Source of the DNA: Ahniella affigens
Lineage (GTDB): Bacteria; Pseudomonadota; Gammaproteobacteria; Xanthomonadales; Ahniellaceae
Assembly (NCBI RefSeq): GCF_003015185.1
Contig: NZ_CP027860.1
Coordinates: 3,100,001-3,164,000 of the forward strand
Direction: 5' to 3'
DNA: 64,000 bases
Shown: positions 1 to 64,000 of the stretch, in pieces
Layout of the letters: each line of letters begins with the position of its first letter
How positions within the stretch are numbered: position 1 is the first letter of the stretch
Program-made: the position numbers and the translations under genes
The notes under the pieces: model-generated
The model's database searches: none
What the model saw: the letters and a program-made list of their open reading frames with translations, nothing else
What the model was told of the DNA's origin: nothing

Positions 1-768
1 AATGTCGACGCTGGCTATTTGCGTCGCCAGGACGATAGTTTTCTGATCGACAATCCCGAGCGGCATTTCGATCGGCCTGTTGGCTGGATCATTGCCGGCC
101 AGGTCGGTACGCGACGCGATCAGCTGGGCTTGACCGAGGTCTCGGTCGCGGCACCCAAAGGCGATCCACTCGATCGCATGGACGCGCTGACGTTCATCAA
201 CTTTGCCTGGCCGACCATCGAATCCGCATTCGGCAAGACCCCACCCAAGATCCTGATTGCCGGCGCCGGCGACCCGATGTGGCGCGGCGGCTTGTCGGCA
301 TCCAATAGCCTCTTCCTGCATAGCGAACGCCCATTGGTCAGCGAGAATGCCACCAGCACACTGTTGCACGAGCTGACTCATGTGGTTACGCGCATTCGTG
401 GCAAAGAACGATCCGATTGGATCGCCGAAGGCATCGCGGAGTTTTATTCGATCGAATTGAGCTACCGGGCGGGCGGCATGACCGAAACCCGCTATGCCGC
501 GGTTCACCAGGACCTTCGGCAATGGGGCAAACCCGTGACGAGTCTGCGCGGCGATCATTCCACGGGCCCGCAAACCGCCCGGGCCGTGCAACTGTTGAAA
601 GCGGTGGACACCGAAATCCGAACGCGCACCAAAGGCAAAAAAGACCTCGACGATGTCACGCGGATTCTGCGCGCTGGGCGCAAGGTCTCGACTGCCGACT
701 TTATCAAAGCCTGTGAGACAGTCGCGGGTGGTAAGCTGGACGCTTTGACCACCCCGTTGTTGCGTTGA
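1..768 (+). CDS. Gluzincin-type (peptidase MA-like) metallopeptidase, 5' truncated
   Basis: The reading frame is open to the left edge (first visible residues NVDAGYLRRQDD), so the true start lies outside the window; a TTG at 19 is only a default start. The zinc site HELTH sits near the middle of the visible protein (about base 367), followed about 15 residues later by WIAEGIAEF, whose glutamate would be the third ligand. This spacing is typical of peptidase MA-like / gluzincin domains. Substrate and location are unknown because the N-terminus is missing. The next gene is on the same strand after about 90 bases. Family assignment is fairly sure; function is not. Confidence 0.75.
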   Translation, partial: NVDAGYLRRQDDSFLIDNPERHFDRPVGWIIAGQVGTRRDQLGLTEVSVAAPKGDPLDRMDALTFINFAWPTIESAFGKTPPKILIAGAGDPMWRGGLSASNSLFLHSERPLVSENATSTLLHELTHVVTRIRGKERSDWIAEGIAEFYSIELSYRAGGMTETRYAAVHQDLRQWGKPVTSLRGDHSTGPQTARAVQLLKAVDTEIRTRTKGKKDLDDVTRILRAGRKVSTADFIKACETVAGGKLDALTTPLLR

Positions 769-861
769 CGCCGCGACAGCGTGCCCGGAGCCAATCCGGG
801 CGTGAGTGTTGCAAAGCGCTCGGGGCAAGCGTTTTTCGACTCCCATTCGGAGACTAAGGTG

Positions 862-2211
862 ATGGATCGCCTGAAACACCTCGACACCCGGCTTGGCATG
901 GTTGTACTGGCGCTGCTCCTGCAGCTGCCGTTGATCCTGAATCCGGGATACTTCTCGCACGACGAACTGCAATGGGCGTCGTGGTCGTATTTGCGTCCAT
1001 TTGGCGACATCGACTGGTTATCACCGTTTGATGTCGGGACATTCCAGTATCGACCGCTCACGTTCAACCTCTGGATGTTGTTGAACAACTGGTTCTTTGG
1101 TCATCCTTATCTGATGCACGGCGTGCAGGCGCTATTCGGCGCATTGACGATGCTCGTGCTGCGCGCCCTCCTGCCGCACTACGGCATCGATGGCACGCGG
1201 CGGTTCGTGGCGTGCCTGTTATGGCTGACGTTTCCGTTCGTCATCTATGTACATGGTTGGGTGGGCACCTTCGCCGATCAAATCTGGCTGAGCTCGGGTC
1301 TTCTGGTGCTGCTCGCGATCTTTCGCCGACCGGAATCAAGCATGGCCTGGCGTGCCGCGCTGCCTGGCGCCGCCGCCACCTTGGTTGGCTTACTCGCCAA
1401 AGAATCAGCGCTGGTGATTCCCGCGTTCCTGATCGTGCATGCCTACCTGTACCCAAGCCGACGACCGATGTTTCTGTGGGCAACCGTCGGCGCGGGCGTT
1501 GTGGCCGCGCTGTATCTCGTCCTTCGATTGCAGATCATCTTGGCTGGCGCCAATCAGTCTGACGATTACCGACCGACTTGGATCGAAGCGCCAACACGCC
1601 TGATCGAATACTGGTTGTTTCCGGCGACGCTGCAACGCTTGGAGCCATACGGCATTCTCGGCGACTTCTCAAGCCGTATCGCATGGTCGAGCATCAGTCT
1701 GGGCCTGCTGGTTCTGGGCCTCGCAATCCGGCGTTGGCGCCATCTGGTCTTGCTCGCCGTACTGCCTGCCATGGCGTTGGGGCCGACGTTGGCGTTGGGC
1801 TACCCGGCTGCTCAATACGCCTATGGGTTCTCGACCGTCATCATCATCGTGCTCATGCACGCATCGATCGGACTCAGCAAACGGTGGCTCGCGTTTGCGT
1901 TGCTCTGGATTGCGCTCGCGCTGACGCATAGTTTCAACATGCTGAACCTGTTTCAGGAAGTCGGGCACATGCAAGCCACGTTGCTGCCGCAGATCAACGC
2001 GCTCATTCAGGCCAGCCCCGATGCGCCGATCCGAATTCGCGCCGCACACATCGACGACGAGTGGCGCGTCCGCCGGACAACCTTCGATATCAAGGCATAC
2101 CATGGTGTCCTTTGGAACAATCGCGTGTCGTGGGTCAGCACCGCAGATCCGAATCAGGAAGCGAACTACGAGATGGCGCGCGATGGCAGCCTGACGCCCG
2201 TGCCGCGCTAA
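862..2211 (+). CDS. Polytopic membrane protein, glycosyltransferase-39-like or unknown
   Basis: 449 residues with about ten hydrophobic segments and a short polar C-terminal tail. The start at 862 (MDRLKHLDTRLG) is preferred over an in-frame GTG at 781 because GGAGACTAAGG lies just upstream and it puts the first membrane segment at the N-terminus. The first loop has FSHDELQWASW, an acidic pair after the first TM, which recalls GT-C fold mannosyltransferases (PMT/ArnT-like), but no diagnostic motif was recognised. It could modify lipid or protein with sugar at the inner membrane; this is inference only. No obvious functional partner is adjacent. Confidence 0.6.
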   Translation: MDRLKHLDTRLGMVVLALLLQLPLILNPGYFSHDELQWASWSYLRPFGDIDWLSPFDVGTFQYRPLTFNLWMLLNNWFFGHPYLMHGVQALFGALTMLVLRALLPHYGIDGTRRFVACLLWLTFPFVIYVHGWVGTFADQIWLSSGLLVLLAIFRRPESSMAWRAALPGAAATLVGLLAKESALVIPAFLIVHAYLYPSRRPMFLWATVGAGVVAALYLVLRLQIILAGANQSDDYRPTWIEAPTRLIEYWLFPATLQRLEPYGILGDFSSRIAWSSISLGLLVLGLAIRRWRHLVLLAVLPAMALGPTLALGYPAAQYAYGFSTVIIIVLMHASIGLSKRWLAFALLWIALALTHSFNMLNLFQEVGHMQATLLPQINALIQASPDAPIRIRAAHIDDEWRVRRTTFDIKAYHGVLWNNRVSWVSTADPNQEANYEMARDGSLTPVPR

Positions 2212-2237
2212 GGTGCCTTTGAACACGTTCATAGGTA

Positions 2238-2266
2238 ATTCTGGCGCGGGATGGCCCGCCCAGAAT
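2238..2266. repeat. Single palindromic intergenic repeat
   Basis: An imperfect palindrome with arms ATTCTGG and CCAGAAT around a GGATGGCCCGC core. The same arms and core recur in the hairpin arrays at 27728-27778 and 51132-51160, so this is a degenerate copy of that repeat family. It lies between the membrane protein stop and the allantoinase start. Confidence 0.6.
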
Positions 2267-2303
2267 CGAGTAAGCTGCTGCTTTCAGCGCTATCCCGGGA
2301 TTG

Positions 2304-3737
2304 ATGATGTCGACACCCTACCCTCGTGATTTGATCGGCTATGGCCGCAATCCGCCACACGCCGATTGGCCGGGACAAGCCCGGGTCGCCGTGCAGTTCG
2401 TGTTGAATTACGAGGAAGGGGGCGAGAACTGTGTGCTGCATGGTGACGCCGGCAGTGAGCAGTTCTTGAGCGAGATCGTCGGCGCCGCGAGCTTTCCGGA
2501 TCGCCATCTGAGCATGGAATCGATCTACGAATATGGTTCCCGCGTGGGTGGCTGGCGAATCTTGCGCGAATTTGAGCAACGCGGGCTGCCACTAACGGTG
2601 TTTGGCGTGGGCATGGCGATGCAACGCCATCCGGAGTTTATCCACGCGTGCCAGGAATCGGGCCACGAGATCGCGTCGCACGGGTGGCGCTGGATTCACT
2701 ATCAGAACTTGCCAATTGAATTGGAACGCGAGCATCTTCATCGCGCCGTCGCGATTCATACGGAAATCTGCGGTGCGCCGCCCCTGGGTTGGTATACGGG
2801 CCGAGACAGCCCGAACACTCGGCAGCTGGTCGTGGAGCATGGTGGCTTTGCGTATGACGCCGACTACTATGGCGACGATCTACCGTTCTGGACCGAAGTC
2901 GGTCTGAGCAATGGCCAGACCAGGCCGCATCTCATCGTGCCCTACACCCTCGACGCCAACGACATGCGGTTTGCAACGCCGCAAGGCTTCAATACATCGG
3001 AACACTTCTTCCAGTACCTGAAAGACAGCTTCGACGCCTTGTATGCCGAAGGCGAGGTCGCGCCGAAGATGATGTCGATCGGCATGCATTGTCGATTGCT
3101 CGGTCGCCCCGGACGCATTCGCGCCCTGCAGCGGTTTCTGGACTACATCGAGGGCTTCGAGCGCGTCTGGGTGTGCCGACGCCTGGACATCGCCGAGCAT
3201 TGGCGGCGCCGGCATCCGTATTTCTCGAAGGCAGCGCTGGATCGGCTGAACGCATTGCCAGAGGCGGCATTTGCCGACGCGCTCGCCGACATTTTCGAGC
3301 ACTCCCCCTGGGTGGCCGCAGGCACGCACCCACGGGCACCGTTTGCCGATGTCAACGCGCTACATCGCGCCATGTGCGCGGTCATGCGCGCCGCCGATTC
3401 AGCGGAGCAGCTCAAGCTGATCCAAGCGCATCCGGAACTTGCCGGCAAAGCAGCCATCCGCGGTGAGCTCACGGCCCACTCCCGGCAGGAGCAACAAGGC
3501 GCCGGACTCAACGCATGCAGCCCGGAAGAATTCGAGTTGATTCAATCCTTGAACGCGGCGTACGCGGCGCGCTTTGGGTTCCCATTCATCATTGCGGTGA
3601 AAGACCATACCCGCGCAACGATTATTGCCGCGATGAAGCGACGCCTCGATCACGATCGCGACCGCGAGTTCGACGAAGCACTGACCCAGATTGAGCGCAT
3701 CGCCTGGTATCGCCTGTACGCGAAACTGAGTGCGTAG
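2304..3737 (+). CDS. puuE: Fused allantoinase (PuuE type) and OHCU decarboxylase (UraD)
   Basis: 477 residues. The first roughly 300 form a polysaccharide-deacetylase-like barrel of the metal-independent PuuE allantoinase type (YPRDLIGYGRNPP, then SMESIYEYGSRVGGWR and SHGWRWIHYQ). The last roughly 165 (from about LNALPEAAFADALADIF) match 2-oxo-4-hydroxy-4-carboxy-5-ureidoimidazoline decarboxylase, with HPRAPFADV, HPELAGKAA, EEFELIQSLN and FPFIIAVK. The fused enzyme would perform two consecutive steps of ureide breakdown: OHCU to S-allantoin, then allantoin to allantoate. ATG 2304 or 2307 are both plausible starts. No uricase, HIU hydrolase or allantoicase gene is nearby. Recognition of both domains is strong. 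Confidence 0.9.
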   Translation: MMSTPYPRDLIGYGRNPPHADWPGQARVAVQFVLNYEEGGENCVLHGDAGSEQFLSEIVGAASFPDRHLSMESIYEYGSRVGGWRILREFEQRGLPLTVFGVGMAMQRHPEFIHACQESGHEIASHGWRWIHYQNLPIELEREHLHRAVAIHTEICGAPPLGWYTGRDSPNTRQLVVEHGGFAYDADYYGDDLPFWTEVGLSNGQTRPHLIVPYTLDANDMRFATPQGFNTSEHFFQYLKDSFDALYAEGEVAPKMMSIGMHCRLLGRPGRIRALQRFLDYIEGFERVWVCRRLDIAEHWRRRHPYFSKAALDRLNALPEAAFADALADIFEHSPWVAAGTHPRAPFADVNALHRAMCAVMRAADSAEQLKLIQAHPELAGKAAIRGELTAHSRQEQQGAGLNACSPEEFELIQSLNAAYAARFGFPFIIAVKDHTRATIIAAMKRRLDHDRDREFDEALTQIERIAWYRLYAKLSA

Positions 3738-3908
3738 TGGATTGGGAGTGGGGCCAGCCGCGGCCTCGGCGATGGCATCCTGAGCCCTTGGTGACCGGAG
3801 GGACTTCGATACGGTGCTGGTGCCGGCCCGCGGCGGCAATGGCAAGGACCGCCGCAGCTGGACTTTTGGTCAGCAATCGACGGGTCAGTTTATCGCGAGC
3901 TTGAAACT

Positions 3909-3987
3909 CACCCCGGATCAAGTCCGGGGTGACGAATCACCAGGGTGTCTGCCGCGGCAAGGGGTGACGAATCGCCAGGGTGCCTGT
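3909..3987. repeat. REP-like palindrome and tandem partial repeat in gene-free stretch 3738-4160
   Basis: The 423-base gap has no convincing gene. It contains a perfect palindrome at 3909-3931 (CACCCCGGA / TCCGGGGTG arms). A sequence beginning GGGGTGACGAATC at 3926 is repeated 35 bases later at 3961 with few mismatches. A degenerate third copy of the palindrome sits at about 4055-4079. An ORF that reads through here on the plus strand continues antisense into crcB and looks spurious. Confidence 0.6.
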
Positions 3988-4160
3988 CTCTGCCAACCGC
4001 TGCTTCAGATCGTCGGAAGGAATGGTTTCCCGAAGATTCTCAATCCCCCTCTCGTCACTCCGAACGTGATCCGGGGTGAGTTTGTGGTCCCCACGATCAA
4101 ACAACCTTGCCGGACCAATGACGATTTTCCCGCTTTGACCGTTTTCACAGTCAGAGCAGA

Positions 4161-4544
4161 TCAGTGGCTATTCGTCGCAAGCCGATGCGCGAGCGCGAGC
4201 GCCAACACACCTAACGTGCACGACGCCACGACGTTGAGCAGTGCGAGGCCGATTGCCCCTTGCCGAATCAAATGCCAGGTTTCCAGACCGAACGCCGAGA
4301 ACGTAGTAAAGCCGCCCATTACGCCGACCATCAGCAACAGGCGCCAGACTTCGCGCTGTTCCGGCGCACGCTGCAGCCAGGCATAGACGAACCCCGCAGC
4401 CGCGCAACCAAGCACGTTGACGGTAAAGGTCGCCCAGGGAAACCGCCCCGCCGACGCCTGCATCGGCAGGAGCAGGCTGACCGCATACCGCAAGCTCGCG
4501 CCCGTTGCACCACCGAGTGCGACGAGCAGCCAGTGGCTCAGCAT
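4161..4544 (-). CDS. crcB: Fluoride channel CrcB/Fluc
   Basis: 127 residues, the usual Fluc length, with four hydrophobic helices. The signatures GATGASLRY near the N-terminus, TFTVNVLGC in helix 2 and GGFTTFSAFGLE in helix 3 are diagnostic. The protein forms a dimeric fluoride exporter in the inner membrane. Its start codon overlaps the stop of the upstream DUF3108 gene by one base (TGATG), implying coupled translation. No fluoride riboswitch was identified, and none would be expected directly before this gene because it follows in an operon. Confidence 0.95.
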   Translation of the reverse strand: MLSHWLLVALGGATGASLRYAVSLLLPMQASAGRFPWATFTVNVLGCAAAGFVYAWLQRAPEQREVWRLLLMVGVMGGFTTFSAFGLETWHLIRQGAIGLALLNVVASCTLGVLALALAHRLATNSH

Positions 4545-5257
4545 CAGGAGCCCGTCTTTCTGAGGCGAAGCTCGAGATTTTCGCCATCAGGTTCGACTTG
4601 CAGAATGCGCACGGGCATCCAGCCAATTGATTCGGCAAACCAAGTTGTGGTGGTCCGCCCGGGTTGCTCGCGAATGCGGTCAACCCGGCGGGCATCAAAC
4701 TTGCCGGCGGGCGTTTCGACCGACTCCACTGCACCAAAGCGATACTTCTGCGACCCGACTTCGCGTTTGTCGGCAACCGGATAGTCCCGGTCTCCCGTGG
4801 CCGTCGGCACATCCTGCATCAGCGCTAGTACGATGATGTTGCGGTCGAGCACGCCGCCAGCTGGCAGATCAAAATCGTATTGCTTGTCGCCATCATCCAA
4901 GTGCACTCGCGTACCTTGCACATCGACGGTGCGTTGCTTCTTCTTGAACAACATGGACTGATTGAAGCGATAGTGCTGCGCCGCCAGTCCGGAATCAGAT
5001 TCGACAAACTGCGACGACTCCTGAATGGACACATTGGCCATACCCGCCAAACCTTCGGTGCCTTCATTGACGCTGTCGAATTGCCACTGACTACCGCTGG
5101 TCTGCTTCAAGGTCAGCACGGCGACGCCCAGTTTCTTGCCATCGCGATACATATCGAATTCAGCCTGGAACGGCTTCAGCGCAGCTGCGGCGGGCGCAAC
5201 CAAGCCGGCTGCCAAAAGCAGCGAAACCACATTGCGAGACATCGCGCTTAACGTCAT
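4544..5257 (-). CDS. DUF3108 family exported protein
   Basis: 237 residues with a signal peptide (MTLSAMSRNVVSLLLAAG... ending near AAALKPFQ). The body matches DUF3108: a beta-rich domain beginning FQAEFDMYRDGKKLG and a late segment with WFAESIGWMPVRI. The ATG at 5257 is chosen because AGGAA lies eight bases upstream and it starts the signal peptide; a longer frame to 5329 would put 24 polar residues before it. Function is unknown, probably periplasmic. It is the first gene of a pair with crcB. Confidence 0.8.
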   Translation of the reverse strand: MTLSAMSRNVVSLLLAAGLVAPAAAALKPFQAEFDMYRDGKKLGVAVLTLKQTSGSQWQFDSVNEGTEGLAGMANVSIQESSQFVESDSGLAAQHYRFNQSMLFKKKQRTVDVQGTRVHLDDGDKQYDFDLPAGGVLDRNIIVLALMQDVPTATGDRDYPVADKREVGSQKYRFGAVESVETPAGKFDARRVDRIREQPGRTTTTWFAESIGWMPVRILQVEPDGENLELRLRKTGS

Positions 5258-5350
5258 GGCTGATTCCTGTGACTCTTTGTTGACGACTAGCGTAGCGAAT
5301 CCAGTCCCGAGAATCTGAACCGTGGGCATCCGCCGGACGAACGCCTCCCG

Positions 5351-5899
5351 TCACAACCCACGCCACAGCAGCCAATCTTCAAACGCTTTGCTGCCGATTC
5401 GAAAGCTGACGTGATCCAGCGCACGAAAACCATGACGTCCGTAGAACCTGACGGCGCGTTCGGATTCCTTCCACGTGGTCAAAAACACACCTCGGGCAAA
5501 CCAGCGCCGACCTTGGTCGAGCACGCCCTGCATCAGCACATCGGCCGAGCCACCGCCAATCGATTCTGGCGCAAGATAAAAACGACGCAACTCAACCGCA
5601 TGCGTCGCGTGCAGCGGTGCCGGTGCGGCCGCCTGCACGAGCCAGGCATAACCCGTCGGCGTAACCCCGTCGAAGCTCCGGATGAGGCAATGGGTGGGGT
5701 CAGCGAGCGCCTCGGCGATCAAGGCATCGTTGTAGTGATCGATCAGGTGCGCCTCGGTGTCGGCGGCACTGGCAACGTGGCCATAGGCCGCCACATAGCA
5801 GCGCCGCATGAACGCGGCGAGTTCGCTGGCGGCATCCGGTCCGGGGGTCTGAAGCGTGATCGTGGGCAAGGGCGCAATCCATGTCCGAAACCCAGGCAT
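5351..5899 (-). CDS. GNAT family N-acetyltransferase
   Basis: 182 residues from ATG 5899 (MPGFRTWIAPLPT). A GNAT fold is supported by AVELRRFYLAPESIGGGSADVL, whose LRRFYL strand and IGGGSA stretch correspond to beta-4 and the acetyl-CoA pyrophosphate loop, and by ESERAVRFYGRHGFRALDHVSFRIG at the end, the usual motif B (F-Y-x-x-x-G-F). Substrate unknown. A longer frame to 6037 would overlap the divergent DUF4166 gene and is not favoured. Its start lies only 14 bases from that gene's start. Confidence 0.8.
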   Translation of the reverse strand: MPGFRTWIAPLPTITLQTPGPDAASELAAFMRRCYVAAYGHVASAADTEAHLIDHYNDALIAEALADPTHCLIRSFDGVTPTGYAWLVQAAAPAPLHATHAVELRRFYLAPESIGGGSADVLMQGVLDQGRRWFARGVFLTTWKESERAVRFYGRHGFRALDHVSFRIGSKAFEDWLLWRGL

Positions 5900-5913
5900 G
5901 GTAACGTTTCGGC

Positions 5914-6486
5914 ATGTCCGCCGACATCCCCACTCTGGCAACGCCCCGATTGTTCCAAAGCCTGCTTGGTGCAGGCTTTGCGCAGCTGCCAGCAGCCAAT
6001 CAGGCCATGCATCAAATTGCCGGCCGGAGCGAGGCACACGGTCACGCGCGGATCGAGCGTGGGCGAAACCTCCTGGCCCGGCTCGTCGGTGCGATGGCCC
6101 GCATGCCCACCGCCGCCGACCGCGCGCCGCTATGCGTGCGCTTTGACACCGTCAATCCCTACACCGAACAATGGACGCGGCGCTTTGGCACGCAGGCGTT
6201 CAGCTCGCGCCTCGCCATGGAACACGGCGCGCTCGTTGAGCGCTTGTTTCCCCTGACACTGCGCTTCCGGTTGCAGGTGGCTGACGGTGTTCTGCATTGG
6301 CAATTGCTCGACGCCAGGGTCCTCGGCCTGATTCCGATGCCCCGTTGGTTTGCCCCGAGCGTGGAAGCGAGAGAGTGGTCGGACGCGGGCCGGTATCACT
6401 TTCTGGCCGGGGTCAGCTTGCCGGGCGTCGGCTTGATTGTCCGCTATCAAGGCAGCCTGGACGCACCCAAGCCCTGCCCTTTTTGA
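5914..6486 (+). CDS. DUF4166 domain protein
   Basis: 190 residues, soluble, no signal peptide. It resembles DUF4166 proteins: FQSLLGAGFAQLP at the start, then W-T-R-R-F-G, a central VADGVLHWQLLDARVLGLIPMP segment and PGVGLIVRYQG near the end. DUF4166 is often found alone or fused to saccharopine-dehydrogenase-like proteins; its function is unknown. It is divergent from the GNAT gene with 14 bases between the two starts. Confidence 0.7.
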   Translation: MSADIPTLATPRLFQSLLGAGFAQLPAANQAMHQIAGRSEAHGHARIERGRNLLARLVGAMARMPTAADRAPLCVRFDTVNPYTEQWTRRFGTQAFSSRLAMEHGALVERLFPLTLRFRLQVADGVLHWQLLDARVLGLIPMPRWFAPSVEAREWSDAGRYHFLAGVSLPGVGLIVRYQGSLDAPKPCPF

Positions 6487-6535
6487 AGACGCGCCTTTGA
6501 CGATGCACACCTTTTTTGTCGGGTCATCGTCCTGA

Positions 6536-7078
6536 ATGAGCATGGATATGCCCGTTCATCAACCCAAGCTGGAGCACGAGCTCCGAACCCTGATCCCACG
6601 CCACGCGAGTCGTTGGCGGCAGGCCTGTTGGCGCATCACCGGCGACCAGTCCCTGGCCGAGGATGCCGTCCAGGACGCCCTGCTCAACGCGTGGCGCGCG
6701 CAAGCGCAGTTTCGCGGTGAAGCCGAGCTCAGTACCTGGATCCAACGCATCGCAATCCGCACCGCGATCGACTTGATGCGCAAGCGCGGCCCCATGGCCG
6801 ACCTGGGGCCCGACGACGACGCATTCGGCGAAACGGCGCACCGGCCTGAACGCGCCTGGCAGCAGCGGGCGTTCAGCGCCGAACTGGGTCGGTCGATGTC
6901 TCGGTTGACTGATATCGAACGCGTAGCGTTTGTGCTGAAGCACCAGGAGCAATGGCGGCTCGAAGAGATCGCCGAACACCTGGGCCGAACGCTCGACAGC
7001 ATCAAACAAGCGTTGCTGCGCGCGCTGAAAAAACTGCGCAGCGACTTGCAGCACTGGCAGGAGACCGATCATGACTGA
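6536..7078 (+). CDS. ECF RNA polymerase sigma factor
   Basis: 180 residues with the two ECF helical domains. Region 2 is visible as GDQSLAEDAVQDALLNAWR followed by STWIQRIAIRTAIDLMRKR; region 4 as LTDIERVAFVLKHQEQWRLEEIAEHLGRTLDSIKQALLRALKKLR, a helix-turn-helix for the -35 element. The stop overlaps the next gene by eight bases (ATGACTGA), the usual arrangement for a sigma / anti-sigma pair. ATG 6536 is taken; 6542 and 6548 are alternatives. It probably activates its own locus, but I could not identify the promoter. Confidence 0.92.
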   Translation: MSMDMPVHQPKLEHELRTLIPRHASRWRQACWRITGDQSLAEDAVQDALLNAWRAQAQFRGEAELSTWIQRIAIRTAIDLMRKRGPMADLGPDDDAFGETAHRPERAWQQRAFSAELGRSMSRLTDIERVAFVLKHQEQWRLEEIAEHLGRTLDSIKQALLRALKKLRSDLQHWQETDHD

Positions 7079-7817
7079 CGCCACGAACCAAACGAACCCG
7101 CCCATCAGCGACGACGAACTCTTGTTCTTCTACTGGCGCGATGGCTTGAGCGATACCCGGCAGCGCGAAATCGCCAGATTGCTTCAGCAAGACCCGATCC
7201 TGCAGCAGCGCCTGGCATCGCTGTCCGCTGATCTGAGTGTGTTGGCGGCGCCCCTCGATTCCGATCCGGATGATCTGTTCAGCGCCCGCTTGGTGCGGCA
7301 ATTGGACCAGCACGTCGCGGCGCTGACGCCGCCGGTGCCGTCGACTGGCCGGGCCCGACTCCGTCGGTTGGGACCTTGGGCGGTCGCTGCGGCCGTGGTC
7401 ATGTCGTTCCTGATCTGGCAAGCGCCGAAGGAATCCGATTCGGTGCCAGTTGGACCACCTGGAACCGTTGTCGCCGCGGCCAACGAACCCGGTGGCGCGC
7501 TGAACCGCCGTGTGGCCGTCGGCCTTGAGCAGGCGAGCCTGCAGCTCGCCGATTTCGATGCGCTCGATGAGGCCGCGAGGCAGCAGTTGCTCGCTGACTG
7601 GCGCAATCAGAATGAGCTGTTCGCTGCTGCCGCGGAGCGCACGGGCGATGCGCAACTCGCTCGTACGCTCCGCGCGTTCAGCCCGCTGCTCGATGCGCTC
7701 GACGAAGGCAGCGCCGCCAGTCGCGATGCCGCGCTGAGCCAGCTCGAATTCGAGTACACGATCATGCACACCAAACTGCTGCGGGAGCCGTCCAATGGAT
7801 CGACGAATGAGATCTGA
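7071..7817 (+). CDS. Putative membrane anti-sigma factor
   Basis: 248 residues. An acidic N-terminus (SDDELLFFYWRDGLSD) resembles the short sigma-binding segment of zinc-less anti-sigma factors. One TM helix lies at about residues 101-117 (GPWAVAAAVVMSFLIW), followed by a helical extracytoplasmic domain of about 130 residues rich in A, L, E and Q. It begins inside the sigma gene (eight-base overlap). The role as sigma regulator is inferred from position and topology; no HxxxCxxC zinc motif was seen. The extracytoplasmic part may sense an envelope signal. Confidence 0.65.
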   Translation: MTDATNQTNPPISDDELLFFYWRDGLSDTRQREIARLLQQDPILQQRLASLSADLSVLAAPLDSDPDDLFSARLVRQLDQHVAALTPPVPSTGRARLRRLGPWAVAAAVVMSFLIWQAPKESDSVPVGPPGTVVAAANEPGGALNRRVAVGLEQASLQLADFDALDEAARQQLLADWRNQNELFAAAAERTGDAQLARTLRAFSPLLDALDEGSAASRDAALSQLEFEYTIMHTKLLREPSNGSTNEI

Positions 7818-7935
7818 CCCATCGGCGCGGTTTCACCTCCCAACAGTTGGACATCACCGTGCTGATCACAACGGCTGGCATTCGCCAAAGACAAGACTGA
7901 CCACCCACGTTTTCATCGGAATCAAGGAGACATTC

Positions 7936-8916
7936 ATGAACGGACGCAAGTATTCCCGCTGGCCACTGGCGCTGGCCTTTTGCCTCGCAGTCATTAGCAC
8001 TTCAGCATCGGCATTCACAGGCATCGATGCCGCCGCAGGCGCTGCATCCGGCGCAGGTGCCGGCGGGGGCCAACGGAAAGAAGCCAACCTGAGCGAATCT
8101 GATCAATTGGCCATTGCCGCGCTGCGCTCGCTGATGTCGCTGCCACCTGAGCAAGCGCTGCCGCGCATTCGCAAAGTGCTTGAAGGCCAGCGCAGTGACG
8201 ACGTCAAGGCGCGCGCCGTGTTTGTGCTGAGTCAGATTGAATCGCCCGAAGCCAGCCAATTGCTGGCAGACCTTGCAGCCAAGGGACAGGGCCGAACGCA
8301 GATCGAGGCGATTCGTTCGCTCGGCATTCGCGGTGACGCCGCGGCGATGCAAGCGGTCCATGCGCTGGTCAATGACACGCGCCCGGAAGTGCGCAGTGCA
8401 ACGCGCGAAGCCATGATTATCGCGAATGACCGCGCCGGGCTGTTGCAAATTGCCAAGTCAGCAACCGATGAAGACGATGTCCGTTCGGCGATCGAAGCAC
8501 TGGGCGCGATCGGTGGCACCAAGGAACTGCGCGAGCTCGCCGATTCCGGGGTGGCATCAGCCCCACTGATGACCGCCCTGGCCATCAGCGGTGATAAAGA
8601 AAGCCTGCTCCGCCTGATCAAATCGGAAACCAATGCGGACACCAGAGTCGAGGGCTTGCGCGCGCTTGGCTTGCTATCCGAGAAATTGAGCTCGACCGAA
8701 TGGCAGGACCTTTACGCATCGATGCCCGACGCCAAGCAAAAGCGCGCGGTCTTGAACGGACTGGTGATCGCGAGTGACGACCAGACCTTGCTCGCGCTAT
8801 ATCGAAAGGAGCAAGACAGCAAGATGAAGCGTGAGATTCTGCGGACCTTGTCCATCGTCGGCGGTGATGCGGCCCTGGATGCCATTGACGCCGCCATCGA
8901 GGGTCAGCAGCCATGA
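7936..8916 (+). CDS. Exported HEAT-repeat protein, first of two
   Basis: 326 residues from ATG 7936, chosen because AAGGAGA precedes it and it opens with a clean signal peptide (SRWPLALAFCLAVISTSASA). A Gly/Ala linker is followed by about eight alpha-helical repeats of roughly 31 residues, such as VKARAVFVLSQIESPEAS and TQIEAIRSLGIRGDAAAM, typical of HEAT / PBS-lyase repeats. It is probably a periplasmic scaffold binding a partner protein. Its stop overlaps the start of a second HEAT gene (ATGA). It follows the sigma / anti-sigma pair after 118 bases. Confidence 0.85.
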   Translation: MNGRKYSRWPLALAFCLAVISTSASAFTGIDAAAGAASGAGAGGGQRKEANLSESDQLAIAALRSLMSLPPEQALPRIRKVLEGQRSDDVKARAVFVLSQIESPEASQLLADLAAKGQGRTQIEAIRSLGIRGDAAAMQAVHALVNDTRPEVRSATREAMIIANDRAGLLQIAKSATDEDDVRSAIEALGAIGGTKELRELADSGVASAPLMTALAISGDKESLLRLIKSETNADTRVEGLRALGLLSEKLSSTEWQDLYASMPDAKQKRAVLNGLVIASDDQTLLALYRKEQDSKMKREILRTLSIVGGDAALDAIDAAIEGQQP

Positions 8917-9884
8917 ACAAGCGCTCCTTGCACATCCTGTTTACGGCTGGAATGGCGATTGCCGCCGCGTCAACGTTCGGTGCAGCCCCGCCAACGAATG
9001 GCTGGGCGCAGTGGCAGACCCAGCGCGCCACCGGCGCACCGAGTTACTGCTGCATGGAATGGAATCATGGCCGGCAGGATGCCGACGCCGCCTACTGTGA
9101 TTTGAACCAAGCGCAACATAGCATCAACAGCATCAAGTCTGACCCGGATCAGACCATGCAAGTCTTTGCCCACTTCGAGTCGGGCAAGCTCACCGAGGTT
9201 CGAACGCTCAGCACCTCCTGCGAGGTCCGACATCGCGACCAGGCCGTTGATCTTGGCACACTGTCGACCGCCGACAGCGTGGGCCTGTTGACCCAAACGC
9301 CGTCTGCGGCGATGGATAAGCGCCACGATCACAGCATGTTGATGCTGAGCGTGGCGTTGCACCCGGGAGCGTTGGCGCAGAACTGGTTGGAGACGCAATT
9401 CCGAAGCGATGATCGTGAACGCCGACAAGACGCGCTGTTCTGGTTGGGTCAGGTTCGCGCCGAGGCGTCACGCCCGATTCTGAAGCAAGCGCTGACCCAA
9501 GACGCCGACGAGCGGATGCGCCGCCACGCCTGTTTCGTAGTCGCCGAAAGTGGCTTGCCGGAACGGTTCGATTGGCTTCGTGACGCGGCCGAACACGATT
9601 CCGAACGGAGCGTCCGCCACGACGCGTGGTTCTGGTTCGCGCAAGCCAAGCCAGCCAATGCGCAAGCGGTGCTGACGACGGCGTTGCAGCAGGCCAAAGA
9701 CGCAAGGACCCGCGACCACTTGGTGTTTGTGCTGTCGCAACTGCCAGCGCCACAAGGCACCGACGCGCTGATTGCATTGCTGACCGATCCGAACGTTGGC
9801 AAGGAGACTCGCAAGCAGGCCCTGTTCTGGCTTGGCCAATCTGAAGATCCGCGCGCACTGGCCGCACTCGACCGGTTTCTCTAA
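8913..9884 (+). CDS. Exported HEAT-repeat protein with Cys-containing N-terminal domain
   Basis: 323 residues with a signal peptide (about 1-25). The N-terminal domain (about 26-125) has no recognised family and carries four cysteines (SYCCMEWN, AAYCDLN, STSCEVRH), possibly disulfide bonded. The C-terminal half is HEAT repeats: RRQDALFWLGQVRAEASR recurs as VRHDAWFWFAQAKPANAQ and TRKQALFWLGQSEDPRAL, so the repeat unit DALFWLGQ is unusually regular. It overlaps the preceding HEAT gene by four bases, so the two are probably made together. A terminator follows. Confidence 0.85.
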   Translation: MNKRSLHILFTAGMAIAAASTFGAAPPTNGWAQWQTQRATGAPSYCCMEWNHGRQDADAAYCDLNQAQHSINSIKSDPDQTMQVFAHFESGKLTEVRTLSTSCEVRHRDQAVDLGTLSTADSVGLLTQTPSAAMDKRHDHSMLMLSVALHPGALAQNWLETQFRSDDRERRQDALFWLGQVRAEASRPILKQALTQDADERMRRHACFVVAESGLPERFDWLRDAAEHDSERSVRHDAWFWFAQAKPANAQAVLTTALQQAKDARTRDHLVFVLSQLPAPQGTDALIALLTDPNVGKETRKQALFWLGQSEDPRALAALDRFL

Positions 9885-9913
9885 TTCGCTCGCAGCAAGG
9901 TACTACGCGCACC

Positions 9914-9944
9914 AAGGCCGGGATTCCCGGCCTTGTTCGTTTTG
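9914..9944 (+). terminator. Rho-independent terminator after the HEAT genes
   Basis: A nine-base-pair perfect stem (AAGGCCGGG / CCCGGCCTT) with a three-base loop, followed by the T-rich tail GTTCGTTTTGTT. It separates the ECF-HEAT transcription unit from the blaI-like gene. Confidence 0.85.
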
Positions 9945-9970
9945 TTGCGACTGCCGCTTGACAGCTTTCG

Positions 9971-10008
9971 TTTACGCGTGTAATTTGAACGTCAATTACA
10001 GACGTAAA
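9971..10008. promoter_or_regulatory. Inverted-repeat operator for the BlaI-type repressor
   Basis: Two 15-base arms, TTTACGCGTGTAATT and AATTACAGACGTAAA, match at 13 of 15 positions around an eight-base spacer. The site ends four bases before the repressor start codon. BlaI/MecI repressors bind dyads built on TACA/TGTA; here each arm contains TGTAAT. Binding here would block transcription of the downstream pair, giving autoregulation. The dyad is seen directly; the regulator assignment is inferred from position. Confidence 0.75.
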
Positions 10009-10012
10009 CGAC

Positions 10013-10378
10013 ATGAGTATCAGCGACGCCGAAGCCAAAGTCATGGAAGCCCTCTGGGCCATCAGTCCGCAAACGGCGGATGAGCTGTTCACCCGCATCT
10101 CGGGCGAGCAGGACTGGCAACTCAGCACGCTCAAGACGTTGCTGAACCGCCTGCTGAACAAAGGCGCGATTGCCGCCGACAAAGAGGGCCGCCGGTTTCT
10201 GTATCGGCCGCTGTTGCAACGCGAGCACTACGTCGCGGAGCAGAGTCAGTCGCTGCTGGATCGCTTGTTCTCGGGCAAGCTCGCACCGTTGGTTGCGCAG
10301 TTCAGCGCACGCGGCAAGTTGAGTGCTGCAGACGTTGCCGAACTGAAGTCACTGATCGACCGGATGGAGCAGCCATGA
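10013..10378 (+). CDS. BlaI/MecI/CopY family transcriptional repressor
   Basis: 121 residues. The opening SISDAEAKVMEALW and the winged-helix core (STLKTLLNRLLNKGAIAADKEGRRFLYRPL) are diagnostic of the Penicillinase_R family. These repressors dimerise through the C-terminal helices and are inactivated by cleavage once a membrane M56 partner senses a signal. The partner gene follows with an ATGA overlap. The operator lies immediately upstream. Confidence 0.93.
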   Translation: MSISDAEAKVMEALWAISPQTADELFTRISGEQDWQLSTLKTLLNRLLNKGAIAADKEGRRFLYRPLLQREHYVAEQSQSLLDRLFSGKLAPLVAQFSARGKLSAADVAELKSLIDRMEQP

Positions 10379-11631
10379 ACACGGATTCGCAGTTGGGATT
10401 GCTAATCGCCATCAGCGTCTGGACAACCGTGTCGGCCGCGTTGCTCTACCTGACCACCCACTGGCGGCAGCGACATTTCGGTGCCCAACTGGCCTATCGC
10501 AGTTGGCTCCTGCTGCCGATCACCGCGCTGGCAGCGGGGCTCGGGCATCTGCAACCGCAGTGGACCAACAGCCCGTTGAGCTTGTTGCCAGTCGTCGGCA
10601 ATGCCTCCCTGCAACGCGGTGCGGCCTGGGTGCAGACCCAGGCCCCAAACACTTGGTCTTTACTGTTCGCACTCTGGCTGATCGGTGCGGCAATCTGTCT
10701 GTCTTGGCTGGTGTTGCAGCAATGGCGGTTCCAGTCGCAACTGAGAAATCTCCTGGCGATTGGTCAGAATCGATTCCTGGCCAAGCGTAACGATGTGGGT
10801 CCGGCGCTGATCGGATTGTTCCGCCCCAAGATCGTGCTGCCGAACGACTTTGCGACCCGCTATTCGTCGCTGCAACAAGCGATGATCGTGCGCCATGAAA
10901 CGCTGCACCTTGCCCGCGGCGATATCTGGGTCAATGCCTTGATCGCCGTGTGGCTGGTGCTGAATTGGTTCAATCCCATCGCCTATCTCGCGGCTTCTCG
11001 GCTGCGCCGCGATCAGGAATTGGCCTGCGACGCCGCCGTGCTCCGCGAATTCCCAGGCTCGGCGAAGACTTACGCCGAAGCCATGCTTTCAACGCAACTG
11101 ACCGTCCTTGGACTGCCGGTCGGTTGCCATTGGCAGTCCAGCCATCCCATCAAGGAACGACTGATCATGTTGACGAAACCCACCCACTCCCGCCGTCAAG
11201 GTTTGTTTGGACTATTGTTGTTTGGACTCACCGCCATTGGCCTCAGCAGCATCGCGCTGGCCGGCCAAGAAAGTGCCACTGAAGACGAATTCGATGTCGC
11301 CCCAAGCTACGCCCAACTGACGCCGCCCAAATACCCGAAGTCCGCCAAAGACGAGCGCGTCAGCGGTCGCGTGACCCTGAAGTTGTTGATCGGCACGGAC
11401 GGCAAAGTGGCGCAGGCTGAAGTGGTGGACTCCCCGGACTCGCGCCTCAGCGAGGCCGCCGAAGCCGCCGTCAAGGACTGGGTGTTGGTTCCAGCAAGCA
11501 AGCAAGGCGAGCCCGTGCCAGCCTGGGTCATGGTGCCGATTGATTTCTCGCTGGACGAAACAGTGCCGAGCGACGCATCGGCGCCAACCCAGGGCAACCA
11601 GTTGGATGCCCTTTATGTCAAGGCAGGTTGA
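10375..11631 (+). CDS. BlaR1-like M56 membrane metallopeptidase with TonB C-terminal domain
   Basis: 418 residues. Membrane segments at about 6-26, 43-58, 97-115, 184-205 and 277-297 frame the zinc site HETLH (174-178), and DQELACDAAVL (from about 213) supplies the third ligand region. After the last TM, an extracytoplasmic segment (about 310-393) is a TonB_C domain (PPKYPKSAKDERVSGRVTLKLLIGTDG and the WVLVPA strand). In BlaR1 the sensor end is a penicillin-binding domain; here it is TonB-like, so the signal is probably not a beta-lactam. The target is presumably the BlaI-type repressor encoded just before it. Confidence 0.88.
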   Translation: MNTDSQLGLLIAISVWTTVSAALLYLTTHWRQRHFGAQLAYRSWLLLPITALAAGLGHLQPQWTNSPLSLLPVVGNASLQRGAAWVQTQAPNTWSLLFALWLIGAAICLSWLVLQQWRFQSQLRNLLAIGQNRFLAKRNDVGPALIGLFRPKIVLPNDFATRYSSLQQAMIVRHETLHLARGDIWVNALIAVWLVLNWFNPIAYLAASRLRRDQELACDAAVLREFPGSAKTYAEAMLSTQLTVLGLPVGCHWQSSHPIKERLIMLTKPTHSRRQGLFGLLLFGLTAIGLSSIALAGQESATEDEFDVAPSYAQLTPPKYPKSAKDERVSGRVTLKLLIGTDGKVAQAEVVDSPDSRLSEAAEAAVKDWVLVPASKQGEPVPAWVMVPIDFSLDETVPSDASAPTQGNQLDALYVKAG

Positions 11632-11729
11632 GTTCTGAAGCAAGCCGAGTCGTGCCATTCTTGCACATGACAAACCTGGGTCACCGAATCAAACCCGTTG
11701 GGTGACCTGGGGTCTCTCGTGAACCCCCT

Positions 11730-11755
11730 CCGCCTGCGGACCAACGCGCAGGCGG
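11730..11755. terminator. GC-rich hairpin between convergent genes
   Basis: A nine-base stem (CCGCCTGCG / CGCAGGCGG) with an eight-base loop between the M56 gene and the convergent small gene. There is no T-run, so terminator function is only possible. A weaker GGTCACC / GGTGACC pair lies 30 bases before it. Confidence 0.4.
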
Positions 11756-11764
11756 GATCACGCA

Positions 11765-12031
11765 TCAAGGATTGCCGGCAACAGCATCGATGCTCGACTT
11801 CTTGATGACAATCCGGCTGAACTCGCGGTTAGCCACAATGATGACGTCCGGCTGCACGTCCAGTACGTACGCGCCAATCGTTTGCCCGTCGACATAAAAC
11901 TGCAGACCAGACTTGGTTTCTTGGCTCTTCTTCAACATCGCTTCGGTACTACTGTCAAAGGCATCAGCAAAGCTACTCATGGCGGCAAGACTCAGGCAAA
12001 GGGTGAGGGCAGTACGGTTCCACGTTTTCAT
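11765..12031 (-). CDS. Small exported protein of unknown function
   Basis: 88 residues from ATG 12031, preceded by CTGGAG eight bases upstream. An N-terminal signal peptide (TALTLCLSLAAMSSFADA) gives a mature protein of about 65 residues. The mature part has a short helix and then beta strands (GLQFYVDGQTIGAYVLD, DVIIVANREFSRIVI), a pattern that recalls small Sm-like barrels, though export argues against RNA binding. A longer frame to 12085 exists but lacks a signal peptide at its start. I do not recognise the family. Confidence 0.55.
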   Translation of the reverse strand: MKTWNRTALTLCLSLAAMSSFADAFDSSTEAMLKKSQETKSGLQFYVDGQTIGAYVLDVQPDVIIVANREFSRIVIKKSSIDAVAGNP

Positions 12032-12537
12032 GATGGGACTCCAGGTAGGTGATTGACTGACCGCGCGCCGATGATCGTCGATCACACGGCACTATCGGTG
12101 GGGAACGACTTTTCCGGGCAATCCGGACATCTGCCCCGAAAAAACGCGCTCAGCCGTCAGAGCGCACGACAGCCTCAGTCTGGAGACTGTTTTTGCGAAG
12201 CCGGAATCAGATCGCCGTGATCTTGCTCACGCCCGTATCAACCGTCGATGTCATTCACTACATCTTCAATTCGGCACCATAATACGAATGCATCGCGTTT
12301 GAATCGGACGCCCGTTGGCGACACGCGTCGCCAATGCCCGGGTCGCGAGCCGTACGAGCTCGCGTCGCAAGAGCGATTGAAGCGAATTCGTTGCATGGGT
12401 CGCAGCCAAGTCATCGGACTTGCCTTATGCTCGCGCCCGGTCGCAAGGAACATGGCCAACGCGCCGACCGAGTGCCATACCTTGGCCGTCGCAAAACAAA
12501 AACACTTTGAGCCCAAACCGCTCACCAGGAGAACCGC
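12032..12537. other. Gene-free stretch with several hairpins
   Basis: No convincing gene. It holds a minus-strand terminator-like hairpin at 12139-12165, a weak plus-strand hairpin with TTTTT at 12176-12194, and two strong palindromes at 12315-12334 (TTGGCGAC / GTCGCCAA) and 12344-12364 (CGCGAGC / GCTCGCG). AGGAGA just before 12538 is the haloperoxidase ribosome binding site. A 110-residue minus-strand frame (12238-12570) runs into the haloperoxidase gene and is thought spurious. Confidence 0.5.
12139..12165 (-). terminator. Rho-independent-like terminator on the minus strand with no gene feeding it
   Basis: Read on the minus strand: stem GCGCTC / GAGCGC with an eight-base loop, then G and a run of six T. 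The nearest upstream minus-strand gene is kdpE, beyond the plus-strand haloperoxidase gene. It may end an unannotated small RNA or stop antisense transcription into the small exported gene. Confidence 0.5.
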
Positions 12538-14205
12538 ATGAACGAGAATGAGCATCACGACACGCCACATGTTGGCCTAGAAGATCGCCCCACGCCGGGC
12601 GCCAATCGCCGCGGATTTCTCCGCAACAGTCTGGCCTCGTCGCTCGGCTTCGTCAGCGCCGGCATGGTTGGTGGACTCGGCATGGTCGCCAACCGCGCCG
12701 AAGCCATGGGCGTGATCCAGATTCCGCCGCTCGTGCGCCGGACCCAACAGGCGTTGACGCAGCGCGTGCAGCGCGCGATCGCGAATTTGACCGCGACGGT
12801 CCCCGCGCAAGCACGCAATCAGGACGAAGCCCTGCCTGGCTTTTACGCAAGCTATTCGAAAGGCCTGCCGCATACGGCCCTGGGTGAAGTCGAACCAGCG
12901 GCGTTTCAAGCCTTCCTGAAAGCGCTGCAAAGCGGCAAGAACGAAGACTACAACCTGGTGCCGATGGGCGGCACGGCCAAGCAGATCAGTCCGCAGGCGT
13001 CGACCGCGTACCAGATGGAAGGCCAACATTCCGCCAACCTGCGGTTGAACCCGCCGCCCGCGTTCAACAGCGAACAGCGTGGTGCCGAGATGGCTGAGGT
13101 GTATTGGATGTCGCTGCTCCGCGATGTACCGTTCTCGCAATACGGCACGGATGCAGTGGCAGCACAGGCCATTGCCGATCTCCGCCGCTTCACCGGGTTT
13201 GCCCAAGTCAACGCGCAGACGCTGTTCAGGGGCATTACCGCTGGCGAGAAGCTGGGTCCTTATGTGTCGCAGTTCCTGTGGCAGACCATCCCGTACGGCA
13301 TGACCAGTATCACGCAGAAGTATCAGGCGGGTACGGCTGGCCGCGAGTTCATGACCAGTCCCGCTGAATGTTTGAGTATCCAGCGTGGCATCGCGCCGTC
13401 GCAAACGCTGACGCTCGATGGCAATCCGCACTACATGCGAAACGGTCGCGACTTGGCCGAATATGTGCACAAGGACTTCAGCTACCAGGCGTTCCTCAAT
13501 GCTGCGCTGATCCTGTTGGGTTACGGCGGCAGCGCCATCGACGACAACAATCCGGCGAAGGGTTACACCAACCGCGCGGGCTTCGTCACGTTCGGTGGTC
13601 CGGACGTTCTGAGTAGTGTGGCCCAGGCTGCCGTCCTTGGTCTGAAAGCGGCTTGGTATCAGAAATGGCAGGAACACCGCACGCTGCGCCCCGAAGTGTT
13701 TGCATTGCGCGTCCACAACACCAAGACCAACGCGAAGACCTATCCGGTTGAGCCGAAGCTCCTGAACTCACCGGTATTGAATGAGGTGTTCACGCGTCAT
13801 GGCAGCTATTGCCTGCCGATGGCGTTTGCCGAAGGCAGCCCGACGCATCCGTCATTCCCGGCCGGCCATGCTGCTATCGCTGGTGCGTGCACCACGGTGC
13901 TGAAGGCGTTCTTCAAGGAATCGTTCGTGGTGCCAAACGCGGTCGTCGCGAGTGACGATGGCACGACGTTGAATCCATTGACGGGCAGCACCCTGACCGT
14001 GGGTGGCGAACTCGACAAACTCGCGGCCAACATCGCCATTGGCCGCAACATCGCAGGCGTGCACTATTGGTCGGATGGCATCGACGGCTTGCTGCTCGGC
14101 GAAAAGGTTGCGCTGGCCTATCTGGCTGACCTCAGGACCACCTACACCGAAACGTTCGCGGGTTTCAGTCTGACCAAGTTCGACGGCACCACGGTCACGA
14201 TCTGA
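12538..14205 (+). CDS. Vanadium-dependent haloperoxidase family protein, Tat-exported
   Basis: 555 residues. A twin-arginine signal (NRRGFLRN at 23-30, then a hydrophobic stretch ending near residue 56) indicates export of a folded protein. The PAP2/haloperoxidase vanadate pocket is visible: K376 and R384 in KWQEHRTLRP, the THPSFPAGHA loop with H444, and R503/H509 in GRNIAGVHYWSDG. Such enzymes oxidise halides with peroxide; some relatives are phosphatases, and activity cannot be told from the motifs alone. The gene stands alone, convergent to kdpE with 15 bases between the stops. Confidence 0.88.
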   Translation: MNENEHHDTPHVGLEDRPTPGANRRGFLRNSLASSLGFVSAGMVGGLGMVANRAEAMGVIQIPPLVRRTQQALTQRVQRAIANLTATVPAQARNQDEALPGFYASYSKGLPHTALGEVEPAAFQAFLKALQSGKNEDYNLVPMGGTAKQISPQASTAYQMEGQHSANLRLNPPPAFNSEQRGAEMAEVYWMSLLRDVPFSQYGTDAVAAQAIADLRRFTGFAQVNAQTLFRGITAGEKLGPYVSQFLWQTIPYGMTSITQKYQAGTAGREFMTSPAECLSIQRGIAPSQTLTLDGNPHYMRNGRDLAEYVHKDFSYQAFLNAALILLGYGGSAIDDNNPAKGYTNRAGFVTFGGPDVLSSVAQAAVLGLKAAWYQKWQEHRTLRPEVFALRVHNTKTNAKTYPVEPKLLNSPVLNEVFTRHGSYCLPMAFAEGSPTHPSFPAGHAAIAGACTTVLKAFFKESFVVPNAVVASDDGTTLNPLTGSTLTVGGELDKLAANIAIGRNIAGVHYWSDGIDGLLLGEKVALAYLADLRTTYTETFAGFSLTKFDGTTVTI

Positions 14206-14220
14206 TCCTACGCAGCGGGG

Positions 14221-14946
14221 TCATGATTCACTGTGTGATTCCGCCCCGATGAATCGGAGCCCCACGCCCGGATCGGTCACGATCCAGCGCGGGGCCGCTG
14301 CATCGTCGTTCAATTTCTGGCGCAGTTTGGCCACCAGGATGCGCAGATAGTGCGTATCCTGATCATGACTCGGCCCCCAGATCTCGCGCAGCAACTGCGG
14401 CTGCGTCACGACTCGCCCGGCATGCCGGATCAGAATGGCAAGCAGGCCAAACTCCTTGCGACCGAGGCTCAGCACCTGCCCGTCCAACAACACTTGGCGG
14501 CGATCGAAGTCGACATGCAGATGACCGTCGTCATAGACATGCCGCACATCGGCAACTGCGACGCGCGCTCGCAATAGCACGCGCACCCGGGCCATCAACT
14601 CGGGCACACTGAATGGCTTGGTCACATAGTCGTTCGCGCCAGCGTCCAATGCCTGCACCTTTTCCGCTTCATGCGCGCGCACCGACAGCACGATGACCGG
14701 GACGTCGCTCAGGGTTCGAAGCTCACGCAGCACGTCCTGCCCATCGATGTCGGGAAGGCCCAAGTCCAGAATGACAAGATCCGCGCCTTGCCCCGCCCAT
14801 TGGGCCAACGCGAGCGCGCCGGAATCGGCCGTCAATACGTGATAGCCCTGTGCGCGCAGGCTGATGTCGAGCAAGCGGCGCAGCTGTGGCTCGTCGTCGA
14901 CCACGAGGATTCGGGCCACATCGGCGGCGGCGCTCGGCGCAATCAT
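14221..14946 (-). CDS. kdpE: KdpE response regulator
   Basis: 241 residues, OmpR/PhoB type. The receiver domain has the acidic pocket (VVDDEP), phospho-acceptor D61 in VILDLGLPD and K110; the winged helix follows, with HAGRVVTQPQLLREIWG and the YLRILVAKLRQKL recognition region. It activates the kdp operon when potassium or turgor is low. Its start overlaps the kdpD stop by four bases (ATGA). It is the last gene of the operon. Confidence 0.96.
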   Translation of the reverse strand: MIAPSAAADVARILVVDDEPQLRRLLDISLRAQGYHVLTADSGALALAQWAGQGADLVILDLGLPDIDGQDVLRELRTLSDVPVIVLSVRAHEAEKVQALDAGANDYVTKPFSVPELMARVRVLLRARVAVADVRHVYDDGHLHVDFDRRQVLLDGQVLSLGRKEFGLLAILIRHAGRVVTQPQLLREIWGPSHDQDTHYLRILVAKLRQKLNDDAAAPRWIVTDPGVGLRFIGAESHSES

Positions 14947-17579
14947 GGGGTGGATGAACTGGGCTCAAGCCTGGGCAGTGTCATGCGAATGATGGTGCCA
15001 TGTCCCGAGCGCCCCGGCAAAGCCTCAACGCTGCCGCCGTGTGCGCCGATCATTCCCTGGCAGATCGTGAGGCCCAAGCCGCTGCCGCCGCCGCGATCGC
15101 CACGTTCGACGCTGTAGAACATGTCGAAGATCCGCTGGCGCTCGGCCTCCGGAATGCCCGGCCCTTCATCACAGACATCGATGCGAAGCCGACCTTCGGG
15201 ATCATCACTGGCTTCGATGCGTACGGGCCGACCACGCGGCGTAAAGCGCACGGCATTCTCCAGCACATTGAACAGCGCCTGCTCGACCAGCGCAGGGTGC
15301 ACCCAGATCGCGTTGAGATTGGGTGCGATTGCCAGCTCGAACCGCGCCGTCGATTCATAGCGCGACAAGCGAGATGTCGCGGCACCAATCAGTTCGTCCA
15401 CACCAATCCAGTCGCGGTTCAATGACAGGCCACCGTGACCAAGGCGGGTCATGTCGAGCAGGTTCTGAATGTAGCGGTCCAGTCGCTCGCCCTCGAGGCG
15501 GACCGTGTCGAGCAGTGCGTTGCGATCTGTCGCATCCATCTGCGCGCTATAACTTTGCAGGCTGCTCGCAGCACCGATGATCGCCGCCAGCGGTGACCGC
15601 AGATCGTGCGAGACTGACGCGAGCAACGCCGAGCGCAACCGCTCGGTTTCGCCGCTGATCCGGGAATCCTCAAGCTCGCGCACGAGGCGCGTGCGTTGCA
15701 GCGTCTGCGCCAATTCATCGCGCATGGCTTCGGCAAGCCGGCGATGCTCGTCACTCAATGTCTTCAGATGTTCTGGAAAGCGAATGCCCAGCACCCCCAT
15801 TTCCTCTGGCAATGGGAGCAACCACCACGCGGAACCCGCGAGTGTGTCGGTGTAGCGCCCCGATGGCTGTTGATGGCGCATCCCCCAATCGGCTGCGCTA
15901 CGGCCCTTTTGATCGAGTTCGTGAGCGCCCGACGCGACCGTTTCGGATTGCACTTGCACGATGACGTCGGCCTCCAGCGCGCGCTCCATGACATCACATG
16001 TCGCCTGCATCGCTTGGCGGGCATCAACGGCCAACGCCAGACGTCGACTGAGTTGCTGCAGCGCTGTCACATGGGCATTCGCCGCTCGTAGGGCCAAGAG
16101 CTGGGCGCGCAATCGCGATGCCAAGCGACCTGTCACCAACGCCGCGATCAAGAACAACAAGACCGTGACCACGCCCTGGCGCGCGCCAATAAAGAACGTA
16201 AAGCGCGGCTCGATGAAGAAGAAGTTGTAGCCGAGAAAGCATAGGACTGCCGCGAGTACAGCCGCGCTCATGCGGGTGCGTACAGCAATCAGCAACACGG
16301 CCACAATGAACACCATCGATAAATCCGTCAGCCCAATCAAGGCTTCGGCTGCCCCCGCCACGGCAATTGCGAGCGCAGCCCCGACGACGGCGAGACCATA
16401 CATGCGTGCCCGCGATTGTGGTTCGTCAAGCCGCCAGCGTCGCGCCGAGGCCCGAGCTTCGGGTGTGCTGACGATGGTCAACTCGAAATGCGCGCCGCGC
16501 TGAATCAGCTGCTGCGTCAGGGTGCGATTGAACATGCGCGCAATGGGTCGTTCGCGTGTGCGCCCAATGACAATGCTGGAAGCGCCCAGACGCGCGGCGT
16601 GATCCAGCAAGGCATCGACCACACTCGCACCCCGAACGACGGCCGCCTCACCGCCCAATCGACGCGCAAGTGTAAGCGCCGCATCGACATCTCCGCGTTG
16701 CTCGGGTTCCATCTCGTCTGCAGTCTGTACAAACACGACCTGCCAAGGCGCGTCGCGGCGTTCAGCGAGGCGCCGCCCGACGCGCACGAGGTATTCCGAT
16801 TGCCCGCGACCGTCAATTGCGACCAGTACCAATCGGCGCAGCGCCACAGACGGCCCCCCGCGTGCGGTTTGCGCTTCCCGGTGCAGATTATCGACGCGGT
16901 CAGCGGCCGTTTGCAGCGCAAGTTCCCGCAAGGCAGTCAGATTCGCGGGCGAGAAAAACGAATGCAGCGCCTGCGCGGCCTGCTCTGGCACATAAACCTT
17001 GCCTTGTTGCAGACGCTGAATCAGTTCGCTCGGCGGCAAGTCCACCAGAACGATATCGCGCAGCCGGTCGAAGACAATGTCGGGCACTGTCTCGCGCACG
17101 CGCACGCCCGTGATCCGCAACACGAGGTCATTCAGACTCTCCAGATGCTGAATATTGATCGTCGTGTAGACGTCGATTCCCGCATCCAACAGTTCGAGCA
17201 CATCCTGCCAGCGCTTGTCGTGGCGCGAGCCCGACGCATTCGTGTGCGCGAGCTCGTCGATCAACGCCAATTGCGGTTTTCGCGCCAGCAGCGCGTCCAG
17301 ATCAAGTTCTTCCAGCCGATGTCCGTTGTACGGCAGGACGCGCCTCGGCAAGACTTCCAAACCCGCGACCAGCGCTTCCGTCTCGGCACGGCCATGGGTC
17401 TCGACAATCCCGATGACGACGTCCAAGCCTTGCCGCTTGTGTTCCTGGGCACGCGTGAGCATCGCATACGTCTTGCCGACGCCAGGTGCTGCGCCCAGGA
17501 AAATGGTCAAACGCCCACCCTGTTGGCGATTCAACTCACCCAACAGGGCATTGGCCTGTTCATGCCGCGCATCAGTCAT
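14943..17579 (-). CDS. kdpD: KdpD sensor histidine kinase
   Basis: 878 residues, the normal KdpD length. Order: KdpD N-terminal domain with Walker A GAAPGVGKTY (29-38), a universal-stress-like domain, four TM helices of the DUF4118 region (about 390-490), a GAF-like region, the dimerisation helix with phospho-acceptor H658 in SHDLRSPL, and a HATPase domain (ENAVRFTPRG, GSGLGLTICQG). It senses potassium and ionic strength and phosphorylates KdpE. It follows kdpC after 17 bases. Confidence 0.97.
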   Translation of the reverse strand: MTDARHEQANALLGELNRQQGGRLTIFLGAAPGVGKTYAMLTRAQEHKRQGLDVVIGIVETHGRAETEALVAGLEVLPRRVLPYNGHRLEELDLDALLARKPQLALIDELAHTNASGSRHDKRWQDVLELLDAGIDVYTTINIQHLESLNDLVLRITGVRVRETVPDIVFDRLRDIVLVDLPPSELIQRLQQGKVYVPEQAAQALHSFFSPANLTALRELALQTAADRVDNLHREAQTARGGPSVALRRLVLVAIDGRGQSEYLVRVGRRLAERRDAPWQVVFVQTADEMEPEQRGDVDAALTLARRLGGEAAVVRGASVVDALLDHAARLGASSIVIGRTRERPIARMFNRTLTQQLIQRGAHFELTIVSTPEARASARRWRLDEPQSRARMYGLAVVGAALAIAVAGAAEALIGLTDLSMVFIVAVLLIAVRTRMSAAVLAAVLCFLGYNFFFIEPRFTFFIGARQGVVTVLLFLIAALVTGRLASRLRAQLLALRAANAHVTALQQLSRRLALAVDARQAMQATCDVMERALEADVIVQVQSETVASGAHELDQKGRSAADWGMRHQQPSGRYTDTLAGSAWWLLPLPEEMGVLGIRFPEHLKTLSDEHRRLAEAMRDELAQTLQRTRLVRELEDSRISGETERLRSALLASVSHDLRSPLAAIIGAASSLQSYSAQMDATDRNALLDTVRLEGERLDRYIQNLLDMTRLGHGGLSLNRDWIGVDELIGAATSRLSRYESTARFELAIAPNLNAIWVHPALVEQALFNVLENAVRFTPRGRPVRIEASDDPEGRLRIDVCDEGPGIPEAERQRIFDMFYSVERGDRGGGSGLGLTICQGMIGAHGGSVEALPGRSGHGTIIRMTLPRLEPSSSTP

Positions 17580-17596
17580 GGCCCCATCATCCCCGA

Positions 17597-18196
17597 TCAG
17601 CGCCCGGCTTGCATCTGGTCCAGCGCGAGGTTGAGCTTCAGGACATTGACCCGAGTTTGGCCCAATACCCCGAATTGCGGACCTTCGGTCTGGTCAGCAA
17701 CAAGCTCCTGTAGGGCGCCTTCGGTCAAACCCCGAGCCCGCGCGACTCGCGCCACCTGCACGGCGATACCGTCGGGGCTCAAGTGTGGATCGAAACCCGC
17801 ACCCGAGGCGGTCAGCAGCTCGTCCGGAACCTGATCAGGTGGCACGCCTTCACGCGCGGCAATGTCCGCTCGCAAGGTGGCCATCCGCTCGGCCAGGGCT
17901 GGATTACTGCGCGCCCAGTTGCTGCCCGCAGCGGCCATCGGGTCGTAGTTTGCTGCCGACGGACGCGCATAAAAGTAGCGATCATCGGTGAAGGCTTGCG
18001 CCACCCAAACGGAGCCGACGACTTGGCCATCGCGCGTCAACAGGCTGCCTGCCGCCTGGCTTGGAAACAGGCTCGACACCAGCACGGTGGTGACAAGGCT
18101 ATACAAGAAGCCGAAGCCAAGTAGCACCACCAGTGCCATGACGACCGGCGCACGCCAGCTGATCCGATCATTGATTGAAACCGACACAGTGTTCAT
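17597..18196 (-). CDS. kdpC: KdpC subunit of potassium-transporting ATPase
   Basis: 199 residues starting at ATG 18196, one base after the kdpB stop, with GGGAG upstream; a longer frame into kdpB is not used. One N-terminal TM (about 15-40) is followed by a periplasmic domain with FYARPSAANYDPMAAAGSN and ERMATLRA, both typical, and a C-terminal VNVLKLNLALD. KdpC bridges and stabilises KdpA and KdpB. Confidence 0.96.
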   Translation of the reverse strand: MNTVSVSINDRISWRAPVVMALVVLLGFGFLYSLVTTVLVSSLFPSQAAGSLLTRDGQVVGSVWVAQAFTDDRYFYARPSAANYDPMAAAGSNWARSNPALAERMATLRADIAAREGVPPDQVPDELLTASGAGFDPHLSPDGIAVQVARVARARGLTEGALQELVADQTEGPQFGVLGQTRVNVLKLNLALDQMQAGR

Positions 18197-18197
18197 C

Positions 18198-20261
18198 TCA
18201 AGCTCCCAGGGTTGCGAACAGCAGCAGATCAATTGCCTTGATCGCCACAAACGGCAGCAGCAAGCCGCCAAGCCCGTAGACCAACATGTTGTTTCGGAGC
18301 AGCACCGTGGCACTGGCCGGGCGCAGACGAACGCCACGCAAGGCCAATGGGATCAGGGCCGGGATGATCAAAGCATTGAAGATCAGCGCGGCGAGAATTG
18401 CGTTCGCGGGGCTCGACAGTCGCATCAGATCAAGGTTTGCCATGGCTGGCAGCTGTGCCGCAAACAGCGCTGGCAAAATGGCGAAGTACTTCGATACATC
18501 GTTTGCCAACGAAAAGGTCGTCAGCGCGCCGCGCGTCATCAATTGCTGTTTGCCCACTTCGACGACTTGCAGCAGCTTGGTCGGATCGGAGTCGAGGTCC
18601 ACCATATTGCCCGCTTCCTTCGCCGCCTGTGTCCCGGAATTCATGGCCAGCCCGACATCTGCCTGCGCGAGCGCGGGGGCATCGTTCGTGCCATCCCCCA
18701 CCATCGCGACCAGTCGGCCTTGCGCCTGTTCGCTCCGAATTCGCGCGAGTTTGTCTTCGGGCCGCGCTTCTGCCAGATAGTCGTCGACGCCCGCTTCGGC
18801 CGCGATGGCCGCAGCCGTCAGCGGGTTGTCGCCTGTGATCATCACGGTGCGAATACCCAACGCACGCATCCGTGCGAAGCGCTCCTTGACGCCATGCTTG
18901 ACCACATCGGACAGCGCGATGACACCGAGCACATGCGCGCCTTCGGCCACCACCAGCGGCGTTGCGCCGGAGCGCGCGACTTGCTCGACCCGACTGCTCA
19001 ACTCGACAGGCACCTGCCCGCCATGGGCCTGTACATAGCGAGCGATGGCGTCACCGGCACCTTTGCGGAGCTGACGCGTGCCCACATCGACACCCGACAT
19101 TCGCGTGTGGGCGGAGAATGCATGCGCGACCAACTGTTCTGGCTCCTGCAGGGCTGAGCCTTGCTCACGGGCAAGCTTCAGAATCGATTTGCCTTCCGGA
19201 GTGGGGTCCGCCATTGACGCCAAATAGGCGGCATCACGTAACTGTGATGGGTCCACGCCCGCCATCGGAAAGAACTTCGTGGCCTGACGATCACCGAACG
19301 TGATGGTGCCAGTCTTGTCGAGCAAGAGCACATCGACATCGCCCGCCACTTCGACCGCCTTGCCTGACTTGGCCAGAACGTTCGCAGCGAGTGCTCGGTT
19401 CATCCCGGCAATGCCGATTGCCGGCAGCAGTCCGCCAATCGTCGTCGGAATCAGGCACACCAGCAAGGCGATCAGCATCAGCGGGTCGACGTGCATGTCG
19501 ACGAAACCAGCGATCAGCGGCAGTGTTGCGCAAACGAGCAGGAACGTCAGCGTCATCGCGGCGAGCAGCAAGGTCAGCGCGAGTTCGTTCGGGGTTTTCT
19601 GGCGATTCGCGCCTTCCACGAGCGCAATCATGCGATCCAGAAAGCTGTGGCCCGCTGGCGCGGTCACGCGGACCACAATGTCATCAGACAACACCTTGGT
19701 ACCGCCAATCACACCGGAGCGATCGGTACCGGCCTCCCGCAATACCGGTGCCGATTCGCCCGTGACCGCGGATTCGTTGATCGTCGCAAGGCCATGAATG
19801 ATCTCGCCATCGGCCGGCACCAATTCGCCCGCGCTGACGCGTACATGATCGCCGACTTGCAGCAAGCCAGCGGGCACCTGTGACTCCTTCGTGGCGTCAA
19901 GGTGCGACGGACCTTGCCAATCTTGGAGCCGACGCGCCACCAAGTCCTTGCGGGCTCGCCGCAGCGACGCGGCTTGCCCGCGACCACGAGCCTCCGCGAT
20001 GGCTTCGGCGAAATTACCGAACAGCACCGTGATCAGCAGCAACAGGCTGACCATGACGCCAAAGCGGAGATCGCCGATGCCGGCAAGCGTGATCAAGATG
20101 GCCAAAACCGTGCCCAGCCAGACAATGGCCATGACCGGGCTCTTGATCATGTGGGCAGGCGACAGTTTGCGGCACGCCGCGCCGGCCGCAGCGAGCAACA
20201 TCTCGCGGGTGAAAAGGGTCGGCGCCAAGTGGCGACCGTGCTCAGGCACTACAGAAGACAT
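18198..20261 (-). CDS. kdpB: KdpB catalytic P-type ATPase subunit
   Basis: 687 residues. The P-type hallmarks are present: TGES (167-170) in the actuator domain, DKTGTIT with phosphorylated D315, the [10 protein letters not shown] nucleotide-binding segment and the [18 protein letters not shown] hinge. This subunit hydrolyses ATP and drives K+ passed on from KdpA. It lies 48 bases after kdpA and one base before kdpC. Confidence 0.97.
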
Positions 20262-20309
20262 GGCAGCGCTCCAGAAAAAAAGCGATCAAAGAGGTGCGAC
20301 ATAAAGGAC

Positions 20310-22022
20310 TTAAGCCGCACTCAGACTCAAATGCTCGGCGACTGGCCCAAGCACGAGTGCAGGCATGAATTGCAATAGCGTCAGAATGACGATGATGGCG
20401 ATCGTCGTCAGCGCGAAGGTCGGGGTCTCGATGCTGAGCGTGCCCAGGCCTTCCGGAACGCGTGGCTTTGCCGCGAGCCGTGCCGCCACAATCAACGGAA
20501 TCAACAAGGCTGGGTAGCGACCGAGCAACAGCGCGAGCGTCGTGCTCAAGTTCCACCAGATCGTGGCATCACCCAACCCTTCGAAGCCCGAACCGTTGTT
20601 CGCAAATGCCGACGTGTACTCGTAGAACACCTGGGAGATACCGTGAGAGCCGGGGTTCGAGTTCCCTGTCCATTCCGGAATGGCCAGCGCGATGGCGGTG
20701 AATCCCAACACCACAATCGGCTGCAGCAACACGAGCCACGCCAGCCAGCGGATCTCGGGCGCTTCGATCTTGCGACCGAACAACTCTGGCGACCGCCCGG
20801 TCATCAGACCAGCCAGAAACACCGTCAGCAGCAGATACACCAGAAACTGTTGCAGACCGCAGCCGACACCACCCCAGATCGCGTTGATCAGCATGTTGCT
20901 GATCGTCACCAGACCGGTTAGTGGCGTGAGTGAGTCATGCATCGCATTAACGGAGCCGTTACTGGTTTGGGTCGTCAGGCTTGCCCACAGTGCCGACGCC
21001 TCGGCGCCGAAGCGGACCTCCTTACCCTCCATCATCATGCTTTGCGTGGCCGGCACAGACGCGGTCTCGGCCCACAGTGCCAAGCCCACCGACGCCACAC
21101 TCAACGTCGCCATGCAGCCGAAGACTAACGCCGCAAATCGGCGGCGCCCGGTGAGCGGCCCGATCATCATCACCACGGCCATGGGAAGCAGCACGATGGC
21201 CAGGGTCTCCAGGAAGTTCGACAGCGGCGTTGGATTCTCCAGCGGCATGCTGCTGTTTGGCCCGTACCAGCCACCGCCATTCGTGCCCAGCTGTTTGGCA
21301 GCCACCATCGGCGCCACTGGACCCAGCGGCACCTTCTGCGCCGTCTGCCCGCTGCCAGCATCCAGCGTCGTCGCGACCGGACCGGCCGATAGCGTCGCTG
21401 GCACCCCCTCGGCACCCAGCAGAACGGCCCAGATCAGGCACAAAGGCAGCATCAGGCGCGTGCTGGCCCGAATCAGATCGACCCAGTAGTTGCCGACCGA
21501 TACCGGCGTTGCATGACGATACTCGTCGGATTTCGTCGTCGCCTCGACCGCCGGGGCAAACATCACGCGCAACGTAGCCACTGCGATCACCAGGCCCATC
21601 ATCGGCGTTGCGATTTGCAGGCCGGTAATCACCACCATTTGCGCGAGATAAGACAACTGCGCCTGACCTGAGTAGTGTTGCTGATTGGTGTTGGTCAAGA
21701 ACGACACCATGGTGTGGAGCGCGGTATCCCACTGCATGTTCGGCACAGCGTCCGGGTTCAATGGCAACCACGCCTGGGTCATGAGGATCAACCAGGCCGG
21801 AACCGCGAGCAGCGCATTCGAGAACAGAAAGGCCAGCGCATAGCCGCGCCAACTCATGGCGCTGTCGGGATTGATTCCGAGCAAGCGATAGAGGGGGCGT
21901 TCAATCGGTGCAAACCAGCGGTCCAGCCGGCTCGGTGCACGCTGAAAGATCAAGGCGAGGTATTGGCCCAGTGGCCAGGCAAGCGAAAGGGCCAACAGCA
22001 GTATGAGGATCGCTTCGCGCAC
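20310..22022 (-). CDS. kdpA: KdpA potassium-translocating subunit
   Basis: 570 residues with about ten TM helices and the SKT-like selectivity segments (for example TNTNQQHYSGQ, GTNGGGWYGPNS, TSAFANNGSGFEGL). The start is GTG 22022, preceded by GAGG; no in-frame ATG lies nearby. The protein binds K+ and passes it to KdpB. It starts nine bases after the kdpF stop. Confidence 0.96.
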   Translation of the reverse strand: MREAILILLLALSLAWPLGQYLALIFQRAPSRLDRWFAPIERPLYRLLGINPDSAMSWRGYALAFLFSNALLAVPAWLILMTQAWLPLNPDAVPNMQWDTALHTMVSFLTNTNQQHYSGQAQLSYLAQMVVITGLQIATPMMGLVIAVATLRVMFAPAVEATTKSDEYRHATPVSVGNYWVDLIRASTRLMLPLCLIWAVLLGAEGVPATLSAGPVATTLDAGSGQTAQKVPLGPVAPMVAAKQLGTNGGGWYGPNSSMPLENPTPLSNFLETLAIVLLPMAVVMMIGPLTGRRRFAALVFGCMATLSVASVGLALWAETASVPATQSMMMEGKEVRFGAEASALWASLTTQTSNGSVNAMHDSLTPLTGLVTISNMLINAIWGGVGCGLQQFLVYLLLTVFLAGLMTGRSPELFGRKIEAPEIRWLAWLVLLQPIVVLGFTAIALAIPEWTGNSNPGSHGISQVFYEYTSAFANNGSGFEGLGDATIWWNLSTTLALLLGRYPALLIPLIVAARLAAKPRVPEGLGTLSIETPTFALTTIAIIVILTLLQFMPALVLGPVAEHLSLSAA

Positions 22023-22031
22023 GATGGGACC

Positions 22032-22124
22032 TCAGAATCGCTCGGGGTACAGAATGACGACGATCAAATAGATCGCCGCGAGCAACAGCGCGAACATACA
22101 GACGATTTCTAACCAGACAGGCAT
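22032..22124 (-). CDS. kdpF: KdpF small membrane subunit
   Basis: A 30-residue peptide opening MPVWLEIVCMF and ending VVILYPERF, with one TM helix and the YPERF end common in KdpF proteins. GGGAG stands about ten bases upstream of the ATG. KdpF stabilises the KdpABC complex in the membrane. It is the first gene of the kdp operon. Confidence 0.9.
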   Translation of the reverse strand: MPVWLEIVCMFALLLAAIYLIVVILYPERF

Positions 22125-22199
22125 GACAGGCTCCCGATTTGGACCTGCTCAGTGTCGACCTGAGAGCCGTCAACTCGCTATCCGCGCCGCGCCGCAGCG

Positions 22200-22220
22200 G
22201 CGCAAACTCTGCGTAAACTC
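22200..22220 (-). promoter_or_regulatory. Candidate KdpE binding site
   Basis: On the minus strand two copies of GAGTTTRCGC lie 11 bases apart, one helical turn, about 76 bases upstream of kdpF. OmpR/PhoB-family regulators such as KdpE bind direct repeats with this spacing. A TTGACG element (22168-22173) lies between the repeats and the gene, but no good -10 was found. The repeat is seen; the protein assignment is inferred. Confidence 0.45.
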
Positions 22221-22261
22221 AGTGCTGCAGTGCCGATGCGTCGCCGGACTGGATTTGGGAG

Positions 22262-22322
22262 GGTCCGAATAAGTCGATCCTGGACTTTCAGACCCGCATC
22301 GCCTCTGAACGAGTTCAGCGGC
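22262..22322. repeat. Two palindromic repeats downstream of ubiE
   Basis: Unit 22262-22294 has arms GGTCCGAATAAGTC and GGACTTTCAGACC; unit 22301-22322 has arms GCCTCTGAAC and GTTCAGCGGC. Both match, in changed order and orientation, the first and fifth units of the array at 27703-27847. They lie between the ubiE stop and the kdp promoter and may act as a terminator. Confidence 0.65.
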
Positions 22323-22325
22323 TCC

Positions 22326-23081
22326 TTAGGCGACGCGATACCCGGAATGGATGGCAACGATCCCAGCGGTGAGGTTGCGGTAATCGCAGCGCTCGAAACC
22401 CGCGACCTGCATCATCGCCTTCAGGGTTTCCTGATTCGGATGCTTACGAATCGATTCCGCCAGGTATTGATAGCTGTGCGAATCATTCGCGATCAGCGCA
22501 CCCAGGCGCGGCAGCACGCGGAACGAATGGAAGTCATAGAGCGGCTTCAAGAGCGGCTCGCGTACTTCCGAGAACTCCAGTACCAGCGCCCGGCCACCGA
22601 TCTTCAGAACCCGATGCATGTCTTTCAGCGCCGCCGCCTTGTCGGTGACATTGCGCAACCCAAACGCAATCGTCACCGCATCGAAGTGTTGATCCGGAAA
22701 CGGCAGACATTCGGCATTGAGGCGCACAAACCGCATGCGGTCATGGCGCCCACGATCGAGCATGCGATCGCGCCCAACCGACAGCATTTCGTAGTTGATG
22801 TCGCCAATGATGATCTCGCCCGTCGGGCCCACGCGATCAGCCAACAAAGCAGCGATATCGCCGGTACCGCCCGCAAGGTCGAGCACGCGCGCGCCTGGCC
22901 GGACCCCGCTGGTCGCGACAAATTCGCGCTTCCACAGGCGATGAATTCCGAACGACATGAGGTCATTCATCACATCGTATTTGTCGGCCACCGAACTGAA
23001 GACTTTGCCGACCAGTTTTTGTTTGTCCTCGACAGCCACCTGCTTGTAGCCAAAGTCGACGGTCTTTCGGGAATCGCTCAT
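22326..23081 (-). CDS. ubiE: UbiE/MenG methyltransferase of quinone biosynthesis
   Basis: 251 residues. Diagnostic features are [20 protein letters not shown], the SAM motif [22 protein letters not shown]-like [10 protein letters not shown], and the C-terminal [14 protein letters not shown]. It C-methylates ubiquinone (and menaquinone, if made) precursors. The start overlaps the DUF971 gene stop by four bases (ATGA), so the three genes 24054-22326 are likely one transcript. Confidence 0.97.
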
Positions 23082-23443
23082 GCGTTGCTCCGCGAGGCAC
23101 CAGCGGCGGCCAGCGCCGTCAGGTAATCAGCCCACATCTGCTCTTGGTTCACGCCAAACTCATACAGCGTGCGCCAGGAATAGAGACCGGTATTGTGGCC
23201 ATCATCGAATTCGATCTGCACGGCATAGTTGCCGACCGGATTGATCGCCTTGATTCCCACGTGCTGCTTGCCGACCTGCAGCACCTTCTGGCCCGGACCG
23301 TGGCCCTGTACCTCGGCGCTCGGCGAATGAACGCGCAGGAACTCGCAGCTGAATTGAAACTGCCGGCCATCGTCAAAATGCACTTCCAGCAGTCGCGATT
23401 GCTGATGGAGTTTGAGATCGGTTGGCCAGGCGGGATCGGTCAT
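23078..23443 (-). CDS. DUF971 domain protein
   Basis: 121 residues from ATG 23443 ([21 protein letters not shown]); an in-frame extension to 23584 lies inside the upstream gene and is rejected. The domain has [43 protein letters not shown] and YEFG, typical of gamma-butyrobetaine-hydroxylase N-terminal-like DUF971 proteins, which are often linked to iron-sulfur or quinone functions. It overlaps both neighbours by four bases. Confidence 0.88.
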
Positions 23444-24054
23444 GGCTTGGCACCTTGGCCCGGTTGAGTGTGATCCAATTGCGGCGGCGGACCCGCCACT
23501 TCGGCCAGCGCCAGCGCATAGGGCTCGCGCACGGATAGCGCCGAAACTTCGTCGAATCCGAACGCGCTGGCTTCCAGCAGCCATTCGGCGTTGGTGGAAA
23601 TTTCCTGCATGCTGAAGCCATCCGGCTCAAACGCCAGCAGGCGTCCCACATACACCGTCTCCGTTTCGGCTTCGGTGTCTAAGTAGACCGTAATGACGGG
23701 CGCCATCAATTGGGCAGCCTGAATCGCCTCGCTCATGTCGTCGAGCGGAAACGCACTCGGCCACTCCGGATTCATGCCACGCAGCGCGATCGCCCGCTCC
23801 AGAAACTGAACGTCTTGATCAGGGGTTTGCAGGCGCGTGACATCGCGATAGCGCAGCACAAAGTAACCATCGAAACCGATGTGGTCACCCAGTGTCCACA
23901 GCAGGAACCGATCTTTGCCCAGCGCCGCGACATAGCCGGTAAAGCTGCCGGGTTCGAGGTTGTCACGCCATAGCCGAATCAAGGTGCGGTCACGGCTGGC
24001 TTCGCGCAGCCGGGCCGGTATGGACTTCGGCCGCAATTCAACAATATTACTCAT
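23440..24054 (-). CDS. Conserved-looking soluble protein of unknown function
   Basis: 204 residues, no signal peptide or TM. N-terminal half is basic then beta-rich (GSFTGYVAALGKDRFLLWTLGD, FDGYFVLRYRDVTRL), followed by a mixed C-terminal half with TVYVGRLLAFEPDGFSMQEIS, so there may be two related beta domains. I recognise no family. It is first in the operon with DUF971 and ubiE (four-base overlap), so a link to quinone synthesis is possible but unproven. Confidence 0.7.
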   Translation of the reverse strand: MSNIVELRPKSIPARLREASRDRTLIRLWRDNLEPGSFTGYVAALGKDRFLLWTLGDHIGFDGYFVLRYRDVTRLQTPDQDVQFLERAIALRGMNPEWPSAFPLDDMSEAIQAAQLMAPVITVYLDTEAETETVYVGRLLAFEPDGFSMQEISTNAEWLLEASAFGFDEVSALSVREPYALALAEVAGPPPQLDHTQPGQGAKP

Positions 24055-24151
24055 GGCGCCAGTTTAGCGGCGGGCCGATCAGAACGCGACCAAAAACCTG
24101 AGAACGCCAGCAAAAACGCCGCTAATCAAAGACTTGTGAAATCTGTTCGAC

Positions 24152-25048
24152 CTATTTTGCGGGGGCTTCCGGCGCCGATTTGGCCGGCTGGCGGGCCGTT
24201 GTGCCGAGAAAAATGCCGGCGAGGGCGAGCCCAATTCCGACCATATCGTAGGGTCGCAGATGCAACTTGAAGATGAGGGCGTCGAGCAGATAGGCCGATG
24301 TGGGCTGCGCCAGCAGCAACAGCCCAATCATTCCCGCGCCGAGTCTGGGCATGGACCCGGCGATGGCGATCCAACCCGCAGCCTGGGCGATCAGACCGTA
24401 GGCCAGCAACACCCAAAGATTGTGTTGATCCGGGATGGCGAGCGAATGGCCTTCCAGGGCGATCAATGGGGCAAACAGCAAGCTCGATGCGACGCAGACA
24501 CATGCGACGCTGGACGCCGGACTCGGGCCGCCCGGCATTGCTTGAGCGCGCTTTAGGGTCAGCATGAAGCCGGCATAGCAGGCGGCCGTGATGAAGCCAT
24601 AAGCCACCCCCAGGTGAAACTGCGGCGGCCAGGTGGACCAGTTGGGCAGCAACAGAAACGCGGTGCCGGCAAAGGCCAGCAACAAGCCTGCCGAGAAGCG
24701 CCAGCTGAGCCGCTCGCCGAACCACCAGACCCCGAACGCGGCCATCAGAAACACCTGGAAGTTAGCGAGCAACGTCGACAATCCCGGGCCGACCCAGCGG
24801 ATACTGCGATGCCAGAACCACAAGTCCGCGACAAACAGCGCCGCCGAAAGCAGCATCATCGCGAGCGGGCGGCCGCGCCAGCCGCTCAGAGGCTGCTTTC
24901 TCAGGTACAACCAGAGCATCAGGAACAACCCGCCAAACGCCATGCGCCAGAAGCCCGCCACGCTCGGCGGCACCGTCGCCAGCTGCACGAAAATAGCGGC
25001 TGAGCTGATCAAAGTCGCGCCAAGCAGCATTTGCAGAACAGCAGGCAT
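24152..25048 (-). CDS. EamA/DMT family transporter
   Basis: 298 residues with ten hydrophobic helices arranged as two EamA repeats, the second beginning near LGVAYGFITAACYAGFMLTLKR. Motifs FWRMAFGGLFL and LLLLAQPTSAYLLDALIF fit drug/metabolite exporters of this superfamily. Substrate unknown. It is divergent from the second ECF sigma gene. The C-terminal tail is Pro/Ala/Lys-rich. Confidence 0.9.
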   Translation of the reverse strand: MPAVLQMLLGATLISSAAIFVQLATVPPSVAGFWRMAFGGLFLMLWLYLRKQPLSGWRGRPLAMMLLSAALFVADLWFWHRSIRWVGPGLSTLLANFQVFLMAAFGVWWFGERLSWRFSAGLLLAFAGTAFLLLPNWSTWPPQFHLGVAYGFITAACYAGFMLTLKRAQAMPGGPSPASSVACVCVASSLLFAPLIALEGHSLAIPDQHNLWVLLAYGLIAQAAGWIAIAGSMPRLGAGMIGLLLLAQPTSAYLLDALIFKLHLRPYDMVGIGLALAGIFLGTTARQPAKSAPEAPAK

Positions 25049-25198
25049 TGGATGATTCCGGTAAAACGACCATTGTCGCAGGCTCGGGCAAGCGCGGATA
25101 CCGTAACGGCAGTGGCCGATCGAGGCTGTCGCGAACCCGGCCTGGCATGCGATCAGAATGCCTGCGACCCTTTTCGACCTGGCCGCATCCTACCTGGC

Positions 25199-25753
25199 AT
25201 GAGCAATTCGAGTTTCGCCATTGAGATCCCGGAAATCACCCTCGCGGCTGCCCGCAAGGGCGAGCTTCGGGCGTTCGAGGCAATCTACCGGCAGTTCGAA
25301 CGCCCGGCCTACACCTTGGCGCTTCGAATGCTCGGTGACCCGGAACAAGCTCAGGAAACAGTGCACGACGGCATGCTGGCCGTGTTCAAACGCATCTGCC
25401 AGTTCCGCGGCGAATCACCCTTCTGGGCCTGGACGCGGCAGATTGTGGTCAACGAAGCGCTGATGCGGCTCCGTAAGCGTCAGCCGATGGAATCGTTGGA
25501 TGATCTGGCTGAGCCGGGAATCGAGCACGCACATTTCATGCCGCTGCATGGCCGGGAACTGGAGCGCGCCTTGATGCGTCTACCCGAACTCACGCGCTCG
25601 GTGCTTTGGCTGTATCACGTTGAAGGTTACACGCACGAAGAGATTGCCGAGAGTTTCGGCAAGACCGTGAGCTTTTCGAAATCGCAGTTGAGCCGGGGCA
25701 TGGAGCGTCTGCGTGCCCATTTGGTCCCGGAACCGGAGTTGAGTTATGTCTGA
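25199..25753 (+). CDS. ECF RNA polymerase sigma factor (second module)
   Basis: 184 residues from ATG 25199; an upstream in-frame extension to 25031 overlaps the divergent transporter start and lacks sigma features. Region 2: AFEAIYRQFERPAYTLALRML and QAQETVHDGMLAVFKR; region 4: LPELTRSVLWLYHVEGYTHEEIAESFGKTVSFSKSQLSRGMERLR. The stop overlaps the next gene by eight bases (ATGTCTGA), exactly as in the 6.5 kb module. Confidence 0.92.
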   Translation: MSNSSFAIEIPEITLAAARKGELRAFEAIYRQFERPAYTLALRMLGDPEQAQETVHDGMLAVFKRICQFRGESPFWAWTRQIVVNEALMRLRKRQPMESLDDLAEPGIEHAHFMPLHGRELERALMRLPELTRSVLWLYHVEGYTHEEIAESFGKTVSFSKSQLSRGMERLRAHLVPEPELSYV

Positions 25754-26273
25754 ACCATTGCACAAGTCTCCTGATCGCCCTGAGGCAGCAATCGGCGAAG
25801 CCCTGAGACAGCTGCCGCTGTTGCAACCTGAGCGCGATCTTTGGGCCAGCCTGGCGCGCGAGCTCGCGCCGCCCCAAAAGCGCCGACCACGCTGGCCCTA
25901 CTGGTTGAGTGCGGCGGCCGCTGTGCTGCTGACGGTCCTGCTGTGGCCAGGGCGCACGCTCCCCACCACACCGACCGAACCTGATGCCCTGCACGCGTGG
26001 ATCGCCCACTCGCAGCAATTGGAGGGCACGCTCCGGCAACTGGAATCGCGCCCAACCGATGCCGAAACGGCATTGGCCGGGGCCGAACTCGAAGACCTGA
26101 TTGGCCTGACCGACTTGCAACTCAGCGTCGCCGAGAAGCCCGAGGACGAGCTGGCACTCTGGAAGCAGCGCGTGCTGCTCATGAATGAATTAACCGAGCT
26201 GCGGCGCAGTGGCCGTAGCACCGCGGCTAACGAAAGCGTCGGCATGATGCCGGCGTCCTACCGAATCAACTAA
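25746..26273 (+). CDS. Putative single-TM anti-sigma factor (second module)
   Basis: 175 residues: a cytoplasmic Pro/Glu-rich N-terminus of about 45 residues, one TM helix at about 50-67 (PYWLSAAAAVLLTVLLWP), then an extracytoplasmic helical domain. It lacks a zinc anti-sigma motif. The role is inferred from its overlap with the sigma gene and its topology, which parallels the protein encoded at 7071-7817 without clear overall similarity. Confidence 0.6.
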   Translation: MSEPLHKSPDRPEAAIGEALRQLPLLQPERDLWASLARELAPPQKRRPRWPYWLSAAAAVLLTVLLWPGRTLPTTPTEPDALHAWIAHSQQLEGTLRQLESRPTDAETALAGAELEDLIGLTDLQLSVAEKPEDELALWKQRVLLMNELTELRRSGRSTAANESVGMMPASYRIN

Positions 26274-26283
26274 GGAGCACCTC

Positions 26284-27534
26284 ATGAAACAGACCCTCGC
26301 CCTACTGCCCTTGATGATTGCCATGGGCTTGGCCCAGGCGCGCGAACAAGACGCAATGCAAGTCATCGCATTGGCTGACAGTGCAACGGCGGTCGCATTG
26401 GAGGCCAGCGCCAAGGCACAAGCTGATCTGGCCAAGTCGAGCAAACTCACCGCAGCCGAACAGGACAAGCTCCGAAGCGAACTCGATGCCGCGCAGGAAC
26501 AGCTTGGCGATTTGAGTCGGCGTATTGCCGAACTCAGCATGCAGCTGCACGACACCTCCCCACGCGCGTTCGCATTCCAGTATTTGAACGCCCCGAAGCG
26601 CGCCCTGGTTGGCGTCGTATTCGATTCCGACGACACCGGCGTCAAGATCATTGCGCTGACGCCAAATGGGCCAGCGGCGAAGGCGGGTATTCAAGTCGGT
26701 GATCGCCTGGTCAGTGTCAATGGCACGAGTGTGCCAAAGGTTGCTGGCGGCGACCCGCGTATGGCCGTCGATGCAGCCCGCGAGATGTTTGGCGAGCTTG
26801 AAGACGGCCAAGCCGTCACGATGGTCGTGGAGCGCGCCGGCAAGACCATGACATTCGTCCCCAAGGCCGAACGTCGGGAACCCGCAGAGTGGTCGCAGTT
26901 GTTTGGCGGCAACGTCAAGCTCGACGCGCTGCGCGACATTCAGATCCATAACCTTGCCGATCTGCAAGCGCTCAAGGAAGTCGGCAAATTCCGCGAAATG
27001 CGGGTTCTGGACGGGATGCCCGAGACAATGGCAGGAATCGATGGCGCCGAGCAACGACGGATCGAACTCGTGATCCAGGATCGCGACGGCAAGGGACCCG
27101 GCAAACATCTGGAAAAACTGCACATCCAGGATTTCAATTCGCTGAATCTGAGCAGCCTGAATCCGGAGCTTGGCAAGTACTTTGGTACGGATCGCGGCAT
27201 CCTGGTTCTGGAGAACGACCCGGACATGTTTCCCAATCTGAAGTCGGGCGACGTCATCCAGGTGATCGATGGTCAGCCAGCAGATTCGGTCACCGACGTC
27301 ATGCGGGTGATCGGCAAGAAAAATCCAGGCGAGGTCATGAATATTGAGATCTTCCGGAACCGCCAGCGCCAGGTGATCAGCATGGAAGCACCGGCCGGCC
27401 CGCGCATGTTGTTCCGCGAAAACCTGCAACTGCGCGACAAGGCCCTGCCCACGCCGCCGTCGCCGCCCGCGCCGGGCACGCCGCCCGCGAAGCCGCCCAT
27501 GCCAATTCCACCGCCGAAAGGCGTGTCGGCTTGA
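26284..27534 (+). CDS. Exported double-PDZ protein
   Basis: 416 residues, with AAGGAGC before the start and a signal peptide (about 1-19). A coiled-coil-like stretch (about 45-90, with KLRSELDAAQEQLGDLSRRIAEL) is followed by one PDZ domain (about 105-200, GVVFDSDDTGVKIIALTPNGPAAKAGIQVGDRLVSVNG) and a second near 300-375 (GILVLENDPDMFPNLKSGDVIQVIDGQ). The tail is Pro-rich. No protease domain or catalytic triad is present, so it is probably a periplasmic adaptor for the ECF module. Confidence 0.85.
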   Translation: MKQTLALLPLMIAMGLAQAREQDAMQVIALADSATAVALEASAKAQADLAKSSKLTAAEQDKLRSELDAAQEQLGDLSRRIAELSMQLHDTSPRAFAFQYLNAPKRALVGVVFDSDDTGVKIIALTPNGPAAKAGIQVGDRLVSVNGTSVPKVAGGDPRMAVDAAREMFGELEDGQAVTMVVERAGKTMTFVPKAERREPAEWSQLFGGNVKLDALRDIQIHNLADLQALKEVGKFREMRVLDGMPETMAGIDGAEQRRIELVIQDRDGKGPGKHLEKLHIQDFNSLNLSSLNPELGKYFGTDRGILVLENDPDMFPNLKSGDVIQVIDGQPADSVTDVMRVIGKKNPGEVMNIEIFRNRQRQVISMEAPAGPRMLFRENLQLRDKALPTPPSPPAPGTPPAKPPMPIPPPKGVSA

Positions 27535-27702
27535 GTTGTCAGCGATTCGCCGTGTTGCCTACGCAAGCGGCGACACGGCGATCACCCATGCATGTTGGCC
27601 ATTGACGCAGCAGGACGGCATGGGGATTTGGAACTTGACGGCAACTCGCCGGTGACACCGTTCAACGGCGAGCGGCAGTAGGCGTCAGACGCTTGCAAAG
27701 GA

Positions 27703-27847
27703 GCCTCTGAACAAGTTCAGAGGCGATGCGGGCCATGGATGGCCCGCTCAGAATCAAGCACGCAATTGCTTGATTCTGGGGCAATGAGTCCGGACATGTG
27801 CCGGATTCATTGCGGGTCTGAAAGTCCAGGATGGACTTATTCAGACC
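27703..27847. repeat. Array of five different palindromes in gene-free stretch 27535-27876
   Basis: Five adjacent palindromes: 27703-27724 (GCCTCTGAAC / GTTCAGAGGC), 27728-27747 (GCGGGCC / GGCCCGC), 27749-27778 (CAGAATCAAGCA / TGCTTGATTCTG), 27781-27813 (GCAATGAGTCCGG / CCGGATTCATTGC) and 27815-27847 (GGTCTGAAAGTCC / GGACTTATTCAGACC). They differ in sequence, so this is not a tandem repeat of one unit. A further hairpin with CGCCGTGT / ACACGGCG arms lies at 27549-27581. Related units occur at 2238, 22262 and 51107. Confidence 0.85.
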
Positions 27848-27876
27848 TTCCCTCAGAATCGCAAGCGCCAAGCCCC

Positions 27877-28269
27877 TCACTCAATGACGCGGACCGCGCT
27901 GACCAGCACGATCTGATCACTCTTGCCGCAGTCGACATCCCCCTCGCATTCGGCCGCGAGCACATTCTCGACGCTATAGCTGAGCTTCAGCCGCTTACCG
28001 ACGAGACTCGCGTCCTCGCAAATCTCGAACGCCGCACTCTCCTGGAACTCGGTACCGTCGTCCGCTTTCAGACTCAGGTAGCAGGCAATATCGCCCGCCT
28101 GTGCCTCAAGTAGCGTGCCAGCCGCATGCTTCGATTCGCCGCCCACGGTCAACATGTCGGGCTCTTTTGCGGCGCAACCGGTCACCACAGCAAAGGCAAA
28201 CACTAAGGTGCACGCGCATCTCCGCGCGATGGCCGGGGTCTGGAACGGTTTCGCCTTGTCATGTTGCAT
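27877..28269 (-). CDS. Small putative lipoprotein
   Basis: 130 residues. The N-terminus has a basic start and hydrophobic core ending AVVTGCAAKEP, a plausible lipobox with the lipidated cysteine at about residue 32. The mature part has four further cysteines (ACYL, EICED, AECEGD, DVDCGKS), perhaps two disulfides, and beta-strand pattern. No family recognised. Confidence 0.65.
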   Translation of the reverse strand: MQHDKAKPFQTPAIARRCACTLVFAFAVVTGCAAKEPDMLTVGGESKHAAGTLLEAQAGDIACYLSLKADDGTEFQESAAFEICEDASLVGKRLKLSYSVENVLAAECEGDVDCGKSDQIVLVSAVRVIE

Positions 28270-28620
28270 GTAGCAGTCCTCCTGGAGTCTTCTGATGTGG
28301 GTCGGAATCTAGTAATGTTCCTGCTTAGCCAAGCGGCACCCAGCACACCGATCGCTGCGCCGGGATCAAGTCTAGCAGCTCAACGTTTCCGCGCTGGCCG
28401 ACGATAAGATCACAGCGACTTGCATGTGATGATGATCGAATGGTCATCCACGCAAAACTCCAGGATCTCCAAATCGGCTCCGCGATCACTTGGGCTATAG
28501 TGAAAGCCATGAATGCGCCGGCCTGAAGGCGTGAAGCCGGTTCAATCGCCTCGGGCTCCGCTGTTTGGTTGGTGAACCGGCAACTGCAGACGCACCCCGC
28601 AATCGGATTCTCTTGTCGCC
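28270..28620. other. Gene-free stretch between divergent genes
   Basis: No gene or RNA is seen. It should hold the promoters of the lipoprotein gene and of the plus-strand gene at 28621. A small dyad ATCACA / TGTGAT with ten-base spacer lies at 28409-28430, but its orientation is the reverse of a CRP/Clp site, so no regulator is proposed. Confidence 0.4.
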
Positions 28621-28893
28621 ATGTCCAATCATAGCAATGGATTCAGCCAGCTCAACATTCTGGAAATGTTCTGGGTGCTGCTGCCGATCGCGCTAGTTGT
28701 TTCCGGCGGCGTCCTTGGCGGTGAATGCGATAGTGCGGCCGTCATGTTCAACGTGAGGATCTTCAATGGCACGGGCACCACGCTTTACAAATTTCTGGCG
28801 AGTTCGTTCGTCATAGTTGGGGCAATCGTCTCGTATGTCGTCCCTGCGTCCGTCCTTGTCGGGTTCGTACCAGGTCTCGCACCGAAACCTTAG
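28621..28893 (+). CDS. Small two-TM membrane protein, unknown
   Basis: 90 residues with two hydrophobic stretches (about 14-34, LEMFWVLLPIALVVSGGVL, and 60-85, FLASSFVIVGAIVSYVVPASVLVGF) separated by a polar loop. No family recognised and no strong ribosome binding site. It precedes another unknown membrane protein on the same strand by 51 bases. Confidence 0.5.
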   Translation: MSNHSNGFSQLNILEMFWVLLPIALVVSGGVLGGECDSAAVMFNVRIFNGTGTTLYKFLASSFVIVGAIVSYVVPASVLVGFVPGLAPKP

Positions 28894-28944
28894 CGCCGAA
28901 CGGACGCCGCGCCATGCCCAACACAATTCCGACGGGAGTGACCA

Positions 28945-29646
28945 ATGCGATTGATTGATGCCTTAAAACAGCTCGACTGGACAAAGCCCGCTTCGGATCC
29001 GTCTACCAATCTGACGCTGCGCCAACATGGCCTGATGGCCTTGTTGGCTGCGCTGTTTGCGCCCACGTGGTTTCTCGTCTTTCCGGATGTGAACCCTGTC
29101 ATCCTGGTCTGGAGTGGATTGATGAGCGGTGTCGTACTTGGGATATTGCCAGGTTTGCTTTGGCAAATGAGCGACCCTGAGCGCCGGGCCAAGGTCAACG
29201 GACGCCACACTATCATGACTTTGTTGATGGCATACGGATGCTTTCTGCCGGTCGTCATGTTCAACGCAGCGAATGCTAGTCGCGACCAGAAAGAAATCGA
29301 CCACATGAAGTCACTGCGACAATGCGGCGTTCGCGCCGTGACATTCGCAGCTTGTGGATACCATCAGGCATTGACTGATTCCGCTGTAGTGGGCTCGTTC
29401 ATGCGCCTGCTTGCCGATTCAGACCCATTCGTCCGATCCCATGAAAACGACAATCTGTCGTTCACCGTCACACTTGTCTGTGCCAATGGCCAGTTTCACG
29501 AATATCGCGCGGGAATTCCAAATCGCCACCCTCGCGACTTGGTGATTCACCCCGGCGAAGCGGAGATGTTGCTCAGGCTCGGCGCCGAGTTCGTCGACTC
29601 AGAGTTCAAGTCGCGGAGTCAATGTGCCAACTGCTGCGCTCGCTGA
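28945..29646 (+). CDS. Membrane protein of unknown function
   Basis: 233 residues with three hydrophobic helices (about 29-46, 51-72, 89-107) and a soluble C-terminal domain of about 120 residues that ends in a Cys cluster (SQCANCCAR). GGGAG precedes the ATG. The C-terminal domain has five cysteines in total. No family recognised; it is convergent with the amine oxidase gene. Confidence 0.65.
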   Translation: MRLIDALKQLDWTKPASDPSTNLTLRQHGLMALLAALFAPTWFLVFPDVNPVILVWSGLMSGVVLGILPGLLWQMSDPERRAKVNGRHTIMTLLMAYGCFLPVVMFNAANASRDQKEIDHMKSLRQCGVRAVTFAACGYHQALTDSAVVGSFMRLLADSDPFVRSHENDNLSFTVTLVCANGQFHEYRAGIPNRHPRDLVIHPGEAEMLLRLGAEFVDSEFKSRSQCANCCAR

Positions 29647-29656
29647 ACGCAATCGA

Positions 29657-30832
29657 TCAGCGCTCTGGAACGTATGCAAATGGTTGCAGAACCGCCGGCA
29701 GTTCGCCGCGGAGGGCCCACCTTGCCACCGACTCGCCAATCGCCGCCGAATGCTTGAAGCCATGACCTGAGCACGCTGACACGATGATCGGGCCATTGTG
29801 GCCGACTCGATCGATCCAGAAACGCGCATCGGGTGCTTCGGTATATAGGCACGTCGCGGTTCGAACGCACGCAGGTCCCAATCCACGCAACCGGCTGCGG
29901 ACATGGGTGTCGTACAAGTGCGTGACCTCAGCCTCTGACACGACTCGTGGCACGGCGTCGGGGTCACAAGGTTGGTGGCCGTCAGTCGCGACCTTGACGC
30001 CGCCACCAAGATCGGGGAAGCCGTAGAACCCCTGCCCTGCCTTGGGCCCCCAATTCCAGATGAAGATCGGAAAGCGATTCGCCTGATAGGACTCGGGTTT
30101 GTCCGCCGCAAACCAGTAAAGCACTTGGCGGGTGACGCGCAACGCGGGCGCCGAAACGAGCCCTGGCGGCACGAATCCTGGCGGCACGAACTTTGGCAAC
30201 CAGGCGCCCAGACAAACAATCACCTGCCCGGGCCGATAACTGCCGCGATCAGTTTGAATGAGAAGCCCGCGCGAATCTTCCGACCAGCTCAGCAAACGCT
30301 CGCCGGTATGAATCATGGCGCCGCGCGCTTTCGCTTCGGCCAATTGGGCTGCAATGCACGCCTCGGGCCGGACATAGCCGGCCTCCGGTTCGAAGTAGCC
30401 TTGCTCCGCGCCGGTCAGCTGAAACTGCGGCCAACGAGTCGCAATCTGCGTTGCATCCAAGAGCTCATGGGTAATGCCATGCGCTGCCGCAACGTTGACG
30501 GTGCTCTCGAAGAAATGCGCCTGTCCATGCATCGGCGTCGCTTCGCCGCAGCCCAGGATCAAACCGCCGCATGCTTCATAAAGCGACACCTCGCGACGTT
30601 GCTCAAGATCACGCCAGAGTTGATGAGATCGCTGCACGAGCGGCACATACTCAGGCCCTTCGCCGATCGCCAATCGAGTGATGCGACTCTCGCCATGGGT
30701 CGAGCCGTGCGTGTGCGGTGGGGCAAAGCGATCAATGCCGACAACAGTCGCGCCACGACCACTGGCATGCATCAGTGTCGCCGCACCCATCGCTCCAAGA
30801 CCTAAAACCAGAATGTCGGGCGTGGCAGTCAT
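29657..30832 (-). CDS. FAD-dependent amine oxidase, sarcosine / N-methyltryptophan oxidase type
   Basis: 391 residues. The N-terminal Rossmann motif is GLGAMGAATLMHASGRG; the family marker SRITRLAIGEGPEYVPL follows. CLYTEAPDARFWID aligns with the segment of monomeric sarcosine oxidase whose cysteine binds FAD covalently, and SGHGFKHS closes the active site. It would oxidise a secondary amino acid, giving formaldehyde or an imine and H2O2. The residues do not settle sarcosine versus N-methyltryptophan or another substrate. Confidence 0.9.
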   Translation of the reverse strand: MTATPDILVLGLGAMGAATLMHASGRGATVVGIDRFAPPHTHGSTHGESRITRLAIGEGPEYVPLVQRSHQLWRDLEQRREVSLYEACGGLILGCGEATPMHGQAHFFESTVNVAAAHGITHELLDATQIATRWPQFQLTGAEQGYFEPEAGYVRPEACIAAQLAEAKARGAMIHTGERLLSWSEDSRGLLIQTDRGSYRPGQVIVCLGAWLPKFVPPGFVPPGLVSAPALRVTRQVLYWFAADKPESYQANRFPIFIWNWGPKAGQGFYGFPDLGGGVKVATDGHQPCDPDAVPRVVSEAEVTHLYDTHVRSRLRGLGPACVRTATCLYTEAPDARFWIDRVGHNGPIIVSACSGHGFKHSAAIGESVARWALRGELPAVLQPFAYVPER

Positions 30833-30859
30833 GAGATCGTAACCCGGCGCGGCCTGACG

Positions 30860-32170
30860 CTACAGACGCCCGCTGCGCTTCATTTCGATGTAGCGGTTGA
30901 CCATCGCCATGGCGAGTTGGTCCGGCGGCACGTCCACGCACGGAATATGCGCCGCCTCAAGTCGCTTGAACTCGCGCGCACGCCGCTCCAAGTAGTCGGC
31001 CGCCGCAGCATGGGTCACCGCGTCCTCACCATGGTTGACCGGCGCGGCCAGCGCTTGACCCAGCACCGCCTCGCGCAAACTTGCGACCAGGATCAAGTGA
31101 CGCTTCCGCAGCAACCGAATCGCCGGGAGCAGCGTTTCTTCGTCTTCGTCCCGCAAGTTCGTGACGATGACCACGAGCGCGCGCTTTCTGAGCCTGAGCA
31201 TCAGCGACACCGCGGCCGAATAGAAGTCAGGCATCTGCGTGGTCGGCTGCACATCGTAGACCGCAGACGTCATCTGGTTGATGACCGCCATCGACTTGCG
31301 GGGCGCCAAGAACCGATCGTGCCCGGCGATGGTCATCATGCCGACCGCGTCACCTTGCCGCAGGCCAACAAATCCGAGCAGCAGGGCGGCATTGAGCACA
31401 TGGTCGAGATGCGACAACTGGTCATCCCGCGCCGACATGCGCCGACCACAGTCGATCATCAACATGATCTGCTGATCACGCTCATCCTGATACTCACGCG
31501 AGATCAGGCGATTCATGCGTGACGTCGCCTTCCAGTCGATCTGCCGCTGCGCATCGCCTTCCCGGTATTCGCGCAACTGTTGGAAATCGAGACCCAAGCC
31601 GCGGCGACGCCGACGCAGCACACCAATCTGGGATAGCCGATGATCGGTCGCCATCAACGCAAACCGCGTCAACGCAGCGAAGTTGGGAAATACCTTGATT
31701 GTCGTACCGGCACCCGCAAAGACCCGACGCTCCCAGAAACCCAGCACCGACATGACGCGAAGCTCGATACTGCCAAAGTGATGATCACCGCGTTCGATCG
31801 GCTTGAGTGCGTATTCGGTCTCGACATACCCTTTCGCTACGACCCGGTGTCGCTGCGGCAACAATTCGACCTGGCAATCATTCGGATGGTGATCAAACAC
31901 CTGCACGGACAGCGCCCGCTTCGACGTGTTGTCGATCCGGAGTTTGACCATCCGCCGAACACCCAGCGCGAGCGCATGCGGCACCACGCGATGCGCCTGT
32001 GGCTTGCTCGTACTCAACGCCAGCAAGGCGTCCAGCAAGAACAGCACACCAATTCCAGCCAGACCGATCATGAAATTGCTGGCATGCTCAGGCCACCAGG
32101 CAGCAGCGAGCGATGCCGGCAGCACCAGCAGCAAAATCAATCCGAGCAGTCGGCGCGAAGGAATCAGCAT
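30860..32170 (-). CDS. DUF58 domain protein
   Basis: 436 residues: two N-terminal TM helices (about 7-25 and 32-50), a beta-rich middle, and the DUF58 block with GLDFQQLREYREGDAQRQ-IDWKATSR and a following vWA-like MLMIDCGRRMS strand. It is the last gene of the cluster and overlaps moxR by one base (TAATG). Proteins of this family are usually partners of MoxR ATPases in envelope or metal-insertion processes; the exact role here is unknown. Confidence 0.93.
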   Translation of the reverse strand: MLIPSRRLLGLILLLVLPASLAAAWWPEHASNFMIGLAGIGVLFLLDALLALSTSKPQAHRVVPHALALGVRRMVKLRIDNTSKRALSVQVFDHHPNDCQVELLPQRHRVVAKGYVETEYALKPIERGDHHFGSIELRVMSVLGFWERRVFAGAGTTIKVFPNFAALTRFALMATDHRLSQIGVLRRRRRGLGLDFQQLREYREGDAQRQIDWKATSRMNRLISREYQDERDQQIMLMIDCGRRMSARDDQLSHLDHVLNAALLLGFVGLRQGDAVGMMTIAGHDRFLAPRKSMAVINQMTSAVYDVQPTTQMPDFYSAAVSLMLRLRKRALVVIVTNLRDEDEETLLPAIRLLRKRHLILVASLREAVLGQALAAPVNHGEDAVTHAAAADYLERRAREFKRLEAAHIPCVDVPPDQLAMAMVNRYIEMKRSGRL

Positions 32171-33150
32171 TAGAGTCTGGGCGCTTCCGTCTTCTCAAGC
32201 AAATCAGCGAGCAGCTGATCGCTCGTATGGCCCTCAATGGCGAGATCCGGCGCCGGCGTCACGCGATGCCTAAGCACCGGAATCGCATAGCGCTTGACAT
32301 CGTCCGGTGCGACGAAATCGCGACCGGCCAGCAAAGCGGCTGAGCGGGCGACACGGATCAGTGCGATCGCACCGCGCGGACCTGCGCCAACGGCAATGCC
32401 GGGCGAACTGCGCGTGGCGCGAACAATCCGGAGCGCGTAGTCGTAGACTTTTTCGTCGACGCGGAGATTCGCCGCGATGACCTGCAAGGTGGACAGAATC
32501 TGCGGCTGAATGACGGTCTGTACCTGCTCGACGCTGAGCTTGTCGCCAATCTTGCCGCCGGTCACCTGTTTCAGCACATTGAGCTCTTCCTCGGCGCTTG
32601 GATAGTCAATCAGCACCTTCAGCAAGAAGCGATCGAGCTGTGCTTCGGGCAAGGCGTAAGTGCCCTCCTGCTCGATTGGATTCTGGGTCGCCAGCACCAT
32701 GAATGGCGGTTCGAGTTTGAACGCGGTTCCCTCGATGGTGACTTGCCCCTCCTGCATGACTTCGAGCAACGCCGATTGCGTCTTCGCCGGCGCGCGGTTG
32801 ATTTCGTCGGCGAGCAGCAGGTTCGCAAACACTGGGCCGCGACGGGTCGTGAATTGACCGCTACCAGGATCGTAGAGCGTGTGGCCGGTGACGTCAGCTG
32901 GCATCAAGTCCGGCGTGAATTGGATGCGCGCAAACGTACCCGAGAAGGTTTTTGCCAGAGCCTGGACCAGTAAGGTCTTGCCGAGGCCAGGCACCCCTTC
33001 AATCAGGACGTGACCGCCTGCCAACAAGGCCGCAACCGTTTGCTCGACTACCTGGTCTTGACCGACAAAAGCCTTGGCAACCTGGTTGCGCATCTCCTGC
33101 ACCAGTCGCAGCGCGCGTTCAAATTGTTCCTGGGGAATGTTCAGAGACAT
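32170..33150 (-). CDS. MoxR family AAA+ ATPase
   Basis: 326 residues, complete AAA_3 module: Walker A GVPGLGKT (52-59), Walker B LLLADEIN (111-118), sensor region ATQNPIEQEGTYALPEAQLDRF, and a C-terminal lid with DDVKRYAIPVLRHRV. MoxR proteins act as chaperones that remodel vWA-domain partners, here probably the DUF58 product. A 151-base gap with no visible feature separates it from the upstream DUF4350 gene. Confidence 0.95.
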   Translation of the reverse strand: MSLNIPQEQFERALRLVQEMRNQVAKAFVGQDQVVEQTVAALLAGGHVLIEGVPGLGKTLLVQALAKTFSGTFARIQFTPDLMPADVTGHTLYDPGSGQFTTRRGPVFANLLLADEINRAPAKTQSALLEVMQEGQVTIEGTAFKLEPPFMVLATQNPIEQEGTYALPEAQLDRFLLKVLIDYPSAEEELNVLKQVTGGKIGDKLSVEQVQTVIQPQILSTLQVIAANLRVDEKVYDYALRIVRATRSSPGIAVGAGPRGAIALIRVARSAALLAGRDFVAPDDVKRYAIPVLRHRVTPAPDLAIEGHTSDQLLADLLEKTEAPRL

Positions 33151-33301
33151 CTTGCCTTCCTTCTGATCGTCTGGGTGTGCCCAAGTTGCTGCGATGCAGA
33201 CAACCCGGGCGAATCGGGGACTTCAATGGATGCCGACCATGGCGGCCGCCGATGCGTCAGCACCGCGTCGTCAGCACGCACAACATGGGTTCGGCATCGG
33301 C

Positions 33302-34756
33302 TCATCGTTTTCTGATCTGCTGGTGATCGAGCGCGGCGTGAACATCACGACAGGCGCGCATCAGGCGCGTCCATTCGAGAATGGTCCCGGGTGTCTGCTG
33401 ACTCGCAATCTGAAACGCACAATCCGGCGTCAGGCTGAATTGTTTGATCAGAAACTCGCGCGTCTCCGCCTCGTTGGCAATGCCGATATGCGGGAACTCG
33501 CGGCGGACTCGCGCCAAGGCAACACGGAGCGCCGCAAGGCCGATTTCCTCGCGCTGATTAGCCGCGGCGAGAAAATTGCCACTGGCACGCAAATGCTCCA
33601 GCAGGCGCCGCCGCACGGGCACCGGGTCTTCAGCGATCGGCCCAAAGCGCGGCATCGCCCGCCACAACCAGAACCCGATCAGAATGCCTAACGCAAGCAT
33701 CGGCGCCCAAGCGTTCTTTTTGACCCAATCCGCCAGATCACGACGCTCAGGAATGTAGAACATCACCGACTTCGGGTCCGGATGGCGATGAATCAACTGC
33801 CACAGGAACTCGGCGTGATCATTGCGCGCCAATTCGAAGTTCTCAAACATCGACAACGAGTTCAGGACAACGACCTCGCCCTTGCCAACCGGAAACGTCA
33901 GCACATATTGGCCCGACGCATCGGCCAGGATGGCCTCGGTTCGAAAACGCGAGAGATGCTGCTGCCACGGAATATGCACCAGCATTTCTGGCACATTCGC
34001 CCATTGAATGCGGCGCAGATTCGGGTCTGGAAAGAAGCGGTTCTTCAATCGGTCGCTGCTATCGGCAGCATCAAAGTAGTCGTCCAGGTCGAAGTCAGAG
34101 TCTGCATCTTCCGATTCATCGTAGTCCGCATCCTCGCCTTCGGTATCGTTGGTAGTCCCGTCTTCGGTAGCCGTGCCGTCCTGCGCCGCACTGTCTTCGG
34201 CAGTGCTGTCTTCGGCAGTGCTGTCTTCAGATTCGACGTCAGAGTCGGCATCCGCACCATCCTCTACCGTTTCATCTTCGGAGTAGCCATCCTCGAACGG
34301 GTCGCCATCAGCATCATCCGCGTCGTCGTCTGATTCGGATGACTCTGACTCATCGCTCTCATCCGACACGATGGCACGCCGCTCGACGCCAAACAGATCG
34401 GCCAGTGAGTCGTCTTCGGCATACCACTTGGCTTCCAGGATCAACACGCCGCCTTGTTCGACAAACGCCTGAACTCTGGAACGCGCGCGCGCCGATACTT
34501 CTTCGCGGTCATCGCCAACGATGAGCACATCCGGTCGATTCAGGCCGGTCAGCGCTTCCAACAGTCCAAGTCGATCCGCATCCAGGTCGAGATGCTCCAG
34601 CGTTCGGATGGCCGCACGGAAACGGTCTCGAAGCACCTCTGGTTTCGGTGGAATCGGACGCTCAATGATGGCGCGATCAAAGACGCTGAAAAAGCCGAAC
34701 GTACCAAGACCGAGCACCAGTACAACAACGAGGGCAACCCAGAACTGGCGGCTCAT
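33302..34756 (-). CDS. DUF4350 membrane protein with a long acidic insert
   Basis: 484 residues: N-terminal TM (about 5-25), a GATase-like DUF4350 domain (GLNRPDVLIVGDDREEVSAR, GGVLILEAKWYAEDDSLADLFG), a 105-residue Asp/Glu/Ser-rich insert (131-235) containing EDSTAEDSTAEDSAAQDG, then the second part of the domain (GKGEVVVLNSLSMFENFELARNDHA), a second TM (about 353-369) and a cytoplasmic tail. The insert is encoded by a short tandem repeat near 34187-34230 and interrupts the domain. Its start overlaps the DUF4129 gene stop by four bases. Confidence 0.85.
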   Translation of the reverse strand: MSRQFWVALVVVLVLGLGTFGFFSVFDRAIIERPIPPKPEVLRDRFRAAIRTLEHLDLDADRLGLLEALTGLNRPDVLIVGDDREEVSARARSRVQAFVEQGGVLILEAKWYAEDDSLADLFGVERRAIVSDESDESESSESDDDADDADGDPFEDGYSEDETVEDGADADSDVESEDSTAEDSTAEDSAAQDGTATEDGTTNDTEGEDADYDESEDADSDFDLDDYFDAADSSDRLKNRFFPDPNLRRIQWANVPEMLVHIPWQQHLSRFRTEAILADASGQYVLTFPVGKGEVVVLNSLSMFENFELARNDHAEFLWQLIHRHPDPKSVMFYIPERRDLADWVKKNAWAPMLALGILIGFWLWRAMPRFGPIAEDPVPVRRRLLEHLRASGNFLAAANQREEIGLAALRVALARVRREFPHIGIANEAETREFLIKQFSLTPDCAFQIASQQTPGTILEWTRLMRACRDVHAALDHQQIRKR

Positions 34757-36276
34757 GCGGGCACCTCGGCGGGCACCGGCTCAGACACTTTGCCAAAATG
34801 CTCGGCAAACCGTTCGGCCAGACGGGTGATGGCTTGCACATCTGGCAACCGGCCACCGTAAGCGATATCGATCCAGTGGGCCAGCACCTCCGCAAAGTAT
34901 GCCGCCGACGCCGACCCGAGGACCCGCTTGGACAACGTCGCTACCTCGCTCTCGGTCGCACCGGCGCTGACGCGCAGTTTCCGGACATGCACGAGGTGGG
35001 ACAGCGCGCCGCGATAGATCAAGGACAACGCCTCGCGGACTTGCCCCTGCCGAATCAACTCAAGCGCGGTTTGCCCGATGTCGTCTGGCAGTGACTCGGG
35101 CGCAATCTGCAGACCAAACAGAATCTTCGGACCGGACTTGCCAGACCCGATATCCTGTTCAAGACCACCGGTGAGCCGGACAATCAGGTAGATCACCGCA
35201 CCAATCAACACCGCCAACAGAATCCAGCCCAATACCTGCAGGACTCGGGCCAGGAATTCGCCAACACCGCCGAGCCAGTTTGACTGGGGTTCGTATTCGC
35301 GTTTCTTCGGTTCGCGGTGAAAACGGAACCGGTGCACCTCGTCCCGCTTACGATCCCCAAACTCCTTGTCCGACACGATCTTTACCGCTTCGCGATGGGC
35401 CGGCGTATCGAGTGGCGGCGGCGTGGTGACGAACTCAGCCTTTTCTTTGGTCTCCGGCGTTTTCGTGGACAAAGCCATGGCCGGATCGACCAGCAACAGC
35501 GAGCAACTTGCTGCGAGCGCGAACAGCACGGCCAGATTGCCGGCACGCATGGTCTCCACGCGACTGCGCAGACGCTTCAGATTCAACTCGACATCCCAAG
35601 CCTCCAGAATGACGCGCCGATTGAGATACAAGGAAAAACCAGCAGCGACAAAGAATGGTCCAATCGTGGCGTGGGCCAGCGCGATGTAAATCAGATCGAG
35701 CGGCGTGAACATGGCGTCGCTGTTGCCAAAGTCCTGGCCTTCCGGCGTCAGGAACAGGTTTACCAACATCGTGAAGCCGAATACGAGCACCCACTCAAAC
35801 ATGAAGCCGACAAACTGCAGTGCCAACGCATAAGAACCAAACCGCATGCCGAGCAGTCGACGGCGTTCTGCTGCCTGCGCGCCGGTCTGGCGCTCCAGTT
35901 GCACGACCGGCGTGTTGAAGCTCCGCATCCAATCAAAGGGACGCCGCCACAGCAATTGGGCGAACAGGCCAGGGGTCAGTACTTCGGACCAGTCACGGAG
36001 TGCTGCCCGCACTGAGACGGTTTCGCCGAACATCGCCCGGCTCAGCACGTGAAGCGCGAATCGTTCGGGAATGGGTTTGATCCAATACATCGCCATCACG
36101 AGCAGAACCGGCTGGTCCCACAGCAGATAGCAGAGCACCGCGACCAGCGGCAGGTAGCACAATGACCAGATCGACCACAGCGGACGCCAGTCCTTGATCG
36201 CCATGCGAATGCCAAGGTCGATGGACTCGAAACCGCCCCGCTGGCGGAGCCGGATGCTGATGCGATCAAGCTCCAC
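34753..36276 (-). CDS. DUF4129 domain membrane protein
   Basis: 507 residues from GTG 36276, overlapping the SpoIIM-type gene by 11 bases; the frame extends to an ATG at 36306 that would lie deeper in that gene. It has about six TM helices in the first 270 residues, a polar linker with charged repeats (FRFHREPKKREYEP), another TM (about 355-378), and a C-terminal DUF4129 domain (TALELIRQGQVREALSLIYRGALSHL, AYGGRLPDVQAI). It belongs to the MoxR-DUF58 cluster. Confidence 0.85.
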   Translation of the reverse strand: MELDRISIRLRQRGGFESIDLGIRMAIKDWRPLWSIWSLCYLPLVAVLCYLLWDQPVLLVMAMYWIKPIPERFALHVLSRAMFGETVSVRAALRDWSEVLTPGLFAQLLWRRPFDWMRSFNTPVVQLERQTGAQAAERRRLLGMRFGSYALALQFVGFMFEWVLVFGFTMLVNLFLTPEGQDFGNSDAMFTPLDLIYIALAHATIGPFFVAAGFSLYLNRRVILEAWDVELNLKRLRSRVETMRAGNLAVLFALAASCSLLLVDPAMALSTKTPETKEKAEFVTTPPPLDTPAHREAVKIVSDKEFGDRKRDEVHRFRFHREPKKREYEPQSNWLGGVGEFLARVLQVLGWILLAVLIGAVIYLIVRLTGGLEQDIGSGKSGPKILFGLQIAPESLPDDIGQTALELIRQGQVREALSLIYRGALSHLVHVRKLRVSAGATESEVATLSKRVLGSASAAYFAEVLAHWIDIAYGGRLPDVQAITRLAERFAEHFGKVSEPVPAEVPA

Positions 36277-37264
36277 GTCGGCGCCCCGCGAGCAGGAAGT
36301 ACGCAATCAGCAACAGCCACTGGAACCCACCGAATGCATATTTCGGCCAGGCGACTGGAAAGACCTGCGGCGACCAGAACGCTTCGATCAGGGCGGCGAT
36401 AAAGAACATCATCACAGCGCCCGCCATGAGCTGCATGGCGACGCGGCCGTTCTCAACCAACGCCAACGCCCGCGAACGCCGGCCGGGCGCGATCAGCGCA
36501 TTGGCGAGCTGAAAACCAGCCGCACCCGAGATCGCAATGGCCGTGAGCTCCATGGCCGAATGGCCGGCAACAAACGACCAGAACTGGACCCCGTGCCCGG
36601 ATTCGGTCAAGTGCCCAGCCACGGCGCCAATGTAGAAGCCGTTGAACAGTAGAAAGAACAGCGACCCGAGGCCGAACACAATACCGGTGGCAAAGGTCTG
36701 AAACCCGATCCGGATGTTGTTCCAGATATACACGCCGAACATCTCGAAACTGGAGTCGGATTCGCGCATGCCTACTTTGTGGTTTTCGGCCGAGTACATC
36801 TCCTCCATCTGGGCCATCGCTTCGGGCTCCAGAAACAACGTGGTCAGGTCCGGATACAACTGAACCGCCACGATCATCAAGACGAGTGGTCCGAAAAACA
36901 AACCGATGGCCAGCCACACCGAGCGCCAACGCTCACGCACTACATTCGGGAAGCCAGTCAGGAAGAAGTAACGGATCTGCCTCAGGCTGTCGCTTCGACT
37001 GCCGTACAGGGCATGATGCCCGCGCAACACCAAAGCATTGATGCGATCGATCAGCAGCGGGCTGTACTGTCGATCCTGCGCCAATGCCAGATGGGCACAG
37101 ATGCGCCGATACAAAGCGGGAACATCGCGCTCGTTCAGCACCGTGACCCCAATGGGCGGCGCCAACACAGCGCGTTGTTTGCGCGACATCCGACGACGAT
37201 CGAGCCAATGCTGGAAGCGTGCCCAATCCGGCTCGAAGCGCTGCTCAAACTCAGCCTGCCGCAT
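36266..37264 (-). CDS. Stage II sporulation protein M family membrane protein
   Basis: 332 residues. The SpoIIM / DUF95 core is visible with five to six TM helices: WNNIRIGFQTFATGIVFGLG, FNGFYIGAVAGHLTESG, and FVAGHSAMELTAIAISGAAG. In non-sporulating bacteria this protein is a constant member of MoxR-DUF58 clusters. Its start overlaps the RDD gene stop by one base. Confidence 0.92.
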   Translation of the reverse strand: MRQAEFEQRFEPDWARFQHWLDRRRMSRKQRAVLAPPIGVTVLNERDVPALYRRICAHLALAQDRQYSPLLIDRINALVLRGHHALYGSRSDSLRQIRYFFLTGFPNVVRERWRSVWLAIGLFFGPLVLMIVAVQLYPDLTTLFLEPEAMAQMEEMYSAENHKVGMRESDSSFEMFGVYIWNNIRIGFQTFATGIVFGLGSLFFLLFNGFYIGAVAGHLTESGHGVQFWSFVAGHSAMELTAIAISGAAGFQLANALIAPGRRSRALALVENGRVAMQLMAGAVMMFFIAALIEAFWSPQVFPVAWPKYAFGGFQWLLLIAYFLLAGRRRGA

Positions 37265-37977
37265 CAGCGCGTCTCATCATGGCGGGCACCCATCAGATGC
37301 TGGGCCACGCCGACCAGCCCGAGGCGCGCCGCCGCACCCTGGCGCTGCGGCGGCAGCAGAATCGGGGCCACGATCTGTGCCAGTTCGTCGGCACGTTCTT
37401 CGCTCAACTGGGGCACGCGCTCGGCGTAGTCGAGAATCGCGCGCTTCTCACCCAGCGTGATCGGAATCGACGGCGCCAGCGTTTCGACATCGACCAGCAC
37501 GGGCGGCTTTTCGGGTGGGTCGACGTACACCACGATCGTACCCGCTACCAGGTCGCCGAGCCGCTTGAACTGCGGATGCAGCAACGAACAAATCAAACCA
37601 CCAGAGTAAAAGCCAGGCAGGAAGTCGGCCGTGCGCAGGATATTGCGGACAAATGCCGGCCCGAAGGTCAAGGGCGAACCATCGTCGCGCAGCACCCGAA
37701 TGCCGAGCGCACGCTTTCCGGGCGTTGCACCGTCCCAAACCGCTTCCAGCCACGCTGGCACCACCCACTCAATCAGAAACAACAGAATCAAGAGCAAGCC
37801 GCCCATCAACTTGCTGTTGCCCGCGAGCACGCCGATCAACGTGGCGAACACCATGACCACGCCTGCTCGCCACGCAAAGTCGATGAGCCAAGCCAAGGCG
37901 CGCGGCACCGGGCCGGCCAAGCGCAGGCTGAGTTCGATTCCTTCCGGCGTCGCAATCCGGTATGCAGTGTCGAGCAT
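37264..37977 (-). CDS. RDD family membrane protein
   Basis: 237 residues from ATG 37977 (MLDTAYRIATPEGIELSLRLAG), coupled to the upstream gene by a one-base overlap; a longer frame to 38061 lies inside that gene. The RDD domain has its marker R-A-L-A-W-L-I-D and the TPGKRALGIRVLRDDG loop, with about three TM helices. A soluble tail of about 80 residues follows. Function unknown, member of the same cluster. Confidence 0.9.
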   Translation of the reverse strand: MLDTAYRIATPEGIELSLRLAGPVPRALAWLIDFAWRAGVVMVFATLIGVLAGNSKLMGGLLLILLFLIEWVVPAWLEAVWDGATPGKRALGIRVLRDDGSPLTFGPAFVRNILRTADFLPGFYSGGLICSLLHPQFKRLGDLVAGTIVVYVDPPEKPPVLVDVETLAPSIPITLGEKRAILDYAERVPQLSEERADELAQIVAPILLPPQRQGAAARLGLVGVAQHLMGARHDETR

Positions 37978-38801
37978 CAATCCCCGTAGAAGATTTCGCG
38001 GTAAGCCGAGTAGTTGGCGCATGCAAACACCGGGCCCACCACAATCAATCCGAGCAGGCACGGGATGTACGCAATGAACACCGCAAAGCTGGCCATGATG
38101 GCAAACAGAATGAACCCACCAACGTTCTTCATCGCGGCCTTGAAGCTGAGCTTGACCGCATCCACGGCCGTCATGCCGTTGATTGCCACGAGCATCGGCG
38201 CAAACCAGAAAGCCATGTAGATCACGAATGACAGTGCCATGGCGATGAACACGGCAAAGATAATGAAGATGATCAGACCCGCAGAAATCTCAGGCTCCTG
38301 ATTGTTCATGATGGCGGAAAAGCCCACCGTCACACCGATACCGATGCCGAAAATGATCAGCAGAACCACGATCATGACGAGCGATGCAGCGAAATTCAGC
38401 ACGCCCACCATGACCAATTGACCAAGGTTCTTGCGGAACCCGTCAAAGAAATTATCGAACACGATCGGCTCGCCGCGATTCAAGCGATCGGCAGACATGT
38501 ACAAGCCCGCCAGAAACGCCGGCATCAGGAACGTGATCGCGAAATTCACGGCCATTTGAATTAAGGAGCCCAGAATCGGAATCAACGACACCACGATCAA
38601 CACCAGCAGCGCGCCAATCATGACGCCGCCGAGCGTTGCCCAGGCACCGGACGCGGCACTGAACAAGGTCCAGCCCTTGCTGATCCAGCTGACCGCTGCG
38701 CCCGGACCGCGGGCCAGCGGCTCGGTGTTGAACCCTTCAACCGAGGCGCCGCCGCTCGGGTCAACCCGCGATAGCGGTGCGGAATAAGGATTGTCAGTCA
38801 T
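37977..38801 (-). CDS. Polytopic membrane protein, BPSS1780-like, copy 1
   Basis: 274 residues. An N-terminal NPYSAPLSRVDP segment, a WISKGWTLF amphipathic start and about six TM helices, ending YREIFYGD. The ending and N-terminus match the next upstream gene (38996-39769), so the two are paralogues. Similar proteins are annotated as BPSS1780 family membrane proteins; function unknown. It overlaps the RDD gene by one base. Confidence 0.82.
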   Translation of the reverse strand: MTDNPYSAPLSRVDPSGGASVEGFNTEPLARGPGAAVSWISKGWTLFSAASGAWATLGGVMIGALLVLIVVSLIPILGSLIQMAVNFAITFLMPAFLAGLYMSADRLNRGEPIVFDNFFDGFRKNLGQLVMVGVLNFAASLVMIVVLLIIFGIGIGVTVGFSAIMNNQEPEISAGLIIFIIFAVFIAMALSFVIYMAFWFAPMLVAINGMTAVDAVKLSFKAAMKNVGGFILFAIMASFAVFIAYIPCLLGLIVVGPVFACANYSAYREIFYGD

Positions 38802-38995
38802 GGCGATCTCCCCGTCTCGTGCTGAATATTAGGATATGAATGGGCGGAGTCTATCAGGGCCAGCTAGTGATTCCGCATCGGGTTTGCGTTGATGTAGCCC
38901 ACCCCACCGGAATGCGGGGTCTCGACTCACTGAATTTGGTAAACGTGGGGATGCGCCGACTCGCACAAAGCATGATGCCCGACTCGCATTCGCAA

Positions 38996-39769
38996 TCAGT
39001 CGCCGAAGAAAATCTGGCGATACGCCACATAGGACACGCAGCAATACCAGGGCAATACCACGAGATACCCGAGCCCAAGAGTCAGCAGGAGTCCGAGCAA
39101 CACCGAAATGGTCACCGTGGCAAGCAGCAGAATCGGTGCGACATTTCGGCGACAGCCGCGAAACCCGAGCCTAAGCGCCTGGATCAAGTCCTGATGATCG
39201 ATTGCGATCAGCAATGGCGCAAACCATGTGAGGAGCGACACCAGGAACAGCACCAGCGTCATTGCCACAATCGCGACCAGCATCGTCACGAACAAGGCGT
39301 CCCCGTTGGCGAACAATCCGTTCCCGTCGCCGTAGCCTTCGCCTATCGCAATCAACCCAAAGGCAAGCGGCAGCATGATGGCAAATTGCACGAGGCCACT
39401 GATCACGCCGACCAGCGCCAATGGCCCCGGATGTCGCGAGAAGCCCGCCGAAATCTGTGCCAGATCGAGACTCTCGCCGAAGTTGAGCCGATCAGCGCCG
39501 ACATAGAACCCGGCCAGCACGATCGGCATCAGCGCCTGCACCACCAAGCCGCCGAACGGGATCATGACGAAGAATGCGTAACCAAGACCCGCCAGCAGTG
39601 CCATCAGCACCCAGATTCCCGGCGCCAGAAGAAACATGCGCCAACCCTTTCTGAGCCAGTCGAACGCGGCGCTGGAAGGCAGCGCCAAGGGCTGTTCCAG
39701 CAGACCGGCGCCCGGCATGGACGCTGTCACGACACGCGATTGGGGCGCTGCGTAGGGGTTCTGATTCAT
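38996..39769 (-). CDS. Polytopic membrane protein, BPSS1780-like, copy 2
   Basis: 257 residues from ATG 39769 (MNQNPYAAPQSRVV); the frame to 39850 lacks similarity to the paralogue and is not used. It shares the NPYxAPxSRV start, the W-L-R-K-G-W-R-M-F segment, a GADRLNFGESL loop (compare SADRLNRGEP in copy 1) and the YRQIFFGD end with its downstream neighbour. It is separated from copy 1 by 194 bases without a visible feature. Confidence 0.82.
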   Translation of the reverse strand: MNQNPYAAPQSRVVTASMPGAGLLEQPLALPSSAAFDWLRKGWRMFLLAPGIWVLMALLAGLGYAFFVMIPFGGLVVQALMPIVLAGFYVGADRLNFGESLDLAQISAGFSRHPGPLALVGVISGLVQFAIMLPLAFGLIAIGEGYGDGNGLFANGDALFVTMLVAIVAMTLVLFLVSLLTWFAPLLIAIDHQDLIQALRLGFRGCRRNVAPILLLATVTISVLLGLLLTLGLGYLVVLPWYCCVSYVAYRQIFFGD

Positions 39770-39922
39770 TGCCACGCCGACACTAGCGGACGCTCTAACA
39801 GGTCGCAATGCGGAACGCGTGGTGGTCGCACCAAAGGCGCGCTTATTCACGCATCAAAGTGTCAGCGATGATGCGGGATCCGCCGTGCGCCTGAAAACCA
39901 GTTGCAGCGGCGCGATCGGAAC

Positions 39923-40789
39923 CTAGCGTGCCGCCGCAAAAAACGCGCGGAACCGCGGCGAGAAGAACTGTGGATCGGCCTGCAACCCAGGTGCCGCCTG
40001 CTTGGCGGCGAGAACATCCTGAGTCGCTTGCGCACGCTGCTGAGCCGATGTTTGCCCGCCGAGCTCTGCCAATGCAAACAGACTGGCGGCCCGAACCAGA
40101 TGCAAATGTGCTTTGGCCTTGCCACTCATCCCAGCCGGATTGGCGCGACTGGAAGCGCTGAAGCGACCACTGAGGTAGTCCGAAACCGCCTGCACCAAAG
40201 CCGCAGGGGCACCACTCGCTGGAACTGCTGGCGGGCTTGGCGGCGGCTTGCTGACCGGCGGATTGGCTTTTTGCTCGGGCGCAGGGGGCTTAGTGCCTTG
40301 ACCGACGGGTGGTTTGCTCGGTTCAACGGCGACTGGCCGCGCAGGTTCGGTGACCGTCGGATTAGCCGGCGCAACCGGAGGCTTGCTGGGTTGGGTGCCG
40401 GCAAGCTGCTTTTGGCACGACTTCACCGCATCATCTGCCACGCCTTTGAAATCGCTCAAGGCAGCGATGACGGGCTCTGCGGCTGGATCTTTGAACCAGC
40501 GAAGCGCCCCCTGACAATCGTTGCTCCGATACGCAGCGAGCCCCAAGTAATATTGCGGCACATACGGCGCAAAACGCTGGCCGTACAGACGGACACGCAC
40601 AGCCGGAGCGGTCGAGCCCGCCATGGCCTCGTGCATGTACCGCTCGACTTCGGGCCAATTTTCGTCGGTAGCCGCCTCCTGACCGCGCGCGTAGTCTTGC
40701 TTGTAGTCCGCCAATGCCATGGGCGACGCTGCCAACAGGACGAAGGCGAGCACACCAAGTAGGCCAAAGCGGCAGTCAGAGCCCGGCAC
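39923..40789 (-). CDS. Exported protein with Pro-rich linker
   Basis: 288 residues: signal peptide (about 1-27, ending SPMALADYKQ), an N-terminal TPR-like helical domain (QDYARGQEAATDENWPEVERYMHEA, YYLGLAAYRSNDCQGALRWF), a 65-residue Pro-rich linker with PSKPPV repeats, and a C-terminal helical domain (LVQAVSDYLSGRF... HLHLVRAASLFAL). The start lies 14 bases inside the kinase gene, so the two are probably co-translated. It could be an outer partner of the kinase. Confidence 0.7.
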   Translation of the reverse strand: MPGSDCRFGLLGVLAFVLLAASPMALADYKQDYARGQEAATDENWPEVERYMHEAMAGSTAPAVRVRLYGQRFAPYVPQYYLGLAAYRSNDCQGALRWFKDPAAEPVIAALSDFKGVADDAVKSCQKQLAGTQPSKPPVAPANPTVTEPARPVAVEPSKPPVGQGTKPPAPEQKANPPVSKPPPSPPAVPASGAPAALVQAVSDYLSGRFSASSRANPAGMSGKAKAHLHLVRAASLFALAELGGQTSAQQRAQATQDVLAAKQAAPGLQADPQFFSPRFRAFFAAAR

Positions 40790-43700
40790 GACGCAGGTAC
40801 TCCTCTTTGCTCAGGGACGGAAAACTCGCAACGACCTGTACCTCGGACTTGGGTTTCAATTCGCCAAGCTGGGTCACTGCGCGCGCATTCGGGTGCTTGA
40901 AGATCACGCGGTACACCCCGGCCGGCACCGTCAGCACCAGCGGCGTGCTCCGATCAGCTGGCAACGTGACCGCCTGCGATGTCGTCGTGTTGGTGACGCT
41001 GTCCACCTCACCCCAAGGCGCCGCCAACAGCACCAGACGACCGGCCGACTCGGCAAGCCGGCGCGCCTCATCGTCGCGCAGCCGAGTGGCCACGTCGGCA
41101 AACTGTGTACGCACGCCGGGCAATGATGGATCCGTACTGAAGCGCTCCGCGTACTGACCCAACAGCTTTTCGAACACGGCGAGTTCGCTCAGGCTGGCCG
41201 ACGATTGCGCCGCACCGAGCACCGCATCCAGGAGTCGTTTCCGCGCCGTCAGAGCATCCACGTCGCGGGCATTGGCCCGAAGCAGGGTTGCCGTCGTATC
41301 CAGTGCCTTGCTGAAGTCCTGCGGCGCCAACGGACGCGCTGCCGCGACTGCAAAAATCGACTCAACCTGCTTGCCTCGAGCCTCAGCCACGCTGCGCGCA
41401 TTGATTTCGGTTGCCACATCAAGAGCGAGCTTCGCCAACCCTTGATCGGCCGGATGCGCTTGCCGTGCCTGGTCAGCCAATGCTTTGGCGGCATCCAGCT
41501 CGCCGCTATCAATAAATTCGGTGATTTTCGCTGCCGCCGTACCGGGGAGATCGCTCAAGAGCTTTCGCGCCTGTTCGTTCTGGCTGTCGAGCTTCAATAC
41601 TTGTTCGGCAAGTTCTTTTGCGTTCTGGCCGGCCGGCGCGTACAGATCGCTGCGGAGCACTGCGTTCTGCGCCCCGGCCAGAGCCTGCGCGATCTTCCGT
41701 TCCGTTTCGCCAAGCTGGCCCTCGGCATCGGTCATCAGGCGCTTGGCGTCGGCGTTATTGGCATCCAGATCGATTACGGCCTTGGCGATGCGCAGCGCGC
41801 TGGCCGCATGATTGCTGCTCAGATCTTTGCGGGCGGCGAGCAACAGCGCGGTGATCAAGTCGTTACGGCGCTGTGCCAAGCCCGGGTGCGTCTTGCTCAA
41901 GGCCTCGGCAGCACTCAAAGACTCGGCAGCCGAGTCGCCTGCGGGTTCCAACAGCTTGCCCGCACGGATCTGGGCTTCGAGCTTCGTGTAAATCTGATTG
42001 ATGCGACCATCCAGTTCGCGTTGCGTCTTGCGCGCGGTGATCTCGCTCTGCAGGGACCGCCAATCTGGATCGTTACCCAGATCGTTCGCGAGCGCTTGCA
42101 GACCCGATTCGGCAGCTGGCAGATCGTCTCCCAGCAGACTCTGCCGGATGGGATTCAGGACCGAATCCAGCAGTTTGCGACGGAACGTAACCACCTCAGC
42201 CTGCTTGGGCGCGAGCCGCTCGGCGCTGGTCAGCAGCGCGTAGGCACCATTGGCGCCAAAGGCCTGGCCACTGCCCAGCGCGCGCTCGGCTTCGGCCAGC
42301 AGCCGTTGAATCTCTGCAGCGTTGTCGCGCGCAGCTTGTGCGTCGGCGATTGCCTGTTGCAAGGCGCTGACCTCGGCATCATCGGGCGCAACGTCTTTTG
42401 CCGCATTCTGCAGAATGCTGGCACTCGAAAAATCCTCGCGCTTCAATGCTGCCCGCGACGCCTGAACCAGCGCCGACAGCAAGACTTGCTTGCGCTTTTC
42501 GGTCTCGGCATAGCGCGGTGCAAGTTCCAGCGCTGCCCGATAGGTATCCCAGGCATTGTCGTCAAATGGCGGCGGGGTCAGACGCCCTTCTTTGATTTGC
42601 GAATCCAGCACCTGCAAAATGGCATCGACCCGGCTCTTGTCACGCGGATCGATGTCCTCTTTGTCGCGCAGGCCAAACCACAGCCCCACGCCGATGATGA
42701 TCGCCGCCAACACACCGAGCCCAGCCCACAGCGGCGCACGCGAGCGCGGCGTTACGGGCTCGGGCGGCGGCTCCGGCGTTGCGATCACCGGAGCCGGAAT
42801 GCGCGGTGCCGACCGTTCGCCGGTGCGAGCGGCTCCGGATTGCGGTATCTGGGTCGGCGCCGTCGGCGTCGCCAGGCGGGCTGATTGCGGATTGACCTGC
42901 CCCGTGCGGCGAACACCGATCGGTTGCTGCAGATCGCCGGCAGTCTGCGAACTGATCGAAAAACCGAGCGCCCGCAATTGCTCGGACGAGCTCTGGTTGG
43001 GGTCTGCCTGCAGGCGGGCCCAAAGCGTTTCATTGGCAATCACCACGGCCTTCAGGGCCTTGGTGAATTCCTTGAGATTCAGAAAGCGGTCATCGCGGTT
43101 CTTCGCCAACATGCGATCGAGCACGGGCTGGAACTCGCCAAACGCGGGCGGCAACATTGGTGCCGGCGTGGTCAGATGCGCCATCAGCACAGCGATTGGG
43201 GTGTCGCCCGCAAACGGCGCATTGCCAGTCAGCAGCTCATAAAACATCACACCCAGGCTGTAGAGATCGGAGCGACCATCCACTTCCAGTGCGTTGATCT
43301 GCTCCGGACTCATGTAGGTCGGCGTGCCGACCAGCATCCCGGTCTGGGTCAAACGGGTCTGTTGCGCATCCTGTTGCTTGGCGATGCCGAAATCGGTCAA
43401 GACCGGCGTCGACTCGTCCCGGAACATGATGTTCGACGGTTTCAGATCGCGATGGATGACGCCATGGTCATGCGCGAACTGCAGCGCACCAGCGATTTGC
43501 ACGACGATCGCGACCGCCTCGGCCAACGACAACCCGTCGCGCATCCGATCGTGCAGGGTGCCGCCATCGAGGTACTCCATCGCGATGTAGGTCGAGGCAT
43601 CGCCCTTGACGATGTCATAGACCGCAACGATGTTCCGGTGTGGCAACTTGGCCAGCGTCCGCCCTTCCATCAGAAAGCGGCGCTCGAATTTGTCGACATC

Positions 43701-43844
43701 CTCGATGTTGCGGCGCATGACCTTCAGCGCCACCTTTCGGTCCAGAGAGGTCTGGATGGCCAGATAGACGACCGCCATCCCGCCCACGCCTAACTCGCGG
43801 ACAAGCTCATACCCCGGGATGTTGACGTGCGGACTCGGACTCAT
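40776..43844 (-). CDS. Transmembrane Ser/Thr protein kinase with long extracytoplasmic helical domain
   Basis: 1,022 residues. The kinase domain spans about 11-270: G-loop ELGVGGMAVVYLA, K41 in VALKVM, catalytic HRDLKPSN with D133, DFG (151-153) and GTPTYMSPE. A Pro-rich juxtamembrane segment leads to one TM (about 372-391). The remaining 630 residues are alpha-helical, TPR-like repeats (LEQVLKLDSQNEQARKLL, AKAVIDLDANNADAKRLM) and a small beta domain at the end (GVYRVIFKHPNARAV). It probably senses an envelope signal; the phosphorylation targets are unknown. Confidence 0.92.
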   Translation of the reverse strand: MSPSPHVNIPGYELVRELGVGGMAVVYLAIQTSLDRKVALKVMRRNIEDVDKFERRFLMEGRTLAKLPHRNIVAVYDIVKGDASTYIAMEYLDGGTLHDRMRDGLSLAEAVAIVVQIAGALQFAHDHGVIHRDLKPSNIMFRDESTPVLTDFGIAKQQDAQQTRLTQTGMLVGTPTYMSPEQINALEVDGRSDLYSLGVMFYELLTGNAPFAGDTPIAVLMAHLTTPAPMLPPAFGEFQPVLDRMLAKNRDDRFLNLKEFTKALKAVVIANETLWARLQADPNQSSSEQLRALGFSISSQTAGDLQQPIGVRRTGQVNPQSARLATPTAPTQIPQSGAARTGERSAPRIPAPVIATPEPPPEPVTPRSRAPLWAGLGVLAAIIIGVGLWFGLRDKEDIDPRDKSRVDAILQVLDSQIKEGRLTPPPFDDNAWDTYRAALELAPRYAETEKRKQVLLSALVQASRAALKREDFSSASILQNAAKDVAPDDAEVSALQQAIADAQAARDNAAEIQRLLAEAERALGSGQAFGANGAYALLTSAERLAPKQAEVVTFRRKLLDSVLNPIRQSLLGDDLPAAESGLQALANDLGNDPDWRSLQSEITARKTQRELDGRINQIYTKLEAQIRAGKLLEPAGDSAAESLSAAEALSKTHPGLAQRRNDLITALLLAARKDLSSNHAASALRIAKAVIDLDANNADAKRLMTDAEGQLGETERKIAQALAGAQNAVLRSDLYAPAGQNAKELAEQVLKLDSQNEQARKLLSDLPGTAAAKITEFIDSGELDAAKALADQARQAHPADQGLAKLALDVATEINARSVAEARGKQVESIFAVAAARPLAPQDFSKALDTTATLLRANARDVDALTARKRLLDAVLGAAQSSASLSELAVFEKLLGQYAERFSTDPSLPGVRTQFADVATRLRDDEARRLAESAGRLVLLAAPWGEVDSVTNTTTSQAVTLPADRSTPLVLTVPAGVYRVIFKHPNARAVTQLGELKPKSEVQVVASFPSLSKEEYLRRAGL

Positions 43845-44344
43845 GCAGGACAGATGGTTTCGGCGATCATAACATTCGTGGGGCTTCTGACCAGACCGGA
43901 GAAGAATGCCGTGTTGGCGGCAATTCCGGGCTGGTTGTCACGTGCAACGGCCGGACGCCATGATCGTTGACGGTTGCAAGCCATGCCCCGCCTCGGGCGC
44001 ACCCGCACTGCACGGTCGCCTGAATTCGTATTCGGTCGGGACCGCAGCATGGTTTTCGGCCGGATGACGCCTCCCACTGGCGATTGGTCAGATTTTTGCT
44101 ATGCAGCATAAAAACGAATCCGTTCAAGGCCTTACCATCCCGACTTCGCCACGCCTGGACCTTGCCGACCGTTCCATCCGACCCGGAGCGCACCGTTGTC
44201 CCGGGTCAGCACATGGCCGAATGGCATGAGTCGGCACCAATCTTTAGTTGTTAAAGACTTGTTCTCTTTAGGCCAGCGCGCATAAGCTCGGGCTGCCTCG
44301 GCCTGGTTTCACGGCCGCACACCGACAAAACAAGGAGTTGCCCC
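43845..44344. other. Gene-free stretch between kinase and TorF genes
   Basis: No convincing gene. It must hold the kinase promoter (minus) and the porin promoter (plus). AAGGAG at 44332-44337 is the porin ribosome binding site. A 108-residue minus-strand frame (43867-44193) has an unusual composition, is not preceded by a good start signal, and is not supported. Confidence 0.4.
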
Positions 44345-45082
44345 ATGTTCAAAAAGTCCATGCTTGCCAGTGCCCTGCTGCTTGCCGCATCTGGTGCTGC
44401 CCTGGCCCAGGAAGACGAAGCGTCCGCCACCTGGACCACCACCCTGTCTGGCACGTTGACCTCCGACTACGTCTTCCGTGGCATTTCGCAGTCGCAGGAA
44501 AGTGCAGCGCTGCAGGGCGGCGTGACGGTCGCCCATGAATCGGGCTTCTATGCCGGCGTATGGGGTTCCAGCGTCGATTTCACGCCGAGCGACTCGGACT
44601 TTGAAGACGATGCCAACTTCGAGATCGACGTGTCAGCCGGCTACGCCTGGGAATTCGGCGAAGGCTTCAGCGGCGACGTCATGCTGGTGCGCTACTTCTA
44701 TCCGGGAACGGAAGAAGGGTTCGACTACAACTACAACGAACTGATCGGCACGTTTGGCTACAACGATTTCGTGTTCGTCACGCTGGGCTATTCGAACGAC
44801 GTGTTCAATACCGATGCCACCGGCATTTACTATGGCGTCAATGGCAGCTATGCCCTGCCGTGGTGGGAACTGGAAGTCACGGGCGAACTCGGCCGTTACG
44901 ATCTGTCCGACGATGTTGGGCTGGAAAGCTACACGCACTTTGGCGTTGGCGTTGGCCGCAGTTGGGGCCCGGTTTCGGCCAGCATCAATTGGACGAACTC
45001 GGACGATAACGCCGAAGACAACTATGGCGAAATCGCTGACGCGCATTGGTTCGCGTCGATCTCGCTCGAGACCGACATGTAA
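44345..45082 (+). CDS. TorF family putative outer membrane porin
   Basis: 245 residues with a signal peptide ending AALAQ (about 1-22). The mature N-terminus TLSGTLTSDYVFRGISQSQ and the alternating beta strands (GFYAGVWGSSVDF, WELEVTGELGRYDLSD) are typical of the TorF / Gcw_chp beta-barrel family, with an acidic, low-Cys composition. Probably an outer membrane channel; substrate unknown. A strong terminator follows. Confidence 0.9.
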   Translation: MFKKSMLASALLLAASGAALAQEDEASATWTTTLSGTLTSDYVFRGISQSQESAALQGGVTVAHESGFYAGVWGSSVDFTPSDSDFEDDANFEIDVSAGYAWEFGEGFSGDVMLVRYFYPGTEEGFDYNYNELIGTFGYNDFVFVTLGYSNDVFNTDATGIYYGVNGSYALPWWELEVTGELGRYDLSDDVGLESYTHFGVGVGRSWGPVSASINWTNSDDNAEDNYGEIADAHWFASISLETDM

Positions 45083-45117
45083 GCAAGTGCCGACTCGGCC
45101 TCGCGCCGAGCCGAAGC

Positions 45118-45145
45118 AAAAAAGGCCGCCTTCGGGCGGCCTTTT
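45118..45145. terminator. Bidirectional Rho-independent terminator
   Basis: AAAAAA, stem GGCCGCC / GGCGGCC with TTCG loop, then TTTT. It lies between the convergent porin and asparaginase genes and can act on both strands. Confidence 0.92.
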
Positions 45146-45193
45146 ACTTGGTGCGCTTCACCTGTCGACGATTGGACGATCAGCCGACTGAGC

Positions 45194-45685
45194 TCACACC
45201 GGTTCGAAGCGGTTCGCGTCGCGATTCTTGCGTACCTTCAGCGGATCCCAAACGCGGCCATTCATCGCGATATAGACGCCATCTGGCAAGGTCTGTACCG
45301 CACCGACTGCACAGCCGATATTGAACACCGCGTCGGAACCCATGAAGCGTGCCGGATTCAGAGCGCCCGTCAGCACGATCACCTTGTCTGGAATCGTTGT
45401 CAGCACGCGCGCCGTTTCGACCATCGTGTCGGTGCCGTGGGTCACCAGAATGTGCCGGGTCTCCTGCGCCGCAATCGTTCGGCGGATCAAGTCGCGATCG
45501 TCCTCGGTGACATGCAGGCTGTCCTTTCGGAGCAATGGGATCACCAGGAAACGAAACGCCACGCCGAGCGCCTGCAGGATGTCGCCAATTTGCGGTGCGC
45601 CAATCTGGTAATCCGACTTGTCGTCGAAATAGATCTTGTCGATCGTGCCACCCGTGGTGACGATGGTCAGGCGGTCCATGGACAT
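45194..45685 (-). CDS. Single-domain asparaginase-like protein
   Basis: 163 residues, about half a normal type I/II asparaginase. The N-terminal Rossmann-like domain is intact: nucleophile segment VTTGGTIDKIY, HGTDTMVETA with the second catalytic Thr, and VIVLTGALNPARFMGSDA. The C-terminal substrate-binding half is missing without any sign of recent decay. Such short forms are known as asparaginase-domain proteins; catalysis is doubtful or may need oligomers. Confidence 0.85.
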   Translation of the reverse strand: MSMDRLTIVTTGGTIDKIYFDDKSDYQIGAPQIGDILQALGVAFRFLVIPLLRKDSLHVTEDDRDLIRRTIAAQETRHILVTHGTDTMVETARVLTTIPDKVIVLTGALNPARFMGSDAVFNIGCAVGAVQTLPDGVYIAMNGRVWDPLKVRKNRDANRFEPV

Positions 45686-45762
45686 GCGGTCTCCGAGGCA
45701 TTCTGAACAGGCCCGGGATCATAGTGTGCACGCACATGGCATTGATGTCAGACTTATGACGC

Positions 45763-46110
45763 GGAGTCAGCCAGACCATCGCGGTGCGCGAGCATCGAGG
45801 AAAGTCCGGACTTCATAGGGCAGAATGCCAGGTAACGCCTGGGCGGTGCGAGCCGACGGACAGTGCAACAGAGAACAGACAGCCGAACGGCGCGCAAGCG
45901 TGCGTGGTGATGGTGAAACGGTGCGGTAAGAGCGCACCGCTTGCGGGGCTAACGCCGCAAGGCACGGCAAACCCCATTCGAAGCAAGATCAAATAGGGGA
46001 ACGATACGGCGGCCCGTCGTGTTCCCGGGTAGATCGCTTGAGGCGGCCAGCGATGGTTGTCCCAGACGAATGATGGTTCTCGACAGAATCCGGCTTATCG
46101 GCTGGCTACG
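45763..46110 (+). ncRNA. rnpB: RNase P RNA, class A
   Basis: Conserved core elements occur in the right order: GAGGAAAGTCCGGAC, AGGGCA, GCCAGGTAACGCCTGGG, ACAGTGCAACAGAGA, GGTGAAACGGTGCGGTAAG, GGCAAACCCC and AGAATCCGGCTTATCGG. GTCAGCC at the start and GGCTGGC at the end close helix P1, fixing the ends to within a few bases. TTATGA at 45754-45759 is a plausible -10. The RNA is the catalytic part of RNase P, which matures tRNA 5' ends. Confidence 0.97.
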
Positions 46111-46120
46111 CACTATTGAG

Positions 46121-46342
46121 CGGAGAAAAATTTCCTGCGGAAATTTCTCTCCGGGAAGATCGAGGCCCGAGGCCCGCCGGGGAAAAGGCGTGACTTTTCC
46201 CCGGCGACGGCCAGTTGTCACCCGTTGTAAATCGCCCATCCTGGGCGACTTACAACTCGCGAGTCCGGCGCATGTCCGGACTCGCTCTCGCCGAATCAAT
46301 CACTGGCGTGATCGATTCGCGGTTGCGCCATCCCTGGCGCAA
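46121..46342. repeat. Array of six palindromes after rnpB
   Basis: Six hairpins lie in 222 bases: 46121-46153, 46175-46206 (12-bp perfect stem CGCCGGGGAAAA / TTTTCCCCGGCG), 46225-46255 (TTGTAAATCGCCC / GGGCGACTTACAA), 46259-46285 (GCGAGTCCGG / CCGGACTCGC), 46293-46318 and 46323-46342 (TTGCGCCA / TGGCGCAA). Stems differ but several loops are similar (CATCC, CATGT, TCCC). They fill the space between rnpB and the protease stop and may serve as terminators for both. Confidence 0.85.
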
Positions 46343-46364
46343 ATCAAAGTGCTGCAATGGTTTG

Positions 46365-47726
46365 CTATTCCATCACTACGTAGAAGGCTTGGTTGCCGCG
46401 GACGACGGTTAGGACGATCTGTCTCGGTTTTTGTTCGATGTACTGTTCGAACTGAGTCAGATCGGCGATGGCGGCGCGGTTGATGCCGCGCACGAGATCG
46501 TCTTTTTGGAGGCCGACCTGTTCGGCTTTGGAGCCGGGGGTGACGCGGGTGACCAAGACGCCGCTGACGCCTTCGCGGGTGTACTTGTCCGGCAGATCAC
46601 CGAATTGGGCGCCGCTCAGGCGTGGGTCGAGGCGCTCACCGGACAGTTGGCGCAGCTCGGCTGGCTTTAGCACGGTCGGCACGTCCAAGGGCTTGCCGTC
46701 GCGGACGATCTTGACGATGACGCGTTGGCCAACCGGTAACAACGCTTCCGCGTTAATCAGCTCTTGCACGCTACCGATGGCCTTGCCATTAAGCGCAGTG
46801 ATGACGTCGCCGACCTTGAGGCCGGCCACTTCCGCGGGCGAGTTGGCCAGCACGCGCGTCAAAACCACGCCAGCGTGCATCTTGACGCCTAGCACGGTCG
46901 CCATTTCCTCGCTGATGTCCTGGCTTTCGACACCCAGGCTGCCGCGCTTGACCTCGCCAAACTGCACGAGCTGCCGGATGACCTCGCGAACCAGGTCGGC
47001 TGGTACGGCAAAGCCGATACCCACGTTGCCACCAGACGGCGTGAAAATAGCCGTGTTGATGCCAATGAGCTCCCCGCGCAGGTTGACGAGCGCGCCGCCC
47101 GAGTTGCCCGGATTGATTGAGGCATCGGTCTGGATGAAGTTCTGAACGCCCACGCCGCGCAGGCCGGAGCGCCCAAGGGCCGACACAATGCCGCTCGTGA
47201 CGGTCTGACCCAGACCAAACGGATTACCGATCGCCACAACGAAATCGCCCACCCGCAGCTTTGACGAGTCGGCGAGCGGCAAGGCATGCAGGTCTTTGGC
47301 GACAACCTTGATCACCGCAATATCGGTCTCGGGATCCGTCCCAACCAACTCACCATTCAAGGTGCGGCCATCGGCCAGCGTGACCTTGATGTCCTGCGCG
47401 TTCTCGATCACGTGGTTGTTGGTCAGCACCAATCCTTTGGCAGCGTCAACGATGACACCCGAGCCCAGCGAGCGCTCCACTCGCTCGCGCTGCGGCTGGT
47501 TCGGCGCGCCAAAAAACCGGCGAAAGAACGGATCATCCCAAAACGGATCGCGGACTTTGACCCGCGTTTCCGTGTTGATGTTGACGACGGCGGGCTGCAC
47601 GCGCTCGATCATGGGCGCGAGCGATGGCATCGGCTGACCATCCACGACCGATGGTAATTGCGCCAGCACCGGCGTGGTGGAACAGGCAAACAGGATCGCA
47701 CTCAGGCAAAACAGGATTCGGCGCAT
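46365..47726 (-). CDS. Do-family (DegP/DegQ-like) periplasmic serine protease
   Basis: 453 residues from ATG 47726, opening with a signal peptide (RRILFCLSAILFACSTTPVLAQ). The trypsin-like domain has the triad segments TNNHVIE (His), DPETDIAVIK (Asp) and NPGNSGGAL (Ser). Two PDZ domains follow (SLGVESQDISEEMATVLGV, then GVSGVLVTRVTPGSKAEQVG). It degrades or refolds misfolded periplasmic proteins. A longer frame to 47861 lacks a signal peptide at its start. Symbol not assigned because DegP, DegQ and MucD cannot be separated here. Confidence 0.93.
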   Translation of the reverse strand: MRRILFCLSAILFACSTTPVLAQLPSVVDGQPMPSLAPMIERVQPAVVNINTETRVKVRDPFWDDPFFRRFFGAPNQPQRERVERSLGSGVIVDAAKGLVLTNNHVIENAQDIKVTLADGRTLNGELVGTDPETDIAVIKVVAKDLHALPLADSSKLRVGDFVVAIGNPFGLGQTVTSGIVSALGRSGLRGVGVQNFIQTDASINPGNSGGALVNLRGELIGINTAIFTPSGGNVGIGFAVPADLVREVIRQLVQFGEVKRGSLGVESQDISEEMATVLGVKMHAGVVLTRVLANSPAEVAGLKVGDVITALNGKAIGSVQELINAEALLPVGQRVIVKIVRDGKPLDVPTVLKPAELRQLSGERLDPRLSGAQFGDLPDKYTREGVSGVLVTRVTPGSKAEQVGLQKDDLVRGINRAAIADLTQFEQYIEQKPRQIVLTVVRGNQAFYVVME

Positions 47727-47857
47727 GGTGTATTCAGAGCTGAAGATTGAGGGTACAGACCACGATCGCGGCGCCGGGTTCCCGAATCGTCGCGCTGGAC
47801 GCACAGTATGCGCGCAATCGCCAGGTTTCAAGGCGGCATCGAATCGCCGCCGAGCCT

Positions 47858-49786
47858 TCACAGAATGGGTGTCAGACCCACGCCGAACGCCGTCAGGATC
47901 CGGGTGTAAATAGCCTTGGTCGACAAATTGACCTCAGGGAAGTCCCCAACGCGCACATAGCATTCCAGGAAATGCGGATCATCGCGCCGCAGTGGTGTGC
48001 ATTCGGGCTTCAACTCGTAGCTCGTTGCATAGCGCCAGGGCCACACGTCGAACAACGGCAGCCACTCGGTCGCCCGCTCGACTGTCTGATTGAGCGGCGT
48101 CAAGATTCGGACATCGGGCTTTCTGGCCACGACCCAACTTTGCTCCGGCGCCATGTCGGCCTCGATTTCGAGCGCGAGCGCATTGGCGAAGCGCCGATCC
48201 CAGACGATGATCCCGTTCTCCGTGTTCAACCACGTCGATCGCGGATCAAAATTGTGCGAGCCGATAATACCGATCTCCCGATCGATGACGATTGACTTGG
48301 AGTGCAGGCTGCGCCTTGGAATGGCGCGATCAAGCGGCGGCGCGCGTTCGCGCACGATTCGTATCGAGCTTTTGACAAAATTGGGTGGCTTGGCGTTCAG
48401 CGCCGCATCGGAGTAGCCAGGATACGGCTTGAATTCGTGCAACTCAAAGCCCAAGTCCTCCAAATACAGGCGTCGATGCTTGTGGGCGACTGCGTAGACT
48501 GGCCACGCGTCCGTCGCCGCCAAGCTGTTCGACGACACGCGCTTTCGGAGATCCGGTTTGGTTGTTGCGAGTTTCAGAAACGCATCGCGTGCCGGCCGTG
48601 ACAGCACCATGTAGGGCGTTTGCAGCAACAAGTCGGTATCGGCTGACTCGATCAGCTCGACCATGCGCAGGCTCAGATCACGCCGCGCATCCAGGCTGAC
48701 AAACGGTTTGTCTGGCGGATCTGAGAAGTAACTGACCTGGGCCGCTTCCACACGTTTCGCCCGCATGCCTTCCAGCCATTCGGGATCCAGCGCCAGGTCG
48801 ATGAACCGTTGCATACGCGGCGCAATCGGCACTTCCGCCGCCAACATTGGCCTCAGGTGCGGATTCGCCAGTTGACTCTTGGCGACATCGTTGAGCTGCC
48901 AAAGGCTCCGCGTTCGCGGATGGGACCAAAATTGGTCGAACGACGCGCGCATCGTCAGCGTCTCGGGCCCGATCAGCAGCACATCGCGGTCGTGATAATT
49001 GAAGTCGTGGCCGAGATCAAAGTAGTGATCGGAGATATTGCGGCCACCCAGGATGGCCAAGCGATCGTCAACGAGCAGGAGCTTGTTGTGGCTGCGTTGA
49101 TTGAATCGTCGGAAACAGCAAACGATTCCAGCGGCAAACTCCAATGGCGCTGTCTGCGCTTCGTTGAAGGTCGGATTGTAGACACGCATCTCGAAATTCG
49201 CGTGGCTCTTGTCGAGGCGGGCCAGCAACTTGCGCCCATCGAGCGAGAACAATTGGTCCAGAATGATCTGAACCCGGACGCCGCGTTCGGCGGCTTTGAG
49301 CAACTCGTGCAGGATCAGATTGCCGGTGTCATCGGGATCAAAGATGAACGTCTGCATCGCAATACTATGGCGCGCGGCACGAATGAGATGAACGCGCGCT
49401 GCCAGCGCGTCAGTGCCGTCTTCGAACAACGTCAACTCATGCACGGACGCCGCCGAGTCGCCCGCAATCGCGAGGCCGTCGGCATCACGCTGCCAAGCCG
49501 AGCTCAGCGCGCAGTGATTCACCGGCTCGTCGCAATGAATCTCGGTGCGGCGTTCGGACGTGACGATCGATTCGGCTTCTCGATACAGCTTGTGCCGCGT
49601 GGCACAACCAGGGCCAAGCAGCAGTGCGACGCAGACCACACCAAGCAGATGCAGATGCAGATGCAGGTAACGGGCCGGCAGCGTGAACTGCCAAGTGCGC
49701 ATGGCTTGACTAACGGGCCACACGCGCACCGCCCGCATGATGTGGGCGAATCGGTCCAGCCGGAAGTGTCCCCAGGGGCTGATCAT
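47858..49786 (-). CDS. Phospholipase D family protein, cardiolipin-synthase-like
   Basis: 642 residues with two HKD motifs: HNKLLLVDDRLAILGGRN (His at 233) and HSKSIVIDREIGIIGSHN (His at 495). The N-terminus has a hydrophobic stretch ending LLLGPGCATR, perhaps a lipoprotein or signal anchor. The pattern fits cardiolipin synthase C (ClsC)-like proteins, which join two phospholipids at the membrane. The start codon at 49786 overlaps the YceI stop by four bases; an internal start at residue 29 would give a shorter signal region. Confidence 0.85.
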   Translation of the reverse strand: MISPWGHFRLDRFAHIMRAVRVWPVSQAMRTWQFTLPARYLHLHLHLLGVVCVALLLGPGCATRHKLYREAESIVTSERRTEIHCDEPVNHCALSSAWQRDADGLAIAGDSAASVHELTLFEDGTDALAARVHLIRAARHSIAMQTFIFDPDDTGNLILHELLKAAERGVRVQIILDQLFSLDGRKLLARLDKSHANFEMRVYNPTFNEAQTAPLEFAAGIVCCFRRFNQRSHNKLLLVDDRLAILGGRNISDHYFDLGHDFNYHDRDVLLIGPETLTMRASFDQFWSHPRTRSLWQLNDVAKSQLANPHLRPMLAAEVPIAPRMQRFIDLALDPEWLEGMRAKRVEAAQVSYFSDPPDKPFVSLDARRDLSLRMVELIESADTDLLLQTPYMVLSRPARDAFLKLATTKPDLRKRVSSNSLAATDAWPVYAVAHKHRRLYLEDLGFELHEFKPYPGYSDAALNAKPPNFVKSSIRIVRERAPPLDRAIPRRSLHSKSIVIDREIGIIGSHNFDPRSTWLNTENGIIVWDRRFANALALEIEADMAPEQSWVVARKPDVRILTPLNQTVERATEWLPLFDVWPWRYATSYELKPECTPLRRDDPHFLECYVRVGDFPEVNLSTKAIYTRILTAFGVGLTPIL

Positions 49787-50421
49787 GGCGTCAACGGTTC
49801 GAGATAGAGCGTTATCTTCATCGAAACCGTGTCGGCCAAGGTGAACGAATGCCGATCCAACCCAAACCGTGAGCGCTGGATGTCCGCCTCCAGGTCGAGC
49901 TCGCAGGCTTTGGGCTCCCTGAGGTCACAGGTACTTCGGGCCAGCTTGAAGCGCTGGCTCGCAGTGCTGCCATGCATGCCGAGATTGCCGTCGATCCCCT
50001 GCCCGACCTCCAGCGCCGCAAGCGACTGGGTTGGCGCGAGCGCGGCTTCGAACTCGATTTCCGGAAATCGCTCCGCATCAAAAAATTCATCAGACAACGC
50101 CCAGCGGCGCTTGTCTGGCGAGCGCATTTTGAGCCCCGACATGGGGACCAGTACGCGAACAGAATCGAGGGTATGACCGCGACTAACCAGCCCACTCAAA
50201 TCGGCAAACTGCCCGCGAATCGGAATCATCGCAAGCGCAAGTATCTGGAAATCGGCCCGCGATCGACTGCTATCGACCCGCCAGACTAGCAAGTCGCTTG
50301 CTTTCGGTACCGGGATGGCCGCGGTGGGTTCCGGGCTGGTATTCGGAACCGTGTCAGCAAAGGCGACAGCGGCAACCAGGCAGCCGGCAACCACACCCGC
50401 CAGGAGTGCCCACCAGCGCAT
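49783..50421 (-). CDS. YceI-like exported lipid-binding protein
   Basis: 212 residues from ATG 50421, a signal peptide (RWWALLAGVVAGCLVAAVAFA); a frame to 50532 begins with a basic, non-signal stretch. The YceI barrel is visible: WRVDSSRSRADFQILALAMIPIRGQFADLSG, and a late RSRFGLDRHSFTLADTVSMKI. YceI proteins bind isoprenoid or other hydrophobic ligands in the periplasm. It lies 46 bases after sixA and couples to the phospholipase D gene. Confidence 0.85.
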   Translation of the reverse strand: MRWWALLAGVVAGCLVAAVAFADTVPNTSPEPTAAIPVPKASDLLVWRVDSSRSRADFQILALAMIPIRGQFADLSGLVSRGHTLDSVRVLVPMSGLKMRSPDKRRWALSDEFFDAERFPEIEFEAALAPTQSLAALEVGQGIDGNLGMHGSTASQRFKLARSTCDLREPKACELDLEADIQRSRFGLDRHSFTLADTVSMKITLYLEPLTP

Positions 50422-50467
50422 CAGGCCACTGCCGGGAGCCGCTCGGTGATGCCCCCGGCCGCCATGT

Positions 50468-50947
50468 TCAGGGCCACCAGAACGCTTTGAGGCTACCCTG
50501 CCCCGGCTCGACTTCACCTTTCGGAATCTCAACCCAGGCGATGCCGGCGGTGGTCATTCCCCGAAACTCGCCGGTACGCCCCTCGCAGAGCAATGCAACC
50601 AACTGTTCGAGCCCGGGGTTGTGACCGACGAGCAACGTGATGCCATCGGCCGCATGGTCGTTGAGCACCTCCAGCAGTGTGCCAGGAGTCGCCTCATAAA
50701 TACGCGGATCGGTGACCAGGCTGCCGTCAATAGCGGCGCTGACCAATTGCGCAGTGCTGAGCGCCCGCTGCGCCGGAGAGCTGATCACCCGCGCGGACTG
50801 TTTGCCGATTTTGTCGGCCAGCCACGCGGCGGCCGCGGCCGCGTCGCGCTCGCCATCGGCGGTCAGCCGCCGCGAAAAATCCCGGCCGTCCGGACCTTCG
50901 GATTCCGCCTTCGCATGTCGCAATATCACCCAGATCCGCTCGGCCAT
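50468..50947 (-). CDS. sixA: SixA phosphohistidine phosphatase
   Basis: 159 residues, the normal SixA length. The RHAKAE motif near the N-terminus holds the catalytic histidine, and GHNPGLEQLV the second. SixA dephosphorylates histidine on ArcB or PtsP-type proteins. It is the first gene of a probable sixA-YceI-phospholipase D unit. Confidence 0.93.
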   Translation of the reverse strand: MAERIWVILRHAKAESEGPDGRDFSRRLTADGERDAAAAAAWLADKIGKQSARVISSPAQRALSTAQLVSAAIDGSLVTDPRIYEATPGTLLEVLNDHAADGITLLVGHNPGLEQLVALLCEGRTGEFRGMTTAGIAWVEIPKGEVEPGQGSLKAFWWP

Positions 50948-51713
50948 GTTGTGTTCTCAGGTTCAAGGAAGCCTGATCATCCGGGCAATACGCATTTGGA
51001 TCAAGCCGGAATCATGAGCCGGGCCCGAAAATTCACCACCACCGGACCGATGCGGACCGTCCATGGCCCCTACCGACGCTGCATTTGTTCAGAGATTCCC
51101 AAGGGAGCCTCCGAACAAGTTTAGAGGCGATGCGGGCGATGGATGGCCCGCCCAGAATCAAACACGCAAGAGATATTTGCCGTGTGTAGCAAGCGTGGTT
51201 GTGGGTGGTGCCAATCTTGGTCGCAAGTACCCCCCTCCCCGACCCTCCCCCGCGATCGCGGGGGAGGGAGCGCTCCCTCTCCCACGCGAGTGGGAGAGGG
51301 CTGGGGAGAGGGCTACTTGCCACACTGCACCGTCGTGAAAATCGCGCATCGTCGCTGACAGTTTGATGCGCGAATAAGCGCACCAAAGGGGCGGCTGGAC
51401 TCCCACGCGAGTGGGAGAGGGCCGGGGAGAGGGCTACTTGCCATACTGCGCCGTCGCATGTAAGCGGCCACTTGCTTTGAACAACTTGGCCACATGAAAT
51501 GATCAAGGCCGGTCCAAGGGTTAAATAGGGGTTTAAAAACGTTTAACCGCCCGTCAAACGGGCAGCCAATCCACAGGGCCAGTCCGGCGTGCCGACCAAG
51601 TAGGGACCCCAGCCAAACCGCCAGGCTGAGCCACCTGCGCAAACATACCAATCAAGCACGGGCACGGGGTTTCCCGTCAAGCGCGCGCAGACCAGCCGTA
51701 ACAGTCTCGCACG
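50948..51713. repeat. Gene-free, repeat-rich boundary before the prophage
   Basis: No gene is seen in 766 bases. It holds a degenerate copy of the hairpin array at 51107-51170 (units with GCCTCCGAAC / TTAGAGGC, GCGGGCG / GGCCCGC), a perfect 26-base palindrome at 51243-51268, a CCCTCTCCCA / TGGGAGAGGG hairpin at 51275-51300, and two 56-base direct copies at 51280-51335 and 51401-51456 with only a few mismatches. Frames here are translations of repeats. Confidence 0.75.
51280..51456. repeat. 56-base direct repeat, two copies
   Basis: Copy 1 (51280-51335) and copy 2 (51401-51456) both begin TCCCACGCGAGTGGGAGAGG and end in a segment with CACTGC or TACTGC followed by a CCGTCG. Three or so substitutions separate them. 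Each contains the palindrome CCCACGCGAGTGGG. They may mark past insertion or recombination next to the prophage end. Confidence 0.75.
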
Positions 51714-52439
51714 CTACCGCGAAGATTCGCGGCACTTCTCGATCAGGACAGCCTCCTGCGACTCCGCCGCCGCAGCGATGCCGGTCTGGCCGCTGCCGCA
51801 GAACGGATCAACCACAACGCCGCCGCTGCCGGCAACCTTGCACAACGTCCGCAGAATACTAACCGGCTTTTGTGCAGCGTGAACGCGGCAGCTAGTCGCC
51901 GGCGGCGCCGCACTCAACAAGCCAGGATGATACTCGGCGCCTTCAGTGCTTGTGTCCCTAGGCCCGTTCGTCGCCCAGAGCACATATTCACACTGAGCAC
52001 GAAACCGATTCGGCTGGGGCCGGGCATTGAGCTTGTCCCACGGCACAACGCCGCGCCACACCCAGCCACCAACCTGCAGAGCGTCGGACATTGCAGGAAT
52101 CTGCCGCCAATCCGAGAACACACAAGCAATACCTCCGGGCTTCGTGATGTCCAGGCAGTGACCCAACCAAACGCTAGCCCACATCACAAAGCTGCGCTGG
52201 TCCCGATTGTCACCGAGAAAGTCAGGGTACTGCTTTGCTGCGTCCGAGCTCACATACTTGGTGGACGTTGACGCAACACGATCGGAGCGCGCCATACCCC
52301 CCGATGAATATGGCGGATCGGTAACGACTGCATCAAACGGCCCGAGCTCGGGCAGCAGCAGCGAGGAATCGCCACGATAGAGCGTAACAGGTCCGATTCG
52401 GACGCGCTTTGTCTTACGAATCAGCGTAGCCATACGCAA
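51714..52439 (-). CDS. Phage DNA methyltransferase (N6-adenine or N4-cytosine)
   Basis: 241 residues. DPPYSSGG (41-48) is the catalytic motif IV and VVVDPFCGSGQTG near the C-terminus is the SAM motif I, so motif order is IV then I (beta class). Between them is an unrelated target region with FSDWRQIPAMSDALQVGGW. No restriction endonuclease gene is adjacent, so it is an orphan enzyme, perhaps protecting phage DNA. It lies 19 bases after the last tail gene. Confidence 0.9.
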   Translation of the reverse strand: MRMATLIRKTKRVRIGPVTLYRGDSSLLLPELGPFDAVVTDPPYSSGGMARSDRVASTSTKYVSSDAAKQYPDFLGDNRDQRSFVMWASVWLGHCLDITKPGGIACVFSDWRQIPAMSDALQVGGWVWRGVVPWDKLNARPQPNRFRAQCEYVLWATNGPRDTSTEGAEYHPGLLSAAPPATSCRVHAAQKPVSILRTLCKVAGSGGVVVDPFCGSGQTGIAAAAESQEAVLIEKCRESSR

Positions 52440-52458
52440 ACCTGAAAACCCACAAGCA

Positions 52459-53358
52459 TCAAAACAAGTCCTCCATGGATAAGTCGCAGCTGTACAGATA
52501 CTCCCCAGCAGGGTTACGCGCAGACGGTTGCAAACGCACTTCGTCCAACAATCGACCCCACACCGAAAACGCTTGCATGAGATTCACATCGGCTTGCGCT
52601 GTGCCAGTAGTCGACCGCAACATGGCGACCAGCTCCGACGATCGACCAGCACGAAACAACATGTCCTGAATCGACATGTTTGTCAGGTACGGAAACGACG
52701 CCGGATGCATTGGCCCAGCAATCGCGGCCGGCTCATTGACTCCAGCCATCCGAAACCGCAGCGCCTTCCTTCGAAAAGCAGGGATGCGCGACCACGTTGG
52801 ATAGTCTCGTGGATCACTGAGCGCGACGCCGCTTGCCGTCTGCTGTGGCTCACGCGACAAGATTCGGCACGTCCACCCGGTAGCTAGCCACGTTGTGAAA
52901 TCGATCGCGGGCCCAAAGAAGACACGCCCCAGCTCGCGACCCTGCGCCAATCGAATCTCCAGCCGAATCGACGATGTCAACACAATGCCGCCGTTGACTT
53001 CGTAATATGCTCTCGACGGCAATCCACGCGCAGCCGAATTGACTGCAAGCGTGCGCGTCCAAAGGGTCGCGCTGTCGCTATTTCGCTTGATCGTGACAAC
53101 CGGCGTGCCGAGCACACCAGTATCAGGCGGCGCGACCAACGCGAGCACTCGCGCGACCCGATTATCTTGCTCCGTTGCGCCACTGAGCTGAATCGTCAAC
53201 GTCGAAAAGCCGCTGCCGTCATTAGGCGCAATCCAGCTTTCGAACGTCCCCTCCTTGAGCACGTTCGCGGGACCATAGCCAGCCATCGGGCTGCCGGTGC
53301 ATGACGCCGTCACGCCAGCATAGTCGATCCAATTCACATAGCTAAGCAGCGCAGCCAT
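52459..53358 (-). CDS. Phage tail protein of unknown function, paralogue B
   Basis: 299 residues from ATG 53358, coupled by a one-base overlap to the preceding gene; a longer frame to 53481 is inside that gene. Beta-rich, without signal peptide. Its end (FRAGRSSELVAMLRS... AFSVWGRLLDEVRL... LSMEDLF) parallels the neighbouring paralogue (YSGRSTEVLAIPR... AIFGRVVDSPGLV... RVRIEEF). A role in the tail tip is inferred from position. Confidence 0.7.
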   Translation of the reverse strand: MAALLSYVNWIDYAGVTASCTGSPMAGYGPANVLKEGTFESWIAPNDGSGFSTLTIQLSGATEQDNRVARVLALVAPPDTGVLGTPVVTIKRNSDSATLWTRTLAVNSAARGLPSRAYYEVNGGIVLTSSIRLEIRLAQGRELGRVFFGPAIDFTTWLATGWTCRILSREPQQTASGVALSDPRDYPTWSRIPAFRRKALRFRMAGVNEPAAIAGPMHPASFPYLTNMSIQDMLFRAGRSSELVAMLRSTTGTAQADVNLMQAFSVWGRLLDEVRLQPSARNPAGEYLYSCDLSMEDLF

Positions 53359-54209
53359 CAGAATTCCTCGATCCGCACGCGTTGTGTGAACAACGGACCG
53401 GCTGCGCGCACCAAGCCAGGACTGTCGACGACGCGCCCAAATATGGCCGTCCTGATCATTGCCAGCGATGGTTCCGTCCATGTCGTCGCATTGAAGGCGG
53501 GGCGCGGAATAGCCAGGACTTCAGTCGAACGGCCAGAGTACGCCAACGCTTCGAACGTGCTTACATCCGCGTCATACAAGCCGAGCACGTTGGTGCGCAC
53601 TGCATTCTCAGCTTCCAGCGATGAAACCTCTATCCAACGCCGTCGCGACCGCTCCAACATCCGCGCTTGCCCAAGCGAACCGAGTTCAATCAGCGAATCA
53701 TCGGAAACACCCATCGGCGGAACTGGCGCGTCGATCTGTAGCGCAGCGCTTGCCCAAAGGCGCCAGCAGACAAACGGCTCCGGCAGCGTCGTGTTTGTAT
53801 CCGGACCCAGCCAATCAAACTGAATATAACCGGCCATGACAGGCGATGGCAGAATGTAAATCCAGTGCGACGGCCAGGCTGCCGCTTCGTTGATGCAATC
53901 AGCGATCCCCGTCGCAACTACTGACGATCCCGCATTGCTCGTGCGCAATGTAAATTTGATTTTGTATTCAAGCGGCAGATTGTGCCCGATGACCGCAAGC
54001 ACTTGCACCGGCACTTGCCCAACGCCAACGTCCAGCGAATACCCGGACGTCCCGCCAGAGACACGCGTAGAAGAAAAAGGGATGCCGGCATATGGTTGCC
54101 GCAGTTCGTCGAGTCCACAGATAGCCGCGCCAGCCGCAGTCCCAAAGTGAGTGCCAACGTCTGTCGGATCATCCAAATATGCCAACCAGTTGCGCAATGC
54201 CAACAACAT
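53358..54209 (-). CDS. Phage tail protein of unknown function, paralogue A
   Basis: 283 residues from ATG 54209, which overlaps the preceding gene by one base; a GTG at 54218 in the same frame is less likely. N-terminal NWLAYLDDPTDVG leads a beta-rich protein. The middle SSTRVSGGTSGYSLDVGVGQVPVQVLAVIGHNLP strand pattern and the C-terminal similarity to paralogue B suggest both came from a duplication. Unrecognised family; probably tail tip or distal tail. Confidence 0.7.
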   Translation of the reverse strand: MLLALRNWLAYLDDPTDVGTHFGTAAGAAICGLDELRQPYAGIPFSSTRVSGGTSGYSLDVGVGQVPVQVLAVIGHNLPLEYKIKFTLRTSNAGSSVVATGIADCINEAAAWPSHWIYILPSPVMAGYIQFDWLGPDTNTTLPEPFVCWRLWASAALQIDAPVPPMGVSDDSLIELGSLGQARMLERSRRRWIEVSSLEAENAVRTNVLGLYDADVSTFEALAYSGRSTEVLAIPRPAFNATTWTEPSLAMIRTAIFGRVVDSPGLVRAAGPLFTQRVRIEEF

Positions 54210-56671
54210 CAGCCCCACCCCTCGATCGTGACGCGTTGGGAAAAGAAAGACTGCTCGATGCCTACCGCCAGCAACGACTTGCCGGAAGCTAGATCGAGCC
54301 GTGGCGCAGTCACGCGCAACGTGTTACCAGGACGCAATGTAAGCGCCGCGCTGACATCAAGCATTGCCGGAATCGAATAGAACGCGCGCTGCTCAGCATA
54401 GAGTGTGGCCACGCGATTAACTTCCGCCGCCGCGTCCGCGCCAGACTGCAACAGTGTTTCAACGATTGTGGCCTTGTCTGCGTGCTTATAGTACGGATGC
54501 ACCACGCCAACCGCCCGACGAATCTCCTGGAACTTCGCTTTCAGCTTCTCGCGTACATCGGGCTGCACGGCCGTCACGAAATCAGAATCCGAAAACTGTG
54601 ACCAGGTTCGGGCCGCGCCCATCATCGTCGACAACGCCGGAGCGTCGTCAGGCTTGACGCGAATCTCATCATAAAGCCCGCGCTCGGTCAGCGAGAGATG
54701 CGGCGTCGTCGCCGGCGCCTCTAGGCGTCCGGCCGTAATCTGGCCCAAACGGTCAACCGAAATCCACCCGGTGTAACCGGTCATTGTCATGCGCAGCACA
54801 TCACGAATCGTCGTCGCGTCGCGAGTATGGTAGGCGCTTGCGTAATGCGCCTTTGCGTCGAGAGCGGACACCGACGCCGAATCGATATCCCCAACGTCGA
54901 GCTCGCCACGTGTCACAACAAGATGCTCGATCCACTGCGGCAGGTATTGAACTGGCTGCACGGGGTAAACATCGACGCTATTGATCGAGACGTTGCTATT
55001 GCTGGCAGAGTTGACATGAAGCACAAGCGCCGTTTCGCTTGCGCCTGGCGTGATCGTGATGCGGTGCGTCCCAGCAGCCGAAATAGCGCCATGCTCCGTG
55101 CCCAACGTGTTTGCAGCCGTCGCACTGGAAACCCTCAGCGTTCCGGATACATAGGCACTAACGACGACATCGCAGAAGTAAGTCTGGCCAGGTGTCAACA
55201 CGCCAGCCTTCCCGAGCAGCACGGTGCCGCCGCCGCCCGTGTTCCGGAGCTGTGCAGAACCTGCCGGCGACTCATGCACACCAACAATTGCCGATGTTTC
55301 GCCCGTTACAGTCCAGCCGCTAGGATTTGTCGACCAGGTCGCCGCAACCCACGATGTGAAGTCGCCATCGGCGCCGATCACTTCCGCGCCCAGGATGCTC
55401 TCGCCGATCGCCGTCGCAGTGACCTTTCCCGCTGGCACGTTTGTCAGCGCAAAGCCATTGCCGTATCGCGTGAAGTCGATCTGCTGCGTAAACGGGTCGG
55501 CCTGGTCGAACACGTCAACGATGACGTGATCGGGGTCGTCGTGCAGGTCATATCGTCGATTGACCGAATCAGTCTGTGGTGGGTCGATGTGCATACACCG
55601 CCCAAGCGTGACCGGCTTTGGTCGCTCTCTGAGCAGCACGTTAGGTGTTGCCGAATCATAGACGCTCGACTGCAACGGCCGATCCAACTGCGCGAGCACA
55701 TCGGCCATGACAAGGCTAACGGTGTCAGCCCCGAAGTCGACACGTTCCGCGATGCCTTGCGCCCAGATTGCGCAAGCACTGGGGTCAATCCGGCACTGCT
55801 TGGCAGTGCCATACCTGAGCGTTACCAATGCGTTCCGGAACTCCAGTCCGCGCCATGAGTCCAGGCCGCGATCGCGATTCGCGAAAACCAGATCGCCGAT
55901 CAGCGTTGCTGATGCGTCACCACCCCATGGCCAGCACGATACGCGCCTGGTGAGCTTAGGGTCGGCGTTGCGCATCAAACGCGCCAGATAGAGCGTATTG
56001 GCTGGAGTCGCTGTTGGCAGCGTGATCACGGTTTCGCTCGCCAAGTATTTCGTTGCCGGTGTCGATGCGGACACGGCCCAAACACCAGAAGACGCACCAT
56101 CTGGCACAGCGTAAACGAAAGCAGTCGCGCCGAAGTTCGCAGTGATCGCGTGGCCGCTTACAGTGAACTGCGCGCACGGATACCAACTGCCGCTCAGGCC
56201 CGTTGCGACGATCACCCAAGCACCACCAGCGATCGCGACACGATACGTGCCGGCGTCCAAGTCAAGATGGTGACGCACGACGTTGCCTGTCGCCACTGTG
56301 CCGGCGTCACCAGTCACAGCACCTTTGTATCGCACCTGGCCATCCTGGCCAGGTCCCGCAGCAGAGTTGCCCGCGCCATCCGTGCCGAGTTGTGTCGACC
56401 CGATGGCAAATCCCGTTCGCGCGATGCCAGCAGCGAGCACATAGCCTGTGCCAGAAGCGAACGCAAGCGCTGTTTCCCAATACCATTGTCCGCTACTCAA
56501 CACTTGCACCGAGCGCACGCCGTTGTAGTTTGCGGTCGCAGTTGCAGACGCGATCAAATTCGAACCAGACAACGCACAGCCGGCAGTCTTGTCAGATGCG
56601 TTCCAAGTCGTATAGACCCGCGCACCAGGTTGCATCGCATCGATTTGAATGAGCAGGACGCGGGATGTCAT
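54209..56671 (-). CDS. Phage tail tip protein with SPRY-like and carbohydrate-binding-like domains
   Basis: 820 residues. The first 200 residues (GVRSVQVLSSGQWYWETALAFASG, GTYRVAIAGGAWVIVA, ITANFGATAF) resemble a SPRY/concanavalin beta sandwich. Residues about 430-590 form another beta sandwich (WTVTGETSAIVGVHESPAGSAQL, GQTYFCDVVVSAYVSGTL) like family-4/9 carbohydrate-binding modules. The rest is unknown phage-type sequence with VGDIDSASVSALDA and RDVLRMTMTGYTGWIS. Likely host binding at the tail tip; this is inferred. It starts at the tape measure stop (one-base overlap). Confidence 0.7.
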   Translation of the reverse strand: MTSRVLLIQIDAMQPGARVYTTWNASDKTAGCALSGSNLIASATATANYNGVRSVQVLSSGQWYWETALAFASGTGYVLAAGIARTGFAIGSTQLGTDGAGNSAAGPGQDGQVRYKGAVTGDAGTVATGNVVRHHLDLDAGTYRVAIAGGAWVIVATGLSGSWYPCAQFTVSGHAITANFGATAFVYAVPDGASSGVWAVSASTPATKYLASETVITLPTATPANTLYLARLMRNADPKLTRRVSCWPWGGDASATLIGDLVFANRDRGLDSWRGLEFRNALVTLRYGTAKQCRIDPSACAIWAQGIAERVDFGADTVSLVMADVLAQLDRPLQSSVYDSATPNVLLRERPKPVTLGRCMHIDPPQTDSVNRRYDLHDDPDHVIVDVFDQADPFTQQIDFTRYGNGFALTNVPAGKVTATAIGESILGAEVIGADGDFTSWVAATWSTNPSGWTVTGETSAIVGVHESPAGSAQLRNTGGGGTVLLGKAGVLTPGQTYFCDVVVSAYVSGTLRVSSATAANTLGTEHGAISAAGTHRITITPGASETALVLHVNSASNSNVSINSVDVYPVQPVQYLPQWIEHLVVTRGELDVGDIDSASVSALDAKAHYASAYHTRDATTIRDVLRMTMTGYTGWISVDRLGQITAGRLEAPATTPHLSLTERGLYDEIRVKPDDAPALSTMMGAARTWSQFSDSDFVTAVQPDVREKLKAKFQEIRRAVGVVHPYYKHADKATIVETLLQSGADAAAEVNRVATLYAEQRAFYSIPAMLDVSAALTLRPGNTLRVTAPRLDLASGKSLLAVGIEQSFFSQRVTIEGWG

Positions 56672-59600
56672 CAGAAGCCCCCACTAACGCGTGAATATCC
56701 GCCAGCCTTGACCGAACTCGAAACAACCTGCGCTGCATCGGCCGTAGCATCAACAATGGCGCGGCCCGAGCGGTCGACAGTGTCGGAAAGCCGGTCGCCG
56801 TTCTCGGCAACGATTCGACGCAACTCGATGACCTCAGCTTGCAGAGCAGTCAGCAAGTCAATGACCTTCGCGCTTTGGTCGCCGGCAAGGCCACCAAGCG
56901 CCGATTTGCCAGCGCTTGCGGTCGTGGGCGCCTCTGCCTGCAGGGTCGCGAGGATCGCGCGCAGCAAGTCGTTTGCGGTCGCTGTATTGGCATCAACGTT
57001 TTCGAGTAGCACCAGGTCCGACAACAGCTCGCGCGTCTCGGGGTCGACCGACTCAAGATATGGCGCCAACTGCAACCGGAACTGCTCGGGCAGTGTGTTG
57101 GTCAGCTGATTGAGCCGCTCCAGCTGCTCGGCTGCTTCCGCCTGCGTCGCAGCGTTAATAAACGCTTCCCACGTCGGCCGAATCTCTTCCGCGATCCCAG
57201 CAGGAATCGACGCGAGCCGTTCTTCGAACGAATCGTTCAGCAAACTGTTTTGGTCGGCCAACTGGCCCAAGTTCAGGCCCAGTCGGCCAGCTAGTTCGGC
57301 GAGCTCAACGTTCAGCGTGTTTGCAATGTTTGCAAGCTGCCCGACTTGCTCGACGGTTCGCGCCTCTGCCGTCGCGCCCAAGTCGCCGACGAATTGCGCC
57401 AGGTTCACGCCCAGCCGATCAGCAACGGCGAGCCACGACTGCCGCTCAACCTGTGCCAACTGACTGATCTGCGATGCCAGTTCATTCGCAAGCTGCAGCC
57501 GTCGCTGCGCGTCCGCTTGTGCGTCCAACGCATCGCGCTGAGCATAGAGCGCCAGCAGCTGCGCGCTTGGGACCAGCTCGACCTGCGTTTGCTGCTGGCC
57601 TGCCGAGTACGGGTTCTGAATCGCATCAATGCGGTTGTAAAGCGCCTCGGACAGACTATTGAAGTCTTGCCCTGATGCTTCACGGCCGCGCACCAAGTTC
57701 AGATAGATGTCCGCCAAGCCGGACAAGCTATTCAACGCCTCGATGTTGCCGCCCTGAGCTGCCGCGATCGCAACGTTTAGCTGCCGTTCTACCTCAGCCA
57801 GTTGCTGCTCAGGGTTCAGGAACGAATTCGGGCCAAACTTCCAACTTTGCAGGCTCTGCTTGACGCTCGCGAGCCCTTGCTCGAATTGCTCAAACAGATT
57901 AACGACGTTCTCAGTCAAGCCACCGACTGCGCCGCCGCCCTCCGCCTCCAAGCGCGCGATCTCGGCCTCGATCGCCGTGCGACCTGTATAGCCGAGTTGC
58001 TCAATCAGCGACCGCGCGGACTGCTCAAGCTCTTGGATCGCTTGCTGGACCTGGCGCGCTGCCCACCGATGAATCAGCGCGAGCTCTTGCTCGGAAGCGC
58101 CAGCCCTGCCGGCCGCGCGCGCCAGTTCGTTGGCTTGGCCAATCGCCTGCGCATATTGGCTGCGGATTTCGATCAGCCGCGCATCAAGTGCATTCGCAGG
58201 ACCAGCCTCGCCAAGTTGCGCGGCAATGTTCAATAGGAACGCGCTGTAATTGCGCTCGGCATTCGCGACCTGATCGCGCGCTGCAGCAAGCTGCAGCAGC
58301 GCTTGCCCGAATTCGAGCCATTGCACAACCTGGCCAGGTTGCAGCGTCGGCAGTGCCGCTTCAAATCGCGCCCGGAAATCGTTCGCCGAAATAGCGGCAT
58401 CGAGCCCGAGCGTTGCCGCCCGTGCCGATACATCCGCTTGAATCTGCGCAACGGAATTGATCGCGCGCTCGCCCTGCGAATAGAACCCGTCGAAAAAGCT
58501 CTGCCAAAGCGCTTGCGCGCGGTCGAGCCCGCCAGCCGCGTCGACGATGCTCTGCGCGAAGCGAACCACGTCCTCGCGCGTGCGATCCAGCGTCACACCA
58601 GAAAGCCGCAGCGCTTCATCCAGCAGGCTCGCGCTGCGATATACCCGGACATAGGTTTCTGACAGTGATTCTTCACCGCGCTGCAGATCCTCAATCAGAT
58701 CTGTCAGCTGCGTCAGTGTCCCGCCCTGGCCGAGCAGCGCGCGCCCCTTGACCACGTCCTCCTGCGCTTGCAGAAGAAACTGAGCGCCTTCCATCAACAT
58801 TTCAGCGTCGCTTCTCCATCGCTCTGCAATGCGATGCACTTCATTTGTCAGCGCCGCGGCCGCACCAACAGCGCCGCTGTTGGCGCCCGGACCCAACCCT
58901 TCGCCGCCATCGCGGATCGTAAAGCGCCCGACCTGTCGATCGAATGCCGCGCGGATGTCATCAGGATTGGCACCACCAACAAGCAAGTCGCTGACTTGCT
59001 CCGGTGTCAGCACGGGTGGCGCGCTAGATACAGCGTCACCCACTGAACGCGCGACAACGTCAATGATGGCCTCAGCCGCAATACGTGTTCCGGCCAGCTC
59101 CGCAGACGTCTCTTTGATGCGCTCACCGAGCACTGTGACCCAGTATTCAGTCGACTTGACTCGCCCCTTTTTGTCGAACTTTTGGATTGTTTCCAGACTT
59201 GCTTGAATCACTGGCGGAACTTCGATCTCCACTCGCCGAGCCGCATCGATCATCACATCCTGTACCGATGTGAAGAGCCCCCGCGCCGCTGCAATCATTT
59301 CTGGCGTTGCAGGTTTTGGCTGGTTGTCACGCCGCAGTCCACCAAAGAAAGCTGCCTGTCTCTCACGTTGTAACGTTAGCGCCGCGCTTGAACCATCTGG
59401 ACCAATATTGAGTGCTGTGGTCGCGCCTTTAGTCTGCCATTTCGTACCGAACAACTTCCCACCTGAAACAGCGTCAATGATGGCCAACGCGGCAACGATC
59501 CAGCCAACGATCGGAATCGCGGCAGCTGCACCAGCCGCACCACTGACCGCACCACCGGCTGCCGCACCAATACCAGCGCCCGTGGCTGCACCCGCTGCAC

Positions 59601-62496
59601 CACCGAGCAACGCGCCATAACCAACAGTTCCGAGCGCATACCCCGCATAGCCATAGCTGGCCACGCGGGCTGCCGATGCGGCCCCATTGTTGCCAGGGTT
59701 TTGCAATCCATATGCCACGCCGGCAATGGGGCCGAGAACGGGCAGCGCAGGCCCAATCGTTGACGCGAAACCAGACAGCGCGCCACCACTACCGCCCAAG
59801 CCGAGAAGTTGCGCCAGGCCACCCGTGTTCGATCCCGAGACAGACGCGCCGCCCGAGTTCCCAAACACCAGGTTGCCCAGGTTCGCCAGTAAGCCACCTT
59901 GGCTCGACCCGGTCGAGCCGGAGACGAAACTCGCGAACGCATTGGTCAGCGCGCGCTGAGCCAGCAGCGCGAACACCTGCGCGACCCATTGTTTAAGCGC
60001 GTTTAGTGCCTGGTTCAAAAAGTCTTTGAAGCCACGGAAACCGCGACTCACCCAGTCACCGAATGCCTGCGCCACTGAATTGATGGCACTCGACCACGCT
60101 TGCTGGAACTGCTTCGCGTATTCCTGCTGCTTTTGGATCGCTTCGCCGCGTCGATAGAGCGCCGATGTCGTCTGCTCGATCTGCGATCGTTCTTCAGGGC
60201 TCAGGTTTCGATTGAACCGCTCCAGCGACAGTTCTTCGGCCTGGCGTAGTGCCTGCCGGATCTCGCGCTGCTCATTCGAAAGCCGCAGCGCCTCGACTTC
60301 ATCACGCAAGCCGGCCGTGACTTCGTTGGCAATCGTTGGCTTGCGTGCTTCTGCCGCCAGCTTCCGCTCGATCTCTTGTGTGACCTGCGCATAGGCAGCG
60401 GCTTCAGCAGCGAGCGCCCGCGTGACGCCCGCCTGGATCGTCGCTTCATCACGCTTGGCCGTGCCCATCTTGCGCGATGCTTCAATAGCCTTCGCGCCCT
60501 CGCTCGCAATCTCTCGAATCCGCTTGATGTGATCGGCTTCGGCGCGCGCCAATGGACCAGCCACTTCGGCCTCTGCGGCCTCCGCCTTCTGTGTCAGTTC
60601 CTGCAGAGCTGACCCGTATTGATTGGCTGCCGCTGCGGCACGGCGTGCCTCGGCCGCCGCTTTCGAGTCATTGCCCGCGAGCCGCTCCAATTCTTCGCGC
60701 AATGCCTTTGTGCGCGCTTCCAGCTCTGCCTTTGACGCTGCGTTGGCGTCAGTCGCTGCCGTGTCTTGGTTGGCTTGCTGATTCAGGCGCTCGAATGCGT
60801 CGGTCACATCCAGAACAGACTGGTCCCAGCTCGCGCGAACCGCGTCGATCTGCGTCGTGATTTGATCGCGGCCGGACCTGATTATGGCCAGCGCGCGCTT
60901 GTCCGCGTTGACGATCGCCTCAGCAGCACCCACGAAGTTGAACGCCAGCAGGTTCTTCTGATATTCGCGAATGCCCTCGATCGAGCTCTTGAATAGCGCC
61001 GCTATGGTCCCCGTCACGATGAACGAGACCTCGGCCATTCCGGCGACGGTCGCAGTCAGCCCTTCAATAGTGTTCTTGGCTGCAGTCGCGCCAATAACAA
61101 TGATCTTTAGACCAGAAGCCAAAACGTCTGCACTCTCGCCGCTCTTGTTCGCTGCGGCAGCCTCCTGCAGCAACGTATCGGCGACGCCCTTCACGACGGC
61201 AGCAAGCGCAGACGACTCGCCGCTAGTGTTCATGAGTGCGTTAACGTACTCACCCCAAGCGTTCGACGCTTGCTGAGTCGCGGCACCTACCGTCGCGGGA
61301 AACGTCGACAGCTCAGATTTGAGTTTATCGGACTGCAACAGAATCGCTTCAGCAATGATGCCCGAAGTCAGTTTCTGTTGCTCCGCGAGTTTTCGCAGCT
61401 CGCCGACACCAATACCCAGACTGTCGCTCAGCGCTTTGACCAGGCGCGGCGAGTTTTCCATCACACTGCGGAACTCATCGCCACTCAGCACACCAGATGC
61501 AAAGGCTTGGGCCAGCTGCATGACGCCGGCAGCAGCGCTTTCAGACGATCCGCCGCTCAGGCGCGTTGCGGCCGTGATGGCCTCTGTCAGCTGGAGCTGA
61601 CGCGCTTGCTCCAGCCCGAGCGACTTCGTCGACTGCGCGATGCGCGTGTAGAGTTGAGCCACTGATTCGAACGCGGTCGATGCACGTTGTGCAATCGCGA
61701 ACGTCGCCTGCCGTGCCGCTTGATATTCCTGCTCAGACTCAGTGGCCAGCCGCAATCGGGCTTCAATCGACGCGATCGCGTCAGACACTTGAATCAAGTC
61801 GCGCAGCACAGCGCGCGCACCGGCCAAGCTTGCCCACAGTCCGGCCAGGTTCTGAATGCCGTTCAACGCACCCTGAAGCTTGCGAACTTGCGCTTCGACG
61901 GCACCGATGTCAGCAGCAGCAGCGCGAATGCGACTGCCGGACGAACCAAGGCGACCCAGGTCGGCATCGATTCCACGCGTCGCCGTCGAGACACTGCCGG
62001 CCGCACGAAGCATCTCGCGCAGTCCCGTTGCACCTGCGCGGCCTGCTGCAGCGGCCGAGTTGCCAGCTTCCACCGAGTCTTGGCGCAGCCCTTGCATCGC
62101 GATCGACGCTGACCGCGCGGATACCTCGACGCGTTCGAACGCTGCTGCGGCGCGATCACCCGCGCTGGCCAGGGAGTGCGTCGCCGCGCGCGTATCGCGC
62201 ACGTGCTTGGCAGCGGTCGCCGCATTAGTCGCAATCGAGCTCAGACCCTGAGCCGCACCACCGACCCCCTTCGACGCTTGCGCGCCGATCTGCCCGACAT
62301 CTGTTTGCGCTTGACGCGATGCGGCCGACACTTTGGCCAGCGCCGCGCCCATCGTACTGAACGCCGTATTCGCCTGGCTCGATGTTTGCGCCGCGGTCTT
62401 GCTGATCTGCTGAGTTTCCGCGCGTGCAGCGCGAGCGGCACTAGCGAGGCTAGTGCCGTCTCCTTTCAGATGTAGCCGTGCAACCAGTTCCGTCAT
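56671..62496 (-). CDS. Tail tape measure protein
   Basis: 1,941 residues. The first 200 are coiled-coil. Tape-measure domain around 340-385 (RSVMENSPRLVKALSDSLG, LRKLAEQQKLTSGIIAEA) is diagnostic. A Gly/Ala-rich membrane-like stretch lies at about 850-1025 (GGAAGAATGAGIGAAAGGA), followed by long helical repeats. Tail length scales with its length. The start is one base after the frameshifted chaperone stop. Confidence 0.93.
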   Translation of the reverse strand: MTELVARLHLKGDGTSLASAARAARAETQQISKTAAQTSSQANTAFSTMGAALAKVSAASRQAQTDVGQIGAQASKGVGGAAQGLSSIATNAATAAKHVRDTRAATHSLASAGDRAAAAFERVEVSARSASIAMQGLRQDSVEAGNSAAAAGRAGATGLREMLRAAGSVSTATRGIDADLGRLGSSGSRIRAAAADIGAVEAQVRKLQGALNGIQNLAGLWASLAGARAVLRDLIQVSDAIASIEARLRLATESEQEYQAARQATFAIAQRASTAFESVAQLYTRIAQSTKSLGLEQARQLQLTEAITAATRLSGGSSESAAAGVMQLAQAFASGVLSGDEFRSVMENSPRLVKALSDSLGIGVGELRKLAEQQKLTSGIIAEAILLQSDKLKSELSTFPATVGAATQQASNAWGEYVNALMNTSGESSALAAVVKGVADTLLQEAAAANKSGESADVLASGLKIIVIGATAAKNTIEGLTATVAGMAEVSFIVTGTIAALFKSSIEGIREYQKNLLAFNFVGAAEAIVNADKRALAIIRSGRDQITTQIDAVRASWDQSVLDVTDAFERLNQQANQDTAATDANAASKAELEARTKALREELERLAGNDSKAAAEARRAAAAANQYGSALQELTQKAEAAEAEVAGPLARAEADHIKRIREIASEGAKAIEASRKMGTAKRDEATIQAGVTRALAAEAAAYAQVTQEIERKLAAEARKPTIANEVTAGLRDEVEALRLSNEQREIRQALRQAEELSLERFNRNLSPEERSQIEQTTSALYRRGEAIQKQQEYAKQFQQAWSSAINSVAQAFGDWVSRGFRGFKDFLNQALNALKQWVAQVFALLAQRALTNAFASFVSGSTGSSQGGLLANLGNLVFGNSGGASVSGSNTGGLAQLLGLGGSGGALSGFASTIGPALPVLGPIAGVAYGLQNPGNNGAASAARVASYGYAGYALGTVGYGALLGGAAGAATGAGIGAAAGGAVSGAAGAAAAIPIVGWIVAALAIIDAVSGGKLFGTKWQTKGATTALNIGPDGSSAALTLQRERQAAFFGGLRRDNQPKPATPEMIAAARGLFTSVQDVMIDAARRVEIEVPPVIQASLETIQKFDKKGRVKSTEYWVTVLGERIKETSAELAGTRIAAEAIIDVVARSVGDAVSSAPPVLTPEQVSDLLVGGANPDDIRAAFDRQVGRFTIRDGGEGLGPGANSGAVGAAAALTNEVHRIAERWRSDAEMLMEGAQFLLQAQEDVVKGRALLGQGGTLTQLTDLIEDLQRGEESLSETYVRVYRSASLLDEALRLSGVTLDRTREDVVRFAQSIVDAAGGLDRAQALWQSFFDGFYSQGERAINSVAQIQADVSARAATLGLDAAISANDFRARFEAALPTLQPGQVVQWLEFGQALLQLAAARDQVANAERNYSAFLLNIAAQLGEAGPANALDARLIEIRSQYAQAIGQANELARAAGRAGASEQELALIHRWAARQVQQAIQELEQSARSLIEQLGYTGRTAIEAEIARLEAEGGGAVGGLTENVVNLFEQFEQGLASVKQSLQSWKFGPNSFLNPEQQLAEVERQLNVAIAAAQGGNIEALNSLSGLADIYLNLVRGREASGQDFNSLSEALYNRIDAIQNPYSAGQQQTQVELVPSAQLLALYAQRDALDAQADAQRRLQLANELASQISQLAQVERQSWLAVADRLGVNLAQFVGDLGATAEARTVEQVGQLANIANTLNVELAELAGRLGLNLGQLADQNSLLNDSFEERLASIPAGIAEEIRPTWEAFINAATQAEAAEQLERLNQLTNTLPEQFRLQLAPYLESVDPETRELLSDLVLLENVDANTATANDLLRAILATLQAEAPTTASAGKSALGGLAGDQSAKVIDLLTALQAEVIELRRIVAENGDRLSDTVDRSGRAIVDATADAAQVVSSSVKAGGYSRVSGGF

Positions 62497-62497
62497 G

Positions 62498-63153
62498 CTA
62501 CCGGCGTCTGGCGTTCAACACATTTAGCGCGGATGCTTCCATCACGCGGACCTGCAGCAGCAGGCGTTCGTTCAGTGTGAGCCCGATCGTCCGCGCCACG
62601 GCTTCGATTTCCGTGGCGGGCACAGGACAATGAAACACTCCCGCGAGCGTTGCCGCGATCGGGAAGCGCAGCCCCTGAAAAACTTGGACCGCTTTCCAGT
62701 TGTGCGCGTATACCTCGATGCAACGGTTATTCCTCTCTCTGATCGCGGCGACGACTTCGTCGGGCAGGTTCGGGTCATTGCGGCGCAGCTCTGCAATTTC
62801 GAGTTCCGCACTAGGTCCAGGTGTCGCGAGTGCTATCGCGACTTCCTGGAGTTTTTTCCGACCGGGTCCTGCTTGACTGCATCAAAATAGTCGGTAACGA
62901 TCGCAGGGCGAACGCAGTCGTGACAGGCTGCAGTCTCGATCGCATCCTCATCGTTTTCGGCGTCGTCAATACCCTCGATTTTGACGACTAACATACGCAC
63001 ATAGTCATCATCATTCATCGTAGGGTCGTGCTTACGCACACCCAGTCTGTAGGTGACTTTAAACTTGTACAGGTCTGGCTTGCCTGAGTCGTTCGGGATC
63101 TGCACTTCGAGCGGCCGTGTGAATGTCGTTACTTTCTTCAACAACTGTGCCAT
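62498..63153 (-). CDS. Tail assembly chaperone, long form by -1 frameshift
   Basis: 218 residues: the first 101 codons (63153-62851) in frame 0, then after slippage at A-AAA-AAC the reading continues in the -1 frame from CTC at 62851 for 117 residues to TAG 62498-62500. The extension has no usable start of its own and reads well (PSAELEIAELRRNDPNLP, CIEVYAHNWKAVQVFQG, TEIEAVARTIGLTLNERL). This is the G/GT pattern of lambda-like tails, placed immediately before the tape measure gene. The long form binds the tape measure protein during tail building. Confidence 0.88.
62833..63153 (-). CDS. Tail assembly chaperone, short form
   Basis: 106 residues in frame 0, ending TAG at 62833-62835, five codons after the slip site. 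AGGAG lies about ten bases before the ATG. A beta-rich core (VQIPNDSGKPDLYKFKVTYRLG) followed by acidic helices (DAENDEDAIETAA). It is made in excess over the long form in related phages. Confidence 0.88.
   Translation of the reverse strand: MAQLLKKVTTFTRPLEVQIPNDSGKPDLYKFKVTYRLGVRKHDPTMNDDDYVRMLVVKIEGIDDAENDEDAIETAACHDCVRPAIVTDYFDAVKQDPVGKNSRKSR
62851..62857 (-). other. -1 programmed ribosomal frameshift slip site
   Basis: The heptamer A-AAA-AAC is in the correct phase (codons GGA AAA AAC) for X-XXY-YYZ slippage. It lies six codons before the zero-frame stop, and the -1 frame beyond it is open for 118 codons up to the tape measure start. Confidence 0.9.
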
Positions 63154-63226
63154 CTGCTTCGGCTCCTGGTTTTAAAAGCTGGCGGGGCACCATGCCCCGC
63201 GCAGCGTGACGACTGGCGGGCACTGA

Positions 63227-64000
63227 TTAGGTGCCGCCTCCAAATTCGATTTTGATTTCATCGTTGCCCGTGAGCGGCAGCGCTTTGTATGGGATTTCAT
63301 AGGCGATATCGCCTTCCCACTCGACTTCCTTCGGAATACCGAGCTGCGCATTGGTCACAAACAATCCGACCCGTGATTCCGGCGTGCCCGTGATCGCAGT
63401 CACCCAACTGATCGGAACCTTGGTCTGGTTCTTCCACAGATTCCAAGGATTGATCGTGCCGAACGAGGGGCGCACAATCCGAATGATTCCGGACGGACGG
63501 CGGTCCGTGATCCGCGCGATTCGCGCTTCCGAATGCTCTTTGACCTTCAACTCAGTGTTGAAATCCAGGCTGAAATAAATACCTTCGACCGTGATCCCGT
63601 TGATTGTGACGAAAGCGTTTTCTTTCGTAATCGGCGTCGCCGGATTCGTGAACGCTGAATAGTCTGGATTGACGAAGGCTTGCTCGACCGCTTCCAGACA
63701 GTCACCTTCGAAGCGCACCTTTGCCATGGTGTACTTTTTCATTTCAGCGACGAAGCCAGACCAAGACGCGCGACAGCCCTTCATGGTCTTGAGCGTGCTG
63801 CCATGCTGGAACAGCGCCGTAGCACTTGGGATCGCGGCCGCAACCGGCGTATAACGTGCCAAGGCAGGCGGACCGACCACTAACGTCTCTGCCATGCTTC
63901 CGACGCGAAGTGCGAGCGAAAGGGGCGATGCCTGCCCATTCGTCACTGCGCCGATCAGTGGCGTCGAACCTTCGATGAACCCCTTCACGCCAACGGGCAC
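63227..64000 (-). CDS. Phage major tail tube protein, open at window edge
   Basis: 257 visible residues; a GTG lies exactly at the window edge (64000), and the frame may continue outside. Features: KGFIEGSTPLIGAVTNG, MKKYTMAKVRFEGDCLEAVEQAF, TPITKENAFVTINGITVEGIYFSLDFNTELKVKE, and an end with PYKALPLTGNDEIKIEFGG. Beta-rich with the position (before the chaperone) of the tail tube protein. Identity is inferred from order and general pattern. Confidence 0.75.
   Translation of the reverse strand: MPVGVKGFIEGSTPLIGAVTNGQASPLSLALRVGSMAETLVVGPPALARYTPVAAAIPSATALFQHGSTLKTMKGCRASWSGFVAEMKKYTMAKVRFEGDCLEAVEQAFVNPDYSAFTNPATPITKENAFVTINGITVEGIYFSLDFNTELKVKEHSEARIARITDRRPSGIIRIVRPSFGTINPWNLWKNQTKVPISWVTAITGTPESRVGLFVTNAQLGIPKEVEWEGDIAYEIPYKALPLTGNDEIKIEFGGGT

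Follow-up and report, generated by a model that had tools for sequence, protein, structure and literature searches.

In the window, a stretch of 64,000 nucleotides of Ahniella affigens DNA, one prophage gene with one start very probably gives rise to two tail assembly chaperones, a short form and a rarer long form, through a programmed -1 frameshift. Judged from the sequence, the frameshift is of the lambda G/GT type and, more narrowly, of the TAC_4-DUF1799 kind, and we regard it as a far-diverged new case of an ordinary, well-known device. The mechanism was assigned by homology and anatomy, the homology of the N-terminal half being indirect; the slipping itself, its rate, its stimulation by a stem and what each of the two products does are what we infer.

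The genes concerned lie on the minus strand in the order tube, chaperone, extension, tape measure. The upstream neighbor (63227..64000, running open to the window end) encodes a tail tube protein, whose product matched Pfam Phage_tube_2 with E 2.2e-4 and 21.4 bits, under the cut-off of 27; no PHROG match was found for it. The chaperone is thus placed between a tube gene with a match below cut-off and the tape measure gene. The short, G-like tail assembly chaperone ORF (62833..63153, 106 residues by ORF reading) has AGGAG 9 bases 5' of its ATG and ends in GTC GGA AAA AAC TCC AGG AAG TCG CGA TAG. An earlier note on this DNA had picked out GGA AAA AAC as a slip site five codons before the stop, and we confirmed the slippery heptamer A-AAA-AAC at 62857..62851, in the right phase for the chaperone ORF and with five sense codons between it and the TAG (62835-62833) that ends the short product. 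From the re-read C at 62851 the -1 frame, in agreement with the earlier note, stays open for a T-like (DUF1799/phrog_680) extension of 117 residues to TAG 62500-62498 (62498..62851 with the stop), and between this stop and the ATG of the tape measure gene (62496) lies a single base (62497). The predicted 218-residue fusion has one junction, ...PVGK-N-LQEV..., within the residues ...DPVGKNLQEVAIALATPG.... The tail tape measure gene itself (56671..62496, 1941 residues) was identified by Pfam TMP_3 (E 4e-51), tape-measure PHROGs and TIGR02675, and its frame is uninterrupted over all 1941 codons. Downstream of the tail genes and in the same direction lies a DNA methyltransferase-like ORF (51714-52439, minus strand; phrog_67, E 5e-40).

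Taken singly, neither the open frame nor the heptamer says much. The openness of the extension is weak evidence, because its 117 codons stayed open in 62 of 5000 base shuffles, and the heptamer by itself means little, because X-XXY-YYZ heptamers (Y = A or T, Z not G) occur in any phase 49 and 34 times on the two strands of the window. The GC content of the extension by codon position (0.70/0.44/0.68) follows a pattern like that of the tape measure gene (0.69/0.50/0.66). Searches with the extension gave phrog_680 with E 9.3e-7 and Pfam DUF1799 (PF08809) with E 0.003 and 18.2 bits, under the cut-off of 26. A DUF1799 match at E up to 0.01 was also obtained for 19 of 20 aligned extensions, and these 20 align right from the residue that follows the slip site (L1 in 90% or more). 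The modeled extension (pLDDT 95) had no match in BFVD at E 0.001, the best being A0A7G8Z7Y0 (1.8e-3); weaker rows included several entries named tape measure chaperone (E 0.2-1.2). Among solved structures, VIA-align 2 gave the extension model a best Z of 4.8 (3ol4_A, 53 residues, rmsd 2.1), which is too low to use.

Family evidence for the short chaperone is indirect. Against Pfam and PHROGs it matched no family at E up to 1, and because it lacks a direct profile match we do not file it as a Phage_TAC_4 (PF08748)/phrog_569 member on its own sequence. It does align with the chaperones found upstream of related extensions, and among the 14 rows of that alignment, phrog_569 was matched by 12, of which the window's row is not one, phrog_313 ("tail assembly chaperone") by six and Phage_TAC_4 by four. 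Its model (pLDDT 79.5) best matched A0A7G8Z7Y1 in BFVD (E 3.7e-6) and also matched eiAU gp15 (E 4.6e-3, probability 1.0), a short ORF that itself bears AAAAAAC. As the top BFVD rows for the chaperone model and the extension model have adjacent accessions (A0A7G8Z7Y1 and A0A7G8Z7Y0), they appear to represent neighboring genes of one phage. VIA-align 2 gave the chaperone model no solved structure with Z of at least 5 (best 3.8, too low to use); a sequence-profile search of solved structures returned nothing below E 0.2 and nothing phage-related, and NCBIfam gave no useful score for either the short chaperone or the extension.

The arrangement recurs widely. We searched genomes of the organism's order and class (sets of 299, 369 and 398, with some genomes in more than one set) with the extension families (phrog_680 and DUF1799) or with the window protein, which gave 41 places; L001, L002 and L037 are the window itself and L035 repeats L005, and the remainder of L004-L042 comprises 37 other loci in 35 genomes. 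In 35 of the 37 the extension domain is in the -1 frame of a preceding open frame that carries a phased heptamer: A-AAA-AAC in 24, G-GGA-AAC in 10 and G-GGA-AAA in one (L004). As background, the three heptamers turn up in phase only twice across 5189 codons of those upstream frames. Given the homology of the extension and this recurrence in 35 of 37 loci, the arrangement is therefore beyond chance. With the window included (36 loci), the 0-frame stop directly follows the heptamer in 24, comes one codon later in four and 5-14 codons later in eight. Of the 19 other aligned extensions, the most similar to the window's are those of L005 (33%), L039 (31%) and L004 (28%), and all three share a late 0-frame stop (7, 7 and 5 codons, respectively).

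Two loci break the rule. L010 (639-872) is a DUF1799/phrog_680 locus without a chaperone-like ORF upstream, and in L041 (982-1746, reverse strand of the locus) the domain is part of a single long frame that still contains a phased AAAAAAC, an arrangement that looks like the result of a replaced upstream gene. At L039 (995-1408) site and phase are good (AAAAAAC) and the upstream 0-frame ORF is not chaperone-like, possibly through an indel or an assembly error.

For the window protein the genome contigs yielded no close relative, and a tblastn search of 50,697 phage records with the 218-residue fusion gave no match at E up to 0.01. Nor did the extension of its nearest relative, L005, find a match among phages. 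An extension profile run over 10 genomes of the organism's own family recovered the window and, beyond it, only two loci, both among those above (L053, which is the place of L040, and L054, which is that of L039). An IMG/VR record, UViG_2833611726_000001 (L003; 38,055 bases), matches the window exactly across the 656 bases of chaperone and extension and is probably the same prophage or genome.

Phage relatives were reached with the extension of L024, which found 164 phage records by tblastn; 10 were hand-picked from 40 listed. In all 10 a phased heptamer immediately precedes the stop of the chaperone (AAAAAAC in six and GGGAAAC in four), so that the slip site, whose absence from homologous prophages would by the earlier note have refuted the reading, is present in these phage records as it is in 35 of the 37 genomic loci. 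Silvanus and Smarc2 carry a joined CDS with notes that name a frameshift product, and these two relatives of L024's extension, together with the phrog_680/DUF1799 match, supply the likeness to chaperone extensions that had been anticipated. The earlier note also expected automatic gene callers to miss the extension. This held for RCIP0075 and HK639, where it is unannotated, but not for the two joined CDS or for the other six records, which annotate it as a separate CDS.

It is in annotation that the wider use of the case lies, the joined product being given in just two of the 10 family phage records examined. We would expect a gene caller to break the 218-residue product in two or to overlook part of it. 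Furthermore, phrog_680 and phrog_569 both bear the PHROG label "tail length tape measure protein", which misleads automatic annotation; in the RefSeq phages NC_018454 and NC_042029 both small ORFs are likewise labeled "tail length tape measure protein".

Could the extension be a separate gene, begun at a rare start of its own (such as ATA 62836 or CTG 62788) or read by ribosomes that reinitiate past the TAG? An AGGA does lie 7 bases 5' of ATA 62836, separate CDS features are the commonest annotation in the examined phage records, and ATG, GTG or TTG is present within the first 15 extension codons in eight of the 36 loci and within the open stretch that leads up to the site in 12 of 36. In the window, however, neither the first 71 extension codons nor the open -1 stretch just before the slip site contains ATG, GTG or TTG, as the earlier note had stated for the beginning of the frame. 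The -1 frame 5' of the site contains stops, the earliest usual start in the extension frame is GTG 62638, 46 residues before its end, and before this only starts of rare types (ATA, ATT, CTG, ATC) occur. An independent usual start near the beginning of the -1 frame, the other finding that would have told against frameshifting, was thus not found in the window, and 28 of the 36 loci, the window included, lack one in their first 15 extension codons. Since the alignment of the 20 extensions sets in immediately past the slip site, and heptamer and phase recur across the loci, we consider a separate gene very unlikely and retain a programmed -1 frameshift as the reading of the locus.

Downstream of the slip site a stem-loop is predicted, TCCAGG-AA-GTCGCGA(TAGCAC)TCGCGAC-A-CCTGGA (62816..62850, minus strand; fold of 61 bases). 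Its 13 bp, in two parts, start at the base adjoining the slip site; the inner stem of 7 bp starts 8 bases past the site, and the 0-frame TAG overlaps the loop. The 61 bases fold with -21.9 kcal/mol (z -2.86), a value equaled in 3 of 200 shuffles. Over the 60 bases after the site, the 36 loci have a mean z of -1.95, with 21 below -1.5 and 15 above. In a controlled run the mean z of 35 loci was -1.85 (21 below -1.5 and 11 below -2.5), compared with -0.26 for 384 control segments taken from other parts of these loci (53 below -1.5 and 19 below -2.5); the difference has a Mann-Whitney p of 7e-9, which is a guide only because the loci, being related, are not fully independent. Of the 3' pseudoknot or stem that the earlier note had proposed looking for, the stem is therefore predicted, but the pseudoknot is not claimed: a 5-bp pairing of loop GCACU with AGUGC at 62812-62808 was equaled or bettered in 133 of 2000 downstream shuffles. 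Nor do we claim a Shine-Dalgarno-like stimulator, as an AGGA lies 5' of the window slip site but many of the 36 loci are without one. Rfam gave no match at E up to 1 over 62400-63300.

The slip site contains A6, and runs of the A6 type can slip in transcription, so that the second product might come from transcriptional slippage on the six-A run and not from the ribosome. Yet G-GGA-AAC, in which no run is longer than three, occupies the same place in 10 of the 37 relatives, and the recurring phase and the stronger downstream structure point to the ribosome; we hold slippage in transcription to be extremely unlikely here. It is also extremely unlikely that the two frames derive from one or two genes that used to be intact, with a gap due to the decay of an old prophage or to faulty sequencing: prophage genes do decay, and L041 and L039 look rearranged, but the break, its phase and the kind of heptamer are the same in 35 of 37 loci and in all 10 examined phage records, the tape measure frame is unbroken, and the IMG/VR record has the identical sequence, albeit probably from the same genome.

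Under programmed -1 frameshifting, most ribosomes would read the 106-residue short form and terminate at TAG 62835-62833. A minority, delayed by the stem-loop just downstream, would slip by -1 on A-AAA-AAC and read 117 further residues, giving the 218-residue fusion. By analogy with lambda gpG/gpGT, many copies of the short form may coat the tape measure protein, whilst the extension of the few long forms may recruit tail tube subunits; neither form would be expected in the virion, again by analogy with lambda.

Counting against this interpretation are the DUF1799 score below cut-off, the short chaperone's lack of a direct family match, the two of 37 loci without the arrangement, the upstream frame of L039, the deviating heptamer of L004, the 15 of 36 folds with z above -1.5, the usual starts near the site in some loci, the absence of a solved structure with a usable Z and the choice of heptamer, A-AAA-AAC being far less shift-prone than A-AAA-AAG in E. 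coli according to an excerpt of PMC5009743. The heptamer ends in C (A-AAA-AAC or G-GGA-AAC) in 34 of the 35 related loci with a heptamer and in all 10 phage records examined. This ending may be kept because weak slipping in bacteria holds the long form low. We lean towards a broader view, in which the entire DUF1799/phrog_680 family represents the C-terminal half of a tail chaperone, decoded by frameshifting, and not a free-standing family or a tape measure protein, with a nearly fixed signal of a heptamer ending in C, a stop usually directly after it and a strong stem. No statement of such a DUF1799-wide rule was found in the literature searched, which was mostly open-access; of the papers searched, one, PMC9658991, names DUF1799, and it does not use the word frameshift. 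VarioGold itself has AAAAAAC immediately ahead of its chaperone stop.

The earlier note had likened the locus to the G/GT genes of lambda-type tails. The G/GT-type arrangement stands, with a G-like short form, a -1 fusion and a location before the tape measure gene as in the excerpted accounts of lambda gpG/gpGT, whereas "lambda-type" is better narrowed to the TAC_4-DUF1799 kind. The slip sites differ (A-AAA-AAC in the window, G-GGA-AAG in lambda), and the likeness to lambda described here is one of layout. Lambda makes gpG and gpGT at about 30:1, and the roles of G and T have been described in a system widely conserved in long-tailed phages (PMC5009743, in excerpt). Other phages have been credited, in the published excerpts, with predicted frameshifts of similar design: Burkholderia phage KL1 gp18/gp19, with GGGAAAC just before TGA (PMC3483164), Caulobacter phage phiCbK gp93/gp94, with AAAAAAC, and Colossus, with GGGAAAC (PMC3556154), and Acinetobacter phage Loki gp12/gp13, with AAAAAAC adjoining the stop (PMC5313236). 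As far as those excerpts go, the resemblance of KL1, phiCbK and Loki to the window's kind is in the heptamer and, for KL1 and Loki, also in the stop close by. The device is not universal, as the excerpted paper on Burkholderia phage KS10 reports that no frameshift site was found (PMC2628397).

In excerpts of broader surveys, SEA-PHAGES lists 2397 joined chaperone genes (PMC10885494), and the GeneTack study measured 6% and 7% shifting in two chaperone genes (PMC3711429). The HK97-like chaperone genes in that excerpt are, like the predicted case in the window, frameshift chaperones of phage origin in prokaryotic genomes. The nearest known systems are the TAC_4-DUF1799 (phrog_569 and phrog_680) pairs, for example in Stenotrophomonas phage Silvanus and Serratia phage Smarc2, where the gene order and the heptamer A-AAA-AAC are as in the window and the annotation reads tape measure chaperone or pre-tape measure frameshift protein. 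The extensions of these two phages are related by tblastn to that of L024 but were not matched by the window query. The window proteins are far diverged from these phage pairs, and their stop lies five codons past the site, whereas that of the phage pairs follows it directly.
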